Below are positions 1 through 64,000 of a stretch of DNA of 64,000 nt, in pieces (position 1 is the first letter of the stretch; each line of letters opens with the position of its first letter). The stretch comes from Candidatus Afararchaeum irisae. GTDB taxonomy: Archaea > Halobacteriota > Halobacteria > Halobacteriales > Afararchaeaceae. Below the pieces are notes generated by a model. The model was given only the letters and a program-made list of their open reading frames with translations, did no database searches and was not told where the DNA came from. The position numbers were made by a program, and so were the translations under genes. Where the stretch lies: the NCBI GenBank assembly GCA_034190545.1, contig JAXIOF010000001.1, positions 1 to 64,000 on the forward strand, written 5' to 3'.

Positions 1-17
1 CACCGACGATTGGTTCG

Positions 18-29
18 AAAAAATATTAA
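18..29 (-). terminator. Possible oligo-T terminator after nrdJ
   Basis: On the minus strand, about 60 bases beyond the nrdJ stop, there is a run of six T preceded by AT-rich sequence (A6 at 18-23 on the plus strand). Archaeal termination often occurs at such oligo-T tracts. No hairpin is evident, so this is only a plausible site. Confidence 0.3.
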
Positions 30-86
30 GTACTGACTTCTACACATGAGCGAATCTAATTTTTCTTTCTCACACTCTTCTTTATT

Positions 87-1826
87 CTACTCGGTTCGTA
101 CCCATTCGCACTCGGTTCCACACTCTTCCTTGAGGGGACTCTCACCGAGAACCTGCTGTCTCTTCGAGCCGGTTCTGAAGACTGTGACCCCCTTCACTCC
201 GAGTTCGCGCGCCTTGACGAATATTTCCTTTACGTCCCTGACAGTCGCCGACTCGGGGAGATTCACCGTCTTGCTCACTGCGTTGTCGACGTTCTCCTGA
301 AAAGCCGCCTGGATCTCGATGTGTCTCTCTGGGGGTACGTCGTGTGCCGTCTCGAAGAGTCTCTTGACATCGTCGGGTATCTCTTCTATGTCTTGTATAG
401 TCGCTCGTCCCTCAACCTTCTCTATCAGATCTTCAGAGTAGAAACCGCGTCTCTTCGCGGTCTCGATGAACCTGTCGTTAACCACTTCGAGACCTCCCAT
501 GACGTTTTTCTCATACGCGACGTTGTATATCGGCTCTATGCTCGCCGAAGATCCCGCTATTAGGGATATACTTCCCGTGGGGGCTATAGTCGTAGTCGTG
601 AGGTTCCTTACCTCGGTCTCGATCGTGGACTCCTCCCAGTTGGGAAAGACACCTCTCTCATCTGCAAGGTTCTCGGAGGCGTCCCATGCCTTCTCGCTCA
701 CGAACTCCATGAGTCTCCTCCCGAACTCGACGGCTTCGTCGGAGTCATAGGATATCCCGAGGTCGACGAGAGCGTCGTGGAACCCCATCACACCGAGACC
801 CAGTCTCCTGTTTCTCTCGACGGCGTCGCGTATTTCTTCGACGGGGAACTCCGACATCTCTATACAGTCGTCAAGAAACCTCACTCCGAGACGTACAGTC
901 TCTTCGAGATTTTCCCAGTCAATCCCGTCGCCGTCCGTCATATGTGAGAGGTTTACCGATCCGAGGACACACGCCTCGTACGGAAGCTCGGGAACCTCGC
1001 CGCACGGGTTGGTCGCCTTTATCTCTCCTATCTCACGTATCGGGTTGTCGTCGTTTACCGTGTCGAGGAAGAGAACTCCGGGATCGCCCGTCTCCCACGC
1101 CACTTCGGCTATCAGATCGAGTATATCCTCGGGGTCTTCAGAATCTACCTTTTCGCCGTTGCGCGGATTTATGAGGGGGTACTCGTCGCCCTCTTGGTAG
1201 GCTTCCCAGAAATCCTCGTCGGTCGCAACTGAGATGTTGAAATTCCTGAGAGACTCGGGGTCTCTCTTCTCAGATATGAAGCTCCGTATGTCGGGGTGAT
1301 CGTAGTCGAGAACTCCCATGTTAGCGCCTCTCCGTCGTCCGCCCTGCTTGATCTGTTCGGTCGCGGCATCGAATATCTTCATGAAGCTCACAGGACCGCT
1401 TGCGACTCCTCCCGTCTTCTTGACGACATCACCCTCGGGACGTATCTCTGAGAAAGAGAAACCCGTTCCTCCGCCGCTCTGGTGGACGAGAGCGGTCTGT
1501 TTGACGGCTTCGAATATCGACTCGATCGAGTCCTCGACGGGGAGAACGAAACACGCCGCTAACTGCTGGAGTTGGGTTCCGGCGTTCATCAGAGTCGGCG
1601 AATTAGGGAGAAAGTCGAGACTTGATATCGCCTCGTAGAACTCTTCCTTGACCTTCTCTCTATCTCGCCCGCCGTACTTCTTCTCCGCCTTCGAGACATT
1701 AGATGCGACGCGTCCGAACATCTCGTCGGGAGTCTCGACTACCTCCCCTTTCTCGTCCTGTCTCAGATACCTCTTCCTCAGAACAGTCTCGGCGACTTCG
1801 TCGAGTTCGGACTCGGGCTCCGCCAT
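87..1826 (-). CDS. nrdJ: Adenosylcobalamin-dependent ribonucleotide reductase (class II)
   Basis: Reduces ribonucleotides to deoxyribonucleotides using a B12-generated thiyl radical. The 579-residue protein shows the reductase core: NSPTLMNAG near residues 75-83, first redox cysteine C92 in AACFVLPVEDS, a GGGTGFSFS glycine loop, the radical cysteine C275 in NPCGE, CVLGSVNLS, and APTGSIS in the barrel. A C-terminal cysteine pair (EECGTEC) fits the re-reduction tail. There is no N-terminal ATP-cone, so overall activity is probably not dATP-controlled through one. I start at the ATG at 1826 (MAEPESEL) rather than the GTG-like codon eight residues earlier, because a TATA-like element lies about 25-30 bases upstream. 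It lies downstream of gatE on the same strand but probably has its own promoter. Confidence 0.9.
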   Translation of the reverse strand: MAEPESELDEVAETVLRKRYLRQDEKGEVVETPDEMFGRVASNVSKAEKKYGGRDREKVKEEFYEAISSLDFLPNSPTLMNAGTQLQQLAACFVLPVEDSIESIFEAVKQTALVHQSGGGTGFSFSEIRPEGDVVKKTGGVASGPVSFMKIFDAATEQIKQGGRRRGANMGVLDYDHPDIRSFISEKRDPESLRNFNISVATDEDFWEAYQEGDEYPLINPRNGEKVDSEDPEDILDLIAEVAWETGDPGVLFLDTVNDDNPIREIGEIKATNPCGEVPELPYEACVLGSVNLSHMTDGDGIDWENLEETVRLGVRFLDDCIEMSEFPVEEIRDAVERNRRLGLGVMGFHDALVDLGISYDSDEAVEFGRRLMEFVSEKAWDASENLADERGVFPNWEESTIETEVRNLTTTTIAPTGSISLIAGSSASIEPIYNVAYEKNVMGGLEVVNDRFIETAKRRGFYSEDLIEKVEGRATIQDIEEIPDDVKRLFETAHDVPPERHIEIQAAFQENVDNAVSKTVNLPESATVRDVKEIFVKARELGVKGVTVFRTGSKRQQVLGESPLKEECGTECEWVRTE

Positions 1827-1850
1827 AGCCGTCGTATAAAAGACGCCCAC

Positions 1851-1858
1851 GTATAACT
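1851..1858 (-). promoter_or_regulatory. TATA-like box for nrdJ
   Basis: On the minus strand TTATAC lies 25-32 bases before the ATG at 1826, in the 49-base gap after gatE. The spacing matches a leaderless archaeal promoter. Confidence 0.4.
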
Positions 1859-1875
1859 CTACCGCGCCTCTCCCT

Positions 1876-3756
1876 CTAACCGTTCACTGCTTGACCGAGC
1901 TTTTCCTGTAGAACGTCCGAGACTAGCTCTCCGTCCGCCTTACCTCTCATCTCTTCCATTACGACACCCATCAGGGCACCGAATGCACCCATGCCCTGTT
2001 CGTCTATGAGACCCTGTTTCTCGTCTATGACGTCCTCTACGACCTCTTCGACCTCGCCACGTCCCGCGCTTCTCAGACCGAGTTCGTCGACGAGCGTGTC
2101 TGTCCCTTTCTCGGTCTCAGCGAGTCCCGTCAGAAGCTCGGGGACCCCCTCCTTAGCTATCTCGTCTTCGACGACGAGCTCGAAGACAGAGAGTATCTCG
2201 TCGTCGGTGATCTCCTCGACGGGGACGCCTTCTCTCCTGAGTTCGACGAGGTCGCTTTCGAGCGTCTGTGCCACGAGGGACGGGTCGGCTCCCATCTCGA
2301 CCCCCTTCTCGAAGAGAGGCATGTTACGTCCGAATGCGACCTGCTCGGCGAGGTTCGAGTCGAGACCGTACTCCTCCTCGTACCTCTCGGCTCTCTGGGT
2401 CAGAAGCTCGGGCTCCTCGACCTCGACGTCGCCGAGGTCGACCGAAAAGACGTCGGTTTCGGGGTACATCCTCGCCGCTCCCGGGAGAGGACGCAGGTAG
2501 CTCGAAGTTCCGTCCTGGTTGGCATCGCGCGTCTCCTCGGGGACTCCCTCAAGCGCCTCCTCCGCACGTTCCTTCGCCGCCTCTATCGCTCTCTCGGCGA
2601 CCTCGGGCGAGTTGGCGACTATCGCGACTGCGTCGTCTTCGCCTGCTTCGACTTCGTCCCTCAGCCTCCCGATCTCGTCCTCGGTGATCCCGTACCCGGG
2701 AAGCTCGTCGGTGTGGAATATGCCTCCCGCTCCTCTCTTCTTCGCTCTGTCACTCATCTCGGTTCCGAGTCTCCTGTCGTCCTGTATCTCTCTTCCCACG
2801 ACGCCGTCGAATCCTCTCAGGACGACTCCCATGACACGTCCGCCCGAGTCGAGCGCGCTTCTCAGGACTCCCGACTCTGTACCGTCGAAGACGTCTGTGA
2901 CGTCGTATATATCTCCGACTTCTGCCTCGTTTTCGACGAGTTTGTCACGTATTTCGAGGAGGCTCTTCTGTCTCCTCGCCTCTTTCTCGACTATCTCGCC
3001 TATCATGTCGAGTTCCTGGACGCCCTTTATCTCGATACGCGCGCCCTCGTCTATCGATATGTTGATATCCTGACGTACAGTCCCGAGTCCTCTCTTGACC
3101 TTACCCGTTGACCTCAGAAGCATGCCTATCCTCTCTGCCGCTTCCTGTGCCTGCTGAGGCGTCCGTATGTCGGGCTCGGTTCCTATCTCGACGAGCGGAA
3201 TCCCAAGTCTGTCGAGTGAGAAGACGACCTCGCCGTCGGTCTCCTCTACTCTCTGTGCCGACTCCTCTTCGAGACACAGGTCGGCGACACGCACATCTCC
3301 CTCCGAGGTCTCGATCTCGCCGCCGTGTGCGACCATAGACGACCTCTGGAATCCGGTCGTGTTAGAGCCGTCTATGACTATCTTTCTCATGACGTGTGCC
3401 TGATCGATCCTTCTCATCCCCATGAGTTCGGCTATCTCAAGAGCGGTTTCGAGAGCCTCGTCGTCGATCTCCTTCGGGGGCTCGTCGTCCTCCTCTACGA
3501 GACACGTCGTGTCGTAAGCCTTGTACCGGAAGACGCGGTCGAGTATGCTCTCTTCGAGCGCTGCCTCGTCGATCTCTCCGAGTTCGCTCCTCGCGGGATG
3601 GAGGTAACGTTCGAACTCCCTCTCGGCTTCGTCGACCTCTCTCAGACTCGTGGGACAGTTACAGAAGAGCTTCGTCTCGGTGTCGAGCTGCTGGTGTATC
3701 TCTAGCCCCGCCTTGAGACCGAGGTCGGAGTAGTCGAGATCCGCGTTCGTGCTCAT
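1876..3756 (-). CDS. gatE: Glu-tRNA(Gln) amidotransferase subunit E
   Basis: Archaeal-specific GatDE subunit that binds misacylated Glu-tRNA(Gln) and phosphorylates and transamidates it to Gln-tRNA(Gln), with ammonia supplied by GatD (not in this window). At 626 residues it has the usual GatE length. Visible features are the GLEIHQQLDT start, a cradle with EIGTEPDIRTPQQA and GLGTVRQDINIS, a central AspRS-like insertion (GAGGIFHTDELPGYGI) and a YqeY-like tail ending in MGAFGALMGVVM. The insertion separates GatE from bacterial GatB. The start at 3756 is the natural N-terminus and is preceded by a TATA-like box. Presence of GatE implies that GlnRS is absent and the indirect route is used. Confidence 0.95.
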   Translation of the reverse strand: MSTNADLDYSDLGLKAGLEIHQQLDTETKLFCNCPTSLREVDEAEREFERYLHPARSELGEIDEAALEESILDRVFRYKAYDTTCLVEEDDEPPKEIDDEALETALEIAELMGMRRIDQAHVMRKIVIDGSNTTGFQRSSMVAHGGEIETSEGDVRVADLCLEEESAQRVEETDGEVVFSLDRLGIPLVEIGTEPDIRTPQQAQEAAERIGMLLRSTGKVKRGLGTVRQDINISIDEGARIEIKGVQELDMIGEIVEKEARRQKSLLEIRDKLVENEAEVGDIYDVTDVFDGTESGVLRSALDSGGRVMGVVLRGFDGVVGREIQDDRRLGTEMSDRAKKRGAGGIFHTDELPGYGITEDEIGRLRDEVEAGEDDAVAIVANSPEVAERAIEAAKERAEEALEGVPEETRDANQDGTSSYLRPLPGAARMYPETDVFSVDLGDVEVEEPELLTQRAERYEEEYGLDSNLAEQVAFGRNMPLFEKGVEMGADPSLVAQTLESDLVELRREGVPVEEITDDEILSVFELVVEDEIAKEGVPELLTGLAETEKGTDTLVDELGLRSAGRGEVEEVVEDVIDEKQGLIDEQGMGAFGALMGVVMEEMRGKADGELVSDVLQEKLGQAVNG

Positions 3757-3778
3757 ACAGTTTGGTCGAACGCAGGGA

Positions 3779-3786
3779 GTTTAAGA
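3779..3786 (-). promoter_or_regulatory. TATA-like box for gatE
   Basis: Minus-strand CTTAAACT sits 23-30 bases upstream of the gatE ATG, consistent with a leaderless transcript. Confidence 0.4.
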
Positions 3787-3802
3787 GTAACGTAAACCGG
3801 GC

Positions 3803-4852
3803 TTAAGAGTCGGCGTATCTCTCGAAGACGTACTCTTCGGGTTTTCCTCTCAGGACGTATACTCCGTACCCCGTGTCTTCGAGAACCTCGGCGACCTCTC
3901 TCTGGCGTTTCGACATACGGCTGTCGCCGTACTTGACCTCGACGAAACACGGCTCCTCGGGTCTCCAGTCAGACTCCTCGGTCTCCTCGTCCCAGTCGTC
4001 GATCCTTGACTGAGAACCCTCGACGTAAAAATCAGGGATGCCGCTCACGTCTCCGAAGACGTGTTCGAGCCTGCGTCTCACGTCTCCGAGTCGTGCTTCT
4101 CTCAGAGCCTCACGTCCACGGAGACAGTCGACTCTCCTCTCGGCGCACAGATCCGAGAAGAACTCCTCGAATCCGCGTCCCTTCTTCTGGTTCTCGACTG
4201 ATAATCTTGTCCTATCGGCGAGTGAGTCGCGGTACTTCTCACGGACGTGTCTCCAGACATCGGCTTCGAGTCCGCGTGTTACTCGGTGTCGGTGTAGAAC
4301 CGGGTATCTCTCGCTGAGAAGAGCTTCGACGTCTTCCCGTCTCTCGATCTCTGTCAGATCAGCGTCCACGAAGATGTCTTCGAGTAGGTCATCCCTGATC
4401 CTCTCGCGAGTCTCCTCGGAGACGAATGAGCCGAAGTCGACGACCGACGACGGAGTGGCGAACCTGCGTATCTCCCAGACCTCAGACCCCGACGCTCGTA
4501 CGACTTCGCGGAGGTAGTAATCTGAGAGAACCTCGTCATCCTCGAAGGCTTCGACGACGCTGAAATCGCTCGTATCGGTGACATACTCATCCACTGCTGT
4601 CCCGAGTATCTCCGAGGTCATCGACTCGACATCCTCGGCTGTCGTGCCTCCCACGACTATCCTCCCGTCGTCGAGGCTCAGACACGCGATGTGACCCACT
4701 CTGCCGACCTCGTCTACGTAACAGCCGAAGCAGTAGGTCTCGGCGTCGTCTCTCGAAGGCGTTAATCCGTTCTCGACGAAGAGGTCGGTCTCCAGAGAGC
4801 CCGTCTCGCCACAGACACGGCACCGTGATCTCGACCAGCCGAAGTAAGCCAT
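3803..4852 (-). CDS. Zinc-ribbon protein with VRR-NUC-like nuclease domain
   Basis: I do not know a named family for the whole 349-residue protein. The N-terminus carries a four-cysteine zinc ribbon (C11, C14, C41, C44). The middle is acidic and helical without a recognisable motif. The C-terminal 120 residues look like a PD-(D/E)XK nuclease of VRR-NUC type: GIPDF at 271-275 supplies the acidic residue D274, FVEVK at 303-307 supplies E305 and K307, and SKRQ follows at 314-317. That order and spacing match the VRR-NUC pattern of ExD-like, ExK and SxxQ. A role in DNA repair or flap/junction cleavage is inference. It starts 4 bases after the upstream TSUP gene stops, so the two are probably co-transcribed. 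Confidence 0.6.
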   Translation of the reverse strand: MAYFGWSRSRCRVCGETGSLETDLFVENGLTPSRDDAETYCFGCYVDEVGRVGHIACLSLDDGRIVVGGTTAEDVESMTSEILGTAVDEYVTDTSDFSVVEAFEDDEVLSDYYLREVVRASGSEVWEIRRFATPSSVVDFGSFVSEETRERIRDDLLEDIFVDADLTEIERREDVEALLSERYPVLHRHRVTRGLEADVWRHVREKYRDSLADRTRLSVENQKKGRGFEEFFSDLCAERRVDCLRGREALREARLGDVRRRLEHVFGDVSGIPDFYVEGSQSRIDDWDEETEESDWRPEEPCFVEVKYGDSRMSKRQREVAEVLEDTGYGVYVLRGKPEEYVFERYADS

Positions 4853-4856
4853 TGTA

Positions 4857-5621
4857 TTATGATAGACCTCTCGTTACCATTCTCACTCCTATGAACAGTA
4901 GAAGGACTCCGAATCCTCTCTTCAGGCTCTCGTCTGGGACGTACGCCGAGACGTGGGGTCCGACGCCCGCTCCCACGGTTATGCCGGCTATCAGGGGAAG
5001 CGCGAGTTCGGGTATGAGGTTGCCCTGACCGTACTGTTTGTACGACGCCACGACCGCACTCGGGAACATGGCGAAGAGCGATGTCGCTACTGCGCGCGTG
5101 ATTGTGAGTCCTAGTAGCATCGTGAGTACGGGAACCATGAGGGAGCCGCCGCCGATACCGAAGAGACCCGACGAGAAGCCGACGACCCCTCCGAAGACAA
5201 AGACAAGTATACTACCATACCGTCCCTCAACGTCGACGGTCGCTGAGACGTCGGAGTCGAGTGCCATCTTGATCCCGGGGTAGAACATGAAGACGCCGAA
5301 CGACGTCGCTAAGACCGACTCGGGGAGTACGTCGCTCGCAACTGCGCCCGCATAGCCGCCGACGACTGTCATCGGAGCGATCAGGAGACCGAGACGTAGG
5401 TCGACCGCGCCGTTTCTGAGGTAGCCGACGCTCGAAGAAAGCGACGTGAAGGCGACCGCCGATATGCTCGTCCCGACCGCGAACTTCGTCTCCGAGACGA
5501 AGCCCCCGAGTACGAGAAGGGGCACCATCAGACCCCCTCCTCCAATTCCGAGAAGGCTCGAAAATACGCCTATGAAGAAAGCCGCGACGAAGAGCGAGAC
5601 TGTTTCGGCGAAGACGACCAT
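4857..5621 (-). CDS. TSUP (TauE/SafE) family membrane permease
   Basis: A 254-residue polytopic protein with about eight hydrophobic segments in two related halves. Each half begins with a glycine-rich GIGGGGLMVPLL / GIGGGSLMVPVL repeat, which is the hallmark of the TSUP family that exports or imports sulfite, sulfonates or related anions. The substrate cannot be read from the sequence. It is first in a two-gene minus-strand unit with the VRR-NUC-like gene, and is divergent from the MBL hydrolase gene with a 54-base gap. Confidence 0.85.
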   Translation of the reverse strand: MVVFAETVSLFVAAFFIGVFSSLLGIGGGGLMVPLLVLGGFVSETKFAVGTSISAVAFTSLSSSVGYLRNGAVDLRLGLLIAPMTVVGGYAGAVASDVLPESVLATSFGVFMFYPGIKMALDSDVSATVDVEGRYGSILVFVFGGVVGFSSGLFGIGGGSLMVPVLTMLLGLTITRAVATSLFAMFPSAVVASYKQYGQGNLIPELALPLIAGITVGAGVGPHVSAYVPDESLKRGFGVLLLFIGVRMVTRGLS

Positions 5622-5675
5622 GCTGTCTAATTGTAATTGCGTTGGAGTAAAGTCAGTCTTTTCGGAAGTAGACGT

Positions 5676-6251
5676 ATGGAGATCACTAATCTCACACGAG
5701 ACTCAGAAGCCTTCACCTCGAACGTCTTCTTAGTCGAGGGCGACACGAACGTCTTGGTCGATGTCGGTACCGTCCCCGGTATAATAGACGAAGTACGTGA
5801 AGCCGGGGGTATCGACGCAGTAGTTCTGACCCACTCACACCGCGACCACGTCGAACTCCTCCCGCGCGTCAAGCAAGAGTTCGATGTCGATGTCTGGGGC
5901 TACGACGGTTCGTTCGAGGCAACTGACCACGAGATCGACGACGGCGACACCGTCGAGATAGGCGACGAGACCTTCGAGGTTCTCTTCACTCCGGGTCACA
6001 AGACCGACCACGTCTGTCTCGTAGGTGAGACTGTCGTCTTCGCGGGCGACCTGATCTTCGACGGCGGCGCGTTCGGCAGGACGGACTTAGAGGAGGGGAA
6101 CCGTGAGGCACTCATCGAGAGCATACAGAGGCTTCTTGAAGTGGTGGAGGACAAAGATGTGGAAGTCATCTACACGGGGCACGGCTCGGCGATACGCGGC
6201 GACGTCGAGGGCGCGGTACGTATGTCTCTCGAAAACGCGCGTCAGCTTTAG
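5676..6251 (+). CDS. MBL-fold metallo-hydrolase
   Basis: A 191-residue metallo-beta-lactamase-fold hydrolase of the small glyoxalase-II-like type. Zinc-binding motif HSHRDH is at residues 53-58, followed by PGHKTDHV, GDLIFDGGAFGRTDL and a final TGHGS, which are the five conserved MBL motifs in order. Substrate unknown; glyoxalase II-like thioesterase or persulfide dioxygenase are possible. I prefer the internal ATG at 5676 (MEITNLT), the conserved start of such proteins, over an upstream ATG at 5637. It converges with the SAMP/MoaD gene, with one base between the stops. Confidence 0.85.
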   Translation: MEITNLTRDSEAFTSNVFLVEGDTNVLVDVGTVPGIIDEVREAGGIDAVVLTHSHRDHVELLPRVKQEFDVDVWGYDGSFEATDHEIDDGDTVEIGDETFEVLFTPGHKTDHVCLVGETVVFAGDLIFDGGAFGRTDLEEGNREALIESIQRLLEVVEDKDVEVIYTGHGSAIRGDVEGAVRMSLENARQL

Positions 6252-6252
6252 T

Positions 6253-6519
6253 CTAACCGCCGCTCGCAGCAGGAATTATACGTATCTCGTCGTCTTCTTC
6301 TAGGCTTGTCTCGATCCCCGCGAGGTTCCTTATGTCCTCGCCGTTGACATAGACGTTTATGTACTCCTTGACGTCGCCGTCGTCCATGACCTTCTCCTCT
6401 ATCTCGGGACCGTGTTCCTCGGTATAGGCGTCTATCGCTTCCTCGACTGTGTCACCCTCTACCTCTACCTTCTTCGATCCCTCGTTCGTGAGAACCGCTG
6501 GAATGTTTATTACTGGCAT
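6253..6519 (-). CDS. Ubiquitin-like small archaeal modifier / MoaD-ThiS family protein
   Basis: An 88-residue acidic beta-grasp protein ending in SGG. The C-terminal diglycine is what SAMP, MoaD and ThiS proteins need for adenylation by an E1-like UbaA and then thiocarboxylate or isopeptide formation. EDDEIRIIPAASGG is the typical final strand and tail (family pattern: D-E-hydrophobic-x-hydrophobic-P-x-x-x-G-G). It may act as a protein modifier, a sulfur carrier for molybdopterin or tRNA, or both. The gene 31 bases upstream on the same strand encodes a JAMM metalloprotease of desampylase type, which strengthens the SAMP reading. No UbaA is in the window. Confidence 0.8.
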   Translation of the reverse strand: MPVINIPAVLTNEGSKKVEVEGDTVEEAIDAYTEEHGPEIEEKVMDDGDVKEYINVYVNGEDIRNLAGIETSLEEDDEIRIIPAASGG

Positions 6520-6550
6520 TGTCTTAATTAGGGAAGTTTTGTGTCAAAAG

Positions 6551-7030
6551 CTAATCGGTACTCGTCTCCCGGCTGTCACCGTCGACCTCTATCTCCTCTC
6601 TCTCGAACTCGTCTCCCGTCCAGATCCAGGAGCCTACCTTGGGTTCGTCGTCACCGAGTGAGACTATGACATACGAGTGTCCCGTCCACGTAGCCCTATC
6701 GGCGTCAGTCTCACTCGTCCTGAATGGACCCTCGGGATGTGAGTGGTAGAATCCGACTACGTCGAGACCCTCGTCCTCTATAGCCTCGACTATCTCGAAC
6801 TGTTCCTGGGGATCTATGAGGTAGTTCGTCTCGGGAGTCTCGCTGACGTTCTCGCAGTCGTAGATCTTCTCGACTGTCGCCTCTTTTTCACCCCTCTCAC
6901 CCGCGAGCACGCCACAGATCTCGTAGGGCTTGCCATCCTTCGCGTGGTCTATTATCTCGTCGTAGTCGTCGACGTCGAACTCTATCATCACTCCGTGGTA
7001 CGTCGCCTCGCGCCTAATATATTCCGGCAC
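6551..7030 (-). CDS. JAMM/MPN+ metalloprotease (desampylase-like)
   Basis: A 159-residue single-domain JAMM protease. The full zinc signature is intact: E37 in YEICGVL, H96 and H98 in HSHP, then seven residues to S106 and D109 (SETD). Haloarchaeal relatives (HvJAMM1) remove ubiquitin-like SAMP proteins from targets. The next gene on the same strand, 31 bases on, is a diglycine-ending ubiquitin-like protein, so modifier and hydrolase are probably one operon. Translation most likely starts at GTG 7030; an ATG 14 codons in (6988, MIEFDV) is possible. An acidic tail of about 15 residues follows the domain. Confidence 0.85.
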   Translation of the reverse strand: MPEYIRREATYHGVMIEFDVDDYDEIIDHAKDGKPYEICGVLAGERGEKEATVEKIYDCENVSETPETNYLIDPQEQFEIVEAIEDEGLDVVGFYHSHPEGPFRTSETDADRATWTGHSYVIVSLGDDEPKVGSWIWTGDEFEREEIEVDGDSRETSTD

Positions 7031-7049
7031 GTCTCCCGGTGTCCCATCA

Positions 7050-7058
7050 GTTTTAAGT
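7050..7058. promoter_or_regulatory. Shared TATA-like region between JAMM and HTH-CBS genes
   Basis: GTTTTAAGT in the 52-base divergent gap lies 25-33 bases before the plus-strand ATG at 7083 and 20-28 bases before the minus-strand GTG at 7030. The same AT-rich block could serve both promoters. Confidence 0.4.
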
Positions 7059-7082
7059 CTACGAATTACTATCGGTTATATA

Positions 7083-7709
7083 ATGGATCTTCCGACGCCC
7101 GAGAGACTCCGGGAAACGAGAAAGAGCCTCGGACTCACACAGGACGAACTCGCCGAGATGGCTGACGTCTCACAGCCTCTCATCGCACGTATCGAGAACG
7201 ACGATGTCGACCCGCGTTTCTCGACCCTGAGACGTATAATCGATGTCCTCGAATCCGTCGAGGAGGAACAGAACGTCAAGGGAGAGTCGGTCACGGCTGA
7301 GGATCTGATGACGACTGGTATAATCAGTGTCTCGCCCGACGACACAGTCAAGGAGGTCGTCGACACCTTACAGGAGACGGGCTACTCACAGCTACCCGTC
7401 ATAGAGGACGACGTCCCCGTCGGATCGGTAACCGACGCCCTGATAGCCCACGCTAGGTCGGAGATAGACGACCTCCCAGACGCAGAGGTCTCTGAGGTGA
7501 TGGACGAGTCTTTCCCGACCGTCTCACCCAACGTCGATGTTGACACACTCTCGTCTTTCCTCGACGGAGCGAGCGCAGTACTCGTCACCACTGAGGGCTG
7601 TGTCGAGGGAATAGTCACCGACGCCGACATAGCCGCTTACTTCGGACGTTCCGAGTCTGAGGACGAAGACGAGCACGGTGGAGACGGCGATGACAGGGAC
7701 GACGAGTAG
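7083..7709 (+). CDS. HTH (XRE) and tandem CBS-domain transcriptional regulator
   Basis: A 208-residue protein. Residues 6-60 form a Cro/C1-type helix-turn-helix (LRETRKSLGLTQDELAEMADVSQPLIARIE). Residues about 75-125 and 138-190 are two CBS domains (DLMTTGIISVSPDDTVKEV ... QLPVIEDDVPVGSVTD, and VMDESFPTVSPNVDVDTL ... GIVTDADI), forming one Bateman module. Such modules bind adenyl nucleotides and would let the DNA-binding head sense energy state; that is family knowledge, and the ligand here is unknown. Its end overlaps the following lipoprotein gene by about 20 bases. The tail is very acidic (DEDEHGGDGDDRDDE). Confidence 0.85.
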   Translation: MDLPTPERLRETRKSLGLTQDELAEMADVSQPLIARIENDDVDPRFSTLRRIIDVLESVEEEQNVKGESVTAEDLMTTGIISVSPDDTVKEVVDTLQETGYSQLPVIEDDVPVGSVTDALIAHARSEIDDLPDAEVSEVMDESFPTVSPNVDVDTLSSFLDGASAVLVTTEGCVEGIVTDADIAAYFGRSESEDEDEHGGDGDDRDDE

Positions 7710-8253
7710 GAGCCTCGTAGTAGTCTTAGCCCTCGCGCTCACGGTCGCCGGAGCCGGCTGTCTCTCGTCACCGGAGCCGTCTCCCGAGGAGACTGATACC
7801 GACGCTGACGCCGCCGACGCCGACGGAACTGCGAACTTCACAAATACGACGGATGGAGCCGAAGCCACTGCAGTCTTCACCCACGAAGGCGAGACCGTAG
7901 CCAGGCTCAGTCTCGAAGTCGCCGAGACTCCCGAGGAGAGAAGTAGGGGTCTGATGTACCGCGAGAGCCTCGAAGACCGAGGAGGGATGGTCTTCGTCTA
8001 CGCCGAAGAGGAGAGACGTTCCTTCTGGATGAAGAACACCTACATACCTCTCGACATGGTCTTCGTCGGCGAGGACGGCAGGGTCAACGCCGTGAGGCAC
8101 GCGTCTCCTCAGCCCAACGCTTCTGTCTCCGAACTCCGGAGGTACACGGGCGACGCCAAGTACGTCATAGAGACCAACAGGGGGTTTGCCAACGAGACGG
8201 GAGTCGGTGAGGGCACACGTGTCGAGATAGATCTCAGTCCAGAAGACGGCTGA
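7690..8253 (+). CDS. DUF192 lipoprotein
   Basis: A 187-residue secreted lipoprotein. The start at 7690 (MTGTTSRS) gives a short charged head, a hydrophobic core and a lipobox ending AGAGC, so Cys24 would be lipidated. After an acidic Asp/Glu/Thr linker comes a complete DUF192 domain (residues about 60-185) with RSRGLMYRE, GGMVFVY, FWMKNTYIPLDMVFV and a YVIETNRGFA end. DUF192 function is not established. The gene begins inside the 3' end of the HTH-CBS gene, suggesting translational coupling, and its last 20 bases overlap the convergent M20 gene. An in-frame ATG at 7678 is a less likely start. Confidence 0.85.
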   Translation: MTGTTSRSLVVVLALALTVAGAGCLSSPEPSPEETDTDADAADADGTANFTNTTDGAEATAVFTHEGETVARLSLEVAETPEERSRGLMYRESLEDRGGMVFVYAEEERRSFWMKNTYIPLDMVFVGEDGRVNAVRHASPQPNASVSELRRYTGDAKYVIETNRGFANETGVGEGTRVEIDLSPEDG

Positions 8254-9310
8254 GGACGCGTGTCGCCGTCACTACCTCGTCGGTCTCGACGTACTCGCGT
8301 TCGGAGTGAGCGACTGCGACCTCGTTCCCATCTTCGTCTGTCTCGGATATCGAGCCGGGACCGAAGACTGCGACGGGCATCTCCTTAGCGAGGTACGACG
8401 CCTCTGTCGCGGCGTCGAAGGGTCTCAGACGTGACTCGCCGGTGACCTCCTCGACTGCGTCGACGAGACGCTCCACGTCGTCTTCGTCGGTACGGAAGGC
8501 ATCGAGGAAAGGTGTCGGACGCTCGGAGAACCTCACCTCGTAGTCGCAGTCTATACCTTCCATCTCCCTCTCGACCTCTTCGAGGAACTCGTCCTGTGTC
8601 TCGGGGGGAACGCTTCTCCTGTCTATGAAGAGGCTCGCGTTCTCGGGAACCTGGTTCTTTGCCTCGCCGCCGTCTATCTGTGTCACTGTCAGACTACTCT
8701 CTCCGAGGAGGTCGTCGTACTTCTGTTGTGTGGCTTCGAGCCTCCTCACCGCCTCCGCAACACACGAGACGGCGTTCAGACCGCTCTCCGGCGCGGCGGC
8801 GTGTGCAGCCTCTCCGAAGAAGTCAGCTATCACCTCGTAACGTCCTCTCGCGGCTGTGCAGACGTCGAGGTCGGTAGGCTCTCCGACTACACACAGGTCG
8901 GCGTCGAGGCTCACGTCTTCGAGGTAGTCGTAGAGACCTACTGAGTCGGTCTCCTCGTCGGGTGAGACTACGAGAGTCACACGTCCGTCCTCGGGATCGG
9001 CGCGCGAGAACGCCGACACCATCGCCGCGAGGCTCGCCTTCGCGTCACACGATCCTCTTCCCCTCACGACACCCGAGTCGGCGTCGTATCCGTACTCGAT
9101 GTGGGGCGGTACCGTGTCCATATGTGTGTTGAGTACGGTGTGGAAGCCGCCGCTGTCTCCCTTCTCGGCGACTACACAGCCCGAACTGTGGAGCTTCGCG
9201 CCGTCGATGGATTCGAGTAGATACTCACGTATCTCGTCGACCGAGTCGTGGCTCTGTATCTGAACCATCTCTCTCAGGAGATCTACCGGACTCTGGGGAT
9301 CTGTCTTCAT
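8234..9310 (-). CDS. M20-family amidohydrolase (ArgE/DapE type)
   Basis: A 358-residue zinc-dependent deacylase. Metal-ligand motifs are visible: NTHMDTVPPH (first His and Asp), GRGSCDAKASLAAM (bridging Asp), SPDEETDSVG (catalytic Glu pair), GEPTDLDV, and a late VAHSEREY. The lid/dimerisation domain runs from about residue 160 to 270. M20 enzymes of this length include acetylornithine deacetylase, succinyl-diaminopimelate desuccinylase and LysK. The CDAK signature fits the ArgE/DapE/LysK group but does not pick one. dapA, dapB and dapF are elsewhere in the window, so a DapE role is attractive but unproven. It is convergent with the DUF192 gene, overlapping 20 bases. Confidence 0.8.
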   Translation of the reverse strand: MKTDPQSPVDLLREMVQIQSHDSVDEIREYLLESIDGAKLHSSGCVVAEKGDSGGFHTVLNTHMDTVPPHIEYGYDADSGVVRGRGSCDAKASLAAMVSAFSRADPEDGRVTLVVSPDEETDSVGLYDYLEDVSLDADLCVVGEPTDLDVCTAARGRYEVIADFFGEAAHAAAPESGLNAVSCVAEAVRRLEATQQKYDDLLGESSLTVTQIDGGEAKNQVPENASLFIDRRSVPPETQDEFLEEVEREMEGIDCDYEVRFSERPTPFLDAFRTDEDDVERLVDAVEEVTGESRLRPFDAATEASYLAKEMPVAVFGPGSISETDEDGNEVAVAHSEREYVETDEVVTATRVLSRLLD

Positions 9311-9374
9311 ATCTTATCTCCGAAGACGAGACCTCGACGTAAGTCTCTTTAGAGATCTGGCTGACCCGAGGCTT

Positions 9375-9382
9375 GATTAAAC
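9375..9382 (+). promoter_or_regulatory. TATA-like box for first antiporter gene
   Basis: GATTAAAC lies 22-29 bases before the ATG at 9404, consistent with a leaderless start. Confidence 0.35.
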
Positions 9383-9403
9383 CCGGTATCAACTACTCAG
9401 ACA

Positions 9404-11119
9404 ATGGCTGTCGAGTCGGCACCTGCGACCGATCTGGCTACGATAATAGTAACAGCCACAGCCGTCGGCTTCGTCGCGCGACGGACGGGACAGCCTACGA
9501 TAATCGCTTACATACTCACTGGACTTCTTCTCGGACCGCCCGTTCTCGGAGCCGTGACCCCGAGCGAACTCACGGAGTTAATGTCGGAGCTCGGACTTGC
9601 CTTCCTCCTGTTTTTACTCGGGATCAAGATGAGGATCGAAGACATCAGACACGTACTCTCTCCTGTAGTTAGGGTCTCTGTCCCACAGATGATACTCGTC
9701 GCAGCCGCGGGAGCCGTCACAGCAGTCGGTCTCGGCTTCGGTCTCATAGAGTCGGCTCTGATCGGCGCGGCTGTGACCTATAGCTCGACGGCGGTCGTCA
9801 TCAAGATGCTCACAGACAACGACGAAGCCACGACGCTCCCCGGTAGGATCGACATAAGCGTACTTCTGGTACAGGACATCGCCGTGGTGGTTCTCCTCGC
9901 TCTTCTCTCGACCGGTGGAAGCCGCGGAGTCACCGATACGGCTCTCACACTCGTCACCGTACTCATCCTCATATCCCTCATAGGCGTCGCCTCGATGGCT
10001 TCCTCGCGTTACCTCCTTCCGGGGGTCTTCCGACGTGTCGCCGACGACAAGGAGGTCTTCCTCGTAGTCTCGATAGGATGGGCTTTCCTCTTCATACTCG
10101 TGTCTCTCCGGCTCGGTCTCTCGGTCGAGATAGGCGCGTTTCTCGCGGGAGTCTCTATCGCACAGCTTCCTTACAGCACCGAGCTACAGGATCGGATAAC
10201 TCCTCTCACCGACCTCTTCATACTCGTCTTCTTCGCGTCGGTCGGTCTCGGACTCGAAGCCTCGGAACTGACTGCGTATCTCGGGGAGGCAGCCGTCGCC
10301 TCAGCCGTACTCATACTCGTCAAGTTCGTGGTCTTCTTCGTACTTATCGCCTCACACGACTTCAGCCTCGAAACGACCTTCCTAGGAACCATACATATGG
10401 TACAGGTCAGCGAGTTCGCACTCGTCTTCGGCGCCGTCGCAGTCTCCGAGGGTCTGATCGACGAGGGGGTTCTCGGCTTCCTGAGTCTCGTCGACGTCTT
10501 TACGATGGTCTTCTCCGTCTACGCTATTAAGTACAGCCACGGTATCTACGACGTAGTCTCACCGTGGCTCTCGAAGATCCGCGACTGGGACGGCAGGGAG
10601 GAGGTCTCCACCGAACATGAGGCACACGCCGTCGCAGTGGGTTTTGACAGACTTACTGAGGACGTACTACCCATACTCCAGGACAGTTACGGAGACGTCG
10701 TCGTCATAGACCGGAAGACGAGCCACATACAACAGCTAAGAGCTGAGGGGAAGTACGACTACGTCTTCGGCGACTTCCGACATGCCAAGGTACGCAAGGA
10801 GGCGAATCTCAAGAAAGCCTCCTTCGTCCTGAGTTCGAGCGTCGAGACCGACGTCAACCGAGCCATAGTCGAGGAGGTTTCCGACGACACGACTGTCTTT
10901 GTAGAAGCCGAGCGCACAGAAGACGCCGTCGAGCTCTACGACGCCGGCGTCGACTACGTCATAATGAGCACACATCTTGCGGCGGAGAAGGTCTCGGAAT
11001 ACTTAGAGGAGTACTTTGAGTCACGCGACGCCTTCTTCGACGCCACACGGAGCGATATAGACCGTATAAGGCGCGGATCAGTTGGCTCCGAAAGACGTGG
11101 AGGTGGTGACTCTGGCTGA
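9404..11119 (+). CDS. CPA2 cation:proton antiporter with TrkA-N domain (KefB/NapA type)
   Basis: A 571-residue membrane protein with about 12 transmembrane segments in residues 10-390 (TGLLLGPPVLG, LAFLLFLLGIKM, YSSTAVVIKML and FFASVGLGLEAS are typical CPA2 motifs). A cytoplasmic Rossmann-like TrkA-N region of about 110 residues follows (AVAVGFDRLTEDVLPILQDSYGDVVVIDR), ending in a charged tail. It probably exchanges Na+ or K+ for H+. The usual GxGxxG of TrkA-N is degraded here to AVGFDRL, so NAD(H) binding may be weak. It overlaps the next antiporter gene, so the pair is likely one transcript and perhaps one complex. Confidence 0.85.
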   Translation: MAVESAPATDLATIIVTATAVGFVARRTGQPTIIAYILTGLLLGPPVLGAVTPSELTELMSELGLAFLLFLLGIKMRIEDIRHVLSPVVRVSVPQMILVAAAGAVTAVGLGFGLIESALIGAAVTYSSTAVVIKMLTDNDEATTLPGRIDISVLLVQDIAVVVLLALLSTGGSRGVTDTALTLVTVLILISLIGVASMASSRYLLPGVFRRVADDKEVFLVVSIGWAFLFILVSLRLGLSVEIGAFLAGVSIAQLPYSTELQDRITPLTDLFILVFFASVGLGLEASELTAYLGEAAVASAVLILVKFVVFFVLIASHDFSLETTFLGTIHMVQVSEFALVFGAVAVSEGLIDEGVLGFLSLVDVFTMVFSVYAIKYSHGIYDVVSPWLSKIRDWDGREEVSTEHEAHAVAVGFDRLTEDVLPILQDSYGDVVVIDRKTSHIQQLRAEGKYDYVFGDFRHAKVRKEANLKKASFVLSSSVETDVNRAIVEEVSDDTTVFVEAERTEDAVELYDAGVDYVIMSTHLAAEKVSEYLEEYFESRDAFFDATRSDIDRIRRGSVGSERRGGGDSG

Positions 11120-12778
11120 GTCGGAGATACTCACGGCTCTCGCGGTTGTCTTCATAGGAGCGGGGGCGACACTCCTCGTCGTGAGCCGTCTCTCGGTGTC
11201 GAGTCTCCCGTTCTACATACTCGTCGGAATGGCTGTGAGTCCCTTCGTCGACTACACGACAGTCCTCGACCTCGCACGCTGGGGGATAGCGTTTCTCGTC
11301 TTCGTCCTCGCAACACGTATAGAGTTCGAGGCTGTCTCGTCTGTCTTCCGTGACATAGAGCTCGCGACGCTGGCACAGATAACCGTCGTGGGTCCTCTCG
11401 GCTTTGGGGTCGGATACCTCTTCGGTCTCGATCCACTCTCCTCTGTCTACTTCGCGGTCGCTGGAACACTCAGCTCTACTCTCGTGGGTAGTAAGTACTT
11501 CGAGACTGCGGGAGGATACAGACTCATACACGACAGGCTCTCGTCGTCGATACATCTCTTCGACGACCTCGTGGCTGTCGGCGTCCTTCTCGTCCTCTCA
11601 GCCGAGACTTACAGTACCGACGCTGTCGCAGCCAACATAGGCTACGGTGCTGTGATCCTCCTCGCCGCGCTCTTCGTCTACAGATACGTCTTCGGTCTTC
11701 TGGTACGTCTCGCTGACGGCTCCGACGAGCTAGTTCTTATGGGAGCCCTCTCGGTACTGTTTGTCTTTCTCACCGCCGCCGAGTTAGCGGGTGTCTCCGC
11801 CGTAGTCGGCGCATTCGCGGGAGGGATAGCCGTCAGACGTGACTCGACCGACGCGATCGAAGTCTTCAACGGAATCCAGTCGATCAGAGACTTCTTCGTC
11901 ACCGTTTTTTTCGTGACTCTCGGAGCCCTAGTCGAGGTTCCCACCCTCGACGTGGTGCTTTTAGCCGCCTCACTCGTCGTCTTAGTCCTGTTCGTAAACC
12001 CCGCTATCACCGTCCTCTCGCTCGTCTATGAGGGCTATGACACACGAACCGCACATCTCGTGGGTACAAGTACTGACCAGGTCAGCGAGATGTCTCTCAT
12101 AATTGCTATAGAGGGATTCCTGGTAGGAAACCTCGGAACAGAGATCTTCGACTCGATCATAGTAGCCGCGGCTGCGACTATGGCTCTCACCACAGTTGTT
12201 CGTAGCTACGGGGGGCTCCTATACGACGGGGTCTTAGGCAGCCTCATATCCGTGAGACAGACCGAGAAGATCGACCGGAGGAGCCACGTCGAGGACGTCT
12301 CAAACCACGTCGTAGTCGTGGGATACGGACGTCAGGGCAGACATATAACTGACGTCTGTGAGAGACACGACCGTGACTACGTCGTGATAGAGAACGATCC
12401 CCTACTCTGGGACGACATACGTCTGACCTCCGGAAGCTACGTCTTCGGCGACGCCCTCACCGACTACTCGTGGGAGAAGGCAGACGTCTCAGACGCAGAG
12501 TTAGTAGTCTCGACCGCGACAACCCCGAGACCTCCGGGAAGATACTCGGTCTCGACACCCCAGCCGACGTGGTTCTCCGTTCGAGGTCGGTCGAGAACGC
12601 GAGGAGATGGCTCGAAGAGGGCGCAGCCTACGTCGCAGTCCCCGAGCTAGTTGCCTCCGAACAGCTAACTGAGCACGTCGAGTCGGTCGTAGCGGGCGAG
12701 AAGGACGTCAGAGAGCTACGTGACTCCCACCTCGGTGACCTACTCGACTCAGATCGGTGGAGCATCCGACGTGAGTAG
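11082..12778 (+). pseudogene. Second CPA2 antiporter with TrkA-N domain, interrupted by a frameshift
   Basis: Reading starts at TTG 11082 (or GTG 11097/11106 inside the previous gene) and gives about 12 membrane segments, then a TrkA-N domain with a good nucleotide loop (VVVVGYGRQGRHI). After VVSTATT near base 12525 the frame runs into arginine-rich nonsense and stops at 12650. Another frame, starting at about base 12520, continues exactly where the domain should: DNPETSGKILGLDTPADVVL through AAYVAVPELVASEQL to a stop at 12778. Joining them restores a normal 566-567 residue antiporter. The break is one base short (or four, for example a lost CGAC unit beside GACCGCGACAACC). It may be a sequencing error, a recent mutation or a recoding site; I cannot tell which. 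Confidence 0.75.
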
Positions 12779-12996
12779 CGGTTGGTGCACGTGGATATTT
12801 TTGAGTTATATCTTTACAATATGGGATATACGACAGCTCAAATACCTCTATCTGGAGAGACGTACAGATTATTTTAAAGTTGTGGTTATAACTCCCTGCT
12901 ATGGATCAATATCCTTATATACTTCTCTCTAATTTACTAAACTGCGAGAAAGCATACGGGAGAAAACTGGAATATCTAAAACAACAGAGGCTAAAA
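12779..12996 (+). other. AT-rich intergenic region upstream of glnA
   Basis: This 218-base gap is clearly more AT-rich than its surroundings. It contains two promoter-like blocks: TTTTAAAG at 12871-12878 and ATCTAAAAC at 12973-12981. An in-frame ATG at 12901 would add 32 residues to glutamine synthetase, but the codons are AT-rich, unlike the gene proper, and the family starts at the later ATG. I read it as a regulatory leader. Confidence 0.5.
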
Positions 12997-14334
12997 ATGA
13001 CGACTGTGAACGAAGCACTTGAAACGATAGAGGAAGAGGACGTAGACTTTCTGCGTCTCCAGTTTACGGACATCTTAGGAGTAGTGAAGAACGTCTCTAT
13101 ACCCGCTGACCAAGCCGAGAAGGCGTTCGAGGAGGGTATCTGGTTCGACGGATCGTCGATAGACGGATTCGTGAGGATACAGGAGTCGGACATGCGTCTA
13201 GATCCCGACCCCGACACCTTCGCCATACTCCCCTGGAAGCACAAGGAGAGCGGAGCGAAGACAGCACGTCTCATCTGTGACGTCAAGAACATGGACGGGG
13301 AGCCCTTCGAGGGCGACCCAAGATATGTTCTTAAGAGGGCACTTGACAGGGCAGACGAGATGGGATTCGACACTGTCAACGTAGGACCCGAGCCCGAGTT
13401 CTTCGCCTTCGAGACAGACGAGGACGGCAACGGTACGACAGAGCCCCACGACTCGGGAGGCTACTTCGATCTCGCTCCGAAGGACATGGCGAGTGATCTC
13501 CGACGTGACATGATATTCGCGTTAGAGGAGATGGGATTCGACATAGAGGCTAGCCACCACGAGGTTGCCGAGGGACAGCACGAGATCGACTTCAAGTACG
13601 ACGACGGTCTCACGACTGCCGACAACATAGCCACCTTCCGCTCGGTCGTGAGGGCGGTCGCCGAGCTAAACGACGTACACGCGACCTTCATGCCCAAGCC
13701 CATAGCGGGAATCAACGGAAGCGGAATGCACACACATCTCTCGCTCTTCGACGACGACGGAAACGCATTCCACGACCCCGACGACGAGTTCGGTCTCTCG
13801 GATACTGCGAAGTCGTTCCTCGCCGGACTTCTCGAACACGCACCAGCGATCACGGCGGTCACGAATCCGACAGTCAACTCGTACAAACGTCTCGTGCCGG
13901 GATACGAGGCTCCCGTCTACGTCGCTTGGAGCGACATCAACCGTTCGGCTCTGATACGTAAGCCCGCCGCACGTACACCCGCGGCATCACGTGTCGAACT
14001 CCGTTCACCCGATCCGTCTTCGAATCCGTACCTCGCGCTCGCGGTCATGCTCCACGCCGGACTCGACGGAATCGAGAGAGGACTCGAAGCTCCCGATCCT
14101 GTCAGGGAAAACATCTACGAGTTCGACGAGGAGAAACGTGACGAGTACGGCATCGACACTCTTCCCCCCAACCTCAAGGAAGCAGTCGACGCCCTTGAAG
14201 AAGACGACGTCATACTCGACGCACTCGGCGACCACGTCTCCGAGAAGTTCGTCGAGGCGAAGAGACACGAGTGGAACGAGTACAAGGCGTACGTCTCCGA
14301 CTGGGAGACCGACAGGTACCTCGAGACGTTCTGA
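12997..14334 (+). CDS. glnA: Glutamine synthetase type I
   Basis: Forms glutamine from glutamate, ammonia and ATP. The 445-residue protein has the beta-grasp N-domain ([15 protein letters not shown]) and the catalytic barrel with GPEPEFF near 130-136, [21 protein letters not shown] near 241-248, and [25 protein letters not shown]. It is of the GSI-alpha kind. The adenylylation-site tyrosine of enterobacterial enzymes is absent: the region reads [10 protein letters not shown], so control is probably by feedback or by GlnK-like proteins rather than adenylylation. I use the ATG at 12997 (MTTVNEAL). A T7 tract follows 20 bases after the stop. With gltBD at 46.8-52.9 kb it completes the GS-GOGAT ammonia route. 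Confidence 0.95.
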
Positions 14335-14353
14335 CACTGACTACATAACACAC

Positions 14354-14360
14354 TTTTTTT
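14354..14360 (+). terminator. Oligo-T terminator after glnA
   Basis: Seven consecutive T begin about 20 bases past the glnA stop, with no hairpin before them. This matches archaeal intrinsic termination at T-runs. Confidence 0.45.
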
Positions 14361-14385
14361 CTTCCGCGCCGAGAAACACCGAGTA

Positions 14386-14715
14386 ATGGCGTTAGTCGAC
14401 AGGGTGTTACAGGTCGTGGGCTTCGTTCTGATGAACTCCGGGTTTCTGTACCTAGGCGTGCGTTTCTCGACGGGAGACGCGAGCATCAAGAAGAGTCTCG
14501 CCATCTCTCTCGCAGTCGCGGTCACCGCGGGAGCCGTCTACCTCGCGTCGCCTCCGGGTGTATTAGGAGTCCTCGGAGTCGTAGTCGTGACCTACATAGC
14601 CGTACAGACAGCCTACGACCTGAGTAACGCGAGAACAGCCCTAGCTCTGATAGCCTACTTCGTCCTGACCCTCGCGGGCGGAGTTATAGGAAGAAATCTA
14701 CTGTCTCTGGTCTGA
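14386..14715 (+). CDS. Small four-helix membrane protein, unknown function
   Basis: A 109-residue, strongly hydrophobic protein with about four transmembrane stretches: residues 6-26, 37-54, 56-75 and 84-105. The short polar turns include FSTGDASIKKS and DLSNARTA. I do not recognise a family beyond a generic haloarchaeal small membrane protein. It follows the glnA terminator on the same strand and converges with hisG (4 bases between stops). Low charge and hydrophobicity match its neighbours' codon use, so I consider it real. Confidence 0.6.
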   Translation: MALVDRVLQVVGFVLMNSGFLYLGVRFSTGDASIKKSLAISLAVAVTAGAVYLASPPGVLGVLGVVVVTYIAVQTAYDLSNARTALALIAYFVLTLAGGVIGRNLLSLV

Positions 14716-14719
14716 CTGA

Positions 14720-15568
14720 CTACCGCACCATTCTCTCTATCGGCACGACGAGTACGTCCTGTGCGCCCTCCTGTTTGACGAGGTTGATCGTCTCGTAGAT
14801 CTCCGACTCGTCGACGACTGCGTGGACAGCCACCATCCCTTCCTCTCCTTCGACCTCCATGACAGTGGGTCCTCCGAGCCCGGGTATGACCTCCTCGACG
14901 TCTTCGAGTGAGTCGTCGGGGACATTCATCATTATGTACCTCTTGCCCTCAGCCTGAATTACGCTCCGTACCGCGTTCTCGACCTCCTGAACCTTGGGGT
15001 CGTCGGCGGAGTCGGGACGCGCGAAGAGCTTGACGCTCGACTTGAGAACCTCGTCTATTATCCCGAGACGGTTGACCTCTAAGGTCGTTCCGGTGCTCGT
15101 GATGTCGACTATACCGTCCGCCATCCCGACGTGAGGTGTGAGCTCTGTCGCACCGCTGACCTCTACGAGTTCGACGTCGACGCCCTTGTCGTCGAAGTAG
15201 TCCTCGGTGACGTTCGGGAACTCGGTCGCGACCTTCTTTCCTTCGAGATCCTCGACGGAGTCTATGTCTCCTTCCTCGGGCGAGGCGAGTACTAGACGGC
15301 AGTCTCCGTATCCGAGATCGAGAAGAGCTTCGAGGTTAGTGCGTGACTCACGTTCCTGGTCGAGTCCCGTAATTCCTATGTCGGCGGCACCGTCTCTGAC
15401 GTACTCGGGTATGTCGCTCGCCCTCGCGTATATAACCGTGATATCGGGATCGACCGTCTTCGCATAGAGCTTCCTGTCGGCTCCGTTCTGTATCTGGAGA
15501 CCCGCCTTCTCCAGAAGCTCGACGGTCGGCTCGTGGAGGCGTCCCTTGTTGGGAATCGCAATTCTCAT
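14720..15568 (-). CDS. hisG: ATP phosphoribosyltransferase, long form
   Basis: First enzyme of histidine synthesis: joins ATP and PRPP to phosphoribosyl-ATP. At 282 residues it is the long HisG form, which needs no HisZ. The catalytic part runs from [19 protein letters not shown] through [23 protein letters not shown], and the PRPP loop [14 protein letters not shown]. Residues about 210-282 form the ACT-like regulatory domain ([27 protein letters not shown]) that binds histidine for feedback inhibition. Other his genes are not in the window. Confidence 0.95.
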
Positions 15569-15592
15569 TGTGTTACAAGAGAGGATTCTTCG

Positions 15593-15600
15593 GACTTAAG
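15593..15600 (-). promoter_or_regulatory. TATA-like box for hisG
   Basis: Minus-strand CTTAAGTC is 25-32 bases before the hisG ATG at 15568. Confidence 0.35.
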
Positions 15601-15635
15601 GGTACTCTATTAGGTCTATGTCCGTCTATGTACGA

Positions 15636-16289
15636 CTAAGCACCCGTCACGAGGTCTAACATAGCTTCCTTCGGGTCGTCCGCCTTCACGACTCCGCTCG
15701 CGACTAGGACGCCCTCAGCACCGAGTTCGAGAGCTGCCTCGACGTCTTCTCCCGAAGATATACCCGCGCCACACAGGAGATCGGCGTCGGAGTGTTCCTC
15801 GACCGCCTCGGCGGCGTCCCTCACAACGCCGGGATCAGCCTGACTAACCGGTGTACCCGTTCCTATGAGTTCGGGCGGTTCGACTGCGACGTAGTCGGGT
15901 TCGAGAACCGAAGCCGCGCCCGACTGTCTCGGATTGTTCGCACAGACGACTGTTTCTAAGTCCTCTCTTTCGGCGGCTCTCAACGAGCCGTCTATGTCGG
16001 CGAGCTTGAGACGGTTTTCCGAGTGGTTGATAAGGGTTCCTGTCGCTCCCGCCTCGGCGACGCCTTCGGCTAGGATGCTTCCCGTGTTACTCCCGGGCTC
16101 TACGGGGTCGACGTGTTCGGCGAATGTCTCACATCCCGTCTCGGCGACCCTGTGTATGTCGGAGGGCTGTGGCGAGACGACGACACGTGCTCCGGTCTCG
16201 TCGGCGACTTCGACGGCTGCCTCTCCTATCTCACGCGCCTTCTCTCCCGTACCTGCTGCGTAGGTCTTGAGGTTGACTATCAGAAACAT
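15636..16289 (-). CDS. tpiA: Triosephosphate isomerase, archaeal type
   Basis: Interconverts glyceraldehyde-3-phosphate and dihydroxyacetone phosphate. At 217 residues it has the short archaeal TIM length. Active-site elements are visible: N6 and K8 in [13 protein letters not shown], the His in [11 protein letters not shown], the catalytic Glu in [12 protein letters not shown], and the phosphate-binding [20 protein letters not shown] and [12 protein letters not shown]. It sits in a minus-strand run with MBF1 upstream (31-base gap) and hisG downstream. Confidence 0.95.
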
Positions 16290-16319
16290 ATACTATACTA
16301 CCGAAAATAGACCGAGTGA

Positions 16320-16838
16320 CTAACTGTCTTTCCTTTCGACGATATCGCCGAGCGTGTATCCGTCGGAGCTACCCTCCGAAGACCAGTCTCCCTCGCTGAC
16401 TCCTTCCTCCGTGAGCTCGATTTCGAGGCTCGACTCTAGCTTCTGTCTCACCTTCTCGTCGGGTCTCATGTCGCCCTTCTCTATCTTTCTCACGAGGCTG
16501 ACCTTCTCGTTGATCTCGTCTGCGAAGTCCTCCTGACTAAGACCCTTTGACTCGCGCGCCTTTCTAACCCTCTCGTCGTAGTCGGCTGCGAGAGTGCCTA
16601 TCTCGTCGAAGAGATCCTTGTTACGGCTACGGCTCTTGGTTCTGCTTTTCGACCTACTCGGTGTACTCTTGCCCTCCTGGCTCTGGCTCCCGTTTTCCTG
16701 GCTCGAAGCATCGGCTTCGCTTTCCTCGTGAAGGACGGTGCCGAACTCCTCACAGTTAGAACAGACACGTAGCTTGCTGCCCTCTATACGTATGACGCTC
16801 GGATCCTGTGTCTCGGCACCACACATCTCACACTGCAA
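16320..16838 (-). CDS. mbf1: Multiprotein bridging factor 1 (aMBF1)
   Basis: A 172-residue archaeal MBF1 homologue, which in eukaryotes links activators to TBP and in archaea has been tied to ribosomes. The N-terminal zinc ribbon uses C3, C6, C26 and C29. The HTH spans about 85-140 (VRKARESKGLSQEDFADEINEKVSLVRKIEKG). The linker at about 46-75 is unusual: SRSKSRTKSRSR is an arginine-serine repeat in an otherwise acidic proteome. Translation starts at a TTG codon at 16838, fixed by the zinc-ribbon N-terminus MQCEMCG. A TATA-like box lies 37-44 bases upstream. Confidence 0.9.
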   Translation of the reverse strand: MQCEMCGAETQDPSVIRIEGSKLRVCSNCEEFGTVLHEESEADASSQENGSQSQEGKSTPSRSKSRTKSRSRNKDLFDEIGTLAADYDERVRKARESKGLSQEDFADEINEKVSLVRKIEKGDMRPDEKVRQKLESSLEIELTEEGVSEGDWSSEGSSDGYTLGDIVERKDS

Positions 16839-16874
16839 TTAGTTTCACCGACTCAGTCTACGTCTTCGAGACGT

Positions 16875-16882
16875 ATAAATAT
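16875..16882 (-). promoter_or_regulatory. TATA-like box for mbf1
   Basis: Minus-strand ATATTTAT overlaps the end of sepF and lies 37-44 bases before the TTG start, allowing a leader of about 10-15 bases. Confidence 0.35.
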
Positions 16883-17256
16883 TATCGGGCTATCTTGTCG
16901 CGGCTAATCGAGACACCACGCGGGGCTATGATGATCTGATCCTCTCCCTTCTGGACTATGTCGCCGCCGACCTCGTCGGTGACGTCCCTGAACTCCTCCA
17001 TTATACGTTCAGTCTTCGACTCGTTCGACCTGAAGTAGGATATGTCGGCTACTACGAGGTCTCCGTCGTATATCAGATCCTTGACGTCCATTATCCCCTC
17101 ACGTCCCGTGAGCTCTGCTATATGTACGGTCATGTCTGCGTCACCCGTCTCGCCCATCTCGTACTCTTCGAGGTCGAGCTCTACGTACTCGTTGTGAGAC
17201 CCGCGACCGCCGTTCCTCGTAGATCCTTCTCCTAGAAGCTTGTCTACTATACCCAT
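16882..17256 (-). CDS. sepF: SepF-like cell-division protein
   Basis: A 124-residue archaeal SepF, the membrane anchor for FtsZ. The first residues (MGIVDKLLGEG) form the short amphipathic membrane-targeting helix. A linker with glycines follows, then the SepF core from about residue 40 to 124 (MTVHIAELTGREGIMDVKDLIYDGDLVVADISYF ... GGDIVQKGEDQIIIAPRGVSISRDKI). No FtsZ is in the window. Neighbours are information-processing genes on the same strand. Confidence 0.85.
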   Translation of the reverse strand: MGIVDKLLGEGSTRNGGRGSHNEYVELDLEEYEMGETGDADMTVHIAELTGREGIMDVKDLIYDGDLVVADISYFRSNESKTERIMEEFRDVTDEVGGDIVQKGEDQIIIAPRGVSISRDKIAR

Positions 17257-17319
17257 ACTACGGATTTTGTACTTACTAACATTAATCCTTCGTCAGACGA
17301 CTGACAGACTTCTGACAGT

Positions 17320-17796
17320 TCACGGCTCGAACTCCCAGATCTCGTCGCCTACGTGGTGGAGGCTCTCGACGACCTTACCCTCGTCACCCACCATGTCGTC
17401 GCCCCGTGTCAGACCGCGTCCTACCGCGAGAGGCTTGTCGTGGTTCTCCTCCTTCACGACTACGAGGTCGCCCTCCTCGATACCGTCGTCGGCTTCGACG
17501 ACTCCCGGACGCATCACGTCTGCGCCGTTCGTCACGAACTCGACCGCACCCGCGTCGACTGTGACTGTTGCCTTCTCGGGACGGAGTTCGAGTGCCCCCT
17601 TGACAGTCACGAAGTACTCGCCGTCGAACCTCATTATAAGTGGCTCTCCGTCGGCGAGAAGCAGGTCGTAGTCCTCCTCAAGCTCTATCTGTTCGAGACG
17701 GTAGTCACCGAGGTCGACGTCGAGCTTCTCCTCTATGCTCGACTTGATCTCGTCCGCCTCGTCCTCACGCAGATAATGCCTCGATCTTACCTCCAT
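17320..17796 (-). CDS. PUA-domain RNA-binding protein
   Basis: A 158-residue protein with an N-terminal basic/acidic region (MEVRSRHYLREDEADEIKSS) and a C-terminal PUA domain from about residue 75 to 155 (VTVDAGAVEFVTNGADVMRPGVVEADDGIEEGDLVVV ... PLAVGRGLTRGDDM). The layout matches archaeal proteins related to MCT-1/Tma20 (DUF1947 plus PUA), which act in translation re-initiation or ribosome recycling in eukaryotes. The archaeal role is inferred. I prefer the ATG at 17796 over one six codons upstream because it matches the domain start and a TATA-like box lies 24-32 bases before it. Confidence 0.75.
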   Translation of the reverse strand: MEVRSRHYLREDEADEIKSSIEEKLDVDLGDYRLEQIELEEDYDLLLADGEPLIMRFDGEYFVTVKGALELRPEKATVTVDAGAVEFVTNGADVMRPGVVEADDGIEEGDLVVVKEENHDKPLAVGRGLTRGDDMVGDEGKVVESLHHVGDEIWEFEP

Positions 17797-17819
17797 ATCC
17801 GATAGATATCTCACGAATT

Positions 17820-17844
17820 CATAAAACGTTCGACAGTATTAAGT
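17820..17844. promoter_or_regulatory. Divergent TATA-like boxes between PUA and Sm-like genes
   Basis: Minus-strand CGTTTTATG (17820-17828) is 24-32 bases before the PUA ATG at 17796. Plus-strand TATTAAGT (17837-17844) is 25-32 bases before the Sm-like ATG at 17869. Both spacings fit leaderless transcripts. Confidence 0.45.
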
Positions 17845-17868
17845 CGCAACAAGGTTTAGTAGGGTGCA

Positions 17869-18087
17869 ATGCAAGAGATGCCACTCGACGTCCTGGAGGA
17901 TCACGTCGACTCTCAGGTAGTAGTACGTCTCAAGGACGGCGAACGTTTCGTGGGGACGCTTACGAGCTTCGATCAGCACATGAACGTAGTCCTCGATCCT
18001 CTTGAGTCCGAAGAAGTCGAGGAGTACACTCACGTCGAAGACACAACCGTTATACGAGGAGACAACGTTGTCTCCATCAGACTCTAA
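17869..18087 (+). CDS. Sm-like (LSm) RNA-binding protein
   Basis: A complete 72-residue Sm fold that forms a heptameric RNA-binding ring. Sm1 is [27 protein letters not shown] and Sm2 is [13 protein letters not shown], including the RGDNV RNA-binding signature. The next gene, 14 bases on, is eL37; the LSm-L37e pair is a conserved archaeal arrangement. Confidence 0.95.
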
Positions 18088-18101
18088 ACAGGTGTCACAC
18101 A

Positions 18102-18275
18102 ATGGGAAAAGGAACACCAACACAGGGAAAGCGTAACAAGAAGACTCACGTGAAGTGCAGGAGATGCGGAGAGAAGAGCTACCATCTCAAGAAGGAGAGA
18201 TGCTCAAGCTGTGGCTTCGGAAAGTCGTCGAAACAGAGATCGTATAACTGGCAGGACAAGACGGGAGACAACTGA
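18102..18275 (+). CDS. rpl37e: Ribosomal protein eL37
   Basis: A 57-residue large-subunit protein. It begins [16 protein letters not shown] and carries the four-cysteine zinc finger [19 protein letters not shown], followed by the basic tail [13 protein letters not shown]. It is one of the few basic proteins here, as expected for an rRNA binder. The start is preceded by AGGTG about 10 bases upstream, a likely Shine-Dalgarno site for an internal operon gene. It lies between the LSm gene and purF. Confidence 0.95.
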
Positions 18276-18287
18276 CCCTTTTATTTC

Positions 18288-19712
18288 ATGCAAGATAAGT
18301 GCGGCGTAGTCGGGGTACAGCTCTCGGATACGGCTTCCGAGAACTCCGCGGCGTTACCCGTCTACTACGCGCTCTATGCCTTACAGCACAGGGGACAAGA
18401 GGGCGCGGGTATAGTCACGTGTGACGGCTTCCAGCAACACTCGAAGAAGGGTCTAGGGCTCGTCGCCGATGTCTTCGACGAGGATGACATGGGAGACCTC
18501 CCCGGCGACTCGGGGATAGGACATATACGTTACCCCACGTCGGGCAAGATCGACGAGAAGTCTTGTCACCCCTTCACTGTGACCTCGAAGCAGGGATCGA
18601 TAGCCCTCGGACATAACGGTAACCTCGTAAACACCGACTCCATAAGGGACGACCTCGAGTCGCTCGGACACGCATTCACGACTGAGTCGGACACAGAGGT
18701 CATGGTTCACGACCTCTCACGTAATCTCCTCGACAACGACCTACTCGAAGCCATAGAGAGGTCGATGAGGAAGATAGATGGCGCGTACTCGATCACGATG
18801 ATGCACAACGACACCGTGATCGGGATACGTGACCCTCTCGGGATACGTCCTCTCTGTATAGGGAAGCTCGACGAAGGATATATAATAGCCAGCGAGTCAG
18901 TCGCCATAGACGTCTTAGACGGCGACTTCGTGAGGGACGTACGTCCGGGCGAGGTAGTCGTCTTGGACGACGACGGCAAGGGATTCGAGTCGTACCAGCT
19001 CTTCGAGAAACAGCCCGCACACTGCTTCTTCGAGTACGTCTACTTCGCGCGCCCCGACTCGGAGATAGACGGCAGGCTCGTCTATGACATGAGACGTAAG
19101 CTCGGAAGGCTCCTCTACGAGAGACACGGTGTCGACACCGATATAGTCTCACCCGTGCCTGACTCGGGACGCGCCTTCGCGACGGGATACGCCGAGGCGG
19201 GTGACATCGAGTACGCCGAGAGCCTGATGAAAAACAGGTACGTCGGACGTACCTTCATAATGCCGACACAGGACGCACGTGAGACCGCGGTAAGACTCAA
19301 GCTCAACACCATAGCCTCGAACATAGAGGGCAAGACGGTCACTCTCATAGACGATTCGGTCGTGAGGGGCACGACTTCGAACCAGCTCGTCAAGCTCCTC
19401 AAGGACAACGGCGCAGAGGAGGTACATATGCGCATAGGCTCGCCTCCGATTATATCGCCGTGTTACCTCGGAATAAACATGGCAAGCCGCGACGAACTAA
19501 TGGCGAGCGACAAGTCGGTCGCCGAGATACGTGACGAGATAGGAGCCGACAGCCTCGAATACCTCGACGTCGCCGACATCTCCGAGGCTCTCGACATGCC
19601 GAAGTCGGAGATGTGTACGGGATGTGTCACCGAGGAGTATCCCATGAATATCGAGGGCGAGATATGTGGCAGGTGCTCGTCGGCGTCTGACGTCGAGGTC
19701 GCAGACGACTGA
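18288..19712 (+). CDS. purF: Amidophosphoribosyltransferase
   Basis: Catalyses the first committed step of purine synthesis (PRPP plus glutamine to phosphoribosylamine). The 474-residue precursor begins MQDKCGVVG, so Cys5 becomes the N-terminal nucleophile after removal of a four-residue propeptide. The glutaminase half contains GIGHIRYPTSG and HNGNLVN. The phosphoribosyl half contains VPDSGRAFATGYAEA and the PRPP loop VTLIDDSVVRGTTSNQL. Cysteines at HCFFEY, ISPCYLG and MCTGC match the 4Fe-4S ligands of the Bacillus-type enzyme. The gene follows eL37 by 12 bases and may be co-transcribed. Confidence 0.95.
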   Translation: MQDKCGVVGVQLSDTASENSAALPVYYALYALQHRGQEGAGIVTCDGFQQHSKKGLGLVADVFDEDDMGDLPGDSGIGHIRYPTSGKIDEKSCHPFTVTSKQGSIALGHNGNLVNTDSIRDDLESLGHAFTTESDTEVMVHDLSRNLLDNDLLEAIERSMRKIDGAYSITMMHNDTVIGIRDPLGIRPLCIGKLDEGYIIASESVAIDVLDGDFVRDVRPGEVVVLDDDGKGFESYQLFEKQPAHCFFEYVYFARPDSEIDGRLVYDMRRKLGRLLYERHGVDTDIVSPVPDSGRAFATGYAEAGDIEYAESLMKNRYVGRTFIMPTQDARETAVRLKLNTIASNIEGKTVTLIDDSVVRGTTSNQLVKLLKDNGAEEVHMRIGSPPIISPCYLGINMASRDELMASDKSVAEIRDEIGADSLEYLDVADISEALDMPKSEMCTGCVTEEYPMNIEGEICGRCSSASDVEVADD

Positions 19713-19740
19713 GATTAGAAAACCCAGACAGAATGGAAAT

Positions 19741-19746
19741 TATAAA
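19741..19746 (+). promoter_or_regulatory. TATA box for tRNA-Leu
   Basis: TATAAA lies 31-36 bases before the first base of the tRNA, after the purF stop, giving a short leader. Confidence 0.55.
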
Positions 19747-19776
19747 GTTAGTCCCCTCTCTACAGAGTAATGTAGA

Positions 19777-19861
<85 letters not shown>

Positions 19862-20078
19862 GTTTTTCTGAGTGAAACGAAGAAAAACGAGTAGGAGCGG
19901 TATTCGAACCAAAGAACAAGCGACAGCGAACTGACTGAGGTTCGAATCCGGTTCCACGCATACGAACGAAGTGAGAATCGCGGGGCGGGGAACATGAGTG
20001 ACCGTGTCCCACGCAGTGAGCGAACTTTTAGTGGACGAAGGAGTAGGATCGATTCGAGACCTAAGCCAATATGTCAGT
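19862..20078. repeat. Duplicated tRNA-Leu 3' ends (attachment-site-like scars)
   Basis: A 22-base copy of the T-arm and 3' end of the tRNA occurs at 19939-19960, differing at one base from 19840-19861. The last ten bases, GTCCCACGCA, occur again at 20006-20015. The copies are about 99 and 55 bases apart, separated by short unrelated sequence. tRNA 3' ends are the usual integration sites of archaeal integrases, so these look like att-site remnants of past integrations or tandem tRNA decay. No integrase gene is nearby. Otherwise nothing coding is seen in this 217-base stretch. Confidence 0.6.
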
Positions 20079-20393
20079 CTATTCTATGTGCCGCACGAGT
20101 ATATCCAGCACCGACTCCCTGTCGGCGTCGACTGTGACCGTCTTCTTGCTACCGGTCTTCCCCCTCGTAACAGCTCCTCTCACGCCTAAGAGAAGCTCCA
20201 ACTCGTCGAGTAGCTCCTCGTTCGCTCTTCCGTCCTTTGCGGGCTCCGAGAGACGCGCCTCGAACCTGCCGCGCCACTCGTTGAATCCGTCGGGGACTCT
20301 CGTCTCGGAGGCGTTCGGGGTGACGTCGAACTCGATCAGTGTCATCCCCTCGCTGGAGACCTCGACGGCGTCCTCGGGTGAGTGTGTAGCCAT
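20079..20393 (-). CDS. DUF167 (YggU/UPF0235) family protein
   Basis: A 104-residue small conserved protein. The family signature is present: VTPNASETRV near the N-terminus, RLSEPAKDGRANEELLDELELLLG in the centre (the PAxxGxANxxL block) and GKTGSKKTVTVD. The fold is known but a firm function is not. I start at the ATG at 20393 (MATHSPED), which leaves a 106-base divergent gap to trpS; an earlier start would add 32 basic residues unlike the rest. Its 3' end faces the tRNA-Leu scars. Confidence 0.8.
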   Translation of the reverse strand: MATHSPEDAVEVSSEGMTLIEFDVTPNASETRVPDGFNEWRGRFEARLSEPAKDGRANEELLDELELLLGVRGAVTRGKTGSKKTVTVDADRESVLDILVRHIE

Positions 20394-20499
20394 AGGGTGA
20401 CTTGATCCGGCTTCTACTTGTACCTGTCTCTGTCTCCTGACACGTCGTGTGACGCCGGAACGAAAGGATTTTTGCCCGAACGAGGACAAGACTCCCTCG

Positions 20500-21966
20500 A
20501 TGGTTGAGTTAGATCCGTGGGGCTCCGCTACAGTCGAAAGCTACTCGAAACTCTTCGAGGAGTTCGGTATAGACGAGTTCGATTCCTCGGAGGTTCCCGA
20601 GCCGATGGACCTCATGAGGCGCGGCATAATATTCGGACAGCGTGACTACGACCTCATAACTGACGCCATGAAGTCGGAGTCGGACGGCGACTACGCCGCG
20701 CTCTCGGGCTTCATGCCCTCGGGGAACGTCCATATAGGCAACATGATGGTGATGCGCGAGCTCATCTGGCACCAGAGACAGGGTGCCGACACCTACTTCC
20801 TGATCGCCGACCTCGAAGCCCACTCGGCGCGCGGAAAGTCATGGGAGGAGTGCCGCGAGATATCGCGCGACTACATACTCTCGATGATAGCCCTCGGATT
20901 CGAGCCCGACAACGGGACTATCTACCGACAGAGTGAGAACAGGGAGCTACAGGATCTCGCCTTCGAACTCGGCGAACAGACCAACTTCAACGAGCTCCGT
21001 GGGATCTACGGATTCGACGGCGACACCAACATAGCACATATGGAGAGTGTCCTGACACAGGCGGCTGACATACTCTATCCTCAGATCGACGAGCCTAAGC
21101 CGACTGTCATACCCGTCGGCGCGGATCAGGACCCACATCTGCGTCTCACACGGAGCCTCGCAAAACGCATGCGTATGTTCGGCGTCACCGAGGCTTATGC
21201 GAGCTTCGAGATCGACGAAGACGCGAAAGCCGTAGTCTCGGAAGCACTCGAAGAACTCGGAGGTGAGGCAACTGCGGAGGAACTCGCCGAAGATCTCCGC
21301 GGAGAAGTCGAAGACGACCTCGACGACGACCTTCTCAAGACTCTCGACTCGGGAGGCGACGAGAAACTCCGTCCACGTACACGTATACTCTCACGCGACG
21401 CTCCTGACGACGCCTTCGACGACCTCGTCGAAGCTATCGAGTCGGAGCACGAAGACGTCGAGGTGTACGACGAACACATAGATGTCTTCGGACTCGACGA
21501 CGCCGCCGAGGACGGTATCAGAGAGACAGTACGTCAGACCGAGGTCGACCACGGAGGCTACGGATTCTACGCACCGTCATCGATATACCACAGATTTATG
21601 ACAGGTCTCACAGGAGGAAAGATGTCGTCGAGCATACCCGAGAGCCATATCGCCCTCACCGACGACCCCGAGGAAGGTGCCGACAAGGTCATGAGTTCGA
21701 AGACGGGAGGAAGGGAGACCGCCGAAGAACAGAGGGAGAAAGGCGGAGAGGCAGACGACTGTCCCGTCTACGAACTCTACGCCTATATGCTCGCCGAGGA
21801 CGACGAACACGCCAAGACAGTCTATGACGAATGTGTCAACGGCGAACGTCTGTGTGGTGGATGTAAGTCGGAAGCCGCCGATCTAATGGAGGAGTTCTTA
21901 GAGGAACACCACGAGAAACGCGAGGAGGCGAAGGAGAGGGTCGAGGAGTTCGGCGTCGAGCTTTAG
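20500..21966 (+). CDS. trpS: Tryptophanyl-tRNA synthetase
   Basis: A class I aminoacyl-tRNA synthetase of the archaeal/eukaryal type, 488 residues. The HIGH-like motif is HIGN at 78-81 (PSGNVHIGN) and the KMSKS motif is KMSSS at 374-378. AHSARGKSWEECR and IPVGADQDPHLRLTR are typical of archaeal TrpRS. An acidic insertion of about 110 residues (residues roughly 245-350, rich in EELAEDLRGE-type sequence) splits the Rossmann domain; such inserts are seen in haloarchaeal TrpRS. The end holds CGGCKSEAA and a charged coil. The start at 20500 follows an AT-rich block 27-36 bases upstream. Confidence 0.9.
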   Translation: MVELDPWGSATVESYSKLFEEFGIDEFDSSEVPEPMDLMRRGIIFGQRDYDLITDAMKSESDGDYAALSGFMPSGNVHIGNMMVMRELIWHQRQGADTYFLIADLEAHSARGKSWEECREISRDYILSMIALGFEPDNGTIYRQSENRELQDLAFELGEQTNFNELRGIYGFDGDTNIAHMESVLTQAADILYPQIDEPKPTVIPVGADQDPHLRLTRSLAKRMRMFGVTEAYASFEIDEDAKAVVSEALEELGGEATAEELAEDLRGEVEDDLDDDLLKTLDSGGDEKLRPRTRILSRDAPDDAFDDLVEAIESEHEDVEVYDEHIDVFGLDDAAEDGIRETVRQTEVDHGGYGFYAPSSIYHRFMTGLTGGKMSSSIPESHIALTDDPEEGADKVMSSKTGGRETAEEQREKGGEADDCPVYELYAYMLAEDDEHAKTVYDECVNGERLCGGCKSEAADLMEEFLEEHHEKREEAKERVEEFGVEL

Positions 21967-22011
21967 CCGAGTTGCGTTATACTTATACTATAGTAAGTGG
22001 ATTTTTTGGAC

Positions 22012-22566
22012 ATGGCAGACACAGACACAACAGTCACAGTAATAGGAGACGGTCCAGCGGGTCTGGGTGCCGCCCTCATACTCGCGAAGGACGGTCAGGA
22101 CGTCGAGGTATTCGGAGACGACGAGTCGAGGATGCACGACGCTTACCTCTACAACTACCCCGGCATAGACGAGATACACGGCTCCGACTTCATGGAGATT
22201 CTGAGGGATCAGTGTGAGGATTTCGACACGAGCATCAACCACGAGAGGGTCGAGGAGATAGAGGTCGAAGACGACGGCTTCACGGTTACTACGGAGTCGG
22301 GTGACGAGTACAGTTCGGAGTACACCGTAATAGCCACGGGACTCGACAAGGATCTCGCGGAGGACATCGGCTTAGAGTTCGACGGCGACTCCGTCGAAGC
22401 CGACAAGTTCGGAAGAACCAACGTAGACGACCTCTACGCCGCGGGATGGGTCATGAGAGGACACAAGATAGAGGCGGCTATCTCGGTAGGAGACGGACAG
22501 GCTGTCGCACTCGACATACTCTCCGACATCAAGGGAGAGCCCTACCACGACTTCGATGTTCCCTGA
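22012..22566 (+). CDS. Minimal FAD/NAD-binding thioredoxin-reductase-like protein
   Basis: A 184-residue single Rossmann protein. It begins TVTVIGDGPAGLGAALILAKDGQDVEVF (dinucleotide-binding loop GDGPAG) and ends with TNVDDLYAAGWVMRGHKIEAAISVGDGQAVALDI, the FAD-closing motif of thioredoxin reductases. Full thioredoxin reductases are about 310 residues; here the NADPH domain and its CxxC are missing. It therefore cannot reduce thioredoxin in the standard way. It lies close to a TusA-like and a thioredoxin gene, suggesting a sulfur-redox role. The start at ATG 22012 has a TATA-like TTATACTT 28-35 bases before it. Confidence 0.7.
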   Translation: MADTDTTVTVIGDGPAGLGAALILAKDGQDVEVFGDDESRMHDAYLYNYPGIDEIHGSDFMEILRDQCEDFDTSINHERVEEIEVEDDGFTVTTESGDEYSSEYTVIATGLDKDLAEDIGLEFDGDSVEADKFGRTNVDDLYAAGWVMRGHKIEAAISVGDGQAVALDILSDIKGEPYHDFDVP

Positions 22567-22654
22567 CCTGGTCGGAGTAGCTCAGAAAACAGAAGAATAC
22601 AGAAGTATCTCGTAGCTGACTCACACGCTAAAAAATCTTTTCCGACTTATTTAC

Positions 22655-22891
22655 TCAGGCTGCTTTACGTATGTAGAGTCTGAGAACGTCGCCTTCCTTT
22701 TCGAGTCCCAGGAACTCGTTACCAGTCCTATCTGCCCACGACTGAACGTCGCTCTCGGCTCCCGGATCTGTCGCGAGGACTTCGAGAACCTCGCCGTCGC
22801 CGATGTTGTCTATCTCCTTTTTGGTCTGTAAGACCGGCATAGGACAGCTTTCCCCCTTTACGTCTAACGTTTGGTCAACTTCTACTTCCAT
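22655..22891 (-). CDS. tusA: TusA-like sulfur carrier
   Basis: A 78-residue TusA/SirA-family protein. The sulfur-carrying cysteine is in the diagnostic motif DVKGESCPMPVLQTKKEI near residues 10-27. The rest is the beta-alpha-beta core ending LRLYIRKAA. Members relay persulfide sulfur for tRNA thiolation, molybdopterin or dissimilatory sulfur routes; which one applies here is not known. I use the ATG at 22891, which begins the conserved strand. It is convergent with the FAD protein and divergent from the thioredoxin gene. Confidence 0.85.
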   Translation of the reverse strand: MEVEVDQTLDVKGESCPMPVLQTKKEIDNIGDGEVLEVLATDPGAESDVQSWADRTGNEFLGLEKEGDVLRLYIRKAA

Positions 22892-22984
22892 TTTTGTCAC
22901 CCCAAATACCGTACTCCACCTTAGAACACAGGTAAACATATATCTTTCCCTGTCTTGTCAATACATCCCAAGACAGCCTGCGCC

Positions 22985-22998
22985 ATAAATATTATTTA
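22985..22998 (+). promoter_or_regulatory. TATA-like box for thioredoxin gene
   Basis: ATAAATATTATTTA lies 22-35 bases before the ATG at 23020, in otherwise GC-rich surroundings. Confidence 0.5.
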
Positions 22999-23019
22999 GA
23001 TAGGGTCTCTATCACGAGT

Positions 23020-23274
23020 ATGGGAGTAAAAGTAAAAGACTTCTACGCTGACTGGTGTGGACCGTGTAAGAAACAGGATCCCATAATAGAGGATCTAGAG
23101 GAGAAACATCCTGACGTTGACTTCGAGAAGGTAGACGTCGACGACAACCCCGACACCGCGAGGGACTACGGAGTACGTTCGGTTCCGACTATAATAGTCG
23201 AGAAGGACGGAGAGATAGTCGAGAAGTTCATCGGAGTCACGCAGGCTGAGAAGATAGAAGCCGCGATGGACTAG
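23020..23274 (+). CDS. Thioredoxin / small redox protein
   Basis: An 84-residue compact thioredoxin fold with the classical active site WCGPC at residues 12-16 and the cis-proline in VRSVPTIIV. It is shorter than usual thioredoxin (about 105) because it lacks the first strand and helix, like archaeal Grx-like thioredoxins. The start is fixed by the promoter and by the short MGVKVKDFYADW head. It is divergent from tusA and convergent with a GNAT gene. Confidence 0.9.
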   Translation: MGVKVKDFYADWCGPCKKQDPIIEDLEEKHPDVDFEKVDVDDNPDTARDYGVRSVPTIIVEKDGEIVEKFIGVTQAEKIEAAMD

Positions 23275-23291
23275 ACTTTTCTGTTTCGGGA

Positions 23292-23834
23292 TTAGGAGTC
23301 GGCTATCTCCATACCCATTCTCATACCAAAGGGCTCGGTGCTGAGCTTCTCGAAGCCGACGTCCCTGTAGAGCGAGATAGCCGCCTCGTTCCATCTTTCG
23401 ACAGTTAGCCAGATCTCGTCGACGTCTTTCTTGACTGCGTGTCCAAGGAGTGCACGTATCAGACGAGAGCCTATGCCCGACCTCTGGTACTCCTGATCGA
23501 CGAATATAGCGAGACTGTGTCTTCCCTCACCGTCAGGAACGAGTATAGCGTGTCCGACAGCAGTCGACTCACTCCAAGCCACGACGCTCACGCCGTCCGT
23601 GATAGAGTCGAGCCAGTCACGTATCTCGTCCTCGTCTATCGGCGGTATCCCCTGAGCGCGATCCTGAGTGTCGAAGCCTCTGTACATCTCAAAGAGTGCC
23701 TCGAACTCGTCTTCTACCTCCGACCTACCGTACTCTCTCAGACGTATGTCACGTCCGTCCCTGTCCTCGAACCTCAGAGGAGGCGACTCGAACCTACTCA
23801 CCGACTTCTCGGGGTACTGGTCTTCTTCTTTCAT
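23292..23834 (-). CDS. GNAT-family N-acetyltransferase
   Basis: A 180-residue acetyltransferase. The acetyl-CoA loop is visible in VDQEYQRSGIGSRLIRALLGHAVKKD (Q/RxxGxG/A pattern), followed by WNEAAISLYRDVGFEKLS, the usual GNAT motif B. The N-terminal 60 residues form an RFESPPLRFEDRDGRDIRLREY segment seen in haloarchaeal members. Substrate unknown. Its start overlaps the upstream UspA stop by four bases, so the two are translated from one message. Confidence 0.8.
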   Translation of the reverse strand: MKEEDQYPEKSVSRFESPPLRFEDRDGRDIRLREYGRSEVEDEFEALFEMYRGFDTQDRAQGIPPIDEDEIRDWLDSITDGVSVVAWSESTAVGHAILVPDGEGRHSLAIFVDQEYQRSGIGSRLIRALLGHAVKKDVDEIWLTVERWNEAAISLYRDVGFEKLSTEPFGMRMGMEIADS

Positions 23835-24199
23835 CTCACGAGTTTGACAGATATATTAGAGTTGAGTATAACGAACTCGGCTATGTGTCCTATCCTTATC
23901 TTACCCATCGGACTCTTCTCGCCGCCTCCGAGGACTATCTCGTCGAAGCCCTCACGCTCCGCGATATCGACTATACGGCTCCCGGCGTGTCCCTCGACAC
24001 GTCTGACCTCCGACGAAACGTCGTACTCATCGAGTATCCCACGAACCTTCTCCTTTACGTCGTCGGCGTCTGAGTCACTCCTCGGGTTGTCGACTACCGC
24101 AACTGTGAGGTCGTCACCCGTCTCCTCAGTTCTCTCAGCGGTTCGTCTGAGGGCACGAACCGAGTCCTCGCTTCCACCGATTCCCAGAAGAATCTTCAT
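23831..24199 (-). CDS. Universal stress protein (UspA family)
   Basis: A 122-residue single-domain USP. It starts MKILLGIGGSEDSVRALRRT and ends in a nucleotide loop GGGEKSPMGKIRIGHIAEFVILNSNISVKLV. The loop is altered from the ATP-binding GxxGxxxxxxGS(V/T) form: IGHIAEF replaces the usual GSVSE, so it may not bind ATP. Overlaps the following GNAT gene by 4 bases. Minus-strand AT-rich blocks occur 10-38 bases upstream. Confidence 0.85.
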   Translation of the reverse strand: MKILLGIGGSEDSVRALRRTAERTEETGDDLTVAVVDNPRSDSDADDVKEKVRGILDEYDVSSEVRRVEGHAGSRIVDIAEREGFDEIVLGGGEKSPMGKIRIGHIAEFVILNSNISVKLVR

Positions 24200-24257
24200 T
24201 ATGCGTACGTATATAGACCCTGGAGAATGAATATACTAACGGAACAGACGTCTACGT

Positions 24258-24731
24258 CTATGTCTCTGTGACCGTTTCGCGGTTCTGTATAACGAGTAGA
24301 AAGCCCATGGATGCGAGTATGATACTGTAAGCCACTGCGGCTAAGAGAGCGTCGTAGGTACTCGCGTACTCGGAGGTTCTGAAGATTATCGCTTTACGTA
24401 CCATCGCTATGACTCCGGTGTATATGATGAGTCTTACTATGACACGTGTGTCGCTTTCCTCGATGTAGGCTATTACTGTCTGGTATATCTCGGCTATTAT
24501 GAGAAGGAGAAGACCCGTATCTATGAACCCCATCACGACGGTGGGCTGTGTTATGCTTCCGTCGACAGTCGCCTCTAATATCTGGAGAGACAGGTCGAAT
24601 ACGCCTACAGCGAACAGAAGGGCGAATATGACTCCAGCGGCTACCTCGACGTAATGTACGACCTTCTTAGTCGACGAAGCTATCGACAAGGGCGACAGTC
24701 TCATCTCTCCGGCGTCGTCGGAGTCAGACAT
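24258..24731 (-). CDS. PsiE-like membrane protein
   Basis: A 157-residue protein with four transmembrane segments (about residues 30-50, 64-86, 98-117 and 128-150). The arrangement, with a YQTVIAYIEESDTRVIVRLIIYTGVIAMVRKAI stretch between TM2 and TM3, matches the phosphate-starvation-inducible PsiE family (DUF2182-like in old naming is not implied). Function is not known. It stands alone on the minus strand between uspA and the cold-shock gene. Confidence 0.7.
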   Translation of the reverse strand: MSDSDDAGEMRLSPLSIASSTKKVVHYVEVAAGVIFALLFAVGVFDLSLQILEATVDGSITQPTVVMGFIDTGLLLLIIAEIYQTVIAYIEESDTRVIVRLIIYTGVIAMVRKAIIFRTSEYASTYDALLAAVAYSIILASMGFLLVIQNRETVTET

Positions 24732-24806
24732 ACTCTATCCTTGCCTCCGGTGTTTAATAACCGTGACGCAGTTGGAACTACCCGTACCGTACTTTACTCA
24801 GCTATC

Positions 24807-24827
24807 AAAAAACAGTTAGCTAGCTAA
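24807..24827 (-). terminator. Hairpin plus oligo-T terminator after cold-shock gene
   Basis: Directly after the cspA stop, the perfect palindrome GTTAGCTAGCTAAC (24814-24827) is followed on the minus strand by TG and six T. It resembles a bacterial-style intrinsic terminator, although the palindrome has no free loop and would need to open the central bases. Confidence 0.5.
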
Positions 24828-24828
24828 C

Positions 24829-25023
24829 TTATGCTCGGACGAGGTTGTCCGCTCTGGGACCCTTGTCGCCCTCGACTATCTTGAATTCGACTTCCTCACC
24901 TTCTTCTAGGTCAGGACCTCCAATGTCCTCCATGTGGAAGAAAACATCGTCGTCTGCTTCGTCCGTTTCGATAAATCCGTAACCCTTCCTGTCATGGAAA
25001 AAGGTTACCTCTCCTTCTGCCAT
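24829..25023 (-). CDS. cspA: Cold-shock domain protein
   Basis: A complete 64-residue OB-fold cold-shock protein. RNP1 is KGYGFIET and RNP2 is DVFFHMEDI, both intact, followed by GEEVEFKIVEGDKGPRADNLVRA. It binds single-stranded RNA or DNA and is expected to act as an RNA chaperone. A TATA-like AGTATAT lies 26-33 bases before the ATG and a hairpin/T-run follows the stop. Confidence 0.95.
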   Translation of the reverse strand: MAEGEVTFFHDRKGYGFIETDEADDDVFFHMEDIGGPDLEEGEEVEFKIVEGDKGPRADNLVRA

Positions 25024-25048
25024 GTTACTACATAATTACCCTAGAGGG

Positions 25049-25056
25049 ATATACTT
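25049..25056 (-). promoter_or_regulatory. TATA-like box for cspA
   Basis: Minus-strand AAGTATAT lies 26-33 bases before the ATG at 25023. Confidence 0.45.
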
Positions 25057-25112
25057 ACCGGAAAGACACCTCCACGTCAAAGACCCTCATTCCCTGTCCG
25101 TCTTCCGACAGC

Positions 25113-25120
25113 TTTAAATA
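25113..25120 (+). promoter_or_regulatory. TATA box for the leuA-ilvBNC operon
   Basis: TTTAAATA is 25-32 bases before the ATG at 25145, the only plausible leuA start. The spacing supports that start even though the downstream frame is broken. Confidence 0.55.
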
Positions 25121-25144
25121 TATGAGATACGAATTTCGGGTACC

Positions 25145-26774
25145 ATGTCCCATAATGGAGAGGGTAGTAGAAGGGATCTGATTCCTTCGACGCCAGGCGA
25201 CCACCAGGGGAATCGTTTTTTGGGATCACAGTGTAGACTCTGTTAGTATATTTGATACTACGCTTAGAGACGGCGAACAGTCTCCAGGGACGTCATTCTC
25301 GCACGACGACAAGATCAAGATAGCAGACACCCTCGACGAGATGGGTGTCGATATCATAGAGGCGGGCTTCCCGATCAACAGTGACGAGGAGTTCGAAGCT
25401 GTACGTGAGATTACACAGCGCGTCGACTCCGACGTCTGTGGTCTTGCGAGGGTCAAGAAGCCCGACATAGACGCTGCTATAGACGCAGACGTCGATCTGA
25501 TACATACGTTCGTCTCGTCGAGCGACGTCCAGATCGAGAACAGCCTCGACTCGTCACGTGAGGAGGTTCTCAACATGACGGCGGAGGCTGTCGAACACAT
25601 AACTGACCACGGCTATGACTGTATGTTCTCGCCGATGGACGCGACACGTACCGACTTCGACTTCCTCGTCGATATAGTCAGTACGGCGAGCGAGGCGGGA
25701 GCCGACATAGTCAACATACCCGACACAGTCGGTGTGATGCGTCCGACTGCGATGAAACGTCTCATATCGGGTCTAAGAGAAGAGGTCGACATACCTTACG
25801 ACGTCCACTGTCACGACGACTTCGGTCTTGCGACCGCGAACTCGATAGCCGGAATCGAGGCGGGTGCTGTCCAGACACAGGTCAGTGTCAACGGAATAGG
25901 CGAGCGTGCCGGAAACGCGGCTCTCGAAGAGGTCGTGATGTCGATAGAGAGCATATTCGGTGTCGACACCGGAATAGACACCACTAAGATATACGAACTC
26001 TCGAAGCTCGTCGAACGTCTCTCAGGAATACCTCTGCCACAGAACAAGCCGATCGTGGGAAGCAACGCCTTCTCACACGAGTCGGGAATCCACGCCGCAG
26101 GCGTGATAGAGGACTCCTCGACATTCGAGCCCGGAATAATGACCCCCGAAATGGTGGGTCACAGACGCCGTCTCGTGATGGGCAAGCACACAGGAAAACA
26201 CAGCGTCCGTGAGACGCTCCAGGACGCAGGATACGACCCGTCGGAGGACGAGGTCAATGAGATCACGAGACGTATCAAGTCGATGGGTGGCAAAGGGAAA
26301 CGCATCACAGACGCCGACGTCTTCGCAATCGCCGAGAGCGTTATGTCGAACGTTCCCGAGTCGGAGAAACTCATCGACCTAGACGAGGTGAGTGTCGTCA
26401 CGGGTAACAAGACTACGCCGATGGCGAGCGTAAAGGCGGACGTCGACGAGGAGGTACGTGTCGACGCGAGCGTCGGAGTAGGTCCTGTTGACGCTGCACT
26501 CAACGCCGTCGAGTCGATAATGGAGAACGAGGAAGGACACGACCACGACATAGAGATAACTGACTTCCATATCGACTCGATAAGCGGCGGAAGCGACGCC
26601 GTCGCCAACGTCTACGTCGGAGTAGCCGACTCGAAGGGACGTGAGGCAAACGCCAACGCGTCGAGCGAGGACATAACTACGGCGAGTGTCGAGGCTGTCG
26701 TCGATGCCATAAACCATCTCGTCAGGAAGAGGGAGTCAGACGACGAGATAGAAGAAACCGAGGCAACACCATGA
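25145..26774 (+). CDS. leuA: 2-isopropylmalate synthase (or citramalate synthase), apparent frameshift in a T6 run
   Basis: Condenses acetyl-CoA with a 2-oxoacid at the head of leucine (or isoleucine) synthesis. The HMGL-like barrel starts at IFDTTLRDGEQSPGTSF and continues through MFSPMDATRT, HCHDDFGLATANS, VSVNGIGERAGNA, to the C-terminal LeuA dimerisation domain and an acidic tail. The long frame has no start codon before 25341 and runs into a stop at 25179, so the barrel start is orphaned. The frame from ATG 25145 reads into GNRF at the T6 run 25216-25221; removing one T joins it perfectly to WDHSVDSVSIFDTTLRD, giving 542 residues. Its last bases overlap ilvB by 4. Whether leucine or citramalate is made cannot be decided by eye. 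Confidence 0.8.
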
Positions 26775-28594
26775 GCAAGTCCGAGGAAGAGAAGTCTGAG
26801 AAAAAATCACAGACACAGACAGAGACAGAGAACGAGGCACAGGCTGAGGAGACTCAAGCCGAAGCCGAGGCAGGTTCGGAGGAGAGACACGAAAGGAGAG
26901 GAGCACGCGCTCTCGTCGAGGGTCTAAAAGACGAGGGCGTCGAAACGATGTTCGGTATAACCGGCGGCGCAGTCATGCCCGTATACGACGAGCTCTACGA
27001 CGATGACGACATAGAGCACATAATGATGGGTCACGAACAGGGCGCAGCCCACGCCGCCGAGGCGTACCACTCGGTCTCGGGACAGCCCGGTGTCTGTCTT
27101 GCGACCTCGGGCCCGGGTGCCACTAACCTGATCACGGGGATAGCAGACGCGAGTATCGACTCACGTAGTGTCGTCGCTATCACGGGTCAGGTTCCGACCG
27201 ACCTGATAGGCAACGACGCCTTCCAGGAGACAGACACACGTGGAATCACGATGCCTATCACTAAGCACAACTACCTCGTCGAGTCGAGCGACGAGGTTCC
27301 CGACACTGTCCAGGAGGCTTTCCACATAAGCTCGACCGGACGACCGGGTCCTGTCGTGATAGACCTCCCGAAGGACGTCTCGAAGGGTAACACCCAAGCA
27401 CAGAAGCGAGACGTCGAAGTCGAGGGCTACAACCCGACATATAAGGGACATCCCGAACAGATCAAGAAAGCTGCGGAGGCTATACAGGACGCCGAAAAGC
27501 CCGTGATCTTCGCGGGCGGTGGTGTCATAATGGCAGAAGCGAGCGACGAGATACGTGAGCTCGCTATGGAGAACGACATACCCGTGACGACTAGTCTTCA
27601 GGGACTCGGAGCCTTCCCCGAGGACCATCCTCTTTCGCTCGGAATGCTCGGAATGCACGGAACCGGCTATGCCAACCGCGCTATCACCGAGTCTGACCTC
27701 CTGATAGCCATAGGCACGAGGTTCGACGACCGTGCGACAGGAAAGATCGAGTCGTTCGCGCCCCGTGCCGAGGTCATACACGTCGACATCGATCCCGCCG
27801 AGATATCGAAGAACATCCACGCCGACATACCCATTGTCGGGGACGCGAAGGAGGTCACACGTAACCTCAACGACTACATAGAAGCCGAGTTCTCGTCACC
27901 CGACACAGCCGACTGGCTTGAGAAGATCGACGACTGGAAGGCGAAGTACCCGATGGAGTACGAAGACGACGAGGACAGTCTCAAGCCACAGTACGTCATT
28001 GAGGAGATCGACAGGATGACTCCCGACGACACCGTCGTCACGACGGGAGTCGGACAGCACCAGATGTGGGCGGCTCAGTGGTACACCTACAAGGAGCCGC
28101 GAACGTGGGTGTCGAGCGGCGGACTCGGTGCGATGGGTGTGGGGCTCCCGATGGCGATAGGAGCCAAGTACGGGGCTCCCGACCAGGAAGTCGTCTGTAT
28201 AGACGGGGACGGCTCGTTCCTGATGACGGTACAGGAGCTCTCGACCGCCGTCCGTGAGGAGCTCGACATCACGGTCGCGATACTCAACAACTACTACCTC
28301 GGAATGGTGAGGCAGTGGCAGGAGCTCTTCAACGACGAGAGGTACGCCGAGTCGGAGATGGAGAAGCTACCACAGTTCGACAAGATCGCAGAGGCGTTCG
28401 GCGCTCACGGGGAGCGCGTCGAGTCCGAGGACGAGGTCGAGGACGCACTCGAAGCCGCGTTCGAGTACGACGGTCCGAGCGTCATCGACTTCATAATCGA
28501 TCCGATGGAGAACGTCTTCCCGATGGTTCCGGCGGGAAGCGGAAACGACGAGTTCATAATGGGCAAAGGAAGTCCCGGGAGTAGAATATCATGA
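26771..28594 (+). CDS. ilvB: Acetolactate synthase large subunit
   Basis: Thiamine-diphosphate enzyme making acetolactate or acetohydroxybutyrate, first common step of valine/isoleucine synthesis. The 607-residue protein has the pyrimidine-binding domain with the catalytic Glu (MMGHEQGAAHAAEAY), a central FAD-binding domain (LGMLGMHGTGYANRA, GTRFDDRATG) and the TPP site (GDGSFLMTVQEL ... NNYYLGMVRQWQELF). The first 45 residues are an extra acidic, Gln/Glu/Ala-rich tail not found in bacterial enzymes. It overlaps leuA and ilvN by 4 bases on each side. Confidence 0.95.
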   Translation: MSKSEEEKSEKKSQTQTETENEAQAEETQAEAEAGSEERHERRGARALVEGLKDEGVETMFGITGGAVMPVYDELYDDDDIEHIMMGHEQGAAHAAEAYHSVSGQPGVCLATSGPGATNLITGIADASIDSRSVVAITGQVPTDLIGNDAFQETDTRGITMPITKHNYLVESSDEVPDTVQEAFHISSTGRPGPVVIDLPKDVSKGNTQAQKRDVEVEGYNPTYKGHPEQIKKAAEAIQDAEKPVIFAGGGVIMAEASDEIRELAMENDIPVTTSLQGLGAFPEDHPLSLGMLGMHGTGYANRAITESDLLIAIGTRFDDRATGKIESFAPRAEVIHVDIDPAEISKNIHADIPIVGDAKEVTRNLNDYIEAEFSSPDTADWLEKIDDWKAKYPMEYEDDEDSLKPQYVIEEIDRMTPDDTVVTTGVGQHQMWAAQWYTYKEPRTWVSSGGLGAMGVGLPMAIGAKYGAPDQEVVCIDGDGSFLMTVQELSTAVREELDITVAILNNYYLGMVRQWQELFNDERYAESEMEKLPQFDKIAEAFGAHGERVESEDEVEDALEAAFEYDGPSVIDFIIDPMENVFPMVPAGSGNDEFIMGKGSPGSRIS

Positions 28595-29151
28595 GTCAGC
28601 CACAGAGAGAACCAAGCGGAGTCCGTAAGGGAGAGTCTGAGAAGGGAGACGGAGTCAGGGAGCACACACTCGCAGTTCTCGTCGAGAACAAGCCGGGTGT
28701 TCTTTCTCGCGTATCGGGTCTCTTCACACGGAGAGGCTTCAACATAGACTCGCTCGCAGTCGGCGAGACCGAGAACCCCAACTACTCACGTATGACGATA
28801 GTAGTTAAGGCAGACGACAAGACGATAGAGCAGGTCTCGAAACAGCTCAACCGTCTCATAGAGGTCATAAAGGTCTCGAACCTCACAGAGGACGAGTCGG
28901 TCGAACGCGAGCTTGCGATGGTAAAGGTCTCGTCGGACGAGGAGGTCAGGAGCGAGATAATGCAGATAACCGACATCTTCCGTGCGACAGTAGTCGACGT
29001 CGGAAGAGAGTCGCTCGTAGTCGAGGTCACGGGCGACTCCGACAAGATAGAGGCGATAGTCGACATGTTGCGCCAGTTCGGAATACGTGAGATGGTCAGA
29101 ACCGGAAAGATCTCTCTCGCGAGAGGTCCTAAGACGACGAAGGCGGACTGA
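28591..29151 (+). CDS. ilvN: Acetolactate synthase small (regulatory) subunit
   Basis: A 186-residue regulatory subunit. An N-terminal ACT domain at about residues 25-100 (HTLAVLVENKPGVLSRVSGLFTRRGFNIDSLAVGETE) binds valine for feedback inhibition. A C-terminal ALS_ss_C domain follows (FRATVVDVGRESLVVEVTGDSDKIEAIVDMLRQFGI). A basic, Ser-rich head precedes the ACT. Translationally coupled to ilvB by a 4-base overlap. Confidence 0.95.
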   Translation: MSQPQREPSGVRKGESEKGDGVREHTLAVLVENKPGVLSRVSGLFTRRGFNIDSLAVGETENPNYSRMTIVVKADDKTIEQVSKQLNRLIEVIKVSNLTEDESVERELAMVKVSSDEEVRSEIMQITDIFRATVVDVGRESLVVEVTGDSDKIEAIVDMLRQFGIREMVRTGKISLARGPKTTKAD

Positions 29152-29217
29152 AACGAGACGAGAGAGTAGGATAGGGAAGACTAATAACCCTCTGTTCATA
29201 CCATACGGATAGAAACA

Positions 29218-30246
29218 ATGACTGACACAGACGTAGATACGGATCCAGACACGGAGATAGACGCTTACTACGACGACGACGCCGATATGTCGTACCTCGA
29301 CGGTAAGACTGTCGCAGTCCTCGGATACGGGTCACAGGGTCACGCACAGGCACAGAACCTCGACGACTCGGGGGTCGACGTCGTCGTAGGTCTGAGACAG
29401 GACTCGTCGTCTTGGGAAGCCGCGAAGGAAGACGGTCTCACGGTAATGGATACGGGTCAGGCTGCCGACAAGGCTGACGTCGTCCAGATACTCGTCCCGG
29501 ATACCGTCCAGCCCGATGTCTACGAGAACAGCGTCGCCCCTAACCTCGACGAGGGAGACGCTCTGATGTTCTCACACGGCTTCAACATACATTATAACCA
29601 GATAAGACCCCCCGAGAACGTCGATGTCCTCATGGTTGCGCCGAAGGCTCCCGGACATCTCGTGAGAAGAACCTACGAGAGAGGCGAGGGTACACCCGGA
29701 CTCCTAGCCGTCGAACACGACTACACCGGAGAAGCCGAGGAGATAGGACTCGCCTACGCGAAGGGAATCGGCTGTACGCGTTCGGGTGTGCTTGAGACGA
29801 GCTTCAAGGAGGAGACGGAGACTGACCTCTTCGGTGAACAGGCTGTCCTCTGTGGTGGAGCCTCCGCACTCGTGAAGCAGGGGTACGAGACACTCGTTGA
29901 CGCGGGGTACTCGCCCGAGATGGCTTACTTCGAGTGCATGAACGAGCTAAAGCTCATAGTCGACCTGATGTTCGAGGGCGGTCTTGAGAAGATGAGAAAC
30001 TCGATAAGTGACACCGCCGAGTACGGCGACCTCACACGTGGACCTCGGGTCATAGACGAAGACGTGAGAGAGAACATGGAGGAGGTTCTCGAAGAGGTTC
30101 AGAACGGTGAGTTCGCACGCGAGTGGATAACTGAGAACCAGACTGGACGTCCCGTCTATAGCCAGCTAAAGGAGAGAGACGAGAACCACGAGATAGAGGC
30201 AGTCGGCGACGAGCTACGTTCGTTGATGACGTGGGTCGACGAGTAA
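29218..30246 (+). CDS. ilvC: Ketol-acid reductoisomerase (class I)
   Basis: NAD(P)H- and Mg-dependent enzyme of branched-chain amino-acid synthesis. The 342-residue class I form begins with a Rossmann loop [17 protein letters not shown] and has the knotted C-terminal domain with metal ligands in GEQAVLCGG and [18 protein letters not shown]. The beta-alpha-beta cofactor loop reads [16 protein letters not shown], where serines suggest NADPH use. Preceded by an acidic Asp/Thr-rich N-terminus. It is 66 bases after ilvN. Confidence 0.95.
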
Positions 30247-30347
30247 TACTAATAAGACAGCTCCGCGGTTTCTTCTTCGTAACACAGTCAATCACCAGAG
30301 GTTATAGACTACGAGAACCTACACAACACACGAGAGAACAGAACAAG

Positions 30348-31751
30348 ATGTCAGAACGAACACTATACGACAAGGTCTGGGATCGCCACGAGGTACGTCA
30401 GCTTCCCACGGGACAGTCACAGCTCTTCGTAGGGCTCCATCTCATACACGAGGTCACGAGCCCACAGGCTTTCGGGATGCTGGAGGAGCGCGACCTCGAA
30501 GTCGCATTTCCCGACAGGACTTACGCCACGACCGACCACATAGTTCCGACGAAGGATCGCTCACGTCCGTTCGAGGACGAACAGGCAGAGGTCATGCTCC
30601 AGGAGCTAGAGAAGAACACTCAGAAGTACGACATAGAGTTCTTCGACCTCGACTCGGGACACCAGGGAATCGTCCACGTAGTCGGACCCGAGATGGGTCT
30701 CACACAGCCCGGTATGACGATAGCGTGTGGCGACTCACACACGAGCACACACGGCGCGTTCGGCTCGATCGGCATGGGGGTCGGCACGAGTCAGATACGT
30801 GATATATTCGCGACGGGCTGTATAGCCGCCGAGAAACAGGACGTCAGACGTATACAGGTCGAGGGATCGCTCAGCGAGGGCGTCTACGCGAAGGATCTCA
30901 TACTCCGTATCATCGACGAACTCGGCGTCGAGGGTGGAATAGGCTACGTCTACGAGTACGGCGGACCCGCGATAGACGAGCTCGACATGGACGGAAGGAT
31001 GTCGATATGTAACATGAGCATAGAAGGAGGTGCGCGAGCGGGATACGTCAACCCCGACGAGACGACCTTCGAGTACATAAAGGGACGTGAGTACGCTCCC
31101 GACGACGAAAACTGGGACGACGCCGTCGAGTACTGGGAGTCGATAAGATCCGACGAAGACGCCGAGTACGACGACTACGTCGAGTTCGACGCCGACGAAC
31201 TAGAGCCGATGGTGACCTGGGGAATAACCCCCGGACAGGTCGTCGGAATCTCCGAGAACACTCCGTCTCTCGATGAACTCCCCGAGGGAGACCGTGAGAC
31301 TGCCGAGAAGGCGTACGACCACATGCAGTTAGAGCCCGGACAGTCGATGGAGGGCGTAGACGTAGACGTCGCCTTCCTCGGCTCTTGTACGAACGCACGT
31401 CTCTCCGACCTCAGAGAGGCGGCGGAGGTACTCGAAGGACACGAGGTAGACCCCGACGTCAAGGCTCTCGCAGTACCCGGATCACAGGGTGTCAAGAGAC
31501 GAGCCGAGGAGGAAGGCATAGCCGATGTATTCAGAGAAGCGGGCTTCGAGTGGCGAGGCGCGGGCTGTTCGATGTGTCTCGGAATGAACAACGACCAGCT
31601 TCAGGGTGACCAGCTGTGTGTCTCGTCGTCGAACAGGAACTACATAGGACGTATGGGAAGCAAGGAAGGACGTACGGTTCTCATGAGCCCCGCTATGGTC
31701 GCCGCCGCGGCGGTCGAGGGTGAGATAACCGATGTGAGGAGGATGATATAG
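30348..31751 (+). CDS. leuC: 3-isopropylmalate dehydratase large subunit
   Basis: Aconitase-family large subunit of leucine synthesis. The 467-residue protein has the 4Fe-4S ligands in [11 protein letters not shown] and GAGCSMCLG, plus [20 protein letters not shown]. The start is at ATG 30348 ([12 protein letters not shown]), the family start. The stop is directly followed by the leuD ATG. Confidence 0.93.
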
Positions 31752-32396
31752 ATGTCCGACACCGACACTGATACCGAGATCGACAAAAACGACAACGACA
31801 GCAGAAAGTCCGTCAGACGCGTGACGGGAACCGGAGTTCCGCTGAGAGGCGACGACATCGACACCGACCAGATAGTCCCCGCGAGGTTCCTCAAGGAGGT
31901 CACATTCGAGAACATGGGGAACTACGCCTTCTACGACGCACGCCGTGACGACGACGGCGAACTCAACGACCATCCGTTCAACGTCTACAACGGAAACATA
32001 CTCGTAGTCAACGACAACTTCGGCTGTGGATCGTCACGCGAACACGCCCCACAGGCTCTTATGCGGTGGGGTATCGAGGGTATCATAGGCGAGTCGTTCG
32101 CCGAGATATTCGCCGATAACTGTTCTTCGCTCGGAATACCGACGGTGACAGCCGACCACGAGACAGTCGACGAGATACAGTCGACGGTCGAAGACGATCC
32201 CGAGACACCTATCGAGATCAGAATTCAAGACGAGACCGTAACCGTCGGAGACGAGACAGTAGACGTCGGTATAGAGCCGTCGCTCAAGGAGGCTCTTCTC
32301 GAAGGCATCTGGGACACGACCGCGCTCATGAAGAGTAACCTCGACGAAGTACGAGAGACCTACGAGGAGCTACCCTACACCTCGAACTTCGACTAG
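31752..32396 (+). CDS. leuD: 3-isopropylmalate dehydratase small subunit
   Basis: A 214-residue aconitase swivel domain. Active-site motif GCGSSREHAPQALMRWGIEG is present, with DDIDTDQIVPARFLKEVTF upstream. It begins on the base after the leuC stop, and has an acidic, low-complexity head of about 20 residues. Its 3' end overlaps the convergent gene by 4 bases. leuB is not adjacent; a candidate lies at 58.8 kb. Confidence 0.93.
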   Translation: MSDTDTDTEIDKNDNDSRKSVRRVTGTGVPLRGDDIDTDQIVPARFLKEVTFENMGNYAFYDARRDDDGELNDHPFNVYNGNILVVNDNFGCGSSREHAPQALMRWGIEGIIGESFAEIFADNCSSLGIPTVTADHETVDEIQSTVEDDPETPIEIRIQDETVTVGDETVDVGIEPSLKEALLEGIWDTTALMKSNLDEVRETYEELPYTSNFD

Positions 32397-32890
32397 ATCT
32401 CGCCCGCGCCGAAACCTCTCTCCTCTCCTACCGAGAGGTACGACTCGACGAGTGCCCCGACCGCGTCTATGTGTCTTATAACCGAGAGGAGTGAGTGGTT
32501 GAGTTCCTGTCTGTCTATCTCGGGATACAGAACCCTCTCTATCGAGAGACGGTGAAGCTCGTCGAACTCCGCGATCTCTCCCTGTGGGTTGACATACCGG
32601 AATGTGCCCTCGAACGTCCTGAGGAGACGCCGTATCCTCCTGTCGATCTCGTCCTTCGTCTCCTCGTGGAGAGCGTCGAACTCCCTCAGGCTGTCCTCTA
32701 CTGTCATGCTCGCCGTAAGCACGACGACGTCCTTCGGCTTGAGCTTAGCAACCCTCGCGCTGCCTCTCGACGTAGAGACGTCGTAGAGGAAGTCACGCGT
32801 ACCCTCGTCCGACTCGATGAGTTTGACCTCGAATATCTGACCGTCGATGTAGTTACTAATCTTCTCCTGTGTGATTGAATCTGAGGTCAT
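32393..32890 (-). CDS. Uncharacterised conserved-looking protein
   Basis: A 165-residue protein I do not recognise. The N-terminal half is a strand-rich segment (ISNYIDGQIFEVKLIESDEGTRDFLYDVSTSRGSARVAKLKPKDVVVLTAS) followed by an all-helical charged region with RRIRRLLRTFEG and repeated heptad-like leucines; a short two-layer domain plus a coiled-coil-like tail is possible. No catalytic signature. It is convergent with leuD and divergent from msrA; the start at 32890 is 85 bases from the msrA start. Amino-acid composition matches neighbours, so I consider it real. Confidence 0.6.
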   Translation of the reverse strand: MTSDSITQEKISNYIDGQIFEVKLIESDEGTRDFLYDVSTSRGSARVAKLKPKDVVVLTASMTVEDSLREFDALHEETKDEIDRRIRRLLRTFEGTFRYVNPQGEIAEFDELHRLSIERVLYPEIDRQELNHSLLSVIRHIDAVGALVESYLSVGEERGFGAGEI

Positions 32891-32975
32891 AATACTCCCG
32901 AGTAGGGCGCGGTATACATACTTTGGCTTTGATCTGACCGGGAAGCCTCTTCTACCCCGAGTTCATATACCGAGT

Positions 32976-33527
32976 ATGACCACGGAGAGAGCCACCTTCG
33001 CCGGGGGATGTTTCTGGTGTACCGAGTCGGTATTCAAACACGTCGAGGGAGTCGACTCCGTAGTCTCGGGGTATACGGGAGGCGAAACTGACGATCCTAC
33101 GTACAAGGAGGTATGTACGGGAAAGACGGGACACGCCGAGGCGGTACAGGTGAGCTACGATCCCGACGTCGTGAGTTACAGAGAACTTCTAGAGATCTTC
33201 TTCTCGACACACGACCCCACGACTCTCAACAGACAGGGACCCGATGTCGGAAGCCAGTACAGGTCGGCGGTCTTCTACCACGACGATGAACAGAGGCGCG
33301 AGGTCGAGTCGCTCGTCGACGAACTCGAATCCTCCGACGAGTATCCCTACGGAAAGGGAGATATAGTCACCGAGATAAACGAGCTTGAGGAGTTCTACGA
33401 GGCAGAGGAGTACCACCAGGACTACTACGACAAGAACCCCGGAAACGCCTACTGTAACGCCAACATCGAGCCGAAGCTCAGAAAGCTGAGGAAGAAGTTC
33501 AGCGACACCGTCGAGTCGGACGTGTAG
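32976..33527 (+). CDS. msrA: Peptide methionine-S-sulfoxide reductase
   Basis: Repairs the S epimer of methionine sulfoxide. The catalytic signature GGCFWCTE is at residues 10-17 (C12 nucleophile), with YTGGETDDPTYKEVCTGKTGHAEAV after it and the MsrA core HDPTTLNRQGPDVGSQYRS. Of the C-terminal resolving region, YCNANIEPKL holds a cysteine. Start taken at ATG 32976; the upstream start would add a basic unrelated 35 residues. No MsrB is nearby. Confidence 0.92.
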   Translation: MTTERATFAGGCFWCTESVFKHVEGVDSVVSGYTGGETDDPTYKEVCTGKTGHAEAVQVSYDPDVVSYRELLEIFFSTHDPTTLNRQGPDVGSQYRSAVFYHDDEQRREVESLVDELESSDEYPYGKGDIVTEINELEEFYEAEEYHQDYYDKNPGNAYCNANIEPKLRKLRKKFSDTVESDV

Positions 33528-33582
33528 ATGTAGATTATCCCGAAGAGCTTTTGAGCTTTCTAAATGATCAAATAAAACATAC

Positions 33583-34482
33583 ATGACAGACGACAAGACT
33601 GTCGGATTCATAGGTCTCGGAATAATGGGAAAGCCGATGGCGGAGAACCTCTTGGAAGCGGGCTACTCGGTAGTCGGAAACAACCGTTCGCCCGAGCCCG
33701 TCGAGGATCTGGTTAGCCAGGGTGCCGACTCCGCCGCGACGCCCGAGGAGGTCGCGGAGAGAAGCGATGTCGTGATCTCCGTCCTGCCCGACTCCGACGT
33801 CGTGAAGGACGTCGCTCTCGGAGACGACGGAGTGATAGACGGAATCAGCGAGGGCGACGTCTTCATAGACATGTCGACTATCTCCCCCACTGTCACACAG
33901 GAGATAGCCGACGAGCTACACGAGGTCGGCGCTGACATGCTCGACGCTCCGATAAGCGGCGGAGAGGAGGGCGCAATAGAGGGAACACTCTCGATAATGG
34001 TCGGCGGAAACGACGACACCCTCGACGACCACCGCGATCTATTCGAGGTCATGGGCGATACTGTGACCCACTGCGGAGACCACGGCTCGGGACAGGTCGC
34101 TAAGGCGTGTAACCAGATCGTCCTCGGCGTGACACTTCAGGGAGTCAGCGAGGCACTCGTCTTCGCCAAGAAGGCAGGTGCGGATCTCGATGCAGTCCTC
34201 AACGCCATAAGCGGGGGTGCGGCTTCGTGCTGGGCACTCGACGCACGTGCCCCGCGTGTTATAGAGGGCAACTTCGACCCCGGATTCTTCGCGTCGTACC
34301 ATTACAAGGATCTGCGTATAGCCACAGACGCCGGCGAGGCTTTCGGATCGCCGATGCCCGCGACGGAGCTCGTCCACGAGATGTTCAAGTCTATGGAACA
34401 GAAAGGACTCGGGATGGAGGATCACTCAGCGATTATCAAGATAGTCGAGGATCTCGCCGACGAGAAGGCACGAGTCGAGTAG
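33583..34482 (+). CDS. 3-hydroxyisobutyrate dehydrogenase-family reductase
   Basis: A 299-residue beta-hydroxyacid dehydrogenase. NAD(P) loop GFIGLGIMGKPMAENLL at the start, substrate motif DAPISGGEEGAIEGTLSIMVGG, and catalytic Lys in GSGQVAKACNQIV are all present. The family includes 3-hydroxyisobutyrate, tartronate-semialdehyde and 6-phosphogluconate-like reductases; valine breakdown via 3-hydroxyisobutyrate followed by methylmalonyl-CoA mutase (next gene) is a reasonable guess. A TATA-like ATTTTTTATATT sits between it and mutB. Confidence 0.85.
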   Translation: MTDDKTVGFIGLGIMGKPMAENLLEAGYSVVGNNRSPEPVEDLVSQGADSAATPEEVAERSDVVISVLPDSDVVKDVALGDDGVIDGISEGDVFIDMSTISPTVTQEIADELHEVGADMLDAPISGGEEGAIEGTLSIMVGGNDDTLDDHRDLFEVMGDTVTHCGDHGSGQVAKACNQIVLGVTLQGVSEALVFAKKAGADLDAVLNAISGGAASCWALDARAPRVIEGNFDPGFFASYHYKDLRIATDAGEAFGSPMPATELVHEMFKSMEQKGLGMEDHSAIIKIVEDLADEKARVE

Positions 34483-34505
34483 GCGCGCCGGATTCCGATA
34501 GGAGA

Positions 34506-34515
34506 TTTTTTATAT
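34506..34515 (+). promoter_or_regulatory. TATA-like box for methylmalonyl-CoA mutase gene
   Basis: TTTTTATATT is 25-34 bases before the ATG at 34540. It can also be the T-rich terminator for the upstream reductase gene. Confidence 0.5.
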
Positions 34516-34539
34516 TAGTTTCGTCCATTGTTAAGTAGT

Positions 34540-36246
34540 ATGTTTGATGATGAAGAACTCGACGAGATAAAACAGGAACGCGAGGACTGGGAGGAAGAGA
34601 CACTCGGTCCGGTTCTCGACTCGTACGGCGAACGCAAGGACGAGTTCGCTACCGTCTCGAACCTCGAAGTCGACCGTCTCTACACACCCGAGGACATAGA
34701 CCACCTCGACTACAACGACGACATAGGCTTCCCCGGTGAGGAGCCCTTCACGCGTGGAGTCTACCCGACGATGTACCGCGGACGTTTCTGGACGATGCGC
34801 CAGTTCGCGGGATTCGGAACCGTCGAGGAGACCAACGAGAGGTTCCATTACCTCCTCGAAAACGGACAGACGGGTCTCTCGACGGCTTTCGACATGCCTT
34901 CTCTGATGGGACGTGACTCCGACGACCCGATGAGTGAGGGTGAGGTCGGAAAGGAAGGCTGTGCAGTCGACACTCTGAGGGACATGGAGATACTCTTCGA
35001 CGAGATACCCCTCGAAGACGTCACCGTCTCGTTCACCATAAACCCGAGTGCGGCTGTCATATACGGCATGTTCGTCGCGCTCGCCGACAAGCGCGGTGTC
35101 GACAGGGAGAAGCTCAACGGGACATTCCAGAACGACATGTTCAAGGAGTTCATCGCACAGAAGGAGTGGGTCATACCCCCGCGTCCCGCTATAGACCTCG
35201 TCGTCGACACCATAGAGTTCGCGACGAACCAGAACCCCAAGATAAAGCCCGTCTCGATCTCGGGATACCATATCCGTGAGGCAGGTACGACGGCGATACA
35301 GGAGCTCGCCTTCACGCTCGCAGACGGATTCGGATACGTTGAGGCGTGCATGGAACGTGGAATGGACGTCGACGACTTCGCTCCTCAGCTCTCGTTCTTC
35401 TTCAACTCGCACAACTCGATGTTCGAGGAGATCGCGAAGTTCCGCGCCGCGAGGAAGATCTGGGCGGACAAGATGGACGAGTGGTACGACGCCGAGGACA
35501 TAGAGTCGAGGAGACTCAAGTTCCACACACAGACAGCGGGACAGTCACTCACCGCACAGCAACCTCTCAACAACGTCGTCAGGACGACGATACAGGCACT
35601 CGCGGGAGTCCTCGGAGGCACTCAGTCGCTCCACACTAACAGCTACGACGAGGCTCTCGCACTTCCGAGTGAGGAGGCGGTCAAGGTCGCTCTCAGGACA
35701 CAGCAGATCATCGCACACGAGTCGGGAGCCGCCGACGTCGTCGATCCCCTCGGAGGCTCGTACTTCGTCGAGTCGCTCACCGACGAGGTCTACGAGAAGA
35801 CGATGGACTACATCGACCACATCAAGGAGCTCGGAGACGGCTCCGTCCTAGAGGGTATCTTTGTCGGACTCGACGAGGGATGGTTCCAGAAGGAGACACA
35901 CGAGTCCGCCTTCGAGTACCAGCAGAGGGTCGAGAGCGGCGACGAGGTCGTCGTCGGTGTCAACAAGTACGTCGAGGAAGAGGACGACCAGGACATCGAC
36001 ATACTCCACGTCGACGAACAGGAGGCGTACGAGACACAGATCAACCGTCTCAACGAGGTCAAGGAGGAGAGAGACGACGAGGCTGTCGACGAGGCACTCG
36101 AAGACCTGCGTGAGGCTATCGAGAACGACGAGAACACGATGCCTTACATAGTCGCCGCGGTCAAGGAGTACGCCACGATGGGCGAGATAATGGGAGTCTT
36201 CAAGGACATACACGGAGCCTACCACGAGAGCAAGCTGAGAGCGTAA
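34540..36246 (+). CDS. Methylmalonyl-CoA mutase, large catalytic subunit
   Basis: Catalytic domain of the archaeal two-subunit methylmalonyl-CoA mutase, 568 residues. YPTMYRGRFWTMRQFAGFGT, GQTGLSTAFDMPSLMGRD and ISGYHIREAGTTAIQELAFTLADGFGY are diagnostic substrate-barrel motifs; the B12-binding small subunit is not fused and is not in the window. It carries propionyl-CoA products to succinyl-CoA. A start four residues upstream is possible, but ATG 34540 fits the TATA spacing. Confidence 0.93.
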   Translation: MFDDEELDEIKQEREDWEEETLGPVLDSYGERKDEFATVSNLEVDRLYTPEDIDHLDYNDDIGFPGEEPFTRGVYPTMYRGRFWTMRQFAGFGTVEETNERFHYLLENGQTGLSTAFDMPSLMGRDSDDPMSEGEVGKEGCAVDTLRDMEILFDEIPLEDVTVSFTINPSAAVIYGMFVALADKRGVDREKLNGTFQNDMFKEFIAQKEWVIPPRPAIDLVVDTIEFATNQNPKIKPVSISGYHIREAGTTAIQELAFTLADGFGYVEACMERGMDVDDFAPQLSFFFNSHNSMFEEIAKFRAARKIWADKMDEWYDAEDIESRRLKFHTQTAGQSLTAQQPLNNVVRTTIQALAGVLGGTQSLHTNSYDEALALPSEEAVKVALRTQQIIAHESGAADVVDPLGGSYFVESLTDEVYEKTMDYIDHIKELGDGSVLEGIFVGLDEGWFQKETHESAFEYQQRVESGDEVVVGVNKYVEEEDDQDIDILHVDEQEAYETQINRLNEVKEERDDEAVDEALEDLREAIENDENTMPYIVAAVKEYATMGEIMGVFKDIHGAYHESKLRA

Positions 36247-36320
36247 AGTAGTATATAAGAGTAGAGTTCTCTTCTCTCTTCATCTCATCTTCTTCTCTTT
36301 TCTGCTCTATTCACGTTTAT
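36247..36320. other. Pyrimidine-rich convergent gap between mutase and TFB genes
   Basis: Bases 36267-36311 are almost all C and T on the plus strand, in a TTCTCTTCTC pattern, between two convergent stops. This could be the shared termination zone, with pyrimidine tracts promoting release of the mutase transcript. No gene is seen. Confidence 0.4.
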
Positions 36321-37298
36321 TTATACTGCAGCGCCGATGTGCTCCGCCTGCTCCTGGTAACGGTTACGTATCGTAACCTCGGTGATGTCGGCGACCTCGG
36401 CGATCTCCTGCTGAGTCCTCTTCTCGTTTGTGAGCATCGAGGCGAGGTATATCGCGGCGGCGGCGTATCCCTTTGGCGACTTGCCGCTTGCGAGTCCCTG
36501 TTCCGACGTCTCACGTATAATCTTCTTCGCCCTCTCCTCGACCTCGGAGCTGAGCTCAAGCTCTGAGGCTATACGGGGCACGAACTCGACGGGGTCGGTC
36601 GGACCGATTTCGAGTCCGAGCTCACGCATTATGTACCTGTAGGTCCTCGCCAGCTCCTTCTCGTCGACACGTGAGACCTCGGCGACCTCGTCTATCGACC
36701 TGGGTATGCTTCCCTGTCTCAGCGCGGCGTAGAGTGCGGCGGCTGCGACGCCCTCTATTGAACGTCCCGGGAGGAGATCCTCGTCTACGGCACGTCTCTG
36801 TATCATCGAGGCGACCTCACGCGTGTTCTCGGGGACGTTGAGCGCACTTCCCATCCTGTCTATCTCTCCGAGAGCGTACCTCAGACCACGCTCCTTGCCC
36901 TTAGCCTGCGACCTCTTGTGCCACTTACGCAGCCTCTTCATCTGGGCGCGCTTGTTCGACGAGAGCGAGTTGCCGAATGCGTCCTTGTCCTGCCAGTCGA
37001 TCTCTGTCGAGAGACCCTTGTCGTGCATCTTCTCAGTACGCGGCGCGCCTACACGTGCCTTCGAGTCCCTCTCCTCCGAGTCGAATGCCCTCCACTCGGG
37101 ACCCTGGTCGATATGCCCCTCGTCGACTACGAGACCACAGTCCTGACAGACGGTCTCTCCCCTCTCAGGATCTTCTATGAGGCTGTCGGAGCCACACTCG
37201 GGACACTCCAACTCCTCTGACTCCTTGTTCACCTCCTCTGTCTCGTCCTCTTCGTCTCTCTCGTATGTTCTTATTGATGTTGATGTGTTATTGACCAT
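36321..37298 (-). CDS. tfb: Transcription initiation factor IIB
   Basis: A 325-residue archaeal TFB that bridges TBP-DNA and RNA polymerase. The zinc ribbon uses C32, C35, C51 and C54 (CPECGSDSL ... CQDCGLVVD). The B-reader/linker is WRAFDSEERDSKARVGAPRTEKMHDKGLSTEIDW, and two cyclin folds follow (GSALNVPENTREVASMIQRRAVDEDLLPGRSIEGVAAAALYAALRQ, then ASELELSSEVEERAKKI to the end). A palindromic TTTAAA lies 26-36 bases before the start. Only one TFB is seen here; haloarchaea often have several. Confidence 0.95.
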   Translation of the reverse strand: MVNNTSTSIRTYERDEEDETEEVNKESEELECPECGSDSLIEDPERGETVCQDCGLVVDEGHIDQGPEWRAFDSEERDSKARVGAPRTEKMHDKGLSTEIDWQDKDAFGNSLSSNKRAQMKRLRKWHKRSQAKGKERGLRYALGEIDRMGSALNVPENTREVASMIQRRAVDEDLLPGRSIEGVAAAALYAALRQGSIPRSIDEVAEVSRVDEKELARTYRYIMRELGLEIGPTDPVEFVPRIASELELSSEVEERAKKIIRETSEQGLASGKSPKGYAAAAIYLASMLTNEKRTQQEIAEVADITEVTIRNRYQEQAEHIGAAV

Positions 37299-37322
37299 TA
37301 CACTTATACATTAGTGCCCGAG

Positions 37323-37334
37323 ACATTTAAATGT
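37323..37334 (-). promoter_or_regulatory. TATA box for tfb
   Basis: ACATTTAAATGT, a perfect palindrome, is 25-36 bases before the TFB start at 37298. Confidence 0.5.
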
Positions 37335-37362
37335 GTCGGTGACCTTGGGTAAATGTCACCGT

Positions 37363-38250
37363 CTAACGCACGGTTATGACGGGGACGTCTGAGGTCTCGA
37401 TCATCTTCCTCGTAGTGCTTCCGAGCATCACACCCGAAGACGACCCTCCGTGTGATCCCATCGTGACTATGTCGACGTCGTGGCTCTCGGCGTAGTCGAG
37501 TATCTCGTCGTAGGGGGTACCCTCACGTAACGCAGTCGTGACGCTCAGACCCTCGGAGTCGGCTGTCTCACGTAGCTCTTCGAGGGACTTCTCGCCGCCC
37601 TGTTTGAGACCTCCCACGATACTTCTCGGTAGGTCGGCGTTCTGTGACAGCTCGGTGTCGACGACGTAGACGACGTGGAGTCTCGCACCGTACTTCTTCG
37701 CCATCCCCATACCGTGTTCGGCTGCGTCTCTTGCCTCGTCGCTTCCGTCCGTCGGCACAAGGACGGAGTCGTAAGACGGCGGCTCTTCTATCCTGTTCCT
37801 CTCGGACTCGGCTCCGACTCCGACTCCGTTTCTCACTGTCATCACAGGTACGTCCGACCGTCTCACGACCCTCTCGGTGGTGCTTCCGAGTATGAACCTC
37901 TCACGTCCGCTCTTCGCGCTCGTACCCATGGCTATGAGGTCGACGTCGTTCCCGGCGGCGTAATCGAGTATCTCCTCGTGAGCCACCCCCGTCCTCACGA
38001 CGGGTCTCGCCTCGACTCCATTCTCCTCGGCTTCCTCGACTACTTCGCGCGTCGCCTCACGTCCCTTACTCTCGAACTCCTCGATTATGTCGTGTCTCTC
38101 GCCGGTCTCGACGGGTATTCCGCCGTTGACGTCGGCTACGTATATCGGAACCACCTCGGCGTCGTGCCTCTCGGCTACTGAGAGGGCGTGTTCGACGGCG
38201 GTGTGTGCCGTCTCGGTTCCGTCGGTCGGGACGAGTATCCTATCGTACAT
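37363..38250 (-). CDS. Tandem universal stress protein
   Basis: A 295-residue protein made of two USP domains. The first (about 1-143) starts MYDRILVPTDGTETAHTAVEHAL and has the ATP loop GTSAKSGRERFILGSTTERVVRRSDVPVMTVR. The second (about 156-295) starts YDSVLVPTDGSDEARDAAEHGM and has GSHGGSSSGVMLGSTTRKMIETSDVPVITVR. Both loops keep GxxGx(9)GS, so both sites may bind ATP. Start taken at ATG 38250; divergent from the FAD oxidase gene. Confidence 0.9.
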   Translation of the reverse strand: MYDRILVPTDGTETAHTAVEHALSVAERHDAEVVPIYVADVNGGIPVETGERHDIIEEFESKGREATREVVEEAEENGVEARPVVRTGVAHEEILDYAAGNDVDLIAMGTSAKSGRERFILGSTTERVVRRSDVPVMTVRNGVGVGAESERNRIEEPPSYDSVLVPTDGSDEARDAAEHGMGMAKKYGARLHVVYVVDTELSQNADLPRSIVGGLKQGGEKSLEELRETADSEGLSVTTALREGTPYDEILDYAESHDVDIVTMGSHGGSSSGVMLGSTTRKMIETSDVPVITVR

Positions 38251-38274
38251 ACTGGGCTTACTACAACTCCACTC

Positions 38275-38320
38275 CCTAAATAAGTCATCCCCGCTTCGGG
38301 AGCCATCACTCATCTTTTAT
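38275..38320. promoter_or_regulatory. Divergent TATA-like boxes, UspA / FAD oxidase
   Basis: Minus-strand ACTTATTTAG (about 38276-38285) is 25-35 bases before the UspA ATG at 38250. Plus-strand CTTTTATTCT (about 38314-38323) is 22-31 bases before the ATG at 38345. Confidence 0.4.
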
Positions 38321-38344
38321 TCTGAGGGCTTCGTAGACACACGT

Positions 38345-41317
38345 ATGTCAGAGATTCCCTCCGATCCCCGCGCCGACTATACCTATACTTCCAACTCTGC
38401 TTCGGACATTCCCTCATCTGTCGAGTCCATGAAGGATGAGTTCGACTGTGAGGTACGTCTCGACGACTTCTCACGCAGTCTCTACGCGACCGACGCGAGC
38501 ATATACGAGGAGACGCCCATAGCGGTTACTTTCCCTGAATCGACCGAAGACGTCTCGGACATACTCGACTACTGTTCCCGTAACTCTATACCCGTTCTTC
38601 CGAGGGGTGGCGGAACCAGCCTCGCGGGTCAGGCGGTCAACGAGGCGGTCGTCCTCGATTTCACGCGCCGCATGGACTCTGTCGTCGACGTAGACACCGA
38701 ATCGCGCACCGCGACTGTCGAGGCGGGAGCCGTAGTCGAGGAACTCAACACGCGTCTCGAAGACCACGGTCTCAAGTTCGCGCCCGATCCCGCGTGGAGG
38801 GACAAAAGTACGGTAGGAGGCGCGATAGGCAACAACAGTACAGGGTCGCACTCCCTCAAGTACGGAAAGACTGGAGCCTACATAGAGAGATCTGAGGTCG
38901 TACTCGCCGACGGAACCGTAACGACCTTCGGCGAGATCAGACTCGAAGAGCTACGTGAGAAAGCCGACCCCGACGGCGACCTCGAAGAACGGATCTACGA
39001 AGAGGTCTTGCGTACTATAGACGAAGAGTCGGAGACAGTCGAGGAGACGTACCCAGACCTCAAGAGGAACGTCTCGGGATACAGCCTCGACCGTCTCGTC
39101 GAAGAAGCGAAGCACGGAAAGGTCAACCTCGCGCGTCTTCTCGCTGGAAGTGAGGGAACACTCGGTGTTGTGACGCGTGCGACCCTCTCACTCGAAGAGA
39201 TTCCCGCCGAGAAGTCAGCCGTTCTTCTTAGCTACTCCGATCTCTCCGACGCACTCAAGGACGTCTCGGATGTACTCGACCACGACCCCGCCGCAGTCGA
39301 GGTTCTCGACGATGTCCTGATAGACCTCGCACGTGACACAGACGAGTTCTCGGGTGTGGTCGAGATGCTCCCCGACGGAACCTCGTCTGTACTCCTTACT
39401 GAGTTCTACGCCGAGGATGACTCCGAGGCGAGGCGCAAGGTCGAGTCGCTCGTCGACGACAGGCTGGGTAACCGCGCATTCGACCATCTCGAAGCCTACG
39501 ACGACGACAGACGCGAGAGGTTCTGGAAGCTCAGAAAGAGCGGTCTGCCTATACTCCTGTCGCGCACGACCGACGAGAAGCATATCAGCTTCATAGAGGA
39601 CACCGCCGTCCGTCCCGAAGACCTACCCGAGTATGTCTCGGAGTTCGAGGAGATACTCGAAGACCACGGCACCTTCGCTAGCTTCTACGCCCATGCCGGA
39701 CCCGGCTGTCTCCACATACGTCCTCTCGTGAACACAAAGACCAACGACGGCGTCGAGAAGATGGAGTCGATAGCTGACGAAGTTACAGACCTCGTCGTCG
39801 AGTACGGCGGATCGGTCTCGGGGGAACACGGCGATGGAAGGGCGAGGACCCAGTGGAACTCGAAGCTCTACGGCGACGAAGTCTGGGAGATCTTCAGAGA
39901 CCTCAAGTCCGCCTTCGACCCTGACTGGATACTCAACCCCGGACAGGTCTGTGGCGACGTGAGTATGACCGATAGTCTCAGACACGGCTCCGACTACTCC
40001 CTCGACGCTGGTTCCGAATCCGACTCCGACACCGACTTCGAGACATCGCTCAACTGGGACAACGAAAATGGCTTCGAGGGGATGGTCGAGCTCTGCCACG
40101 GCTGTGGCGGATGCCGAGGTAAGCAGGAGACTACGGGAGGTGTGATGTGTCCGACCTACAGAGCGTCGGAGGAGGAGATAACTTCGACGCGCGGTAGGGC
40201 GAATCTCCTCAGACGTGCTATGTCGGGAGACCTCGACGCCGACGCCTTCGACACCGAGTTCATGGCTGAAGTAATGGATCTGTGTATCGGCTGTAAGGGC
40301 TGTGCGACTGACTGTCCGAGCGGCGTCGACATGGCGAAGATGAAGGCGGAGATAGAGAACGAGTACCACGACAGACACGGTGCGTCGCTCAGGGAGAGGA
40401 TATTTGCGAACCCGGATAAGTTCCTCTCGCTCGGTAGCACGTTCGCTCCTGTCTCGAACCTCGTCACACAGATTCCGGGAGCGCGTTATCTCTTGGAGAA
40501 GACAGTCGGTATCGCACGTGAACGTCCCCTCCCGGAGTTCGAGAGAGAGACGTTCGAGGACAGATTCCCGTCGTCCCGTGTCTCCAAGTCGGAAGCCGAG
40601 GCGAAGGCGGTTCTCGTCGTCGATCCCCAGACCAACTACACAAAGCCCGAGGTGGGGATCGCGGCGGTCGACGTCCTAGAGTCGCTCGGTGTCCACGTCG
40701 ATATACGTACAGATCCGACAGGACGTGCGGCGTACTCACAGGGCTTCGTAGACGGGACCCGTGCGACCGCTGAGGATAACGTCTCGGATCTGGGTACACG
40801 TGTCTCGGAGGGATGGGATGTCGTCGCACTCGAACCCTCCGACGCAGTTATGTTACAGTCCGACTATCTGGATCTGATCGCGCGAGACGAAGCCGAAGTC
40901 AGAGCCGAAGTCGAGAGGGTCGCGTCTAACACGTACGGCTTCTTCGAGTACGTCGACACCGTCCTCAAAACTCTCCCCGACAGCGAGGACTCTGCGTCTC
41001 AGAAACTCGTCTACCACGGACACTGCCACCAGAAGGCTGCGAAGAAGGATCACCACGCTCTAAACGTCTTGGACGAGGTGGGCTACGAAGTTGAAGACCT
41101 CGACTCGGGATGCTGTGGCATGGCGGGGAGCTTCGGCTACGAGTCGGAACATTACTCGATGAGTGCCGCGATAGGCGAGATACTCCTCGATCAGATAGAG
41201 ACGTCCGACGGCGACGTAGTCGTAGCACCCGGGGCGTCTTGCAGGACTCAGCTTGAGGAGTACGACGGCGAAGTAGTACATCCCGTCTTCAAGCTCTCCG
41301 AAGCCTTATTGAATTAG
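38345..41317 (+). CDS. Fused FAD-linked and Fe-S D-2-hydroxyacid (D-lactate) dehydrogenase-like oxidase
   Basis: A 990-residue fusion. Residues about 55-235 are a PCMH-type FAD domain (VLPRGGGTSLAGQAVNEAVVLD, AIGNNSTGSHSLKYGKT). Residues about 290-545 are the FAD-oxidase C-terminal cap (HAGPGCLHIRPLV, SGEHGDGRARTQW). Two 4Fe-4S clusters follow, CHGCGGCRGKQ from about 583 and CIGCKGCATDCP from about 646. The end is a GlpC/HdrD-type cysteine-rich region with HGHCHQKA (about 893) and GCCGMAG (about 922). This layout matches membrane-associated D-lactate/D-2-hydroxyglutarate dehydrogenases that feed electrons to quinone. Substrate not known. Start at ATG 38345, not an earlier basic extension. Confidence 0.9.
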   Translation: MSEIPSDPRADYTYTSNSASDIPSSVESMKDEFDCEVRLDDFSRSLYATDASIYEETPIAVTFPESTEDVSDILDYCSRNSIPVLPRGGGTSLAGQAVNEAVVLDFTRRMDSVVDVDTESRTATVEAGAVVEELNTRLEDHGLKFAPDPAWRDKSTVGGAIGNNSTGSHSLKYGKTGAYIERSEVVLADGTVTTFGEIRLEELREKADPDGDLEERIYEEVLRTIDEESETVEETYPDLKRNVSGYSLDRLVEEAKHGKVNLARLLAGSEGTLGVVTRATLSLEEIPAEKSAVLLSYSDLSDALKDVSDVLDHDPAAVEVLDDVLIDLARDTDEFSGVVEMLPDGTSSVLLTEFYAEDDSEARRKVESLVDDRLGNRAFDHLEAYDDDRRERFWKLRKSGLPILLSRTTDEKHISFIEDTAVRPEDLPEYVSEFEEILEDHGTFASFYAHAGPGCLHIRPLVNTKTNDGVEKMESIADEVTDLVVEYGGSVSGEHGDGRARTQWNSKLYGDEVWEIFRDLKSAFDPDWILNPGQVCGDVSMTDSLRHGSDYSLDAGSESDSDTDFETSLNWDNENGFEGMVELCHGCGGCRGKQETTGGVMCPTYRASEEEITSTRGRANLLRRAMSGDLDADAFDTEFMAEVMDLCIGCKGCATDCPSGVDMAKMKAEIENEYHDRHGASLRERIFANPDKFLSLGSTFAPVSNLVTQIPGARYLLEKTVGIARERPLPEFERETFEDRFPSSRVSKSEAEAKAVLVVDPQTNYTKPEVGIAAVDVLESLGVHVDIRTDPTGRAAYSQGFVDGTRATAEDNVSDLGTRVSEGWDVVALEPSDAVMLQSDYLDLIARDEAEVRAEVERVASNTYGFFEYVDTVLKTLPDSEDSASQKLVYHGHCHQKAAKKDHHALNVLDEVGYEVEDLDSGCCGMAGSFGYESEHYSMSAAIGEILLDQIETSDGDVVVAPGASCRTQLEEYDGEVVHPVFKLSEALLN

Positions 41318-41347
41318 ATTTATGGAGGCGTGACACGTACTTGGTTC

Positions 41348-41551
41348 ATGTCCTACATCGAGCGGCTCCGAGACAAACCCATAAACATCGCGTACGTAGG
41401 CGTCGCAGTCTTCTTCCTAAACCACGTCTTTGAGGTCTTCCTGTCCAAGTACGTCTCGTACGCCCTAATGGGAATAGCACTCCTGCTGTTCGCGTACGGA
41501 GTCTACGGAAACATCAGCTCGTCTTCCCCCAGAGACGACTCGTCGGCTTAG
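41348..41551 (+). CDS. Small two-helix membrane protein
   Basis: A 67-residue protein with two transmembrane segments (about 14-30 and 35-53) separated by SKYVSY, and a Ser/Asp tail. No family recognised. It follows the oxidase by 30 bases on the same strand and could be a membrane anchor for it, which is inference. Confidence 0.5.
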   Translation: MSYIERLRDKPINIAYVGVAVFFLNHVFEVFLSKYVSYALMGIALLLFAYGVYGNISSSSPRDDSSA

Positions 41552-41599
41552 AGAGAGAAGCGAACTGCTTAATCCACAGCGCGTCTATATACAGCGTCA

Positions 41600-42313
41600 G
41601 TGTTCCCCATAATCGTCCTCGCGGTCGCCCTGGGAGTCGGAGGGGGGCTTCTCGTAGCCTACTTCCTGAGCTACGTCTCCGCTTACTTCCGAAGAGCACT
41701 CTACGGAGACCCCGGTCACGAGAGTCAGACCTGGACGTGGAGAGGACGTGACCCAACAGGAAAGACCGAGGACGACCTCAGACGTGAGTCCTACGAGAGA
41801 ATAGAGAAGTTCCTCCGGAGACACGGCTACGACTACGTCTCCGAGAAGGAGTTCGACATCGAGGGTCAGACGGTGACGGCACCCTACTACATACTCGACG
41901 ACGAAATAGCCGTCTTCCTCGACGACTGGCACGACGAGTACCTCGTGTCGAGCACGGGTGTCAGTACTGTACTCATAGGCTTATACGACACTGACCAGTA
42001 CACTGCACTCAGAAGAGCACTCGGTATCGAGGAGGACTGGCGCGACGAGATCTACTTCGAGGACGACGACGAGATCTCGGATCTCCGTGTCCTCGGGCTC
42101 GAACCCGATACCCAAGGAAGCCAAAGCCAGGACAGTGACGGAGACAGTGACAGTGACATGGATATAACCGCAGACGAGGTCAGAGAAGCCTACAGGGAGC
42201 GAATAAAGGAGACACATCCCGACCTCAACGACTCCGACGACGCAGACGAGGAGTTCATGCGTGTCCAGGAGGCGTACGAGAGCCTGATGGAGGAGCGTGA
42301 GGCAGAACCGTAA
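41600..42313 (+). CDS. Membrane-anchored J-domain protein
   Basis: A 237-residue protein starting at GTG 41600. An N-terminal transmembrane helix (MFPIIVLAVALGVGGGLLVAYFL) is followed by an unknown cytoplasmic domain of about 120 residues, an acidic Ser/Asp/Gln linker and a C-terminal truncated J domain with the HPD tripeptide at 206-208 (KETHPDLND) and FMRVQEAYESLM. The J domain would stimulate DnaK at the membrane. A TATA-like GCTTAATC is 26-33 bases upstream. The middle domain is not recognised. Confidence 0.75.
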   Translation: MFPIIVLAVALGVGGGLLVAYFLSYVSAYFRRALYGDPGHESQTWTWRGRDPTGKTEDDLRRESYERIEKFLRRHGYDYVSEKEFDIEGQTVTAPYYILDDEIAVFLDDWHDEYLVSSTGVSTVLIGLYDTDQYTALRRALGIEEDWRDEIYFEDDDEISDLRVLGLEPDTQGSQSQDSDGDSDSDMDITADEVREAYRERIKETHPDLNDSDDADEEFMRVQEAYESLMEEREAEP

Positions 42314-42339
42314 TTAGTCTCTGTCACCAATCTCCTTTA

Positions 42340-44670
42340 ATGTCAGAGTCAGGGACTGCGGACGTAGAATCCGACTACATAGACCATCCTCTACTCAACG
42401 ACTCGACAGTGGAGAGGAGGATGTACCAGCTTGAGCTTTCGAGTGCCGCTCTGTCGTCCCCGTCTCTTGTTGTACTCCCGACCGGAACGGGAAAGACGTC
42501 TGTCTCTCTCCTCGTTACCGCGGCACGTCTCAACCGTCTCGGGGGTAAGTCCCTACTTCTCGCGCCTACGAAGCCCCTAGTCGAACAGCACGCAGAGTTC
42601 TTCCGCGAGGCACTCGAAGTACCTGACTCCGAGATAGTCGTATTCACTGGCGACACCCCACCCGACGAGAGGAGCGATGTCTGGGAAGACGCACGTGTAG
42701 TAATCGCTACGCCTCAGGTCATCGAGAACGACATAATCGGGAGCCGTATAGATCTCTCCGATGTCGTACATCTCACATTCGACGAGTGCCACAGGGCGAC
42801 CGGCGACTACTCGTACGTCTACATAGCCGAGAGCTACGCGAGAGACGCTAAATCCCCGCTCGTGACGGGAATGACTGCGTCACCGGGGTCGAACAAGGAA
42901 GAGATACTCGAAGTCTGTGACAACCTCGGGATCGAGAACGTCGAGATAATGACCGAGGAGGACTCCGACCTCTCGGAGTACACACACGACACCGACGTAG
43001 AGTGGAAACACGTCGATGTCCCCGACGAGATTCTCGAACTCCGTGACCTGATCGAGGATGTCGTAAAGGACAGGATGGAACGTCTCAAGAGCCTTGGGGT
43101 GATCAACACCGCACGCACTGACATCTCGATGAACAAGCTCCTGAGTGCGAGGGGGGAGATACAGGAGATGATTGACAACGACGAGTCGGCGGGCTACTCG
43201 GCGATGTCTATACACGCCGAGGTCATGAAGCTACGCCACGCAGTCGAGATAGTCGAGACACAGGGCGTTGACACTCTCGTCTCTTACTTCGAGAAGCTCG
43301 AGAACGAGGCTAGGTCTTCGGGCGGAAGCAAGGCGGTCAAGAGACTAATGTCGGAAGACCGGATACAGGAGGCGAGACGCAGAGTCGAGGAGTACGACGG
43401 TCTCCATCCCAAGATGGAGGTTCTGAGGCCGTACGTCGTAGACGTCCTGTCGGGAGACGACCCGTCACGTGTCATAGTCTTCACCGAGTACCGCGATACT
43501 GCGGCGACACTCACTGACTTCTTCGAGTCCCACGACGGAATCGAGCCACAGAGGTTCGTGGGACAGTCGAACAGGGACGGAGACCCGGGGATGACACAGA
43601 AAGACCAGAAGGAAGCCATCGAGGGCTTCAAGTCGGGCGAATCGAACGTCTTAGTCGCCACCTCGGTCGCCGAGGAGGGTATCGACATACCCGAGGTCGA
43701 CCTCGTCCTCTTCTACGAGCCGGTGCCTTCGGAGATACGGAGCATACAGAGGAGAGGACGCACGGGAAGACAGAGACAGGGAAACGTCGTCGTACTCATC
43801 GCCGAGGACACGAGAGACGAGGCGTACTTCTGGTCGGCAAAGAGGAAAGAGAAGAAGATGAAGTCGGAGATGGAGGATCTCAAAGGCGTCGCCGACGAGA
43901 TCAACGACGAGATAGGTGACAACCAGAGAACTCTCGGCGAGTTCGACGAAAAGGAGGATGACGCCGCCGAGACCGAGACGACCCGTACTGACTCAGGCGT
44001 TCAGACTGATACCGAGGAAGACGACAGTATCGTAGTAGTCGCCGACCAGCGTGAGACTAAGTCGAACGTCGTAAAAGAAATTGACCGAAGCGACGACGTC
44101 GACGTCCGTCTCGAAACACTCGATGTCGGAGACTACGTCGCCAGCAGCCGGGTGGGTGTCGAGAGGAAGACGACTGACGACTTCGTCTCGAGTATCACGG
44201 GAGAGAGATCGGTCTTCGAACAGGTCAAGAATCTGTCGTCGAACTACTCGTCGCCTATGATGGTAGTCGAGGGAACACCCGAGGATCTCTACTCGAAGGG
44301 CGTCCATCCCAACGCAGTCAGGGGTGCACTCACCTCAATCTCGATCGACTTTGGAGTCTCTGTCGTCTTCTCACGCGGAGACGAGGACACAGCCGAGCTT
44401 CTGATGGCGGCGGCGAGGAGGGAACAGACCGAGAACGACACCGAGGTACAGCTTCACGACGACAAGTCGAGCGCGACAGTCTCTGAACAGCAGGAGTACG
44501 TGGTTTCGAGCATCGCCGACGTCGGACGTGTGATAGCTCGGAATCTCCTTGAGGAGTTCGGGACTGTCGAGAACGTCATGACTGCGTCTGTCGAGGATCT
44601 CAAGCAGGTCGACAAGGTCGGCGAGAAGACTGCGAGACGTATACGTGAGATACTGACCGAGGAGTACTGA
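42340..44670 (+). CDS. hef: Hef helicase/nuclease (FANCM/XPF family)
   Basis: A 776-residue structure-specific helicase-nuclease for stalled replication forks. Walker A is in LPTGTGKTSV near residue 47, DECH near 147, motif V TSVAEEGIDIPEVD and motif VI QRRGRTGRQ near 471. After an acidic linker comes the XPF nuclease domain with ADQRETKSNVV (about 568) and VGVERKTTDDFVSS (about 607), the GDxnERKxxxD pattern. Tandem helix-hairpin-helix motifs end the protein (RVIARNLLEEFGTVENVMT ... VGEKTARRIREIL). Ends only about 8 bases before the right end of the TnpB element. Confidence 0.95.
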   Translation: MSESGTADVESDYIDHPLLNDSTVERRMYQLELSSAALSSPSLVVLPTGTGKTSVSLLVTAARLNRLGGKSLLLAPTKPLVEQHAEFFREALEVPDSEIVVFTGDTPPDERSDVWEDARVVIATPQVIENDIIGSRIDLSDVVHLTFDECHRATGDYSYVYIAESYARDAKSPLVTGMTASPGSNKEEILEVCDNLGIENVEIMTEEDSDLSEYTHDTDVEWKHVDVPDEILELRDLIEDVVKDRMERLKSLGVINTARTDISMNKLLSARGEIQEMIDNDESAGYSAMSIHAEVMKLRHAVEIVETQGVDTLVSYFEKLENEARSSGGSKAVKRLMSEDRIQEARRRVEEYDGLHPKMEVLRPYVVDVLSGDDPSRVIVFTEYRDTAATLTDFFESHDGIEPQRFVGQSNRDGDPGMTQKDQKEAIEGFKSGESNVLVATSVAEEGIDIPEVDLVLFYEPVPSEIRSIQRRGRTGRQRQGNVVVLIAEDTRDEAYFWSAKRKEKKMKSEMEDLKGVADEINDEIGDNQRTLGEFDEKEDDAAETETTRTDSGVQTDTEEDDSIVVVADQRETKSNVVKEIDRSDDVDVRLETLDVGDYVASSRVGVERKTTDDFVSSITGERSVFEQVKNLSSNYSSPMMVVEGTPEDLYSKGVHPNAVRGALTSISIDFGVSVVFSRGDEDTAELLMAAARREQTENDTEVQLHDDKSSATVSEQQEYVVSSIADVGRVIARNLLEEFGTVENVMTASVEDLKQVDKVGEKTARRIREILTEEY

Positions 44671-44740
44671 GTCTCTGTGAACTACCCCTGCCTACTCGCC
44701 GCCTTCGGCGGCTCCTTGAGGCAGGGGCTTCCTGCTTCCA
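44671..44740 (-). ncRNA. Candidate omega (reRNA) guide RNA 3' region
   Basis: In the IS605 family the guide RNA is derived from the 3' end of tnpB and the right end of the element, with its guide read from the flanking DNA. Here the tnpB 3' end overlaps a strong hairpin structure (CCCCTGCCT ... GCCGCC-GAA-GGCGGC ... AGGCAGGGG) and the flanking DNA is the hef stop region. The RNA itself is inferred, not seen. Confidence 0.4.
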
Positions 44741-45917
44741 CGACGCGCTTTGCAGACACCGAATTGGTGTCCGTAGGGAGCGCAGTCTCCACAGGCGTTC
44801 GTTCGGAGTGTCCCACTCCTACATCTTCAAGACCACGAGAAAGGATGTTCCACGCCGCGTTCGCGTCTCTATCCGCTTCAAACCCACAGGACGGACAAGA
44901 GTGTTCCCGCAACCACAGCGGTTTATCAGTCTTGACACCACAGGACGCACACTCTTTCGTCGTTCCGCCGGGTTTCACCGCGACGAAGTGCGTTCCTTCG
45001 CGTTCACACTTGTATTCGAGCATCCGCAGGAAGGTTCCCCACGCCGCACCTGCGCGGTTCCGTGAGTTACCCGGCAGTTCGACCAGTCCTTTTGCGTCCA
45101 AGTCCTCCACAGCCACCAAGTCGTACTCGGTAGCGTAGTAGTTCGACAACTTGTGGAGGAAGTCACGACGCTTTCGCTTCAACTCGGCGTGGCGTTCAGC
45201 CACGACTTTTCGTTGTTTCTCCCAGTTTGCAGACCCGTGTTCTTTCCGAGAGAGGTCACGTTGAGCGCGTTCCAAGTGTTCACGTTCGTCGGACAAGTCA
45301 AGCGAGCCGACCGCCGTGCCGTCCGTATCGTGAGCGTACTTGAGAATCCCTACGTCGATACCAACGACTCGCCCGGGATTCTTCGGTTTCTCGGGTGTGG
45401 CTTCGTCCACGTCGATGCCGAACGTTGCGAACCATTCGCCTGTGGGTTCTTGCTTGACCGTGACTTGTTTGATGGTCGCGTCCTCGGGAATATCTCGGTG
45501 AAGGTGAATCGGAATCTCACCGAGTTTACTCAACCACAACGTAGCCCGACCACTCGTATTCTTGAGTTTGAAGCCAGACTGGTTGTAGGTGAGCGACCGA
45601 TACTCTCGTGGCGGTTTCCACTTGAGCATCCCTACGGCGCGTCCGTTCTCCTTCTGCGCTTTGAGCGTGGAGAGGTTGTCGTAAACGCGCTTGACGACCA
45701 TCTGGAGGACTTTTGAGTGAACGTCCCTGAGGTCGTCCCACCACTCTTTGAGGTCAGGAAGCGTGTTCTGTACCTCGTATCGAGCGGGAATCTCGTCTGC
45801 CTCGTTGACTTTGTGGAGGACGTGGTTGTAGAGTTGTCTACAAGTATCGACGTGGTGTAGAAGCGTCTCTGTGAGGGCTTCTGATGGGTTGAGTCGATAC
45901 TTGTAGTTGTAGTGCAT
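44682..45917 (-). CDS. tnpB: TnpB RNA-guided nuclease (IS200/IS605 family)
   Basis: A full-length 411-residue TnpB. RuvC residues are intact: D188 in VVGIDVGIL, E271 in LVAVEDLDAKGL, and D349/D351 in FEADRDANAAWNIL. The zinc ribbon has C323, C326, C341 and C344. TnpB proteins are ancestral to Cas12 and cut DNA using a guide RNA made from the element's right end; this favours retention of the element. Composition is less acidic than the host's proteins, a sign of transfer. The start abuts the stop of the small upstream gene with no gap. Confidence 0.92.
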   Translation of the reverse strand: MHYNYKYRLNPSEALTETLLHHVDTCRQLYNHVLHKVNEADEIPARYEVQNTLPDLKEWWDDLRDVHSKVLQMVVKRVYDNLSTLKAQKENGRAVGMLKWKPPREYRSLTYNQSGFKLKNTSGRATLWLSKLGEIPIHLHRDIPEDATIKQVTVKQEPTGEWFATFGIDVDEATPEKPKNPGRVVGIDVGILKYAHDTDGTAVGSLDLSDEREHLERAQRDLSRKEHGSANWEKQRKVVAERHAELKRKRRDFLHKLSNYYATEYDLVAVEDLDAKGLVELPGNSRNRAGAAWGTFLRMLEYKCEREGTHFVAVKPGGTTKECASCGVKTDKPLWLREHSCPSCGFEADRDANAAWNILSRGLEDVGVGHSERTPVETALPTDTNSVSAKRVVEAGSPCLKEPPKAASRQG

Positions 45918-46043
45918 CTATGATTCTCGCTCCTCGATAAGTTCGTCCAGTTTCTCTTGGACGAACGAGGAGAGGTTCAGATGGTTGTGTTGAATCCACT
46001 CCTCTTGATCCTCACGGATAGAGATGGTTTTTCGCGTTGCCAC
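45918..46043 (-). CDS. Small ribbon-helix-helix-like protein upstream of tnpB
   Basis: A 41-residue protein from GTG 46043: it begins VATRKTISIREDQEEWIQ and continues HNHLNLSSFVQEKLDELIEERES. A short strand then two helices with SSFVQEKLDEL resemble the ribbon-helix-helix fold of antitoxin-like repressors. The stop TAG (45918-45920) is immediately followed by the tnpB ATG, so they are surely co-translated. It may regulate the element; this is inference. The length is minimal for the fold. Confidence 0.65.
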   Translation of the reverse strand: MATRKTISIREDQEEWIQHNHLNLSSFVQEKLDELIEERES

Positions 46044-46326
46044 ATCATAAGATATGTAATTTGCATACAAGTAGTTTGTGGATGGCGTGGGCCTGTGGGC
46101 CGGTTGTCGCAGAGTGTTTGAGAGACGAAGACGGCGCTGTATCCCCTCCCTACTGTGCTACTCGGTCGCTCCGCTCCCTGCGTTGTGTTGAAAATCGGAG
46201 ATTTTCATACGTATGCGAATCTCTGATTCGCAACACTCCTTGAGGAAGGGGACTTAGCGCCTGCATTCAAGTTAAAATCCAAACGTCTCCGTTAGGCATA
46301 ATTCTCGGCGTCCCGAATCTCCGACA
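46044..46326. other. Left end of TnpB element and intergenic region
   Basis: A 283-base gap from the RHH gene to the GNAT gene. Bases 46044-46180 hold the AT-rich TTTGCATAC promoter-like block and GC-rich sequence without a gene. The double hairpin of the left end lies at 46185-46236. After 46262 only a short AT-rich stretch (TTAAAATCC at 46272-46280) precedes the GNAT start at 46327. Confidence 0.5.
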
Positions 46327-46806
46327 ATGCTAGAGCTACGTGAAGCCGAACCCTCTGATGTCCCTACGCTTGAGGTAATACGTCAGCAGTCTCTCGAAAG
46401 AGGATTCAGCCAAGTCGACGAGTACGACAGGTCGGTCTTCTCACGCCTGATCGAACACGACTCCGACTCGCTTCGTGACGAGATAGACTCGGAGTCGTCG
46501 GTCGTCTTAGTCGCCGAGACCGACCTCACACCCGTCTGTTTCGGCGTGCTTGCTGAATCTTCGGAGTCGGTAAGACTCGACGGTCTCTACACCTCACCCA
46601 ACCACTCGAACTGCGGCTGTGCGAGCCGGATTCTCGACGAGTTCGAGGAGATAGCTGACGACGACGGCTCCATCACTGTCGATGCCCCCCTTAACTCGGT
46701 CGGCTTCTTCGAGTCGAAGGGATTCGAGAAGGTGAGAGACAAGCAGAAAGACGGCATAAGGGTAGTTAGACTCGAAAAAGACGCGACAAGTCGCGAAGAC
46801 GAATAA
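46327..46806 (+). CDS. GNAT-family N-acetyltransferase
   Basis: A 159-residue acetyltransferase with the N-terminal EAEPSDVPTLEVIRQQS, strand-helix core VVLVAETDLTPVCFGVL, and acetyl-CoA region YTSPNHSNCGCASRILDEFEEIAD; the usual RxxGxG is replaced by NCGCAS. C-terminal NSVGFFESKGFEKVRD is typical. Substrate unknown. It converges with gltD. Confidence 0.75.
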   Translation: MLELREAEPSDVPTLEVIRQQSLERGFSQVDEYDRSVFSRLIEHDSDSLRDEIDSESSVVLVAETDLTPVCFGVLAESSESVRLDGLYTSPNHSNCGCASRILDEFEEIADDDGSITVDAPLNSVGFFESKGFEKVRDKQKDGIRVVRLEKDATSREDE

Positions 46807-46827
46807 GAACAGACTTAGTTAAGTTAG

Positions 46828-48309
46828 CTACATCCGGTTGAGAGGCTCGTTCTGTGTCCTGAGGCTCTCGGGCAGATTCGTGTCTCCGGTGAGGTACTCG
46901 TCTATCTCCCTCGCGGCGTCTCTTCCGTCGGCTATCGCCCAGACGACGAGCGACGCGCCTAAGTTAGCGTCTCCCGCGGCGAAGACTCCGTCTGCTGTCG
47001 TCATCATCGAGTCGTCCGTTTCGAAGGTTCCGTCGTCGCCTATCTCGACGCCTATCTCGTCGAACGGGTTACTGTCGGGACCCGTGAATCCTATGGCTAT
47101 CAGGACGATGTCGGCGGGAATTTCGAGGTCGGGGTCTATGACCTCCTTGTCGACGCGGTTTCCGTCGTCGTCGTACTCCCACTCGACCCTCTCGGCTTCG
47201 AGGTAGTCGACCTCGCCGTCTCCGTCGTCGTCGACGAATCCAGTCGTGTTGACGCTGAACTCCTCGACTCCGTCTTCCTCCTGAGCGTACGACTTCTTGT
47301 AGGTCAGCTTCTGTTCGGGCCAGGGGTTGTCCTCGGATCTCTCCTTCGGCGGCTTCTTGTTTATGCCTATCTGGACTACCTGTTCGGCTCCCTGTCTGTG
47401 GGCGGTAGCTACACAGTCGGCACCCGTGTCTCCGCCACCCATCACGACGACGTTCTTGCCCTCGGCGTCTATGCCGTTTTTGGCTTCCTTGCCCGCCTGT
47501 CTCCTATTATCGTCGGTGAGGAACTCCATAGCGAAATGGATGCCGTCGAGGTCACGTCCGGGTAGTGTTATGTCACGGTGTTTCTGGGCTCCGACGGCTA
47601 TACACGATGCGTCGTACTCCTCGGTGAGTTTCTCGGGTTCGACTTCTTCTCCGACACCAGCGTTCGTCTTGAGCTCTATGCCCTCCTCTCTTAGCTGGTC
47701 GACACGTCTAGCGACCCTGTCCTTGTCGAACTTGAAGTCGGGAAGTCCGTAGGTCATCAGACCGCCTATCTCGTCGTCCCTCTCGAAGACAGTGACGTTG
47801 TGTCCCGCCCTGTTTAGCTGCTGTGCGGCGGCGAGTCCCGCGGGTCCGCTTCCGACGACCGCAACCTCGTAGTCGGTGCGTTTCTCGGGTGGCTTCGGCT
47901 CTATCCAGCCTTCCTCCCAGCCCTTGTCGGAGATCGCTCTCTCTATGCTCTTTATCGTGACAGCGTCGTCGTTGTAAGCGAGCGTACACGCGTCCTCACA
48001 CGGAGCGGGACAGACGTATCCCGTGAACTCGGGGAAGTTGTTGGTGGCGTGGAGCCTTTCGAGTGCCTCCTCCCAGTCGTCCCTGTACACGAGGTCGTTC
48101 CAGTCGGGGATTATGTTCCCGAGGGGACAGCCCCCCATACACGTCGGGACTCCACAGTCCATACATCTCTCACCCTGGTCGTCTAGCTCGTCCTCGTCCC
48201 AGTCGGTGTCCCAGACCTCGTCGTAGTCGTCCTTCCTGTCTTCTGGGTCACGTTTGCCTATCGGCTTCCGGCTGTGTCTCTGGTATCCGTCGGGATGTTT
48301 CTCAGCCAT
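46828..48309 (-). CDS. gltD: Glutamate synthase small subunit
   Basis: NADPH-oxidising beta subunit of glutamate synthase, 493 residues. It starts with the two-cluster ferredoxin-like domain (CMDCGVPTCMGGCPLGN and CPAPCEDACTLAYN), then the FAD loop VVGSGPAGLAAAQQLNRAG and NADPH loop VVMGGGDTGADCVATAHRQG, ending GASLVVWAIADGRDAAREI. It passes electrons from NADPH to the large subunit. Its start overlaps the gltB stop by one base (TGATG), so the pair is translationally coupled. Confidence 0.95.
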   Translation of the reverse strand: MAEKHPDGYQRHSRKPIGKRDPEDRKDDYDEVWDTDWDEDELDDQGERCMDCGVPTCMGGCPLGNIIPDWNDLVYRDDWEEALERLHATNNFPEFTGYVCPAPCEDACTLAYNDDAVTIKSIERAISDKGWEEGWIEPKPPEKRTDYEVAVVGSGPAGLAAAQQLNRAGHNVTVFERDDEIGGLMTYGLPDFKFDKDRVARRVDQLREEGIELKTNAGVGEEVEPEKLTEEYDASCIAVGAQKHRDITLPGRDLDGIHFAMEFLTDDNRRQAGKEAKNGIDAEGKNVVVMGGGDTGADCVATAHRQGAEQVVQIGINKKPPKERSEDNPWPEQKLTYKKSYAQEEDGVEEFSVNTTGFVDDDGDGEVDYLEAERVEWEYDDDGNRVDKEVIDPDLEIPADIVLIAIGFTGPDSNPFDEIGVEIGDDGTFETDDSMMTTADGVFAAGDANLGASLVVWAIADGRDAAREIDEYLTGDTNLPESLRTQNEPLNRM

Positions 48310-51300
48310 CAGTCATCACCTCTTCCTCTCTCTGCTGTCTGAGGAGGCTTCGGGGGTGGCGAGACACGTATGTCCTCGCCCTCTTCGAGACGCTCCTCGA
48401 CGACCTCGGCGTAGGGGTCGGGCATCACCTTGACGAAGGAGTCGACGTACTCGTCCCAGCTGTCGAGTATCTCGCGTGCCTTCTTGCTTCCCGTGTACCT
48501 GTGGTGGTTCTCGACCATGCGTCTGACTATGTGTTCGTCTCTGTCGTCGAACTCGTCTATATGTACCATTCCCTTGTTGACCTTCGACTCGAAGTCGCCC
48601 GACTCGTCGAGGACGTAGGCTTCTCCGCCGCTCATTCCTGCGCCGAAGTTCTTACCCGTCTCGCCGAGTATGACCGCAATACCGCCGGTCATGTACTCAC
48701 AGCCGTGGTCTCCGACTCCTTCGACGACTGTCTTGACTCCCGAGTTTCTGACGGCGAATCTCTCTCCGGCGACTCCGTTGAAGTAGGCTTCTCCTCTCGT
48801 CGCGCCGTAGAGTGCGACGTTTCCTATGAGTATGTTGTCGTCAGCCTCGTACTCTGCCTCGTCGGGAGTGCGTACGATTATCTTTCCGCCCGAGAGACCC
48901 TTTCCGAGGTAGTCGTTGGCGTCTCCGTCGAGGTCTATCGTCATTCCGTGTGAGAGGAACGCACCGAGGCTCTGTCCCGCCGAGCCTTCGAGGTCTAGCT
49001 TTATGGTGTCATCGGGGAGTCCGTCGTCTCCGTACCTCTCGGCGACCTCGGCACTCAGCATAGTGCCGAGAGTCCTGTTCCTGTTCTCGATCTTCCTCTC
49101 TATCTCGACGCGCTCGCCGTCTTCGAGTGCGGGGCGCGCTTCCTCTATGAGCTCATTGTCGAGCTTCTCGTCGATCTTGTGGTTCTGTTCGACCGTCTTC
49201 GTCTTCTCGTCTTCCGACTCGGGGAGTTCGAGAACCTGTGAGAGGTCGACCTTCTGAGCCTTAGGATGCTCGACGTCGTTGTTGTGTCTGAGCTTGTCGA
49301 CGCTTCCGATCATCTCCTCCATCGTCTTGAAGCCGAGATCCGCCATTATCTCACGTACCTCCTGAGCCATGAACCTCATGTAGTTGACGACGAACTCGGG
49401 TCTTCCGGGGAACTTATCACGCAGGTCGGGATCCTGTGTCGCGACTCCGACCGAACACATGTTGGTGTGGCACTTCCTGAGCATCACACAGCCACACGTG
49501 ATGAGGGGAGCGGTTCCGAAGCCGTACTCCTCCGCGCCTAAGAGCGCGGCGACGGCTATGTCACGTCCCGTCTTCATACCTCCGTCGACACGTAGCTTTA
49601 TACGTGATCTCAGGTCGTTTGCGAGGAGAACCTGGTTCGCCTCGGCTAAGCCGAGCTCCCAGGGTAGTCCCGCGCTCTTTATACTCGTCTTCGGCGAGGC
49701 TCCTGTGCCTCCTGACTCTCCGCTTATGAGGAGGGCATCAGCCTTCGCCTTCGAGACTCCCGCGGCGATAGTTCCTATCCCCGCTTCGGAGACGAGCTTG
49801 ACGTGGACATCAGCGTCGGTGTTCGAGCACTTGAGGTCGTGTATGAGCTGTGCGAGATCCTCTATCGAGTAGATGTCGTGGTGGGGCGGCGGCGATATGA
49901 GATCGACTCCGGGAGTCGTGTACCTCGTCTCGGCGATTATCTCGTTGACCTTACCGCCGGGGAGATGTCCGCCCTCTCCGGGCTTCGATCCCTGAGCCAT
50001 CTTAATCTCGATTCCCTCGGCGTTCTTGAGGTAGTTCGATGTCACGCCGAACCGTCCGCTCGCGACCTGCTTGATCTTACACTCCTTCTCGGTGTCGAAC
50101 CTCTCGACGGGCTCGCCACCTTCTCCCGATCCTGCTTTTCCGCCTATTCGGTTCATCGCTGTCGCGAGCGTCTCGTGAACCTCCTTCGACAGAGATCCGA
50201 ACGACATCGACGACGAGAAGAACCTCTTACAGATCTCCTCGACGGGCTCGACCTCCTCTATGGGTATCGAGTCGGAGTTCTCGGTGTCGAACTCTAAGAG
50301 ACCGCGTAGGGTCTGGAGGTTCTCCTCCTGTTGGTTGATTATCGACGAGAACTCCTTGTAGGTCTCGTAGTCGTCCGCCTGTGCGGCGTGCTGGAGCTTT
50401 CCTATAGTCTGTGGGTTCCACTGGTGGAACTCGCCGTCACGTCTCCAGTAGAACTCGCCTCCCTGTTCGAGCTCTAAGTTGCCTTCGACCGTCTCTCCGA
50501 AGCCGAGTTCGTGGCGTTCGAGTAGGTCTTCTTCGAGATCCTCGATTCCTATTCCCTCAGTTCTCGCGGTCGTGCCCTCGAAGTACTCGTCGACGAACTC
50601 CGAGTCGAGCCCTATCGCCTCGAATATCTGGGCTCCCTTGTAGCTTTCAAGGGTCGAGATACCCATCTTAGACATCACCTTGAGGAGACCGTCCTCGACG
50701 GCGTGGACGTACTTGTCTATCGCCTCGTCGGGGTCGAACTCTATCTCGCCGTCGAGTACCAGGTCGTGTATCGTGTCGTAGGCGAGGTAGGGGTTGACTG
50801 CGTCGGCACCGTAGCCTATCAGAGTACAGAAATGCTGGACTCCACACGGCTGTCCCGTCTCAAGCACGAGACCGACACGTGTTCTGAGACCCTCACGTAT
50901 CAGATGGTGGTGTACCGCACCTGTGACGAGGAGACTCGGTATCGGAACCCTGTCCTCGCTCGTCTTCCTGTCAGAGAGGACGAGTAGCTCGTATCCGTCG
51001 GTAATCGCCCTCACAGCCTCGTGTCTGACCTCCTCGACAGCCTTCCTGAGGTCTTTGCCCTTCTCGTAGGTGACGTCTATCTCGTACGACTTGATTCCGT
51101 TCTGGTTAATTCGCTTTACAGCCTCAAGCTCCTCGTTCCTCAGAACCGGAGAGTCGAGTGTGAGCTGACGGCAGTGTTCGGGGGTCTCTCCTAGGATGTT
51201 GTTCTGCCGACCTATGTTACTACGGAGCGATGTGACAGTCTCCTCACGTATGTAGTCGAGGGGCGGGTTAGTGACCTGAGCGAAGAGCTGTTTGAAGTAA

Positions 51301-52913
51301 GTGAAGAGGGTTTTGTTCCTCTCCGAGAGGACTGAGGGCGGAGTGTCGTTACCCATAGCTCCTATGGGGTCTTTGCCTTCCTCAGCCATCGGCTGTATCA
51401 GACGTTCGACGTGTTGGAGCGTGTATCCGAAGCTCCTCTGGTAACGCGATATGTCGCCGTCTCCGTACTCTCCGAGACCGTACTCTGGAACGGGATCTTT
51501 CTCGTCGACGAGATCTTCGAGACTGACGCGGTTCTCATCGAGCCAGTCGGAGTACTTCTCGTCCGTGAGACCCTCGAAGACCTCTTCGTCGGGTATTATA
51601 CGTCCCTCGTCGGCATCCGTCGATACCATCGACGAGCCATCCGACCTTTGGTCGGAGACGTCCGCAAGGAACATCTGTCCGGGCTGTAGCCTGCCTTTCT
51701 CCTCTACGTCCTCGGGAGGAGTGTCGAGTACACCCGCTTCGCTCGCCATTACGAGACGGTCGTCCTCTGTGACGTAGTACCTGCACGGTCTCAGACCGTT
51801 TCTGTCGAGAACCGCGCCGACGCTGTATCCGTCGGTGAATGCGACGAGTGCGGGACCGTCCCACGGCTCGACTATGCTAGAGTGGTAGTCGTACCAGTCC
51901 CTTCTGTCATCGTCGATGCTCTCGTCCTTGTCCCACGCCTCGGGTATCAGCATCCGGAGGCTCTCGGGGAGCGACCTCCCGCTCTCTACGAGGAGTTCGA
52001 GGACGTTGTCGAGTACCGCGGTGTCGCTCTGTCCCTCCTCTGTGACGGGCTTGAGCTTGTCTATGTCGTCGCCGAAAGTCGGACTTTCGAGGTCGGCTTC
52101 GCGCGCCTTCATCCAGTTGAAGTTGCCCCTGAGTGTGTTTATCTCGCCGTTGTGTACGATAGAACGGTAGGGATGTGCGAGCTCCCACGCTCCGAGAGTG
52201 TTGGTCGAGAAACGTGAGTGGACGAGTGCGAGGCTCGAAACCACGTCTCCGTCGGAGAGGTCGCGGTAGTAGCTCCTGACCTGAGCGTTCGTGAGAAGAC
52301 CCTTGTAGACGATCTTTCTCCTGTCGAGAGAACAGATGTAGAAACGTTCCTCGCCCGCGGGCTTCTCCTCCTCGACGGTGTTCTCTATGACACGTCTCAG
52401 GACATAGAGATCCGAGTCGATCTCGTCGGCTGCCTTCTCGTCTCTGTCTCCGGGACGCACGAAGAACTGTTTGACGTCGGGCTCCGACTCTAAGGCAGTC
52501 TCCCCGAGGTCGGAGTTGTCGGTCGGCACGTCTCTCCAGGCGAAGACCTCGTATCCCTCGTCGTCGGCGGCGTTCTCTATTAGATCACGTAGCTCGGGCT
52601 GTTTCTCCTCGTCGTCGGGGAAGAAGACCTGTCCGACGCCGTACGAGTCGAATCCGAGACCGTCGACCTCTTCGACCTCCGACTCGAAGAATCCGTGGGG
52701 CTTCTGTATCAGAATACCCGATCCGTCTCCTGTGTTCTCCTCAGCACCTCTCGCACCTCTGTGGTCGAGGCTTTCGAGCATCTCGAGAGCGTCCTCGACT
52801 ATCTCGTGGCTCTTCTCGCCAGAGAGGTTCATCAGGACGCCTACTCCGCAGTTGTCGTGTTCGTGTGACGAGTCGTAGAGTCCACACGACTCGAACTCCG
52901 AGTTCAACGGCAT
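48309..52913 (-). CDS. gltB: Glutamate synthase large subunit
   Basis: Makes two glutamates from glutamine and 2-oxoglutarate. The protein is 1534 residues, the normal size. The class-II glutaminase starts at mature Cys22 ([13 protein letters not shown]) after a propeptide. The central domain, the FMN barrel ([63 protein letters not shown]), the 3Fe-4S ligand cysteines ([19 protein letters not shown]) and the C-terminal GXGXG beta-helix ([19 protein letters not shown]) are all present. The ORF could extend to 53081, but the ATG at 52913 is the conserved start. Upstream is a divergent membrane HTH gene. Confidence 0.95.
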   Translation of the reverse strand: [1534 protein letters not shown]

Positions 52914-53086
52914 GGAGAGTCCACCTCCTCCGTCTGGTTCTCGCGTTCGTGTGCGTGTGTAATCCTCGCGGGCACACGTACCCGATCCGTAGAAGTATGT
53001 ATGACAGTCATTCCCAGTAGAATTTCGTTCTGCTACGGTAAAACTCTTAAGATTGACTCCGTAATATCCGAAGAGATTCAAGTCCT
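52914..53086. promoter_or_regulatory. Divergent gltB / membrane-HTH control region
   Basis: A 173-base gap. It contains a long imperfect inverted repeat: CCGTAG near 52987 and CTACGG near 53033, with an inner AGTAGAA / TTCTGCT pair (53016-53034), then an AT-rich CTCTTAAGATT at 53044-53054 and GTAATATCC at 53062-53070 in front of the HTH gene. The repeat is a candidate operator for the adjacent regulator; this is inference. Confidence 0.4.
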
Positions 53087-53737
53087 ATGTCGAGCATATT
53101 CGGGTCAGAGTCTGAGACCGAACTGTCGTCAGAACAGGACGGAGAGCCGCGTGTCATGGGAGTCGACAGCGAAGACGCCGAGACTCTCATAAACGCGCTG
53201 TCGTCGGCAACCTCACGTGAAATACTCGCTGAGATACACGACTCTCCATCTACGCCGTCGGAGATAGCCGCTGAGACCGACACGACGGTACAGAACGCGC
53301 GTTACCACCTCGGAAAGCTACAGGACGCCGACCTGATCCGTGTCGCCGACACCAAGTACTCCGAGAAAGGTAGAGAGATGAGTATATACGCGCCCTCGGA
53401 GGAGCCCCTCTTAGTCTTCGTGGGGCGCGAGGACGACTCATCGACATCGGGAATCAAGGACGCCTTAAAGAGTATATTTGCCGCCATACTCGGACTCGGC
53501 GTTGTAAGTCTCGGTGTCGAGTGGGTGGTCGAGTCTCAGACTTCGGCTCCTGCGCCGACTCCCGAGGACACAGGAAGCAGTGGTGGAGGTGGAGTCGGTA
53601 TACAGTCGACCGAACAGCTTCAGGCTGAGACAGCACAGCAGGCGTCACAGACGGTTCCTCCGGGAGTCCTCTTCTTCGCTGGTGGAGTAGTCGTCCTACT
53701 CGGTGTCTTCGCGTGGTGGTACCTGAGGAAGAAGTAA
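53087..53737 (+). CDS. Membrane-anchored ArsR-like winged-helix protein
   Basis: A 216-residue protein. After an acidic head, residues about 30-105 form an ArsR-like winged helix (LINALSSATSREILAEIHDSPSTPSEIAAETDTTVQNARYHLGKLQDADLI). Two transmembrane helices follow, at about 128-146 and 190-212, with a Ser/Gly/Gln-rich extracytoplasmic loop between, ending in RKK. Such membrane HTH proteins are common in haloarchaea and thought to sense outside signals. It is divergent from gltBD and may control it, which is only suggested by position. Confidence 0.8.
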   Translation: MSSIFGSESETELSSEQDGEPRVMGVDSEDAETLINALSSATSREILAEIHDSPSTPSEIAAETDTTVQNARYHLGKLQDADLIRVADTKYSEKGREMSIYAPSEEPLLVFVGREDDSSTSGIKDALKSIFAAILGLGVVSLGVEWVVESQTSAPAPTPEDTGSSGGGGVGIQSTEQLQAETAQQASQTVPPGVLFFAGGVVVLLGVFAWWYLRKK

Positions 53738-53749
53738 GCACCACAACCA

Positions 53750-53758
53750 ACTTATACC
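53750..53758 (+). promoter_or_regulatory. TATA-like box for dapA
   Basis: ACTTATACC lies 22-30 bases before the ATG at 53780. Confidence 0.4.
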
Positions 53759-53779
53759 TCTCGTGCCCTTAGACCAGAC

Positions 53780-54658
53780 ATGGATGTCACACGAGGAGTC
53801 TTCCCCGCGATAGTTACACCCTTCGACGACGAGGGAAACGTCGACTACGACGCCTACGAGTCCAACATACGAAGGCTTGAGGACGCGGGGGTTGACGGGA
53901 TAGTTCCGTGTGGATCGACGGGAGAGAGCGCGACACTCACCCACGAAGAACACAAGAAGGTCGTGGAGACCGCCGTCGAGGTCGCCGACAAGCCCGTCAT
54001 AGCGGGCACAGGTTCTAACTCGACCCACGAGGCACTCGAACTCACCAAACACGCCGAGGAAGCGGGTGCCGACGCCGCTCTCCTCATCTCACCTTACTAC
54101 AACAAGCCCAACGACTCGGGTCTGACGAAGCATTACGAGACGGTTGCCGACGAGACGGATATACCTCTGATACTCTACAACGTCCCGAGTAGAACGGGTC
54201 AGAACATGTCTACGGACGTCGTCGTAGAACTCGCCCACCATCCCAGCATAGTCGGGATCAAGGAGGCGAGCGGCGACATAAACCAGATCAGCGAGCTGTG
54301 TAGAAGGACGCGCGACGAGGAGTTCGAGGTCGTATCGGGAGACGACGCCATGACCCTACCTCTCATGAGCGTCGGAGGCTCGGGAGTCATAAGTGTAGTC
54401 GCCAACATCTTCCCCGAGGCTATGTGTGACCTCGTCTCGGCGTGTGACGAGGGCGACTACGACGAGGCGCGCGACCTACACCACGAACTACTTCCCGTAT
54501 TCGACGCGATGTTCGTCGAGACGAATCCGATACCCGTCAAGAAGGCGATGGAAGTCCTTGGCTACTCGGGGTCGGGTCTACGTCTCCCTCTCGACGACAT
54601 AAGCGACGAAAACGCCGAGGTAGTCAGAGACGCCGTGGAGGGATTCGAGAATGACTGA
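53780..54658 (+). CDS. dapA: 4-hydroxy-tetrahydrodipicolinate synthase
   Basis: Condenses pyruvate with aspartate semialdehyde in lysine/diaminopimelate synthesis. The 292-residue TIM barrel has GIVPCGSTGESATLTHEEH, the catalytic Tyr in YNVPSRTGQNM, and the Schiff-base Lys in VGIKEASGDI. Its last 8 bases overlap dapB, so the pair is translationally coupled. Confidence 0.95.
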   Translation: MDVTRGVFPAIVTPFDDEGNVDYDAYESNIRRLEDAGVDGIVPCGSTGESATLTHEEHKKVVETAVEVADKPVIAGTGSNSTHEALELTKHAEEAGADAALLISPYYNKPNDSGLTKHYETVADETDIPLILYNVPSRTGQNMSTDVVVELAHHPSIVGIKEASGDINQISELCRRTRDEEFEVVSGDDAMTLPLMSVGGSGVISVVANIFPEAMCDLVSACDEGDYDEARDLHHELLPVFDAMFVETNPIPVKKAMEVLGYSGSGLRLPLDDISDENAEVVRDAVEGFEND

Positions 54659-55442
54659 CGGTGAGACGGGGACTGAGGCGGAGACGAAGGTCGCAGTCGC
54701 GGGCGTCCGTGGACGTATGGGACGTCTCATACTCGACGTCATAAAGACGAGGAACACAGTCGAACTCGTCGGCGCGGTCGACAGGAACGGCGTCGGGGAC
54801 GAGATACGTGAACACGGCGTCGAGATAATGTCGCCCGACGAAGCCGAGGAGGCTTTCGACGAAGCCGACGTAGCTATAGAGTTTACCTCACCCGAGGGGA
54901 CACAGAGGTTCGTCGAAGCCGCCTTATCGACACGTACGCCTCTCGTGACGGGTACGACGGGTCTCACCGACGAGACCGAGTCGAAAGTAGAAGACGCCGC
55001 CGACGAGATACCCGTGCTCCAGTCGAGTAACTTCGCGACGGGTGTGAACGCCTTCTGGGAGATAGTCGAGGAAGCCGCGTCGCTTCTCCCGGGGTACGAC
55101 TACGAGGTGACAGAGACCCACCACAGACACAAAGTCGACGCGCCCTCTGGTACCGCGCTCACGACGGTAGAGAGGATAGAAAACGGCATAGGAGACCGCG
55201 AACACGTCCACGGAAGAGAGGGCGATTCTCCGAGGGGTGACGAGATAGGAGTACACGCCCGCAGAGCGGGAGAGATCGTCGGCGAGCACGAAGTTCTGAT
55301 ATCCGGTGAGGGCGAGTCTGTCATAATAAAGCACAGAGCCGGAGAGAGACGTGCCTTCGCAGCGGGTGCGGTCGACGCCGGAGTCTTCCTAGCCGGACAG
55401 GAGCCGGGTCTCTACGGAATGGACGACGTTCTCGACCTGTAA
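54651..55442 (+). CDS. dapB: 4-hydroxy-tetrahydrodipicolinate reductase
   Basis: NAD(P)H-dependent reductase following DapA, 263 residues. The Rossmann loop is VAVAGVRGRMGRLI, the second motif TGTTGLTDE, and the active-site signature EVTETHHRHKVDAPSGTAL is intact. C-terminal FAAGAVDAGVFLAGQEPGLYGMDDVL is typical. It is followed by the noncoding hairpin element, and the remaining dap gene (dapF) is on the other side of it. Confidence 0.95.
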   Translation: MTDGETGTEAETKVAVAGVRGRMGRLILDVIKTRNTVELVGAVDRNGVGDEIREHGVEIMSPDEAEEAFDEADVAIEFTSPEGTQRFVEAALSTRTPLVTGTTGLTDETESKVEDAADEIPVLQSSNFATGVNAFWEIVEEAASLLPGYDYEVTETHHRHKVDAPSGTALTTVERIENGIGDREHVHGREGDSPRGDEIGVHARRAGEIVGEHEVLISGEGESVIIKHRAGERRAFAAGAVDAGVFLAGQEPGLYGMDDVLDL

Positions 55443-55482
55443 TGTAACTAATCTAATATACTCACCGAGGAAAACAGACGTA

Positions 55483-55870
55483 TTGACCACCTCCACGCCC
55501 TAAAGGACGTGGAATCCCGTCACGGGATTTCGGGTACAGACACCGTACCCATCCGGTTTCAACCCGCATTAGCCGGAAACCGGCGACACACCGGAGAAAC
55601 TGTCGTTTTCTTCCGGTTAGGGTTGTGGCTGGGTCAACTCAGCCCCGTCTCCAACCGAGTCATTAACCAGAGACTTTTGCTCTGGTTTCTCTCCGTTGGA
55701 GTAGTACCAATATGTAACTCTTCAGAGCTATTAAAACATAGTGTGAAATCCGGTAGGTCTACGTAGTCCGTAGGTTAGGAGTGTTGTCGCTTGACCCCCG
55801 TTCGTCAATCTTCGATTGACGTGCTTGCTAATCACAGATTAGCGAACGCCTGAAGACGGGGGTATGCGCT
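55483..55870 (-). mobile_element. Noncoding IS200/IS605-type miniature element (PATE/MITE-like)
   Basis: About 390 bases with no plausible gene, packed with stems: CCACG/CGTGG (55493-55512, loop TAAA), AATCCCG-TCA-CGGGATT (55513-55529), GGGTAC/GTACCC (55532-55550), CCGGTTTC/GAAACCGG (55553-55583), a bulged CCGGA stem (55591-55616), a stem near 55627-55644, nested CTCCAAC/GTTGGAG (55649-55701) around AACCAGAG/CTCTGGTT, and a terminal 8-bp ACCCCCGT/ACGGGGGT stem (55794-55863) around GTCAATC-TTC-GATTGAC and GCTAATC-ACA-GATTAGC. The last layout copies the TnpB left end. The other end reads ..GGCGTGGAGGTGGTCAA on the minus strand, the type of right end seen in such elements. Boundaries are estimates. 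It lies between convergent dapB and dapF. Confidence 0.7.
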
Positions 55871-55880
55871 CGACTATATA

Positions 55881-56714
55881 TCAGACTTCTCCTTCGTAGA
55901 CTATCTCGGCGGGTCCCTTCATCATCGCCGATCCGTCCTCGAAGCTTATCCAGAGGTCGCCGCCGCGTGTCTGTATCCGCAGTTCTCCGTCGTCGTCAGT
56001 CTTTCCGAGTTCGCGCGCTACCGCGCCGACTGCGACACTTCCCGTGCCACACGACAGAGTCTCTCCCTCGACGCCCCTCTCGAAGGTTCTTATCTTGTAG
56101 CCGTCTTGAGTCGGAGACGCGAAGTTGACGTTCGAGCCCTCAGGAAAGACGTCGGCGTGGCGTATACCGGGAGCCTCTTCCTCGACATCTATCTCATCAG
56201 CCTCATCGACGAAGACCACTGAGTGTGGGACTCCTGTGTTACACGAGGTCAGACTGTAGCCGCCGATCTCCTCCTCGACTATACGTCTCTCGGCGGGGAC
56301 GTCTTCGGGATCGAAAGAAGGCTCACCCATATCTACGGTAACCATCTGTTCGCCGTTCTCTCGGCTGTGTCTCGTCTCCTTGACTCCATCGAGTGTCTCG
56401 ACATCCACCGTGACGGTCACATCCGAATCCGACTCATCGACGAAGCCCTCTTCCACGGCGTAAGCCACGAGACATCTCACGCCGTTCCCACACATCTCGA
56501 CCTCTTCTCCGTCAGGCTGGTAGAGTGACATACGTACGTCGTTGTCTCGGCTTTCGGGCTTCTGTAGGAAGAGGACTCCGTCGCCGCCTACCCCGAAACG
56601 TCTCTCGCAGTACTCAGACGCGAAGCCCTCCTTGTCCCCGACGGCTTCGGAGTCCCACTCATCGACTATCAGAAAGTCGTTGCCGTTTCCGTGTGCCTTC
56701 GTGAACTCGGTCAT
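55881..56714 (-). CDS. dapF: Diaminopimelate epimerase
   Basis: Converts LL- to meso-diaminopimelate, 277 residues. The two-cysteine active site is present: C in VEMCGNGVRCL and C in GETLSCGTGSVAV, with the symmetric domain halves. GNGNDFLIVDEW starts the first. It follows the YidC-like gene by 5 bases on the same strand. With dapA, dapB and a possible DapE at 8-9 kb, most of the pathway is in the window. Confidence 0.95.
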   Translation of the reverse strand: MTEFTKAHGNGNDFLIVDEWDSEAVGDKEGFASEYCERRFGVGGDGVLFLQKPESRDNDVRMSLYQPDGEEVEMCGNGVRCLVAYAVEEGFVDESDSDVTVTVDVETLDGVKETRHSRENGEQMVTVDMGEPSFDPEDVPAERRIVEEEIGGYSLTSCNTGVPHSVVFVDEADEIDVEEEAPGIRHADVFPEGSNVNFASPTQDGYKIRTFERGVEGETLSCGTGSVAVGAVARELGKTDDDGELRIQTRGGDLWISFEDGSAMMKGPAEIVYEGEV

Positions 56715-56719
56715 CTATA

Positions 56720-57667
56720 TCATGTCGAGGGATTGACCCCGAGTACCTTCCTCATTATCTGTCCGAGACCGAACGAACAGAGTATGTACCATCCTAGCCA
56801 CGCCTGTACAGGACCTATAAGTGTCGAGTTGAACTCTATCGCGCCGTCGGTGAACGGCGTGTTTATCGTCGGCATCTCGCCCGCGGTTTCGAGTATCATC
56901 GGCTGTCCCGTCCGGCTCGTGAAGTTCCAGTAGAGCCACATGAAGATGGGTATCGTCATCATCATTATCCACACCGAGGGACGGAACTGCATCTTCATGA
57001 TGCCCATCTGTTCGGAGAACATCTCCTTCTGCTCCTCCTGGAGCTGTGCCTGCTGTGAGTCGTCTCCTCCCATCTGAGCCTCCTTCATCTCCGACTGTAT
57101 CTCCTTCAGCTCCTCCTGTTTCTTATTTACCCAGTCCCAGTCCATCAGGTACATCTGGAGGAAGCTTGAGTACAGACCCGTTAATGTCGCGAGTATGAGT
57201 ATTATGATGTAGTAGGGAAGACCCAGTGACGTGTGGAGGGGAGCAAAGACGTTGTTTAGTGTGCTTCCTATCGCGTCCTGTACTGTCGCGTTCGAGTATC
57301 CGAAGAAGATGAAGAAAGCACCCACTGCGGCGACAGCCTTGTCGACGGTGCTCCACGAGGCGTCGACTTCCTCAACGTCGCTGTCTCCCGACCCCGTGGG
57401 GGATGTAGACGTAGAATCCGACGAGTCGCCGTATAGGACATCTTCGACAGCCTCGGTATCGGATATTACGAAGCCTTCGCCGTCGTCCGCTTCAGTCAGT
57501 ATCCCTCTCTCTATGAGACGGCCCCACTGACCGCTCGTAATCTCCGAGTTAACGTCACTCCAGAGTATCTCACCTTCCGACTCCTCTATCTCAAGGAGTC
57601 TCTCAAGGGACGAGGAGAGACTCGGGTCTTCGCTTATAAGCTCCTCTGTCTTCTTCCTTACGCTCAT
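56720..57667 (-). CDS. Archaeal YidC/Oxa1-like membrane insertase (DUF106)
   Basis: A 315-residue membrane protein. The C-terminal 210 residues are the DUF106/Ylp1 domain with three transmembrane segments (about 118-138, 148-170, 230-250) and a cytosolic coiled-coil between the second and third (NKKQEELKEIQSEMKEAQ ... EEQKEMFSEQMGIMKMQF), as in the three-helix Get1/EMC3/Oxa1 superfamily. The first 80 residues are an unusual extra domain resembling a winged-helix (EGEILWSDVNSEITSGQWGRLIERGILTEADDGEGFVI). Linked to dapF by a 5-base gap. Confidence 0.8.
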   Translation of the reverse strand: MSVRKKTEELISEDPSLSSSLERLLEIEESEGEILWSDVNSEITSGQWGRLIERGILTEADDGEGFVISDTEAVEDVLYGDSSDSTSTSPTGSGDSDVEEVDASWSTVDKAVAAVGAFFIFFGYSNATVQDAIGSTLNNVFAPLHTSLGLPYYIIILILATLTGLYSSFLQMYLMDWDWVNKKQEELKEIQSEMKEAQMGGDDSQQAQLQEEQKEMFSEQMGIMKMQFRPSVWIMMMTIPIFMWLYWNFTSRTGQPMILETAGEMPTINTPFTDGAIEFNSTLIGPVQAWLGWYILCSFGLGQIMRKVLGVNPST

Positions 57668-57713
57668 TCGTCGGGGATAGGTACTCCTCTACAAAAGTCC
57701 TTTCGTATCTCAT

Positions 57714-57736
57714 GTCGGCGTCGGCGTCAGCGTCAG
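57714..57736 (+). repeat. Short GTCGGC/GTCAGC tandem repeat
   Basis: Four imperfect 6-base units in the divergent gap between the YidC-like gene and the surface-protein gene. It is too short to infer a function. Confidence 0.35.
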
Positions 57737-57758
57737 ACTTCCGTCGGACAGCTTACCA

Positions 57759-57770
57759 GTATTTATTAAC
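57759..57770 (+). promoter_or_regulatory. TATA-like box for bactofilin-like gene
   Basis: AGTATTTATTAA lies 24-35 bases before the ATG at 57794. Confidence 0.45.
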
Positions 57771-57793
57771 CCCTTGAACGAAGCATTAACGAC

Positions 57794-58819
57794 ATGAAGA
57801 CGAAGTACCTCTTGGCTCTGGCGGGCTTTCTTCTGCTCGTGTTTGCGACGTCTCCTGTCTCGGCACAGGAGACACGTACGGGAGGCAACGTAATAGTAGA
57901 AGACGGGGAAACAACTGAGAGCATAAACGCCTACGGTGGAACAGTCCTGGTTCGGGGAACAGTCGACGGCAACCTCAAAGCCTACGCGGGTACCGTTACC
58001 ATCGACGGGAATGTCAAAGGAGACGTCAAGGTGTACTCGGGAACCGTTGCGATCAACGGAAACGTCACGGGCGATGTCGAGGCTAATACGGGGAATCTCC
58101 TGGTGGGCGAGTCGGCGAGGATCTCGGGCAGCCTCAACGCGAGTGCCGGGAGTGTCCTGATACAGGGACACGTAGGAGGGAACTCGACACTCAGGACTTC
58201 GAGCCTCAGCCTTGGGGACAACGCCGTCATAGGAGGCGACCTGCGTTACACAGCTGAGGACTACACACGTGGCTCGGGAGCACAGATAGGCGGTAAGACC
58301 GAGAAGATAGAGACTAAGCCGGGGTCGAGCGACTCCTTGCTACCGTCGTGGGTCTTCTCTGTCTACGGCTTCCTCGTCAACCTCGTCGTAGGTCTGATAC
58401 TTATATACGTTTTCCCTGGGCTCTCAGACGCCGTAGCCGACGAGGTCGTCTCCGAACCCGTCGAGTCTGGAGGTGTGGGACTCCTCGTCGCAGTCGGTGT
58501 TCCGGTAGGATTAATCTTGGTGAGTATAACAGTCATAGGTATTCCGATAGCCCTCGCCCTCGGTCTACTCTTCGTTATCACCCTCTGGATATCGTCTGTC
58601 TACGGAAGCTTCTCTCTCGGATCTTGGATACTCTCACTCGAAGGCTTCAGGAACAGATGGCTTTCGCTCGTCCTCGGACTCCTCGTCTCCTCGATACTCG
58701 GTATGATACCCTTCGTCGGAGGCATCGCTGGAGCCGTGATAACCCTCATAGGGCTCGGCGGTCTGTCGGTAGCGTTACGCAGAACTTACAGTAGCAACGG
58801 TAAGACGGGATCTTTCTAG
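57794..58819 (+). CDS. Secreted bactofilin-like (polymer-forming) membrane protein
   Basis: A 341-residue protein. Residues 1-25 are a cleavable signal peptide (ends SPVSAQE). Residues about 38-155 form short beta-helix repeats of about 17 residues (GTVLVRGTVDGNLKAYAGTVTIDGNVKGDVKVYSGTVAINGNVTGDV), the bactofilin/polymer-forming pattern. After a Ser/Gly linker come three or four transmembrane helices in residues 175-325. A cell-surface scaffold anchored by a C-terminal membrane domain is the likely role. Bacterial bactofilins are cytoplasmic, so this secreted version is odd. Confidence 0.75.
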   Translation: MKTKYLLALAGFLLLVFATSPVSAQETRTGGNVIVEDGETTESINAYGGTVLVRGTVDGNLKAYAGTVTIDGNVKGDVKVYSGTVAINGNVTGDVEANTGNLLVGESARISGSLNASAGSVLIQGHVGGNSTLRTSSLSLGDNAVIGGDLRYTAEDYTRGSGAQIGGKTEKIETKPGSSDSLLPSWVFSVYGFLVNLVVGLILIYVFPGLSDAVADEVVSEPVESGGVGLLVAVGVPVGLILVSITVIGIPIALALGLLFVITLWISSVYGSFSLGSWILSLEGFRNRWLSLVLGLLVSSILGMIPFVGGIAGAVITLIGLGGLSVALRRTYSSNGKTGSF

Positions 58820-58820
58820 A

Positions 58821-59948
58821 CTAGCCCTGTCTGACGCGTTCGGCGACCGCTTTTCCAAAGTCGTCAGCTCCGGCGTCGCCGCCTCCGCCTATGTCTGGCG
58901 TCCTGACCTCCCCCTCGGCGAGAACGTCGCCTAAGGCATCCATTACGCGTTCCGACGCTTCTTCCTCTCCGAGAGTGTTGAGGAGCATAGCACCCGCCCA
59001 GATAGTAGCCGTGGGGTTCGCCCTGTTCTCACCAGCGTACTTCGGCGCGCTTCCGTGTAACGGCTCGAACATACTCGTCCCCTCGGGATTTATGTTGCCT
59101 CCGGGCGAGAGACCGAGCCCTCCCTGTATCATAGCTCCGAGGTCGGTGACTATGTCGCCGAACATATTGGGGGTCACGACTGTCTCGTAATGGTCGGGGT
59201 TCTTCACGAACCACATCGTCGCGGCGTCGACGTAGTTGAACTCGTGTTCTATACCCGAGTAGTCCTCGCTGACGTCCTCTATGACCTCCCTCCACATGCC
59301 GTATATGTCACTCAGGACATTCGCCTTGTCGATACCTGTGACGCGGTCATGACCCTCCGACTCGGCGTGGTCGAAGGCGTACTCGACGACTCGCTCTGAC
59401 CCTTCGCGCGAGATGCTACCGATCTGGTAGGCGATCTCCTCGGCGTCTGTCTCTATGTCGAGACCGAACTTCGTCTTGTAAAGATTCCTCTCAACCTCAA
59501 GCTCAGCCTCAGTCTTTCCTTTCGCGCGTCCCCCGAGACCTATGTAGAAGTCCTCGGTGTTCTCCCTCACTACCGTGAAGTCTATGTCGTCGGGTGTCTT
59601 GTTCTTGAGAGGCGTCTCCACGCCTTCGAGGAGCTTCACGGGACGCAGGTTGACATACTGGTCGAACTCGAAACGCAGCTTCAGAATTATTCCCTTCTCT
59701 AAGACTCCGGGCTCTACCCTCGGGTCTCCTATGCTCCCGAAGTATATGGCGTCGTACTTAGATAGCTCGTCTAAGGCGGAGTCGGGGAGTATCTCACCCG
59801 TATCGAGGTAGTGGTCGGCTCCGTACGGGTACTCCTTCCAGTCTAAGCCGAAGTTACAGACGTCGCTCGCTGCTTCGAGGACACGCTGTCCCTCCTCGAC
59901 GATCTCGGGTCCTATTCCGTCGCCCTTTATCACGGGAATCTCGTACAT
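58821..59948 (-). CDS. leuB: Isopropylmalate/isocitrate-family dehydrogenase, probable LeuB
   Basis: A 375-residue beta-decarboxylating dehydrogenase. [20 protein letters not shown], the substrate loop [32 protein letters not shown], the IDKANVL motif and [15 protein letters not shown] are in order. LeuA, C and D are at 25-32 kb without LeuB, so this gene is the best candidate in the window. The pattern is also close to tartrate/D-malate dehydrogenases, so assignment is not certain. It stands alone; stop-to-stop with the surface-protein gene is one base. Confidence 0.65.
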
Positions 59949-60049
59949 ACAGACGTATCGGTGCGTGTCTTCCTTAGGAGTTCCGAGTCGGTGTCATACG
60001 TTCGTCTGACGAGGTTTTATGTCTCGGTGGCACGGAGACTCTAACAAGA

Positions 60050-60931
60050 GTGAAACCTCTCTGCCGACTCACAGGACACGACTGGAGTTCCTACCAGATG
60101 GAGGACTCACAGGAGGAGCACGACGGCTGTACGGAGATACTGTTTACGACCTTCCGTACGTGCAGGAGATGTGGTGAGAGAGAGGTCAAGAAGAAGAGAC
60201 GTGAGGTTGTCGAGAGTGGAGGGACGGAGGCTGACACGGATGACGAGACCGGGGGTAGTTCCCGGGGAATCCATCGAAGCCCGGATAGGGAACAGACGGC
60301 TGAAACGCAGAAGGAGAAGACAGCCGGATCTCCGACACCGACACAGTCTCCGTCTCAGGACAGAACCGAATCCCCGGTCTCGGGTTCGTCAGCCTCCGGA
60401 GCCAGAACAGTTTCTGAGACCACCACTGACAACACCGAATCCAATACAGTAACGAGCGACGGAGGAGATGTCTTCGAGTCGGATAGCTTTGACCTCGACT
60501 CCCAGACCCAGACACACGAGGAGACAGACGAGGAGGCGACTGACGCGGATCAGGACGAAGGAGTCGAAATACTGACCGGCTCGTCCTCGTCCGGCTCCTC
60601 AACGTCCGAATCGGATATGGATGGAGAGTCCGACTCCGTGGATCAGGACATACCGGGAACTGACTCCGGTTCGGAGGATAACGGCTCAATTTCCGACTAC
60701 GTCTCCGGTGATGCCGATGGCTCAACGACAGAAACACAGACAGGTAGGGACGCAAAGACACCGGCAGAGACTGAGACACCGTACGAGACATCCTTCGATG
60801 GTTCTGGTTCATCCGATGAGGTCTCCGAAACGTCGCTGTCGTGCTCCTCGTGTGGTTCTACCTTCGAGTCGTCAGAGTCTCTAAGAGAAGGCGATATCTG
60901 TCCAGACTGCCAGTCGTCGTACCTCGGATAA
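60050..60931 (+). CDS. Acidic low-complexity protein flanked by zinc-binding motifs
   Basis: A 293-residue protein starting at GTG 60050. The first 50 residues contain a CRLTGHDW ... TFRTCRRCGERE pattern of the DUF1660 type. Residues about 60-255 are low complexity, rich in Ser, Thr, Asp, Glu, Gly and Gln, with no predicted fold. The last 40 residues are a zinc ribbon CSSCGSTFESSESLREGDICPDC. Two zinc modules joined by a disordered acidic spacer suggest a linker or scaffold; function unknown. Codon use differs a little (more TCC, CCG) from neighbours. Confidence 0.65.
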   Translation: MKPLCRLTGHDWSSYQMEDSQEEHDGCTEILFTTFRTCRRCGEREVKKKRREVVESGGTEADTDDETGGSSRGIHRSPDREQTAETQKEKTAGSPTPTQSPSQDRTESPVSGSSASGARTVSETTTDNTESNTVTSDGGDVFESDSFDLDSQTQTHEETDEEATDADQDEGVEILTGSSSSGSSTSESDMDGESDSVDQDIPGTDSGSEDNGSISDYVSGDADGSTTETQTGRDAKTPAETETPYETSFDGSGSSDEVSETSLSCSSCGSTFESSESLREGDICPDCQSSYLG

Positions 60932-60943
60932 AAAAGTTTAGTC

Positions 60944-62065
60944 TCAGTTCTCGGAGCGCGTCTTGTCTTCGAGGATGCTCTCGGCGATCTCCTCGGTGTC
61001 ACTTCCACTAAGAGCCGACTCAACGAGAAGATGTCCTACAATACTCGCCGGACTTATAACGGTGTCTGCGCCGGCTCGCCTAAGTTTCTCGACGTTCTCC
61101 TGTTCGGTTGCTGCGGAGACGAGTCTCACGTCAGGGTTAAGCTGGCGAGCCGTTAGGACTGAGAGGGCGTCCTCCGCGTCGTTGTTGGTGGCTGCCACGA
61201 CAGCAGACGCTGTGTCTATCCTGGCCGTCGTGATAGCTTCTTCGCTACTCGGATCCGCCTTCAGGACGTTGTATCCTCTCTCACCGAGTTCGCCGGCAGA
61301 GTCCTCGGTAACAATTACGAACTCAACCCTTCCGTCTAACTCACGTAGTATCGGCTCGGTGAGGTCTCCGTATCCCAGAACTATCACGTGGTTCTCAAGG
61401 AGTTCGAGTTCTGATGTGGTCATCCTTCCGAGTGCAGTCGTGAGACGCTTTTCTATTGCCGGCGTGAGCACAGCACCCACGGCGACTGCGAAACCCGCTG
61501 TCCCTACTACTATCAGAGACAACGTAAATGTTCGTGTGAGCTGTGTAGTCGGAACTCCGTCGCCGTATCCTACGGTACTGATGGTTACAACGGTGTAGTA
61601 GAATGCGTCGAGGGGCGTAGCTATCTGGCTGTAGCCGTCGCGTAGGACATACGATCCCACGGTTCCGTAGAGTACTACGACGGAGAGTATAACGACGGCA
61701 GCTGTCTGGGTGTCGGAGAGCGGGTGTCTTCTGTCGAAACTCGATCTACTCAAGAAGACTGACGGTACCGCGGCGAGCGAAAGAAGTATCAGAGGAACCG
61801 AAAGAAGGCTCGACTGGACGACACCTTGGAGGGCAGCTATCGGCAGGAGAACTAGAGTCATATACCACGCTATCCGGAGACGTCTTGTGAGACCCCACGC
61901 GCTCACGAGGAGAGCAAATCCCGTGAAAGATCCCGTGAGACTCACCACTCTTCTCACGAACTCGGGTACATGACGTGCGACTGGCGCGAAACGCGACACT
62001 GACGCGAGGTTAACTACTCCCGTGACGAGCGAGAGACAGCCGACCGAGGCGGCGAGCACAGCCAC
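60944..62065 (-). CDS. Potassium channel with TrkA-N domain
   Basis: A 373-residue protein starting at GTG 62065. The N-terminal third has four or five transmembrane segments; the pore helix and selectivity filter TISTVGYGDGVPTT are intact (about residues 160-173). The cytoplasmic TrkA-N (RCK) domain follows with VIVLGYGDLTEPILREL and ATNNDAEDALSVLTARQLNPDVRLVSAA. This is an RCK-gated K+ channel, expected for osmotic balance in a halophile. Codon use matches neighbours. Confidence 0.85.
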   Translation of the reverse strand: MAVLAASVGCLSLVTGVVNLASVSRFAPVARHVPEFVRRVVSLTGSFTGFALLVSAWGLTRRLRIAWYMTLVLLPIAALQGVVQSSLLSVPLILLSLAAVPSVFLSRSSFDRRHPLSDTQTAAVVILSVVVLYGTVGSYVLRDGYSQIATPLDAFYYTVVTISTVGYGDGVPTTQLTRTFTLSLIVVGTAGFAVAVGAVLTPAIEKRLTTALGRMTTSELELLENHVIVLGYGDLTEPILRELDGRVEFVIVTEDSAGELGERGYNVLKADPSSEEAITTARIDTASAVVAATNNDAEDALSVLTARQLNPDVRLVSAATEQENVEKLRRAGADTVISPASIVGHLLVESALSGSDTEEIAESILEDKTRSEN

Positions 62066-62149
62066 GAACTTTTCTCTTTTCGTCGTAGACCCTCCCGGGT
62101 CTTCGTATCCTACTCACCTGAGTTAACACTGTCGACAGTTTCCACCAAA

Positions 62150-62158
62150 GATTTATAT
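62150..62158 (+). promoter_or_regulatory. TATA box for cdc48
   Basis: TTTATATAC is 27-35 bases before the ATG at 62185, within a short AT-rich divergent gap. Confidence 0.55.
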
Positions 62159-62184
62159 ACTATGGACGCTTACTTCTCGTAACA

Positions 62185-64000
62185 ATGAAGCTAACCGTAG
62201 GAGAAGTACGTTCGAGCGACGCAGGTCAAGGAAAGGCTTACGTCGACCAGAGAGCGATGAAGGAGCTCGGGATAGTCTCGGGAGACATAATAGAGATAAA
62301 AGGTGAGCGCACGACAGTCGCGAAGGCTTGGCCCGGATACTCCGAGGACACCGGAAAAGGTATAGTACGTATCGACGGAAGCGTACGTAAGAACGCAGGC
62401 GTCGGAATAGACGACCACGTCGACGTCAAGAAGACAGAGGCAGAGAAAGCCGACTCGGTGAGTATCGCGCCAGTCTCACAGAAGATCAAGATACGTGGCG
62501 GAACCGGCTACATGAAGAGGGTTCTCTACGGCAGACCCGTCACGAAGGGCGACAACATACGTGTCGAGATGATAGGCAACCGTATCAAGTTCGCTATCAC
62601 CGACACACAGCCCTCGGGTGCTGTCGTAGTCGGCGACAAGACACAGATCGAGATCTCGGAGGAGCCCGTCTCCGAGGAGGAGGTCGAGGGACAGAGGGGC
62701 TCTGTCACCGACACGACCTACGAGGACATAGGAGGTCTTGAGGACGAGCTAGAACAGGTGCGCGAGATGATAGAGCTCCCTCTCCGCCACCCGGAGCTCT
62801 TCGAGGAGCTCGGTATTGAGCCGCCGAAGGGTGTTCTCCTACACGGACCTCCCGGAACGGGTAAGACACTCATAGCGAAGGCGGTCGCCAACGAGGTCGA
62901 CGCACATTTCGAGACCGTATCGGGACCTGAGATAATGTCGAAGTACTACGGTGAGTCGGAGGAACAGCTCAGAGAGATATTCGAGGAGGCTGAGGAGAAC
63001 GCGCCGACAGTGATCTTCTTCGACGAACTCGACTCTCTCGCACCAAAGAGGGAGGACTCGGGAGAGGTCGAGAGACGTGTCGTCGCACAGCTTCTGTCTC
63101 TGATGGACGGTCTCGAAAGCCGGGGTGACGTCATAGTAATCGGCGCGACCAACCGTGTCGACGCAGTCGATCCCGCACTCCGCAGAGGCGGACGTTTCGA
63201 CAGGGAGATAGAGGTCGGAGTCCCCGACAGAGACGGAAGGAAAGAGATACTCCAGATACACACCCGGGGAATGCCACTCTCCGACGACGTAGACCTCGAC
63301 GAGTACGCCGACAGGACACACGGCTTCGTGGGGGCGGACATACACGCCCTATCGAAGGAAGCGGCTATGTCGGCTCTCCGTAAGGTGAGGTCGGAGATAG
63401 ATATCGAAGCCGAGGAGATACCCCCTGAGGTCTTGGAGGAGCTTGAGATAGCCGAGGACGACTTCGAGGACGCTCTCAGAGACGTAGAGCCGAGCGCGAT
63501 GAGGGAGGTCTTCACAGAGGTTCCCGACGTTACTTACGACGACGTCGGGGGGCTCGAAGACGCCAAACAGGATCTCATAGAGGCTGTCGAGTGGCCTCTC
63601 AACTACCCCGAGGTATTCGAGGAGCTACACGCCGAGACACCCAAGGGAATACTGATGTACGGACCGCCTGGTACGGGAAAGACACTCCTCGCAAAGGCTG
63701 TCGCCAACGCGAGCGACTCGAACTTCATCTCTGTCAAGGGTCCTGAGCTTCTCAACAAGTACGTCGGCGAGTCGGAGAAAGGCATACGTGAGGTCTTCAA
63801 GAAGGCGAGACAGAACGCGCCGACGGTAATCTTCTTCGACGAGATCGACTCGCTCGCCCCTGAGAGAGGAGGCTCGCGTGACACCCAGGTTACGGAGCGC
63901 GTCGTCTCACAGCTTCTGACGGAGCTCGACGGCGTCGAGGAGCTCAAGAACGTCGTCGTGATCGCGGCGACGAACCGACCCGACCGTATCGATCAGGCGC
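62185..64000 (+). CDS. cdc48: Cdc48/VAT (p97) AAA ATPase, cut by window end
   Basis: First 605 residues of a two-ring AAA ATPase that unfolds proteins for the proteasome. The N-terminal double-psi barrel ([21 protein letters not shown] ... GIVRIDG) is followed by D1 with Walker A GPPGTGKT at 221-228 and Walker B ending D280-E281, then D2 with GPPGTGKT at 493-500 and D552-E553. The gene continues beyond base 64000. It is divergent from the K+ channel gene. Confidence 0.95.

Follow-up and report, generated by a model that had tools for sequence, protein, structure and literature searches.

The window analysed here is the whole 64,000-nt stretch of DNA from Candidatus Afararchaeum irisae, in which the convergent genes dapB (ending at 55442 on the plus strand) and dapF (ending at 55881 on the minus strand) flank a segment packed with hairpins; the interval between the two contains no plausible gene. 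The initial annotation had placed a gene-free segment of about 390 nt here, which is real, with an end at 55870 that we corrected to 55879, giving 397 nt. Both boundaries were fixed by comparison with a family of related elements (left end [LE], TGAT/A...AGCGCATACC; right end [RE], GG[AT]GGTCAA/, with slashes at the boundaries), and the empty sites of two relatives fall exactly at the ends so defined. Judged from its sequence, the segment is a complete, gene-less IS200/IS605-type element composed of an LE, an omegaRNA-encoding tnpB 3΄ end and an RE (Table 1). Its termini differ, so that terminal inverted repeats are absent, and palindromes lie near both ends (the LE arms and a terminal hairpin at 55491-55513). 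It does not encode the Y1 TnpA of an autonomous IS200/IS605 element, and the sole trace of a protein is a TnpB remnant of 35 aa. Because the TGA of the TGAT target is the stop codon of dapF, the insertion left this gene intact. The element is present as one full copy in its own genome.

Table 1. Features of the element between dapB and dapF and of a related repeat elsewhere in the window
Feature	Position	Strand	Details
Whole non-autonomous IS200/IS605-type element	55483..55879	-	397 nt; LE at 55879, RE at 55483
TGAT target / presumed TnpB TAM	55880..55883	-	TGA is the dapF stop codon
Left end (LE)	55740..55879	-	Highly similar to the LE of the C106 tnpA-tnpB element
LE palindrome arms	55794-55801 / 55856-55863
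Twin-hairpin insert (AATC-N3-GATT)	55801..55846	.	46 nt; splits 3΄ arm of the LE near-terminal palindrome
TATA-like box TTTTAATA	55729..55736	-	About 30 nt upstream of the RNA
OmegaRNA-like RNA gene (P1-P6)	55483..55704	-	Covariance model, MFE fold, covariation, homology to tnpB 3΄ ends
TnpB C-terminus remnant within the RNA gene	55599..55703	-	tblastn, 51% identity over 35 aa, E 2e-4; degenerate
P1	55649..55701	-	CTCCAAC (55701-55695) pairs with GTTGGAG (55655-55649)
RE: last two RNA hairpins and terminus GGAGGTGGTCAA	55483..55529	-	P5 55513-55529, P6 about 55491-55513
Predicted guide TACGTCTGTTTTCCTCGGTG	55463..55482	-	Host sequence after RE; analogy with ISDra2 (PMC8612924)
Twin hairpins, left end of the window's TnpB element	46189..46232	.	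Same repeat type; outside the 397-nt element

The LE is 94% identical over 162 nt to that of an intact tnpA-tnpB element of 2073 nt in the same genome, named C106 after the contig that carries it, whose tnpA matches Y1_Tnp (5.9e-36) and whose tnpB product contains a Cas12f1-like TNB domain (2.7e-17) and aligns with solved Cas12f/TnpB proteins. C106 likewise has the TGAT target and a GTCAA right terminus; however, it encodes both TnpA and TnpB, whereas the window element encodes neither, and its right end is homologous but diverged. The mobile reading in the initial annotation had hinged on an end sequence in common with some IS200/IS605 element, and this similarity provides one. ISNpe10-like IS200/IS605 elements, which we grouped with C106 as close known systems, also encode TnpA and TnpB. 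The genome contains 34 TnpB-domain matches compared with 3 Y1 TnpA genes, one of which has a stop, and most TnpB elements in this genome would therefore also depend on TnpA in trans.

The hairpins listed in the initial annotation, including the pair in the window's TnpB element, are exact in the sequence. The element contains CGTCAATCTTCGATTGACG (55803-55821), GCTAATCACAGATTAGC (55827-55843) and AATCCCGTCACGGGATT (55513-55529), and it has 3 perfect hairpins with stems of 7 bp or more and loops of 3-4, compared with 0.05 expected and a maximum of 1 in 300 Markov shuffles; for AATC-N3-GATT hairpins across the whole window, the count was 4 compared with 0.1 expected. The twin AATC-N3-GATT hairpins had been regarded as a sign of a cleavage machinery common to the two elements, a view that our results do not support: they belong to a dispersed repeat, which was found in 10 of 11 other examined stretches of the genome and, in C106, inside the tnpB coding sequence (L009 1210-1250) as well as in the element ends. 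In the window element this repeat is inserted in the LE palindrome, whereas most relatives have a plain palindrome (e.g. CCTCCGTCTTCAGGCGGAGG). We also rejected the twin hairpins as recognition sites of TnpA. Small mobile repeats have been reported as insertions in the palindromes close to the ends of IS605 elements and of palindrome-associated transposable elements (PATEs), the IS605-derived elements of Haloquadratum walsbyi described as non-coding (Dyall-Smith et al. 2011, PMC3119063); the twin-hairpin inserts resemble these repeats in behaviour. About 40 AATC-N3-GATT hairpins, often paired and far above chance, occur in 11 stretches of the genome (for example, L009 423-443, 1210-1250 and 2285-2412; also L012-L019). 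In several other genera (L024, L112, L122 and L140), a comparable twin-hairpin cassette of about 55 nt with GTCGT...ACGAC-like arms is inserted around P2 of the RNA.

Folding the segment as single-stranded DNA and its right part as the minus-strand RNA (MFE fold), a check proposed in the initial annotation, gave z values of -6.9 and -5.6, respectively, and no shuffle was as good in either case. The portion conserved across elements is an RNA-like region of 220-260 nt. We built a covariance model (R1) from tnpB-less sequences alone, with the window element as a training member, and found that, at 16 tnpB loci belonging to other elements, it matched the tnpB 3΄ end and right end over its full length (1-247), with E values from 1e-41 to 1e-14. 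In its own genome, the window element scored 173 bits (E 1.5e-57), C106 scored 77 bits and other TnpB loci scored at most 32 bits. Because a model made only of tnpB-less sequences recovers full-length tnpB 3΄ ends, we conclude that the predicted RNA is homologous to the omegaRNA of TnpB; its homology extends to an RNA of the tnpB 3΄ end and RE that ends at the element boundary, and its secondary structure is conserved. The initial annotation had set a mobile element against a structured RNA with a function of its own. The latter is supported as well, and both are likely to be true, the RNA being an omegaRNA homologue.

The stems of this RNA recur with other sequences. The P1 strands read CGGAATC/GATTCCG, CGAATACC/GGTATTCG or CGACAGCC/GGCTGTCG in relatives, and the same stem is formed by CCGTAG/CTACGG or CCTCAGC/GCTGAGG in tnpB genes. 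P2 of the window element is GGCTG/CAGCC, and P3, followed by three further hairpins, is CAACCC/GGGTTG compared with CAAGAC/GTCTTG in tnpB-linked RNAs; the MFE fold of the window RNA gives the same P1, P2 and P3. The hairpin at 55513-55529, which had been classed with the twin hairpins, exists and is of a different kind, namely the penultimate omegaRNA stem. In an alignment of 27 tnpB-less sequences, 25 pairs were changed on both sides, where shuffles gave 14.0 ± 1.9 and slid controls no more than 10 (107 cells versus 32; covariation score, 0.234 versus 0.093). P1 of the window subgroup is misaligned in this alignment and thus lies outside these counts; it was judged by eye and from the MFE fold. 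Most of 36 aligned elements have in common a T-rich box (AT 0.69-0.92) at -31 to -27 relative to P1, which fits a putative archaeal promoter. The internal domain inside P3 differs from that of tnpB-linked omegaRNAs, and it is therefore not certain that the TnpBs of those elements would load this RNA. Between the P1 strands, an invariant TGAC (about 55659-55662, minus strand) is complementary to the terminal GTCA of the RE (55484-55487), and the two could pair in nearly every sequence, tnpB-linked or not; it is possible that this candidate pseudoknot forms, and its invariance leaves covariation silent.

We searched 394 genomes of the order using the RNA part of one relative and defined matches with E ≤ 1e-18 as strong. 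Besides the genome of the window, 63 of the 394 genomes, belonging to 8 families and 34 genera, contained strong matches; the search of own and other haloarchaeal genomes advised in the initial annotation thus yielded relatives, and these lie at differing sites. Copy numbers are lower bounds because the best two candidates per genome were scored. No tnpA or tnpB was found inside the element in about 45 distinct loci inspected, where any nearby tnpB belongs to a separate element. For example, one locus with tnpB close by (L102) was considered as an autonomous version and rejected, the gene being part of a separate ISNpe10-type element arranged tail to tail. Family members are typically 300-430 nt long, and nearly all right ends read GAGGTCA. 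Of 31 distinct loci bearing the GCGCATAC left-end motif, 30 have TGAT directly before the LE, although the search did not require it, which shows for the relatives that the family inserts 3΄ of TGAT, a fixed short target retained as the left flank as in IS200/IS605 elements generally. Copies are also carried on named plasmids of Natrinema, Halorubrum, Halobaculum, Natrarchaeobaculum and Haloarcula, mostly in unannotated stretches. Two loci contain terminal-only pieces: a 48-nt element in which the LE palindrome is fused straight to GGAGGAGGTCAA after TGAT (L027 1509-1556, genome G022), resembling the core-deleted 52-bp elements reported in Haloquadratum, and an IS605-like piece (TTTGACATCCTCCTCCGCG...GCGGAGGAATCCC) inserted within the guide-RNA gene of another copy (L022, about 1440-1960).

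Three genomes provide evidence of mobility. The two copies in G010 lie at different sites and share 97% identity across the matched RNA part. A 384-nt copy in G322 splits an open reading frame; joining the flanks at TGAT/TTCGG restores the frame, and five homologues from other genera align across this joint with 0-2 gaps in about 270-300 nt. The 346-nt copy in G231 is preceded by a TGAT overlapping a stop codon, as in the window, and a congener (G362) has the empty site, with 285 of 300 bases identical (95%) and no gap through the joint. In both relatives, the empty site shows neither duplication nor loss of target sequence, and target duplication is likewise absent in PATEs. The empty sites that the initial annotation suggested looking for were therefore found for these two relatives of the window copy, and together with the TGAT target and the ends in common with an intact tnpA-tnpB element they strongly support its proposal of a non-autonomous IS605 relative. 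The copy in G231 (L118) and that in the window are independent insertions at a TGAT overlapping the TGA stop of the upstream gene, the product of which is unchanged.

The PATE HqIRS71, also called non-coding, retains part of the TnpB C-terminal coding region (PMC3119063), as the window element does. PATEs in general are similarly without terminal inverted repeats, have IS605-like near-terminal palindromes and are too short for a transposase; however, the 2011 study (PMC3119063), made before omegaRNA was understood, gave them neither a guide-RNA gene nor any structure, covariation or promoter. The omegaRNA (reRNA) of ISDra2 (PMC8612924) and the sot RNAs of haloarchaea (PMC12558985) resemble the window RNA in covering the tnpB 3΄ end and RE, in ending at the transposon boundary and in taking the flanking DNA as guide. 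In contrast to these, the window RNA has no tnpB attached, has a promoter-like box of its own and contains a different internal domain inside P3.

We consider, with a probability of roughly 0.7, that the segment is a non-autonomous IS200/IS605 element of a widespread haloarchaeal family that is moved by TnpA in trans and supplies its own guide RNA to TnpB in trans. Homology indicates that it arose by loss of tnpA and most of tnpB, with the tnpB 3΄ end and RE left in place. A Y1 TnpA, in this genome of the C106 type, would act on the shared ends, with excision and insertion as single-stranded DNA; in ISDra2, TnpA cuts out one DNA strand adjacent to its target (PMC8612924). An RNA made from a putative promoter within the element, with the guide TACGTCTGTTTTCCTCGG..., would load a TnpB in trans, for which C106 is the best candidate. 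In ISDra2, the reRNA bound by TnpB spans the 3΄ end of tnpB together with the RE, and its final 16 nt or so are flanking DNA; TnpB cleaves beside the same target motif, and the repair that follows is proposed to bring the element back (PMC8612924). By the same logic, the guide would direct TnpB to TGAT-TACGTCTG..., the sequence that excision leaves behind; because the 3΄ end of the RNA is flanking host sequence, this TGAT-flanked empty site would be cut, and the element would be regained through repair from the sister copy. It would thereby achieve both transposition and retention without encoding a protein.

The distribution of possible partners was also compared. C106-type TnpA was found in 49 of 63 genomes with the RNA and in 151 of 331 others (OR 4.2), and C106-type TnpB in 30 of 63 and 68 of 331, respectively (OR 3.5), kinship being ignored in both ratios. 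With few candidates scored per genome, 33 of the 63 RNA-bearing genomes had no close C106-type TnpB and 14 of 63 no C106-type TnpA, which suggests that the partners are more varied than the C106 type, or absent with some copies stranded.

The same RNA could be inert in a decaying deletion derivative of the PATE kind, in which it is carried along because it overlaps the RE needed by TnpA. Internally deleted IS605 elements are indeed common in haloarchaea (PMC3119063), terminal-only elements of 48 nt such as that in L027 exist, and the genome of the window has a single copy. However, P1-P3 sit 50-220 nt from the RE, outside the terminal hairpin, and nevertheless covary, and identical break-points and the promoter-like box are retained in many genera, so that we regard an inert RNA as unlikely. 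Somewhat less probable still is that the RNA works in trans as a decoy or regulator, occupying or inhibiting TnpB or guiding silencing or cutting elsewhere, instead of serving as a retention guide. The internal domain, unlike that of tnpB-linked omegaRNAs, is compatible with such a role, and possible decoy functions have been proposed for circular and separate isoforms of omegaRNA in haloarchaea (PMC12558985). Against this, the RNA stays in register with the RE, so that its last part is always flanking DNA, as expected of a guide. The only exact genomic copy of the predicted guide is the window site itself, and a search of the own genome for a second target returned nothing beyond weak near-matches, including one with 2 mismatches.

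Position between convergent genes and strong folding would also suit a fixed structured RNA or a bidirectional terminator for dapB and dapF. The initial annotation had held that covariation together with a conserved position would favour a fixed regulatory RNA; covariation is present, but the position is not conserved, as no other copy lies beside dap genes among the family loci examined. The flanks vary among loci and empty sites exist, and these observations largely refute a fixed dap regulatory RNA, which we consider very improbable. A DapB search of the genome contigs returned distant bacterial DapB alone and no haloarchaeal neighbour.

Meers et al. reportedly discussed PATEs and TnpB in Nature in 2023. 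Our text search, conducted chiefly outside the subscription literature and without Meers et al. 2023, found no paper tying such elements to omegaRNA. In our view, the element is a non-autonomous derivative of the IS605 kind that carries as its cargo a guide-RNA gene maintained by selection. Going further, we lean slightly towards a lineage, spread across the haloarchaea, of mobile guide-RNA genes that encode no protein and exploit the TnpA and TnpB of other elements, with each copy making its own guide RNA in trans and so programming the nuclease to protect its insertion site. PATEs have so far been treated as empty IS605 debris. If a lineage keeps a covarying omegaRNA gene and a promoter of its own while lacking both proteins, guide RNAs would themselves be a unit of selection and TnpB would act in trans for any guide supplier. 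Such elements would provide a natural test of why TnpB exists, since guide-only elements should persist in TnpB-containing cells and vanish without TnpB. In addition, the covariance model could be used to find many unannotated mobile guide-RNA genes, and the RNAs are compact natural scaffolds for genetically tractable haloarchaea.

A comparison of the window with Rfam gave no match at the gathering threshold. Below it, the three 3΄-terminal hairpins matched HgcC (RF00062) with 41.5 bits (E 1.3e-6; gathering score, 50) over positions 55470-55552, and a weak match to sot0042 was also observed. HgcC may itself be an omegaRNA.
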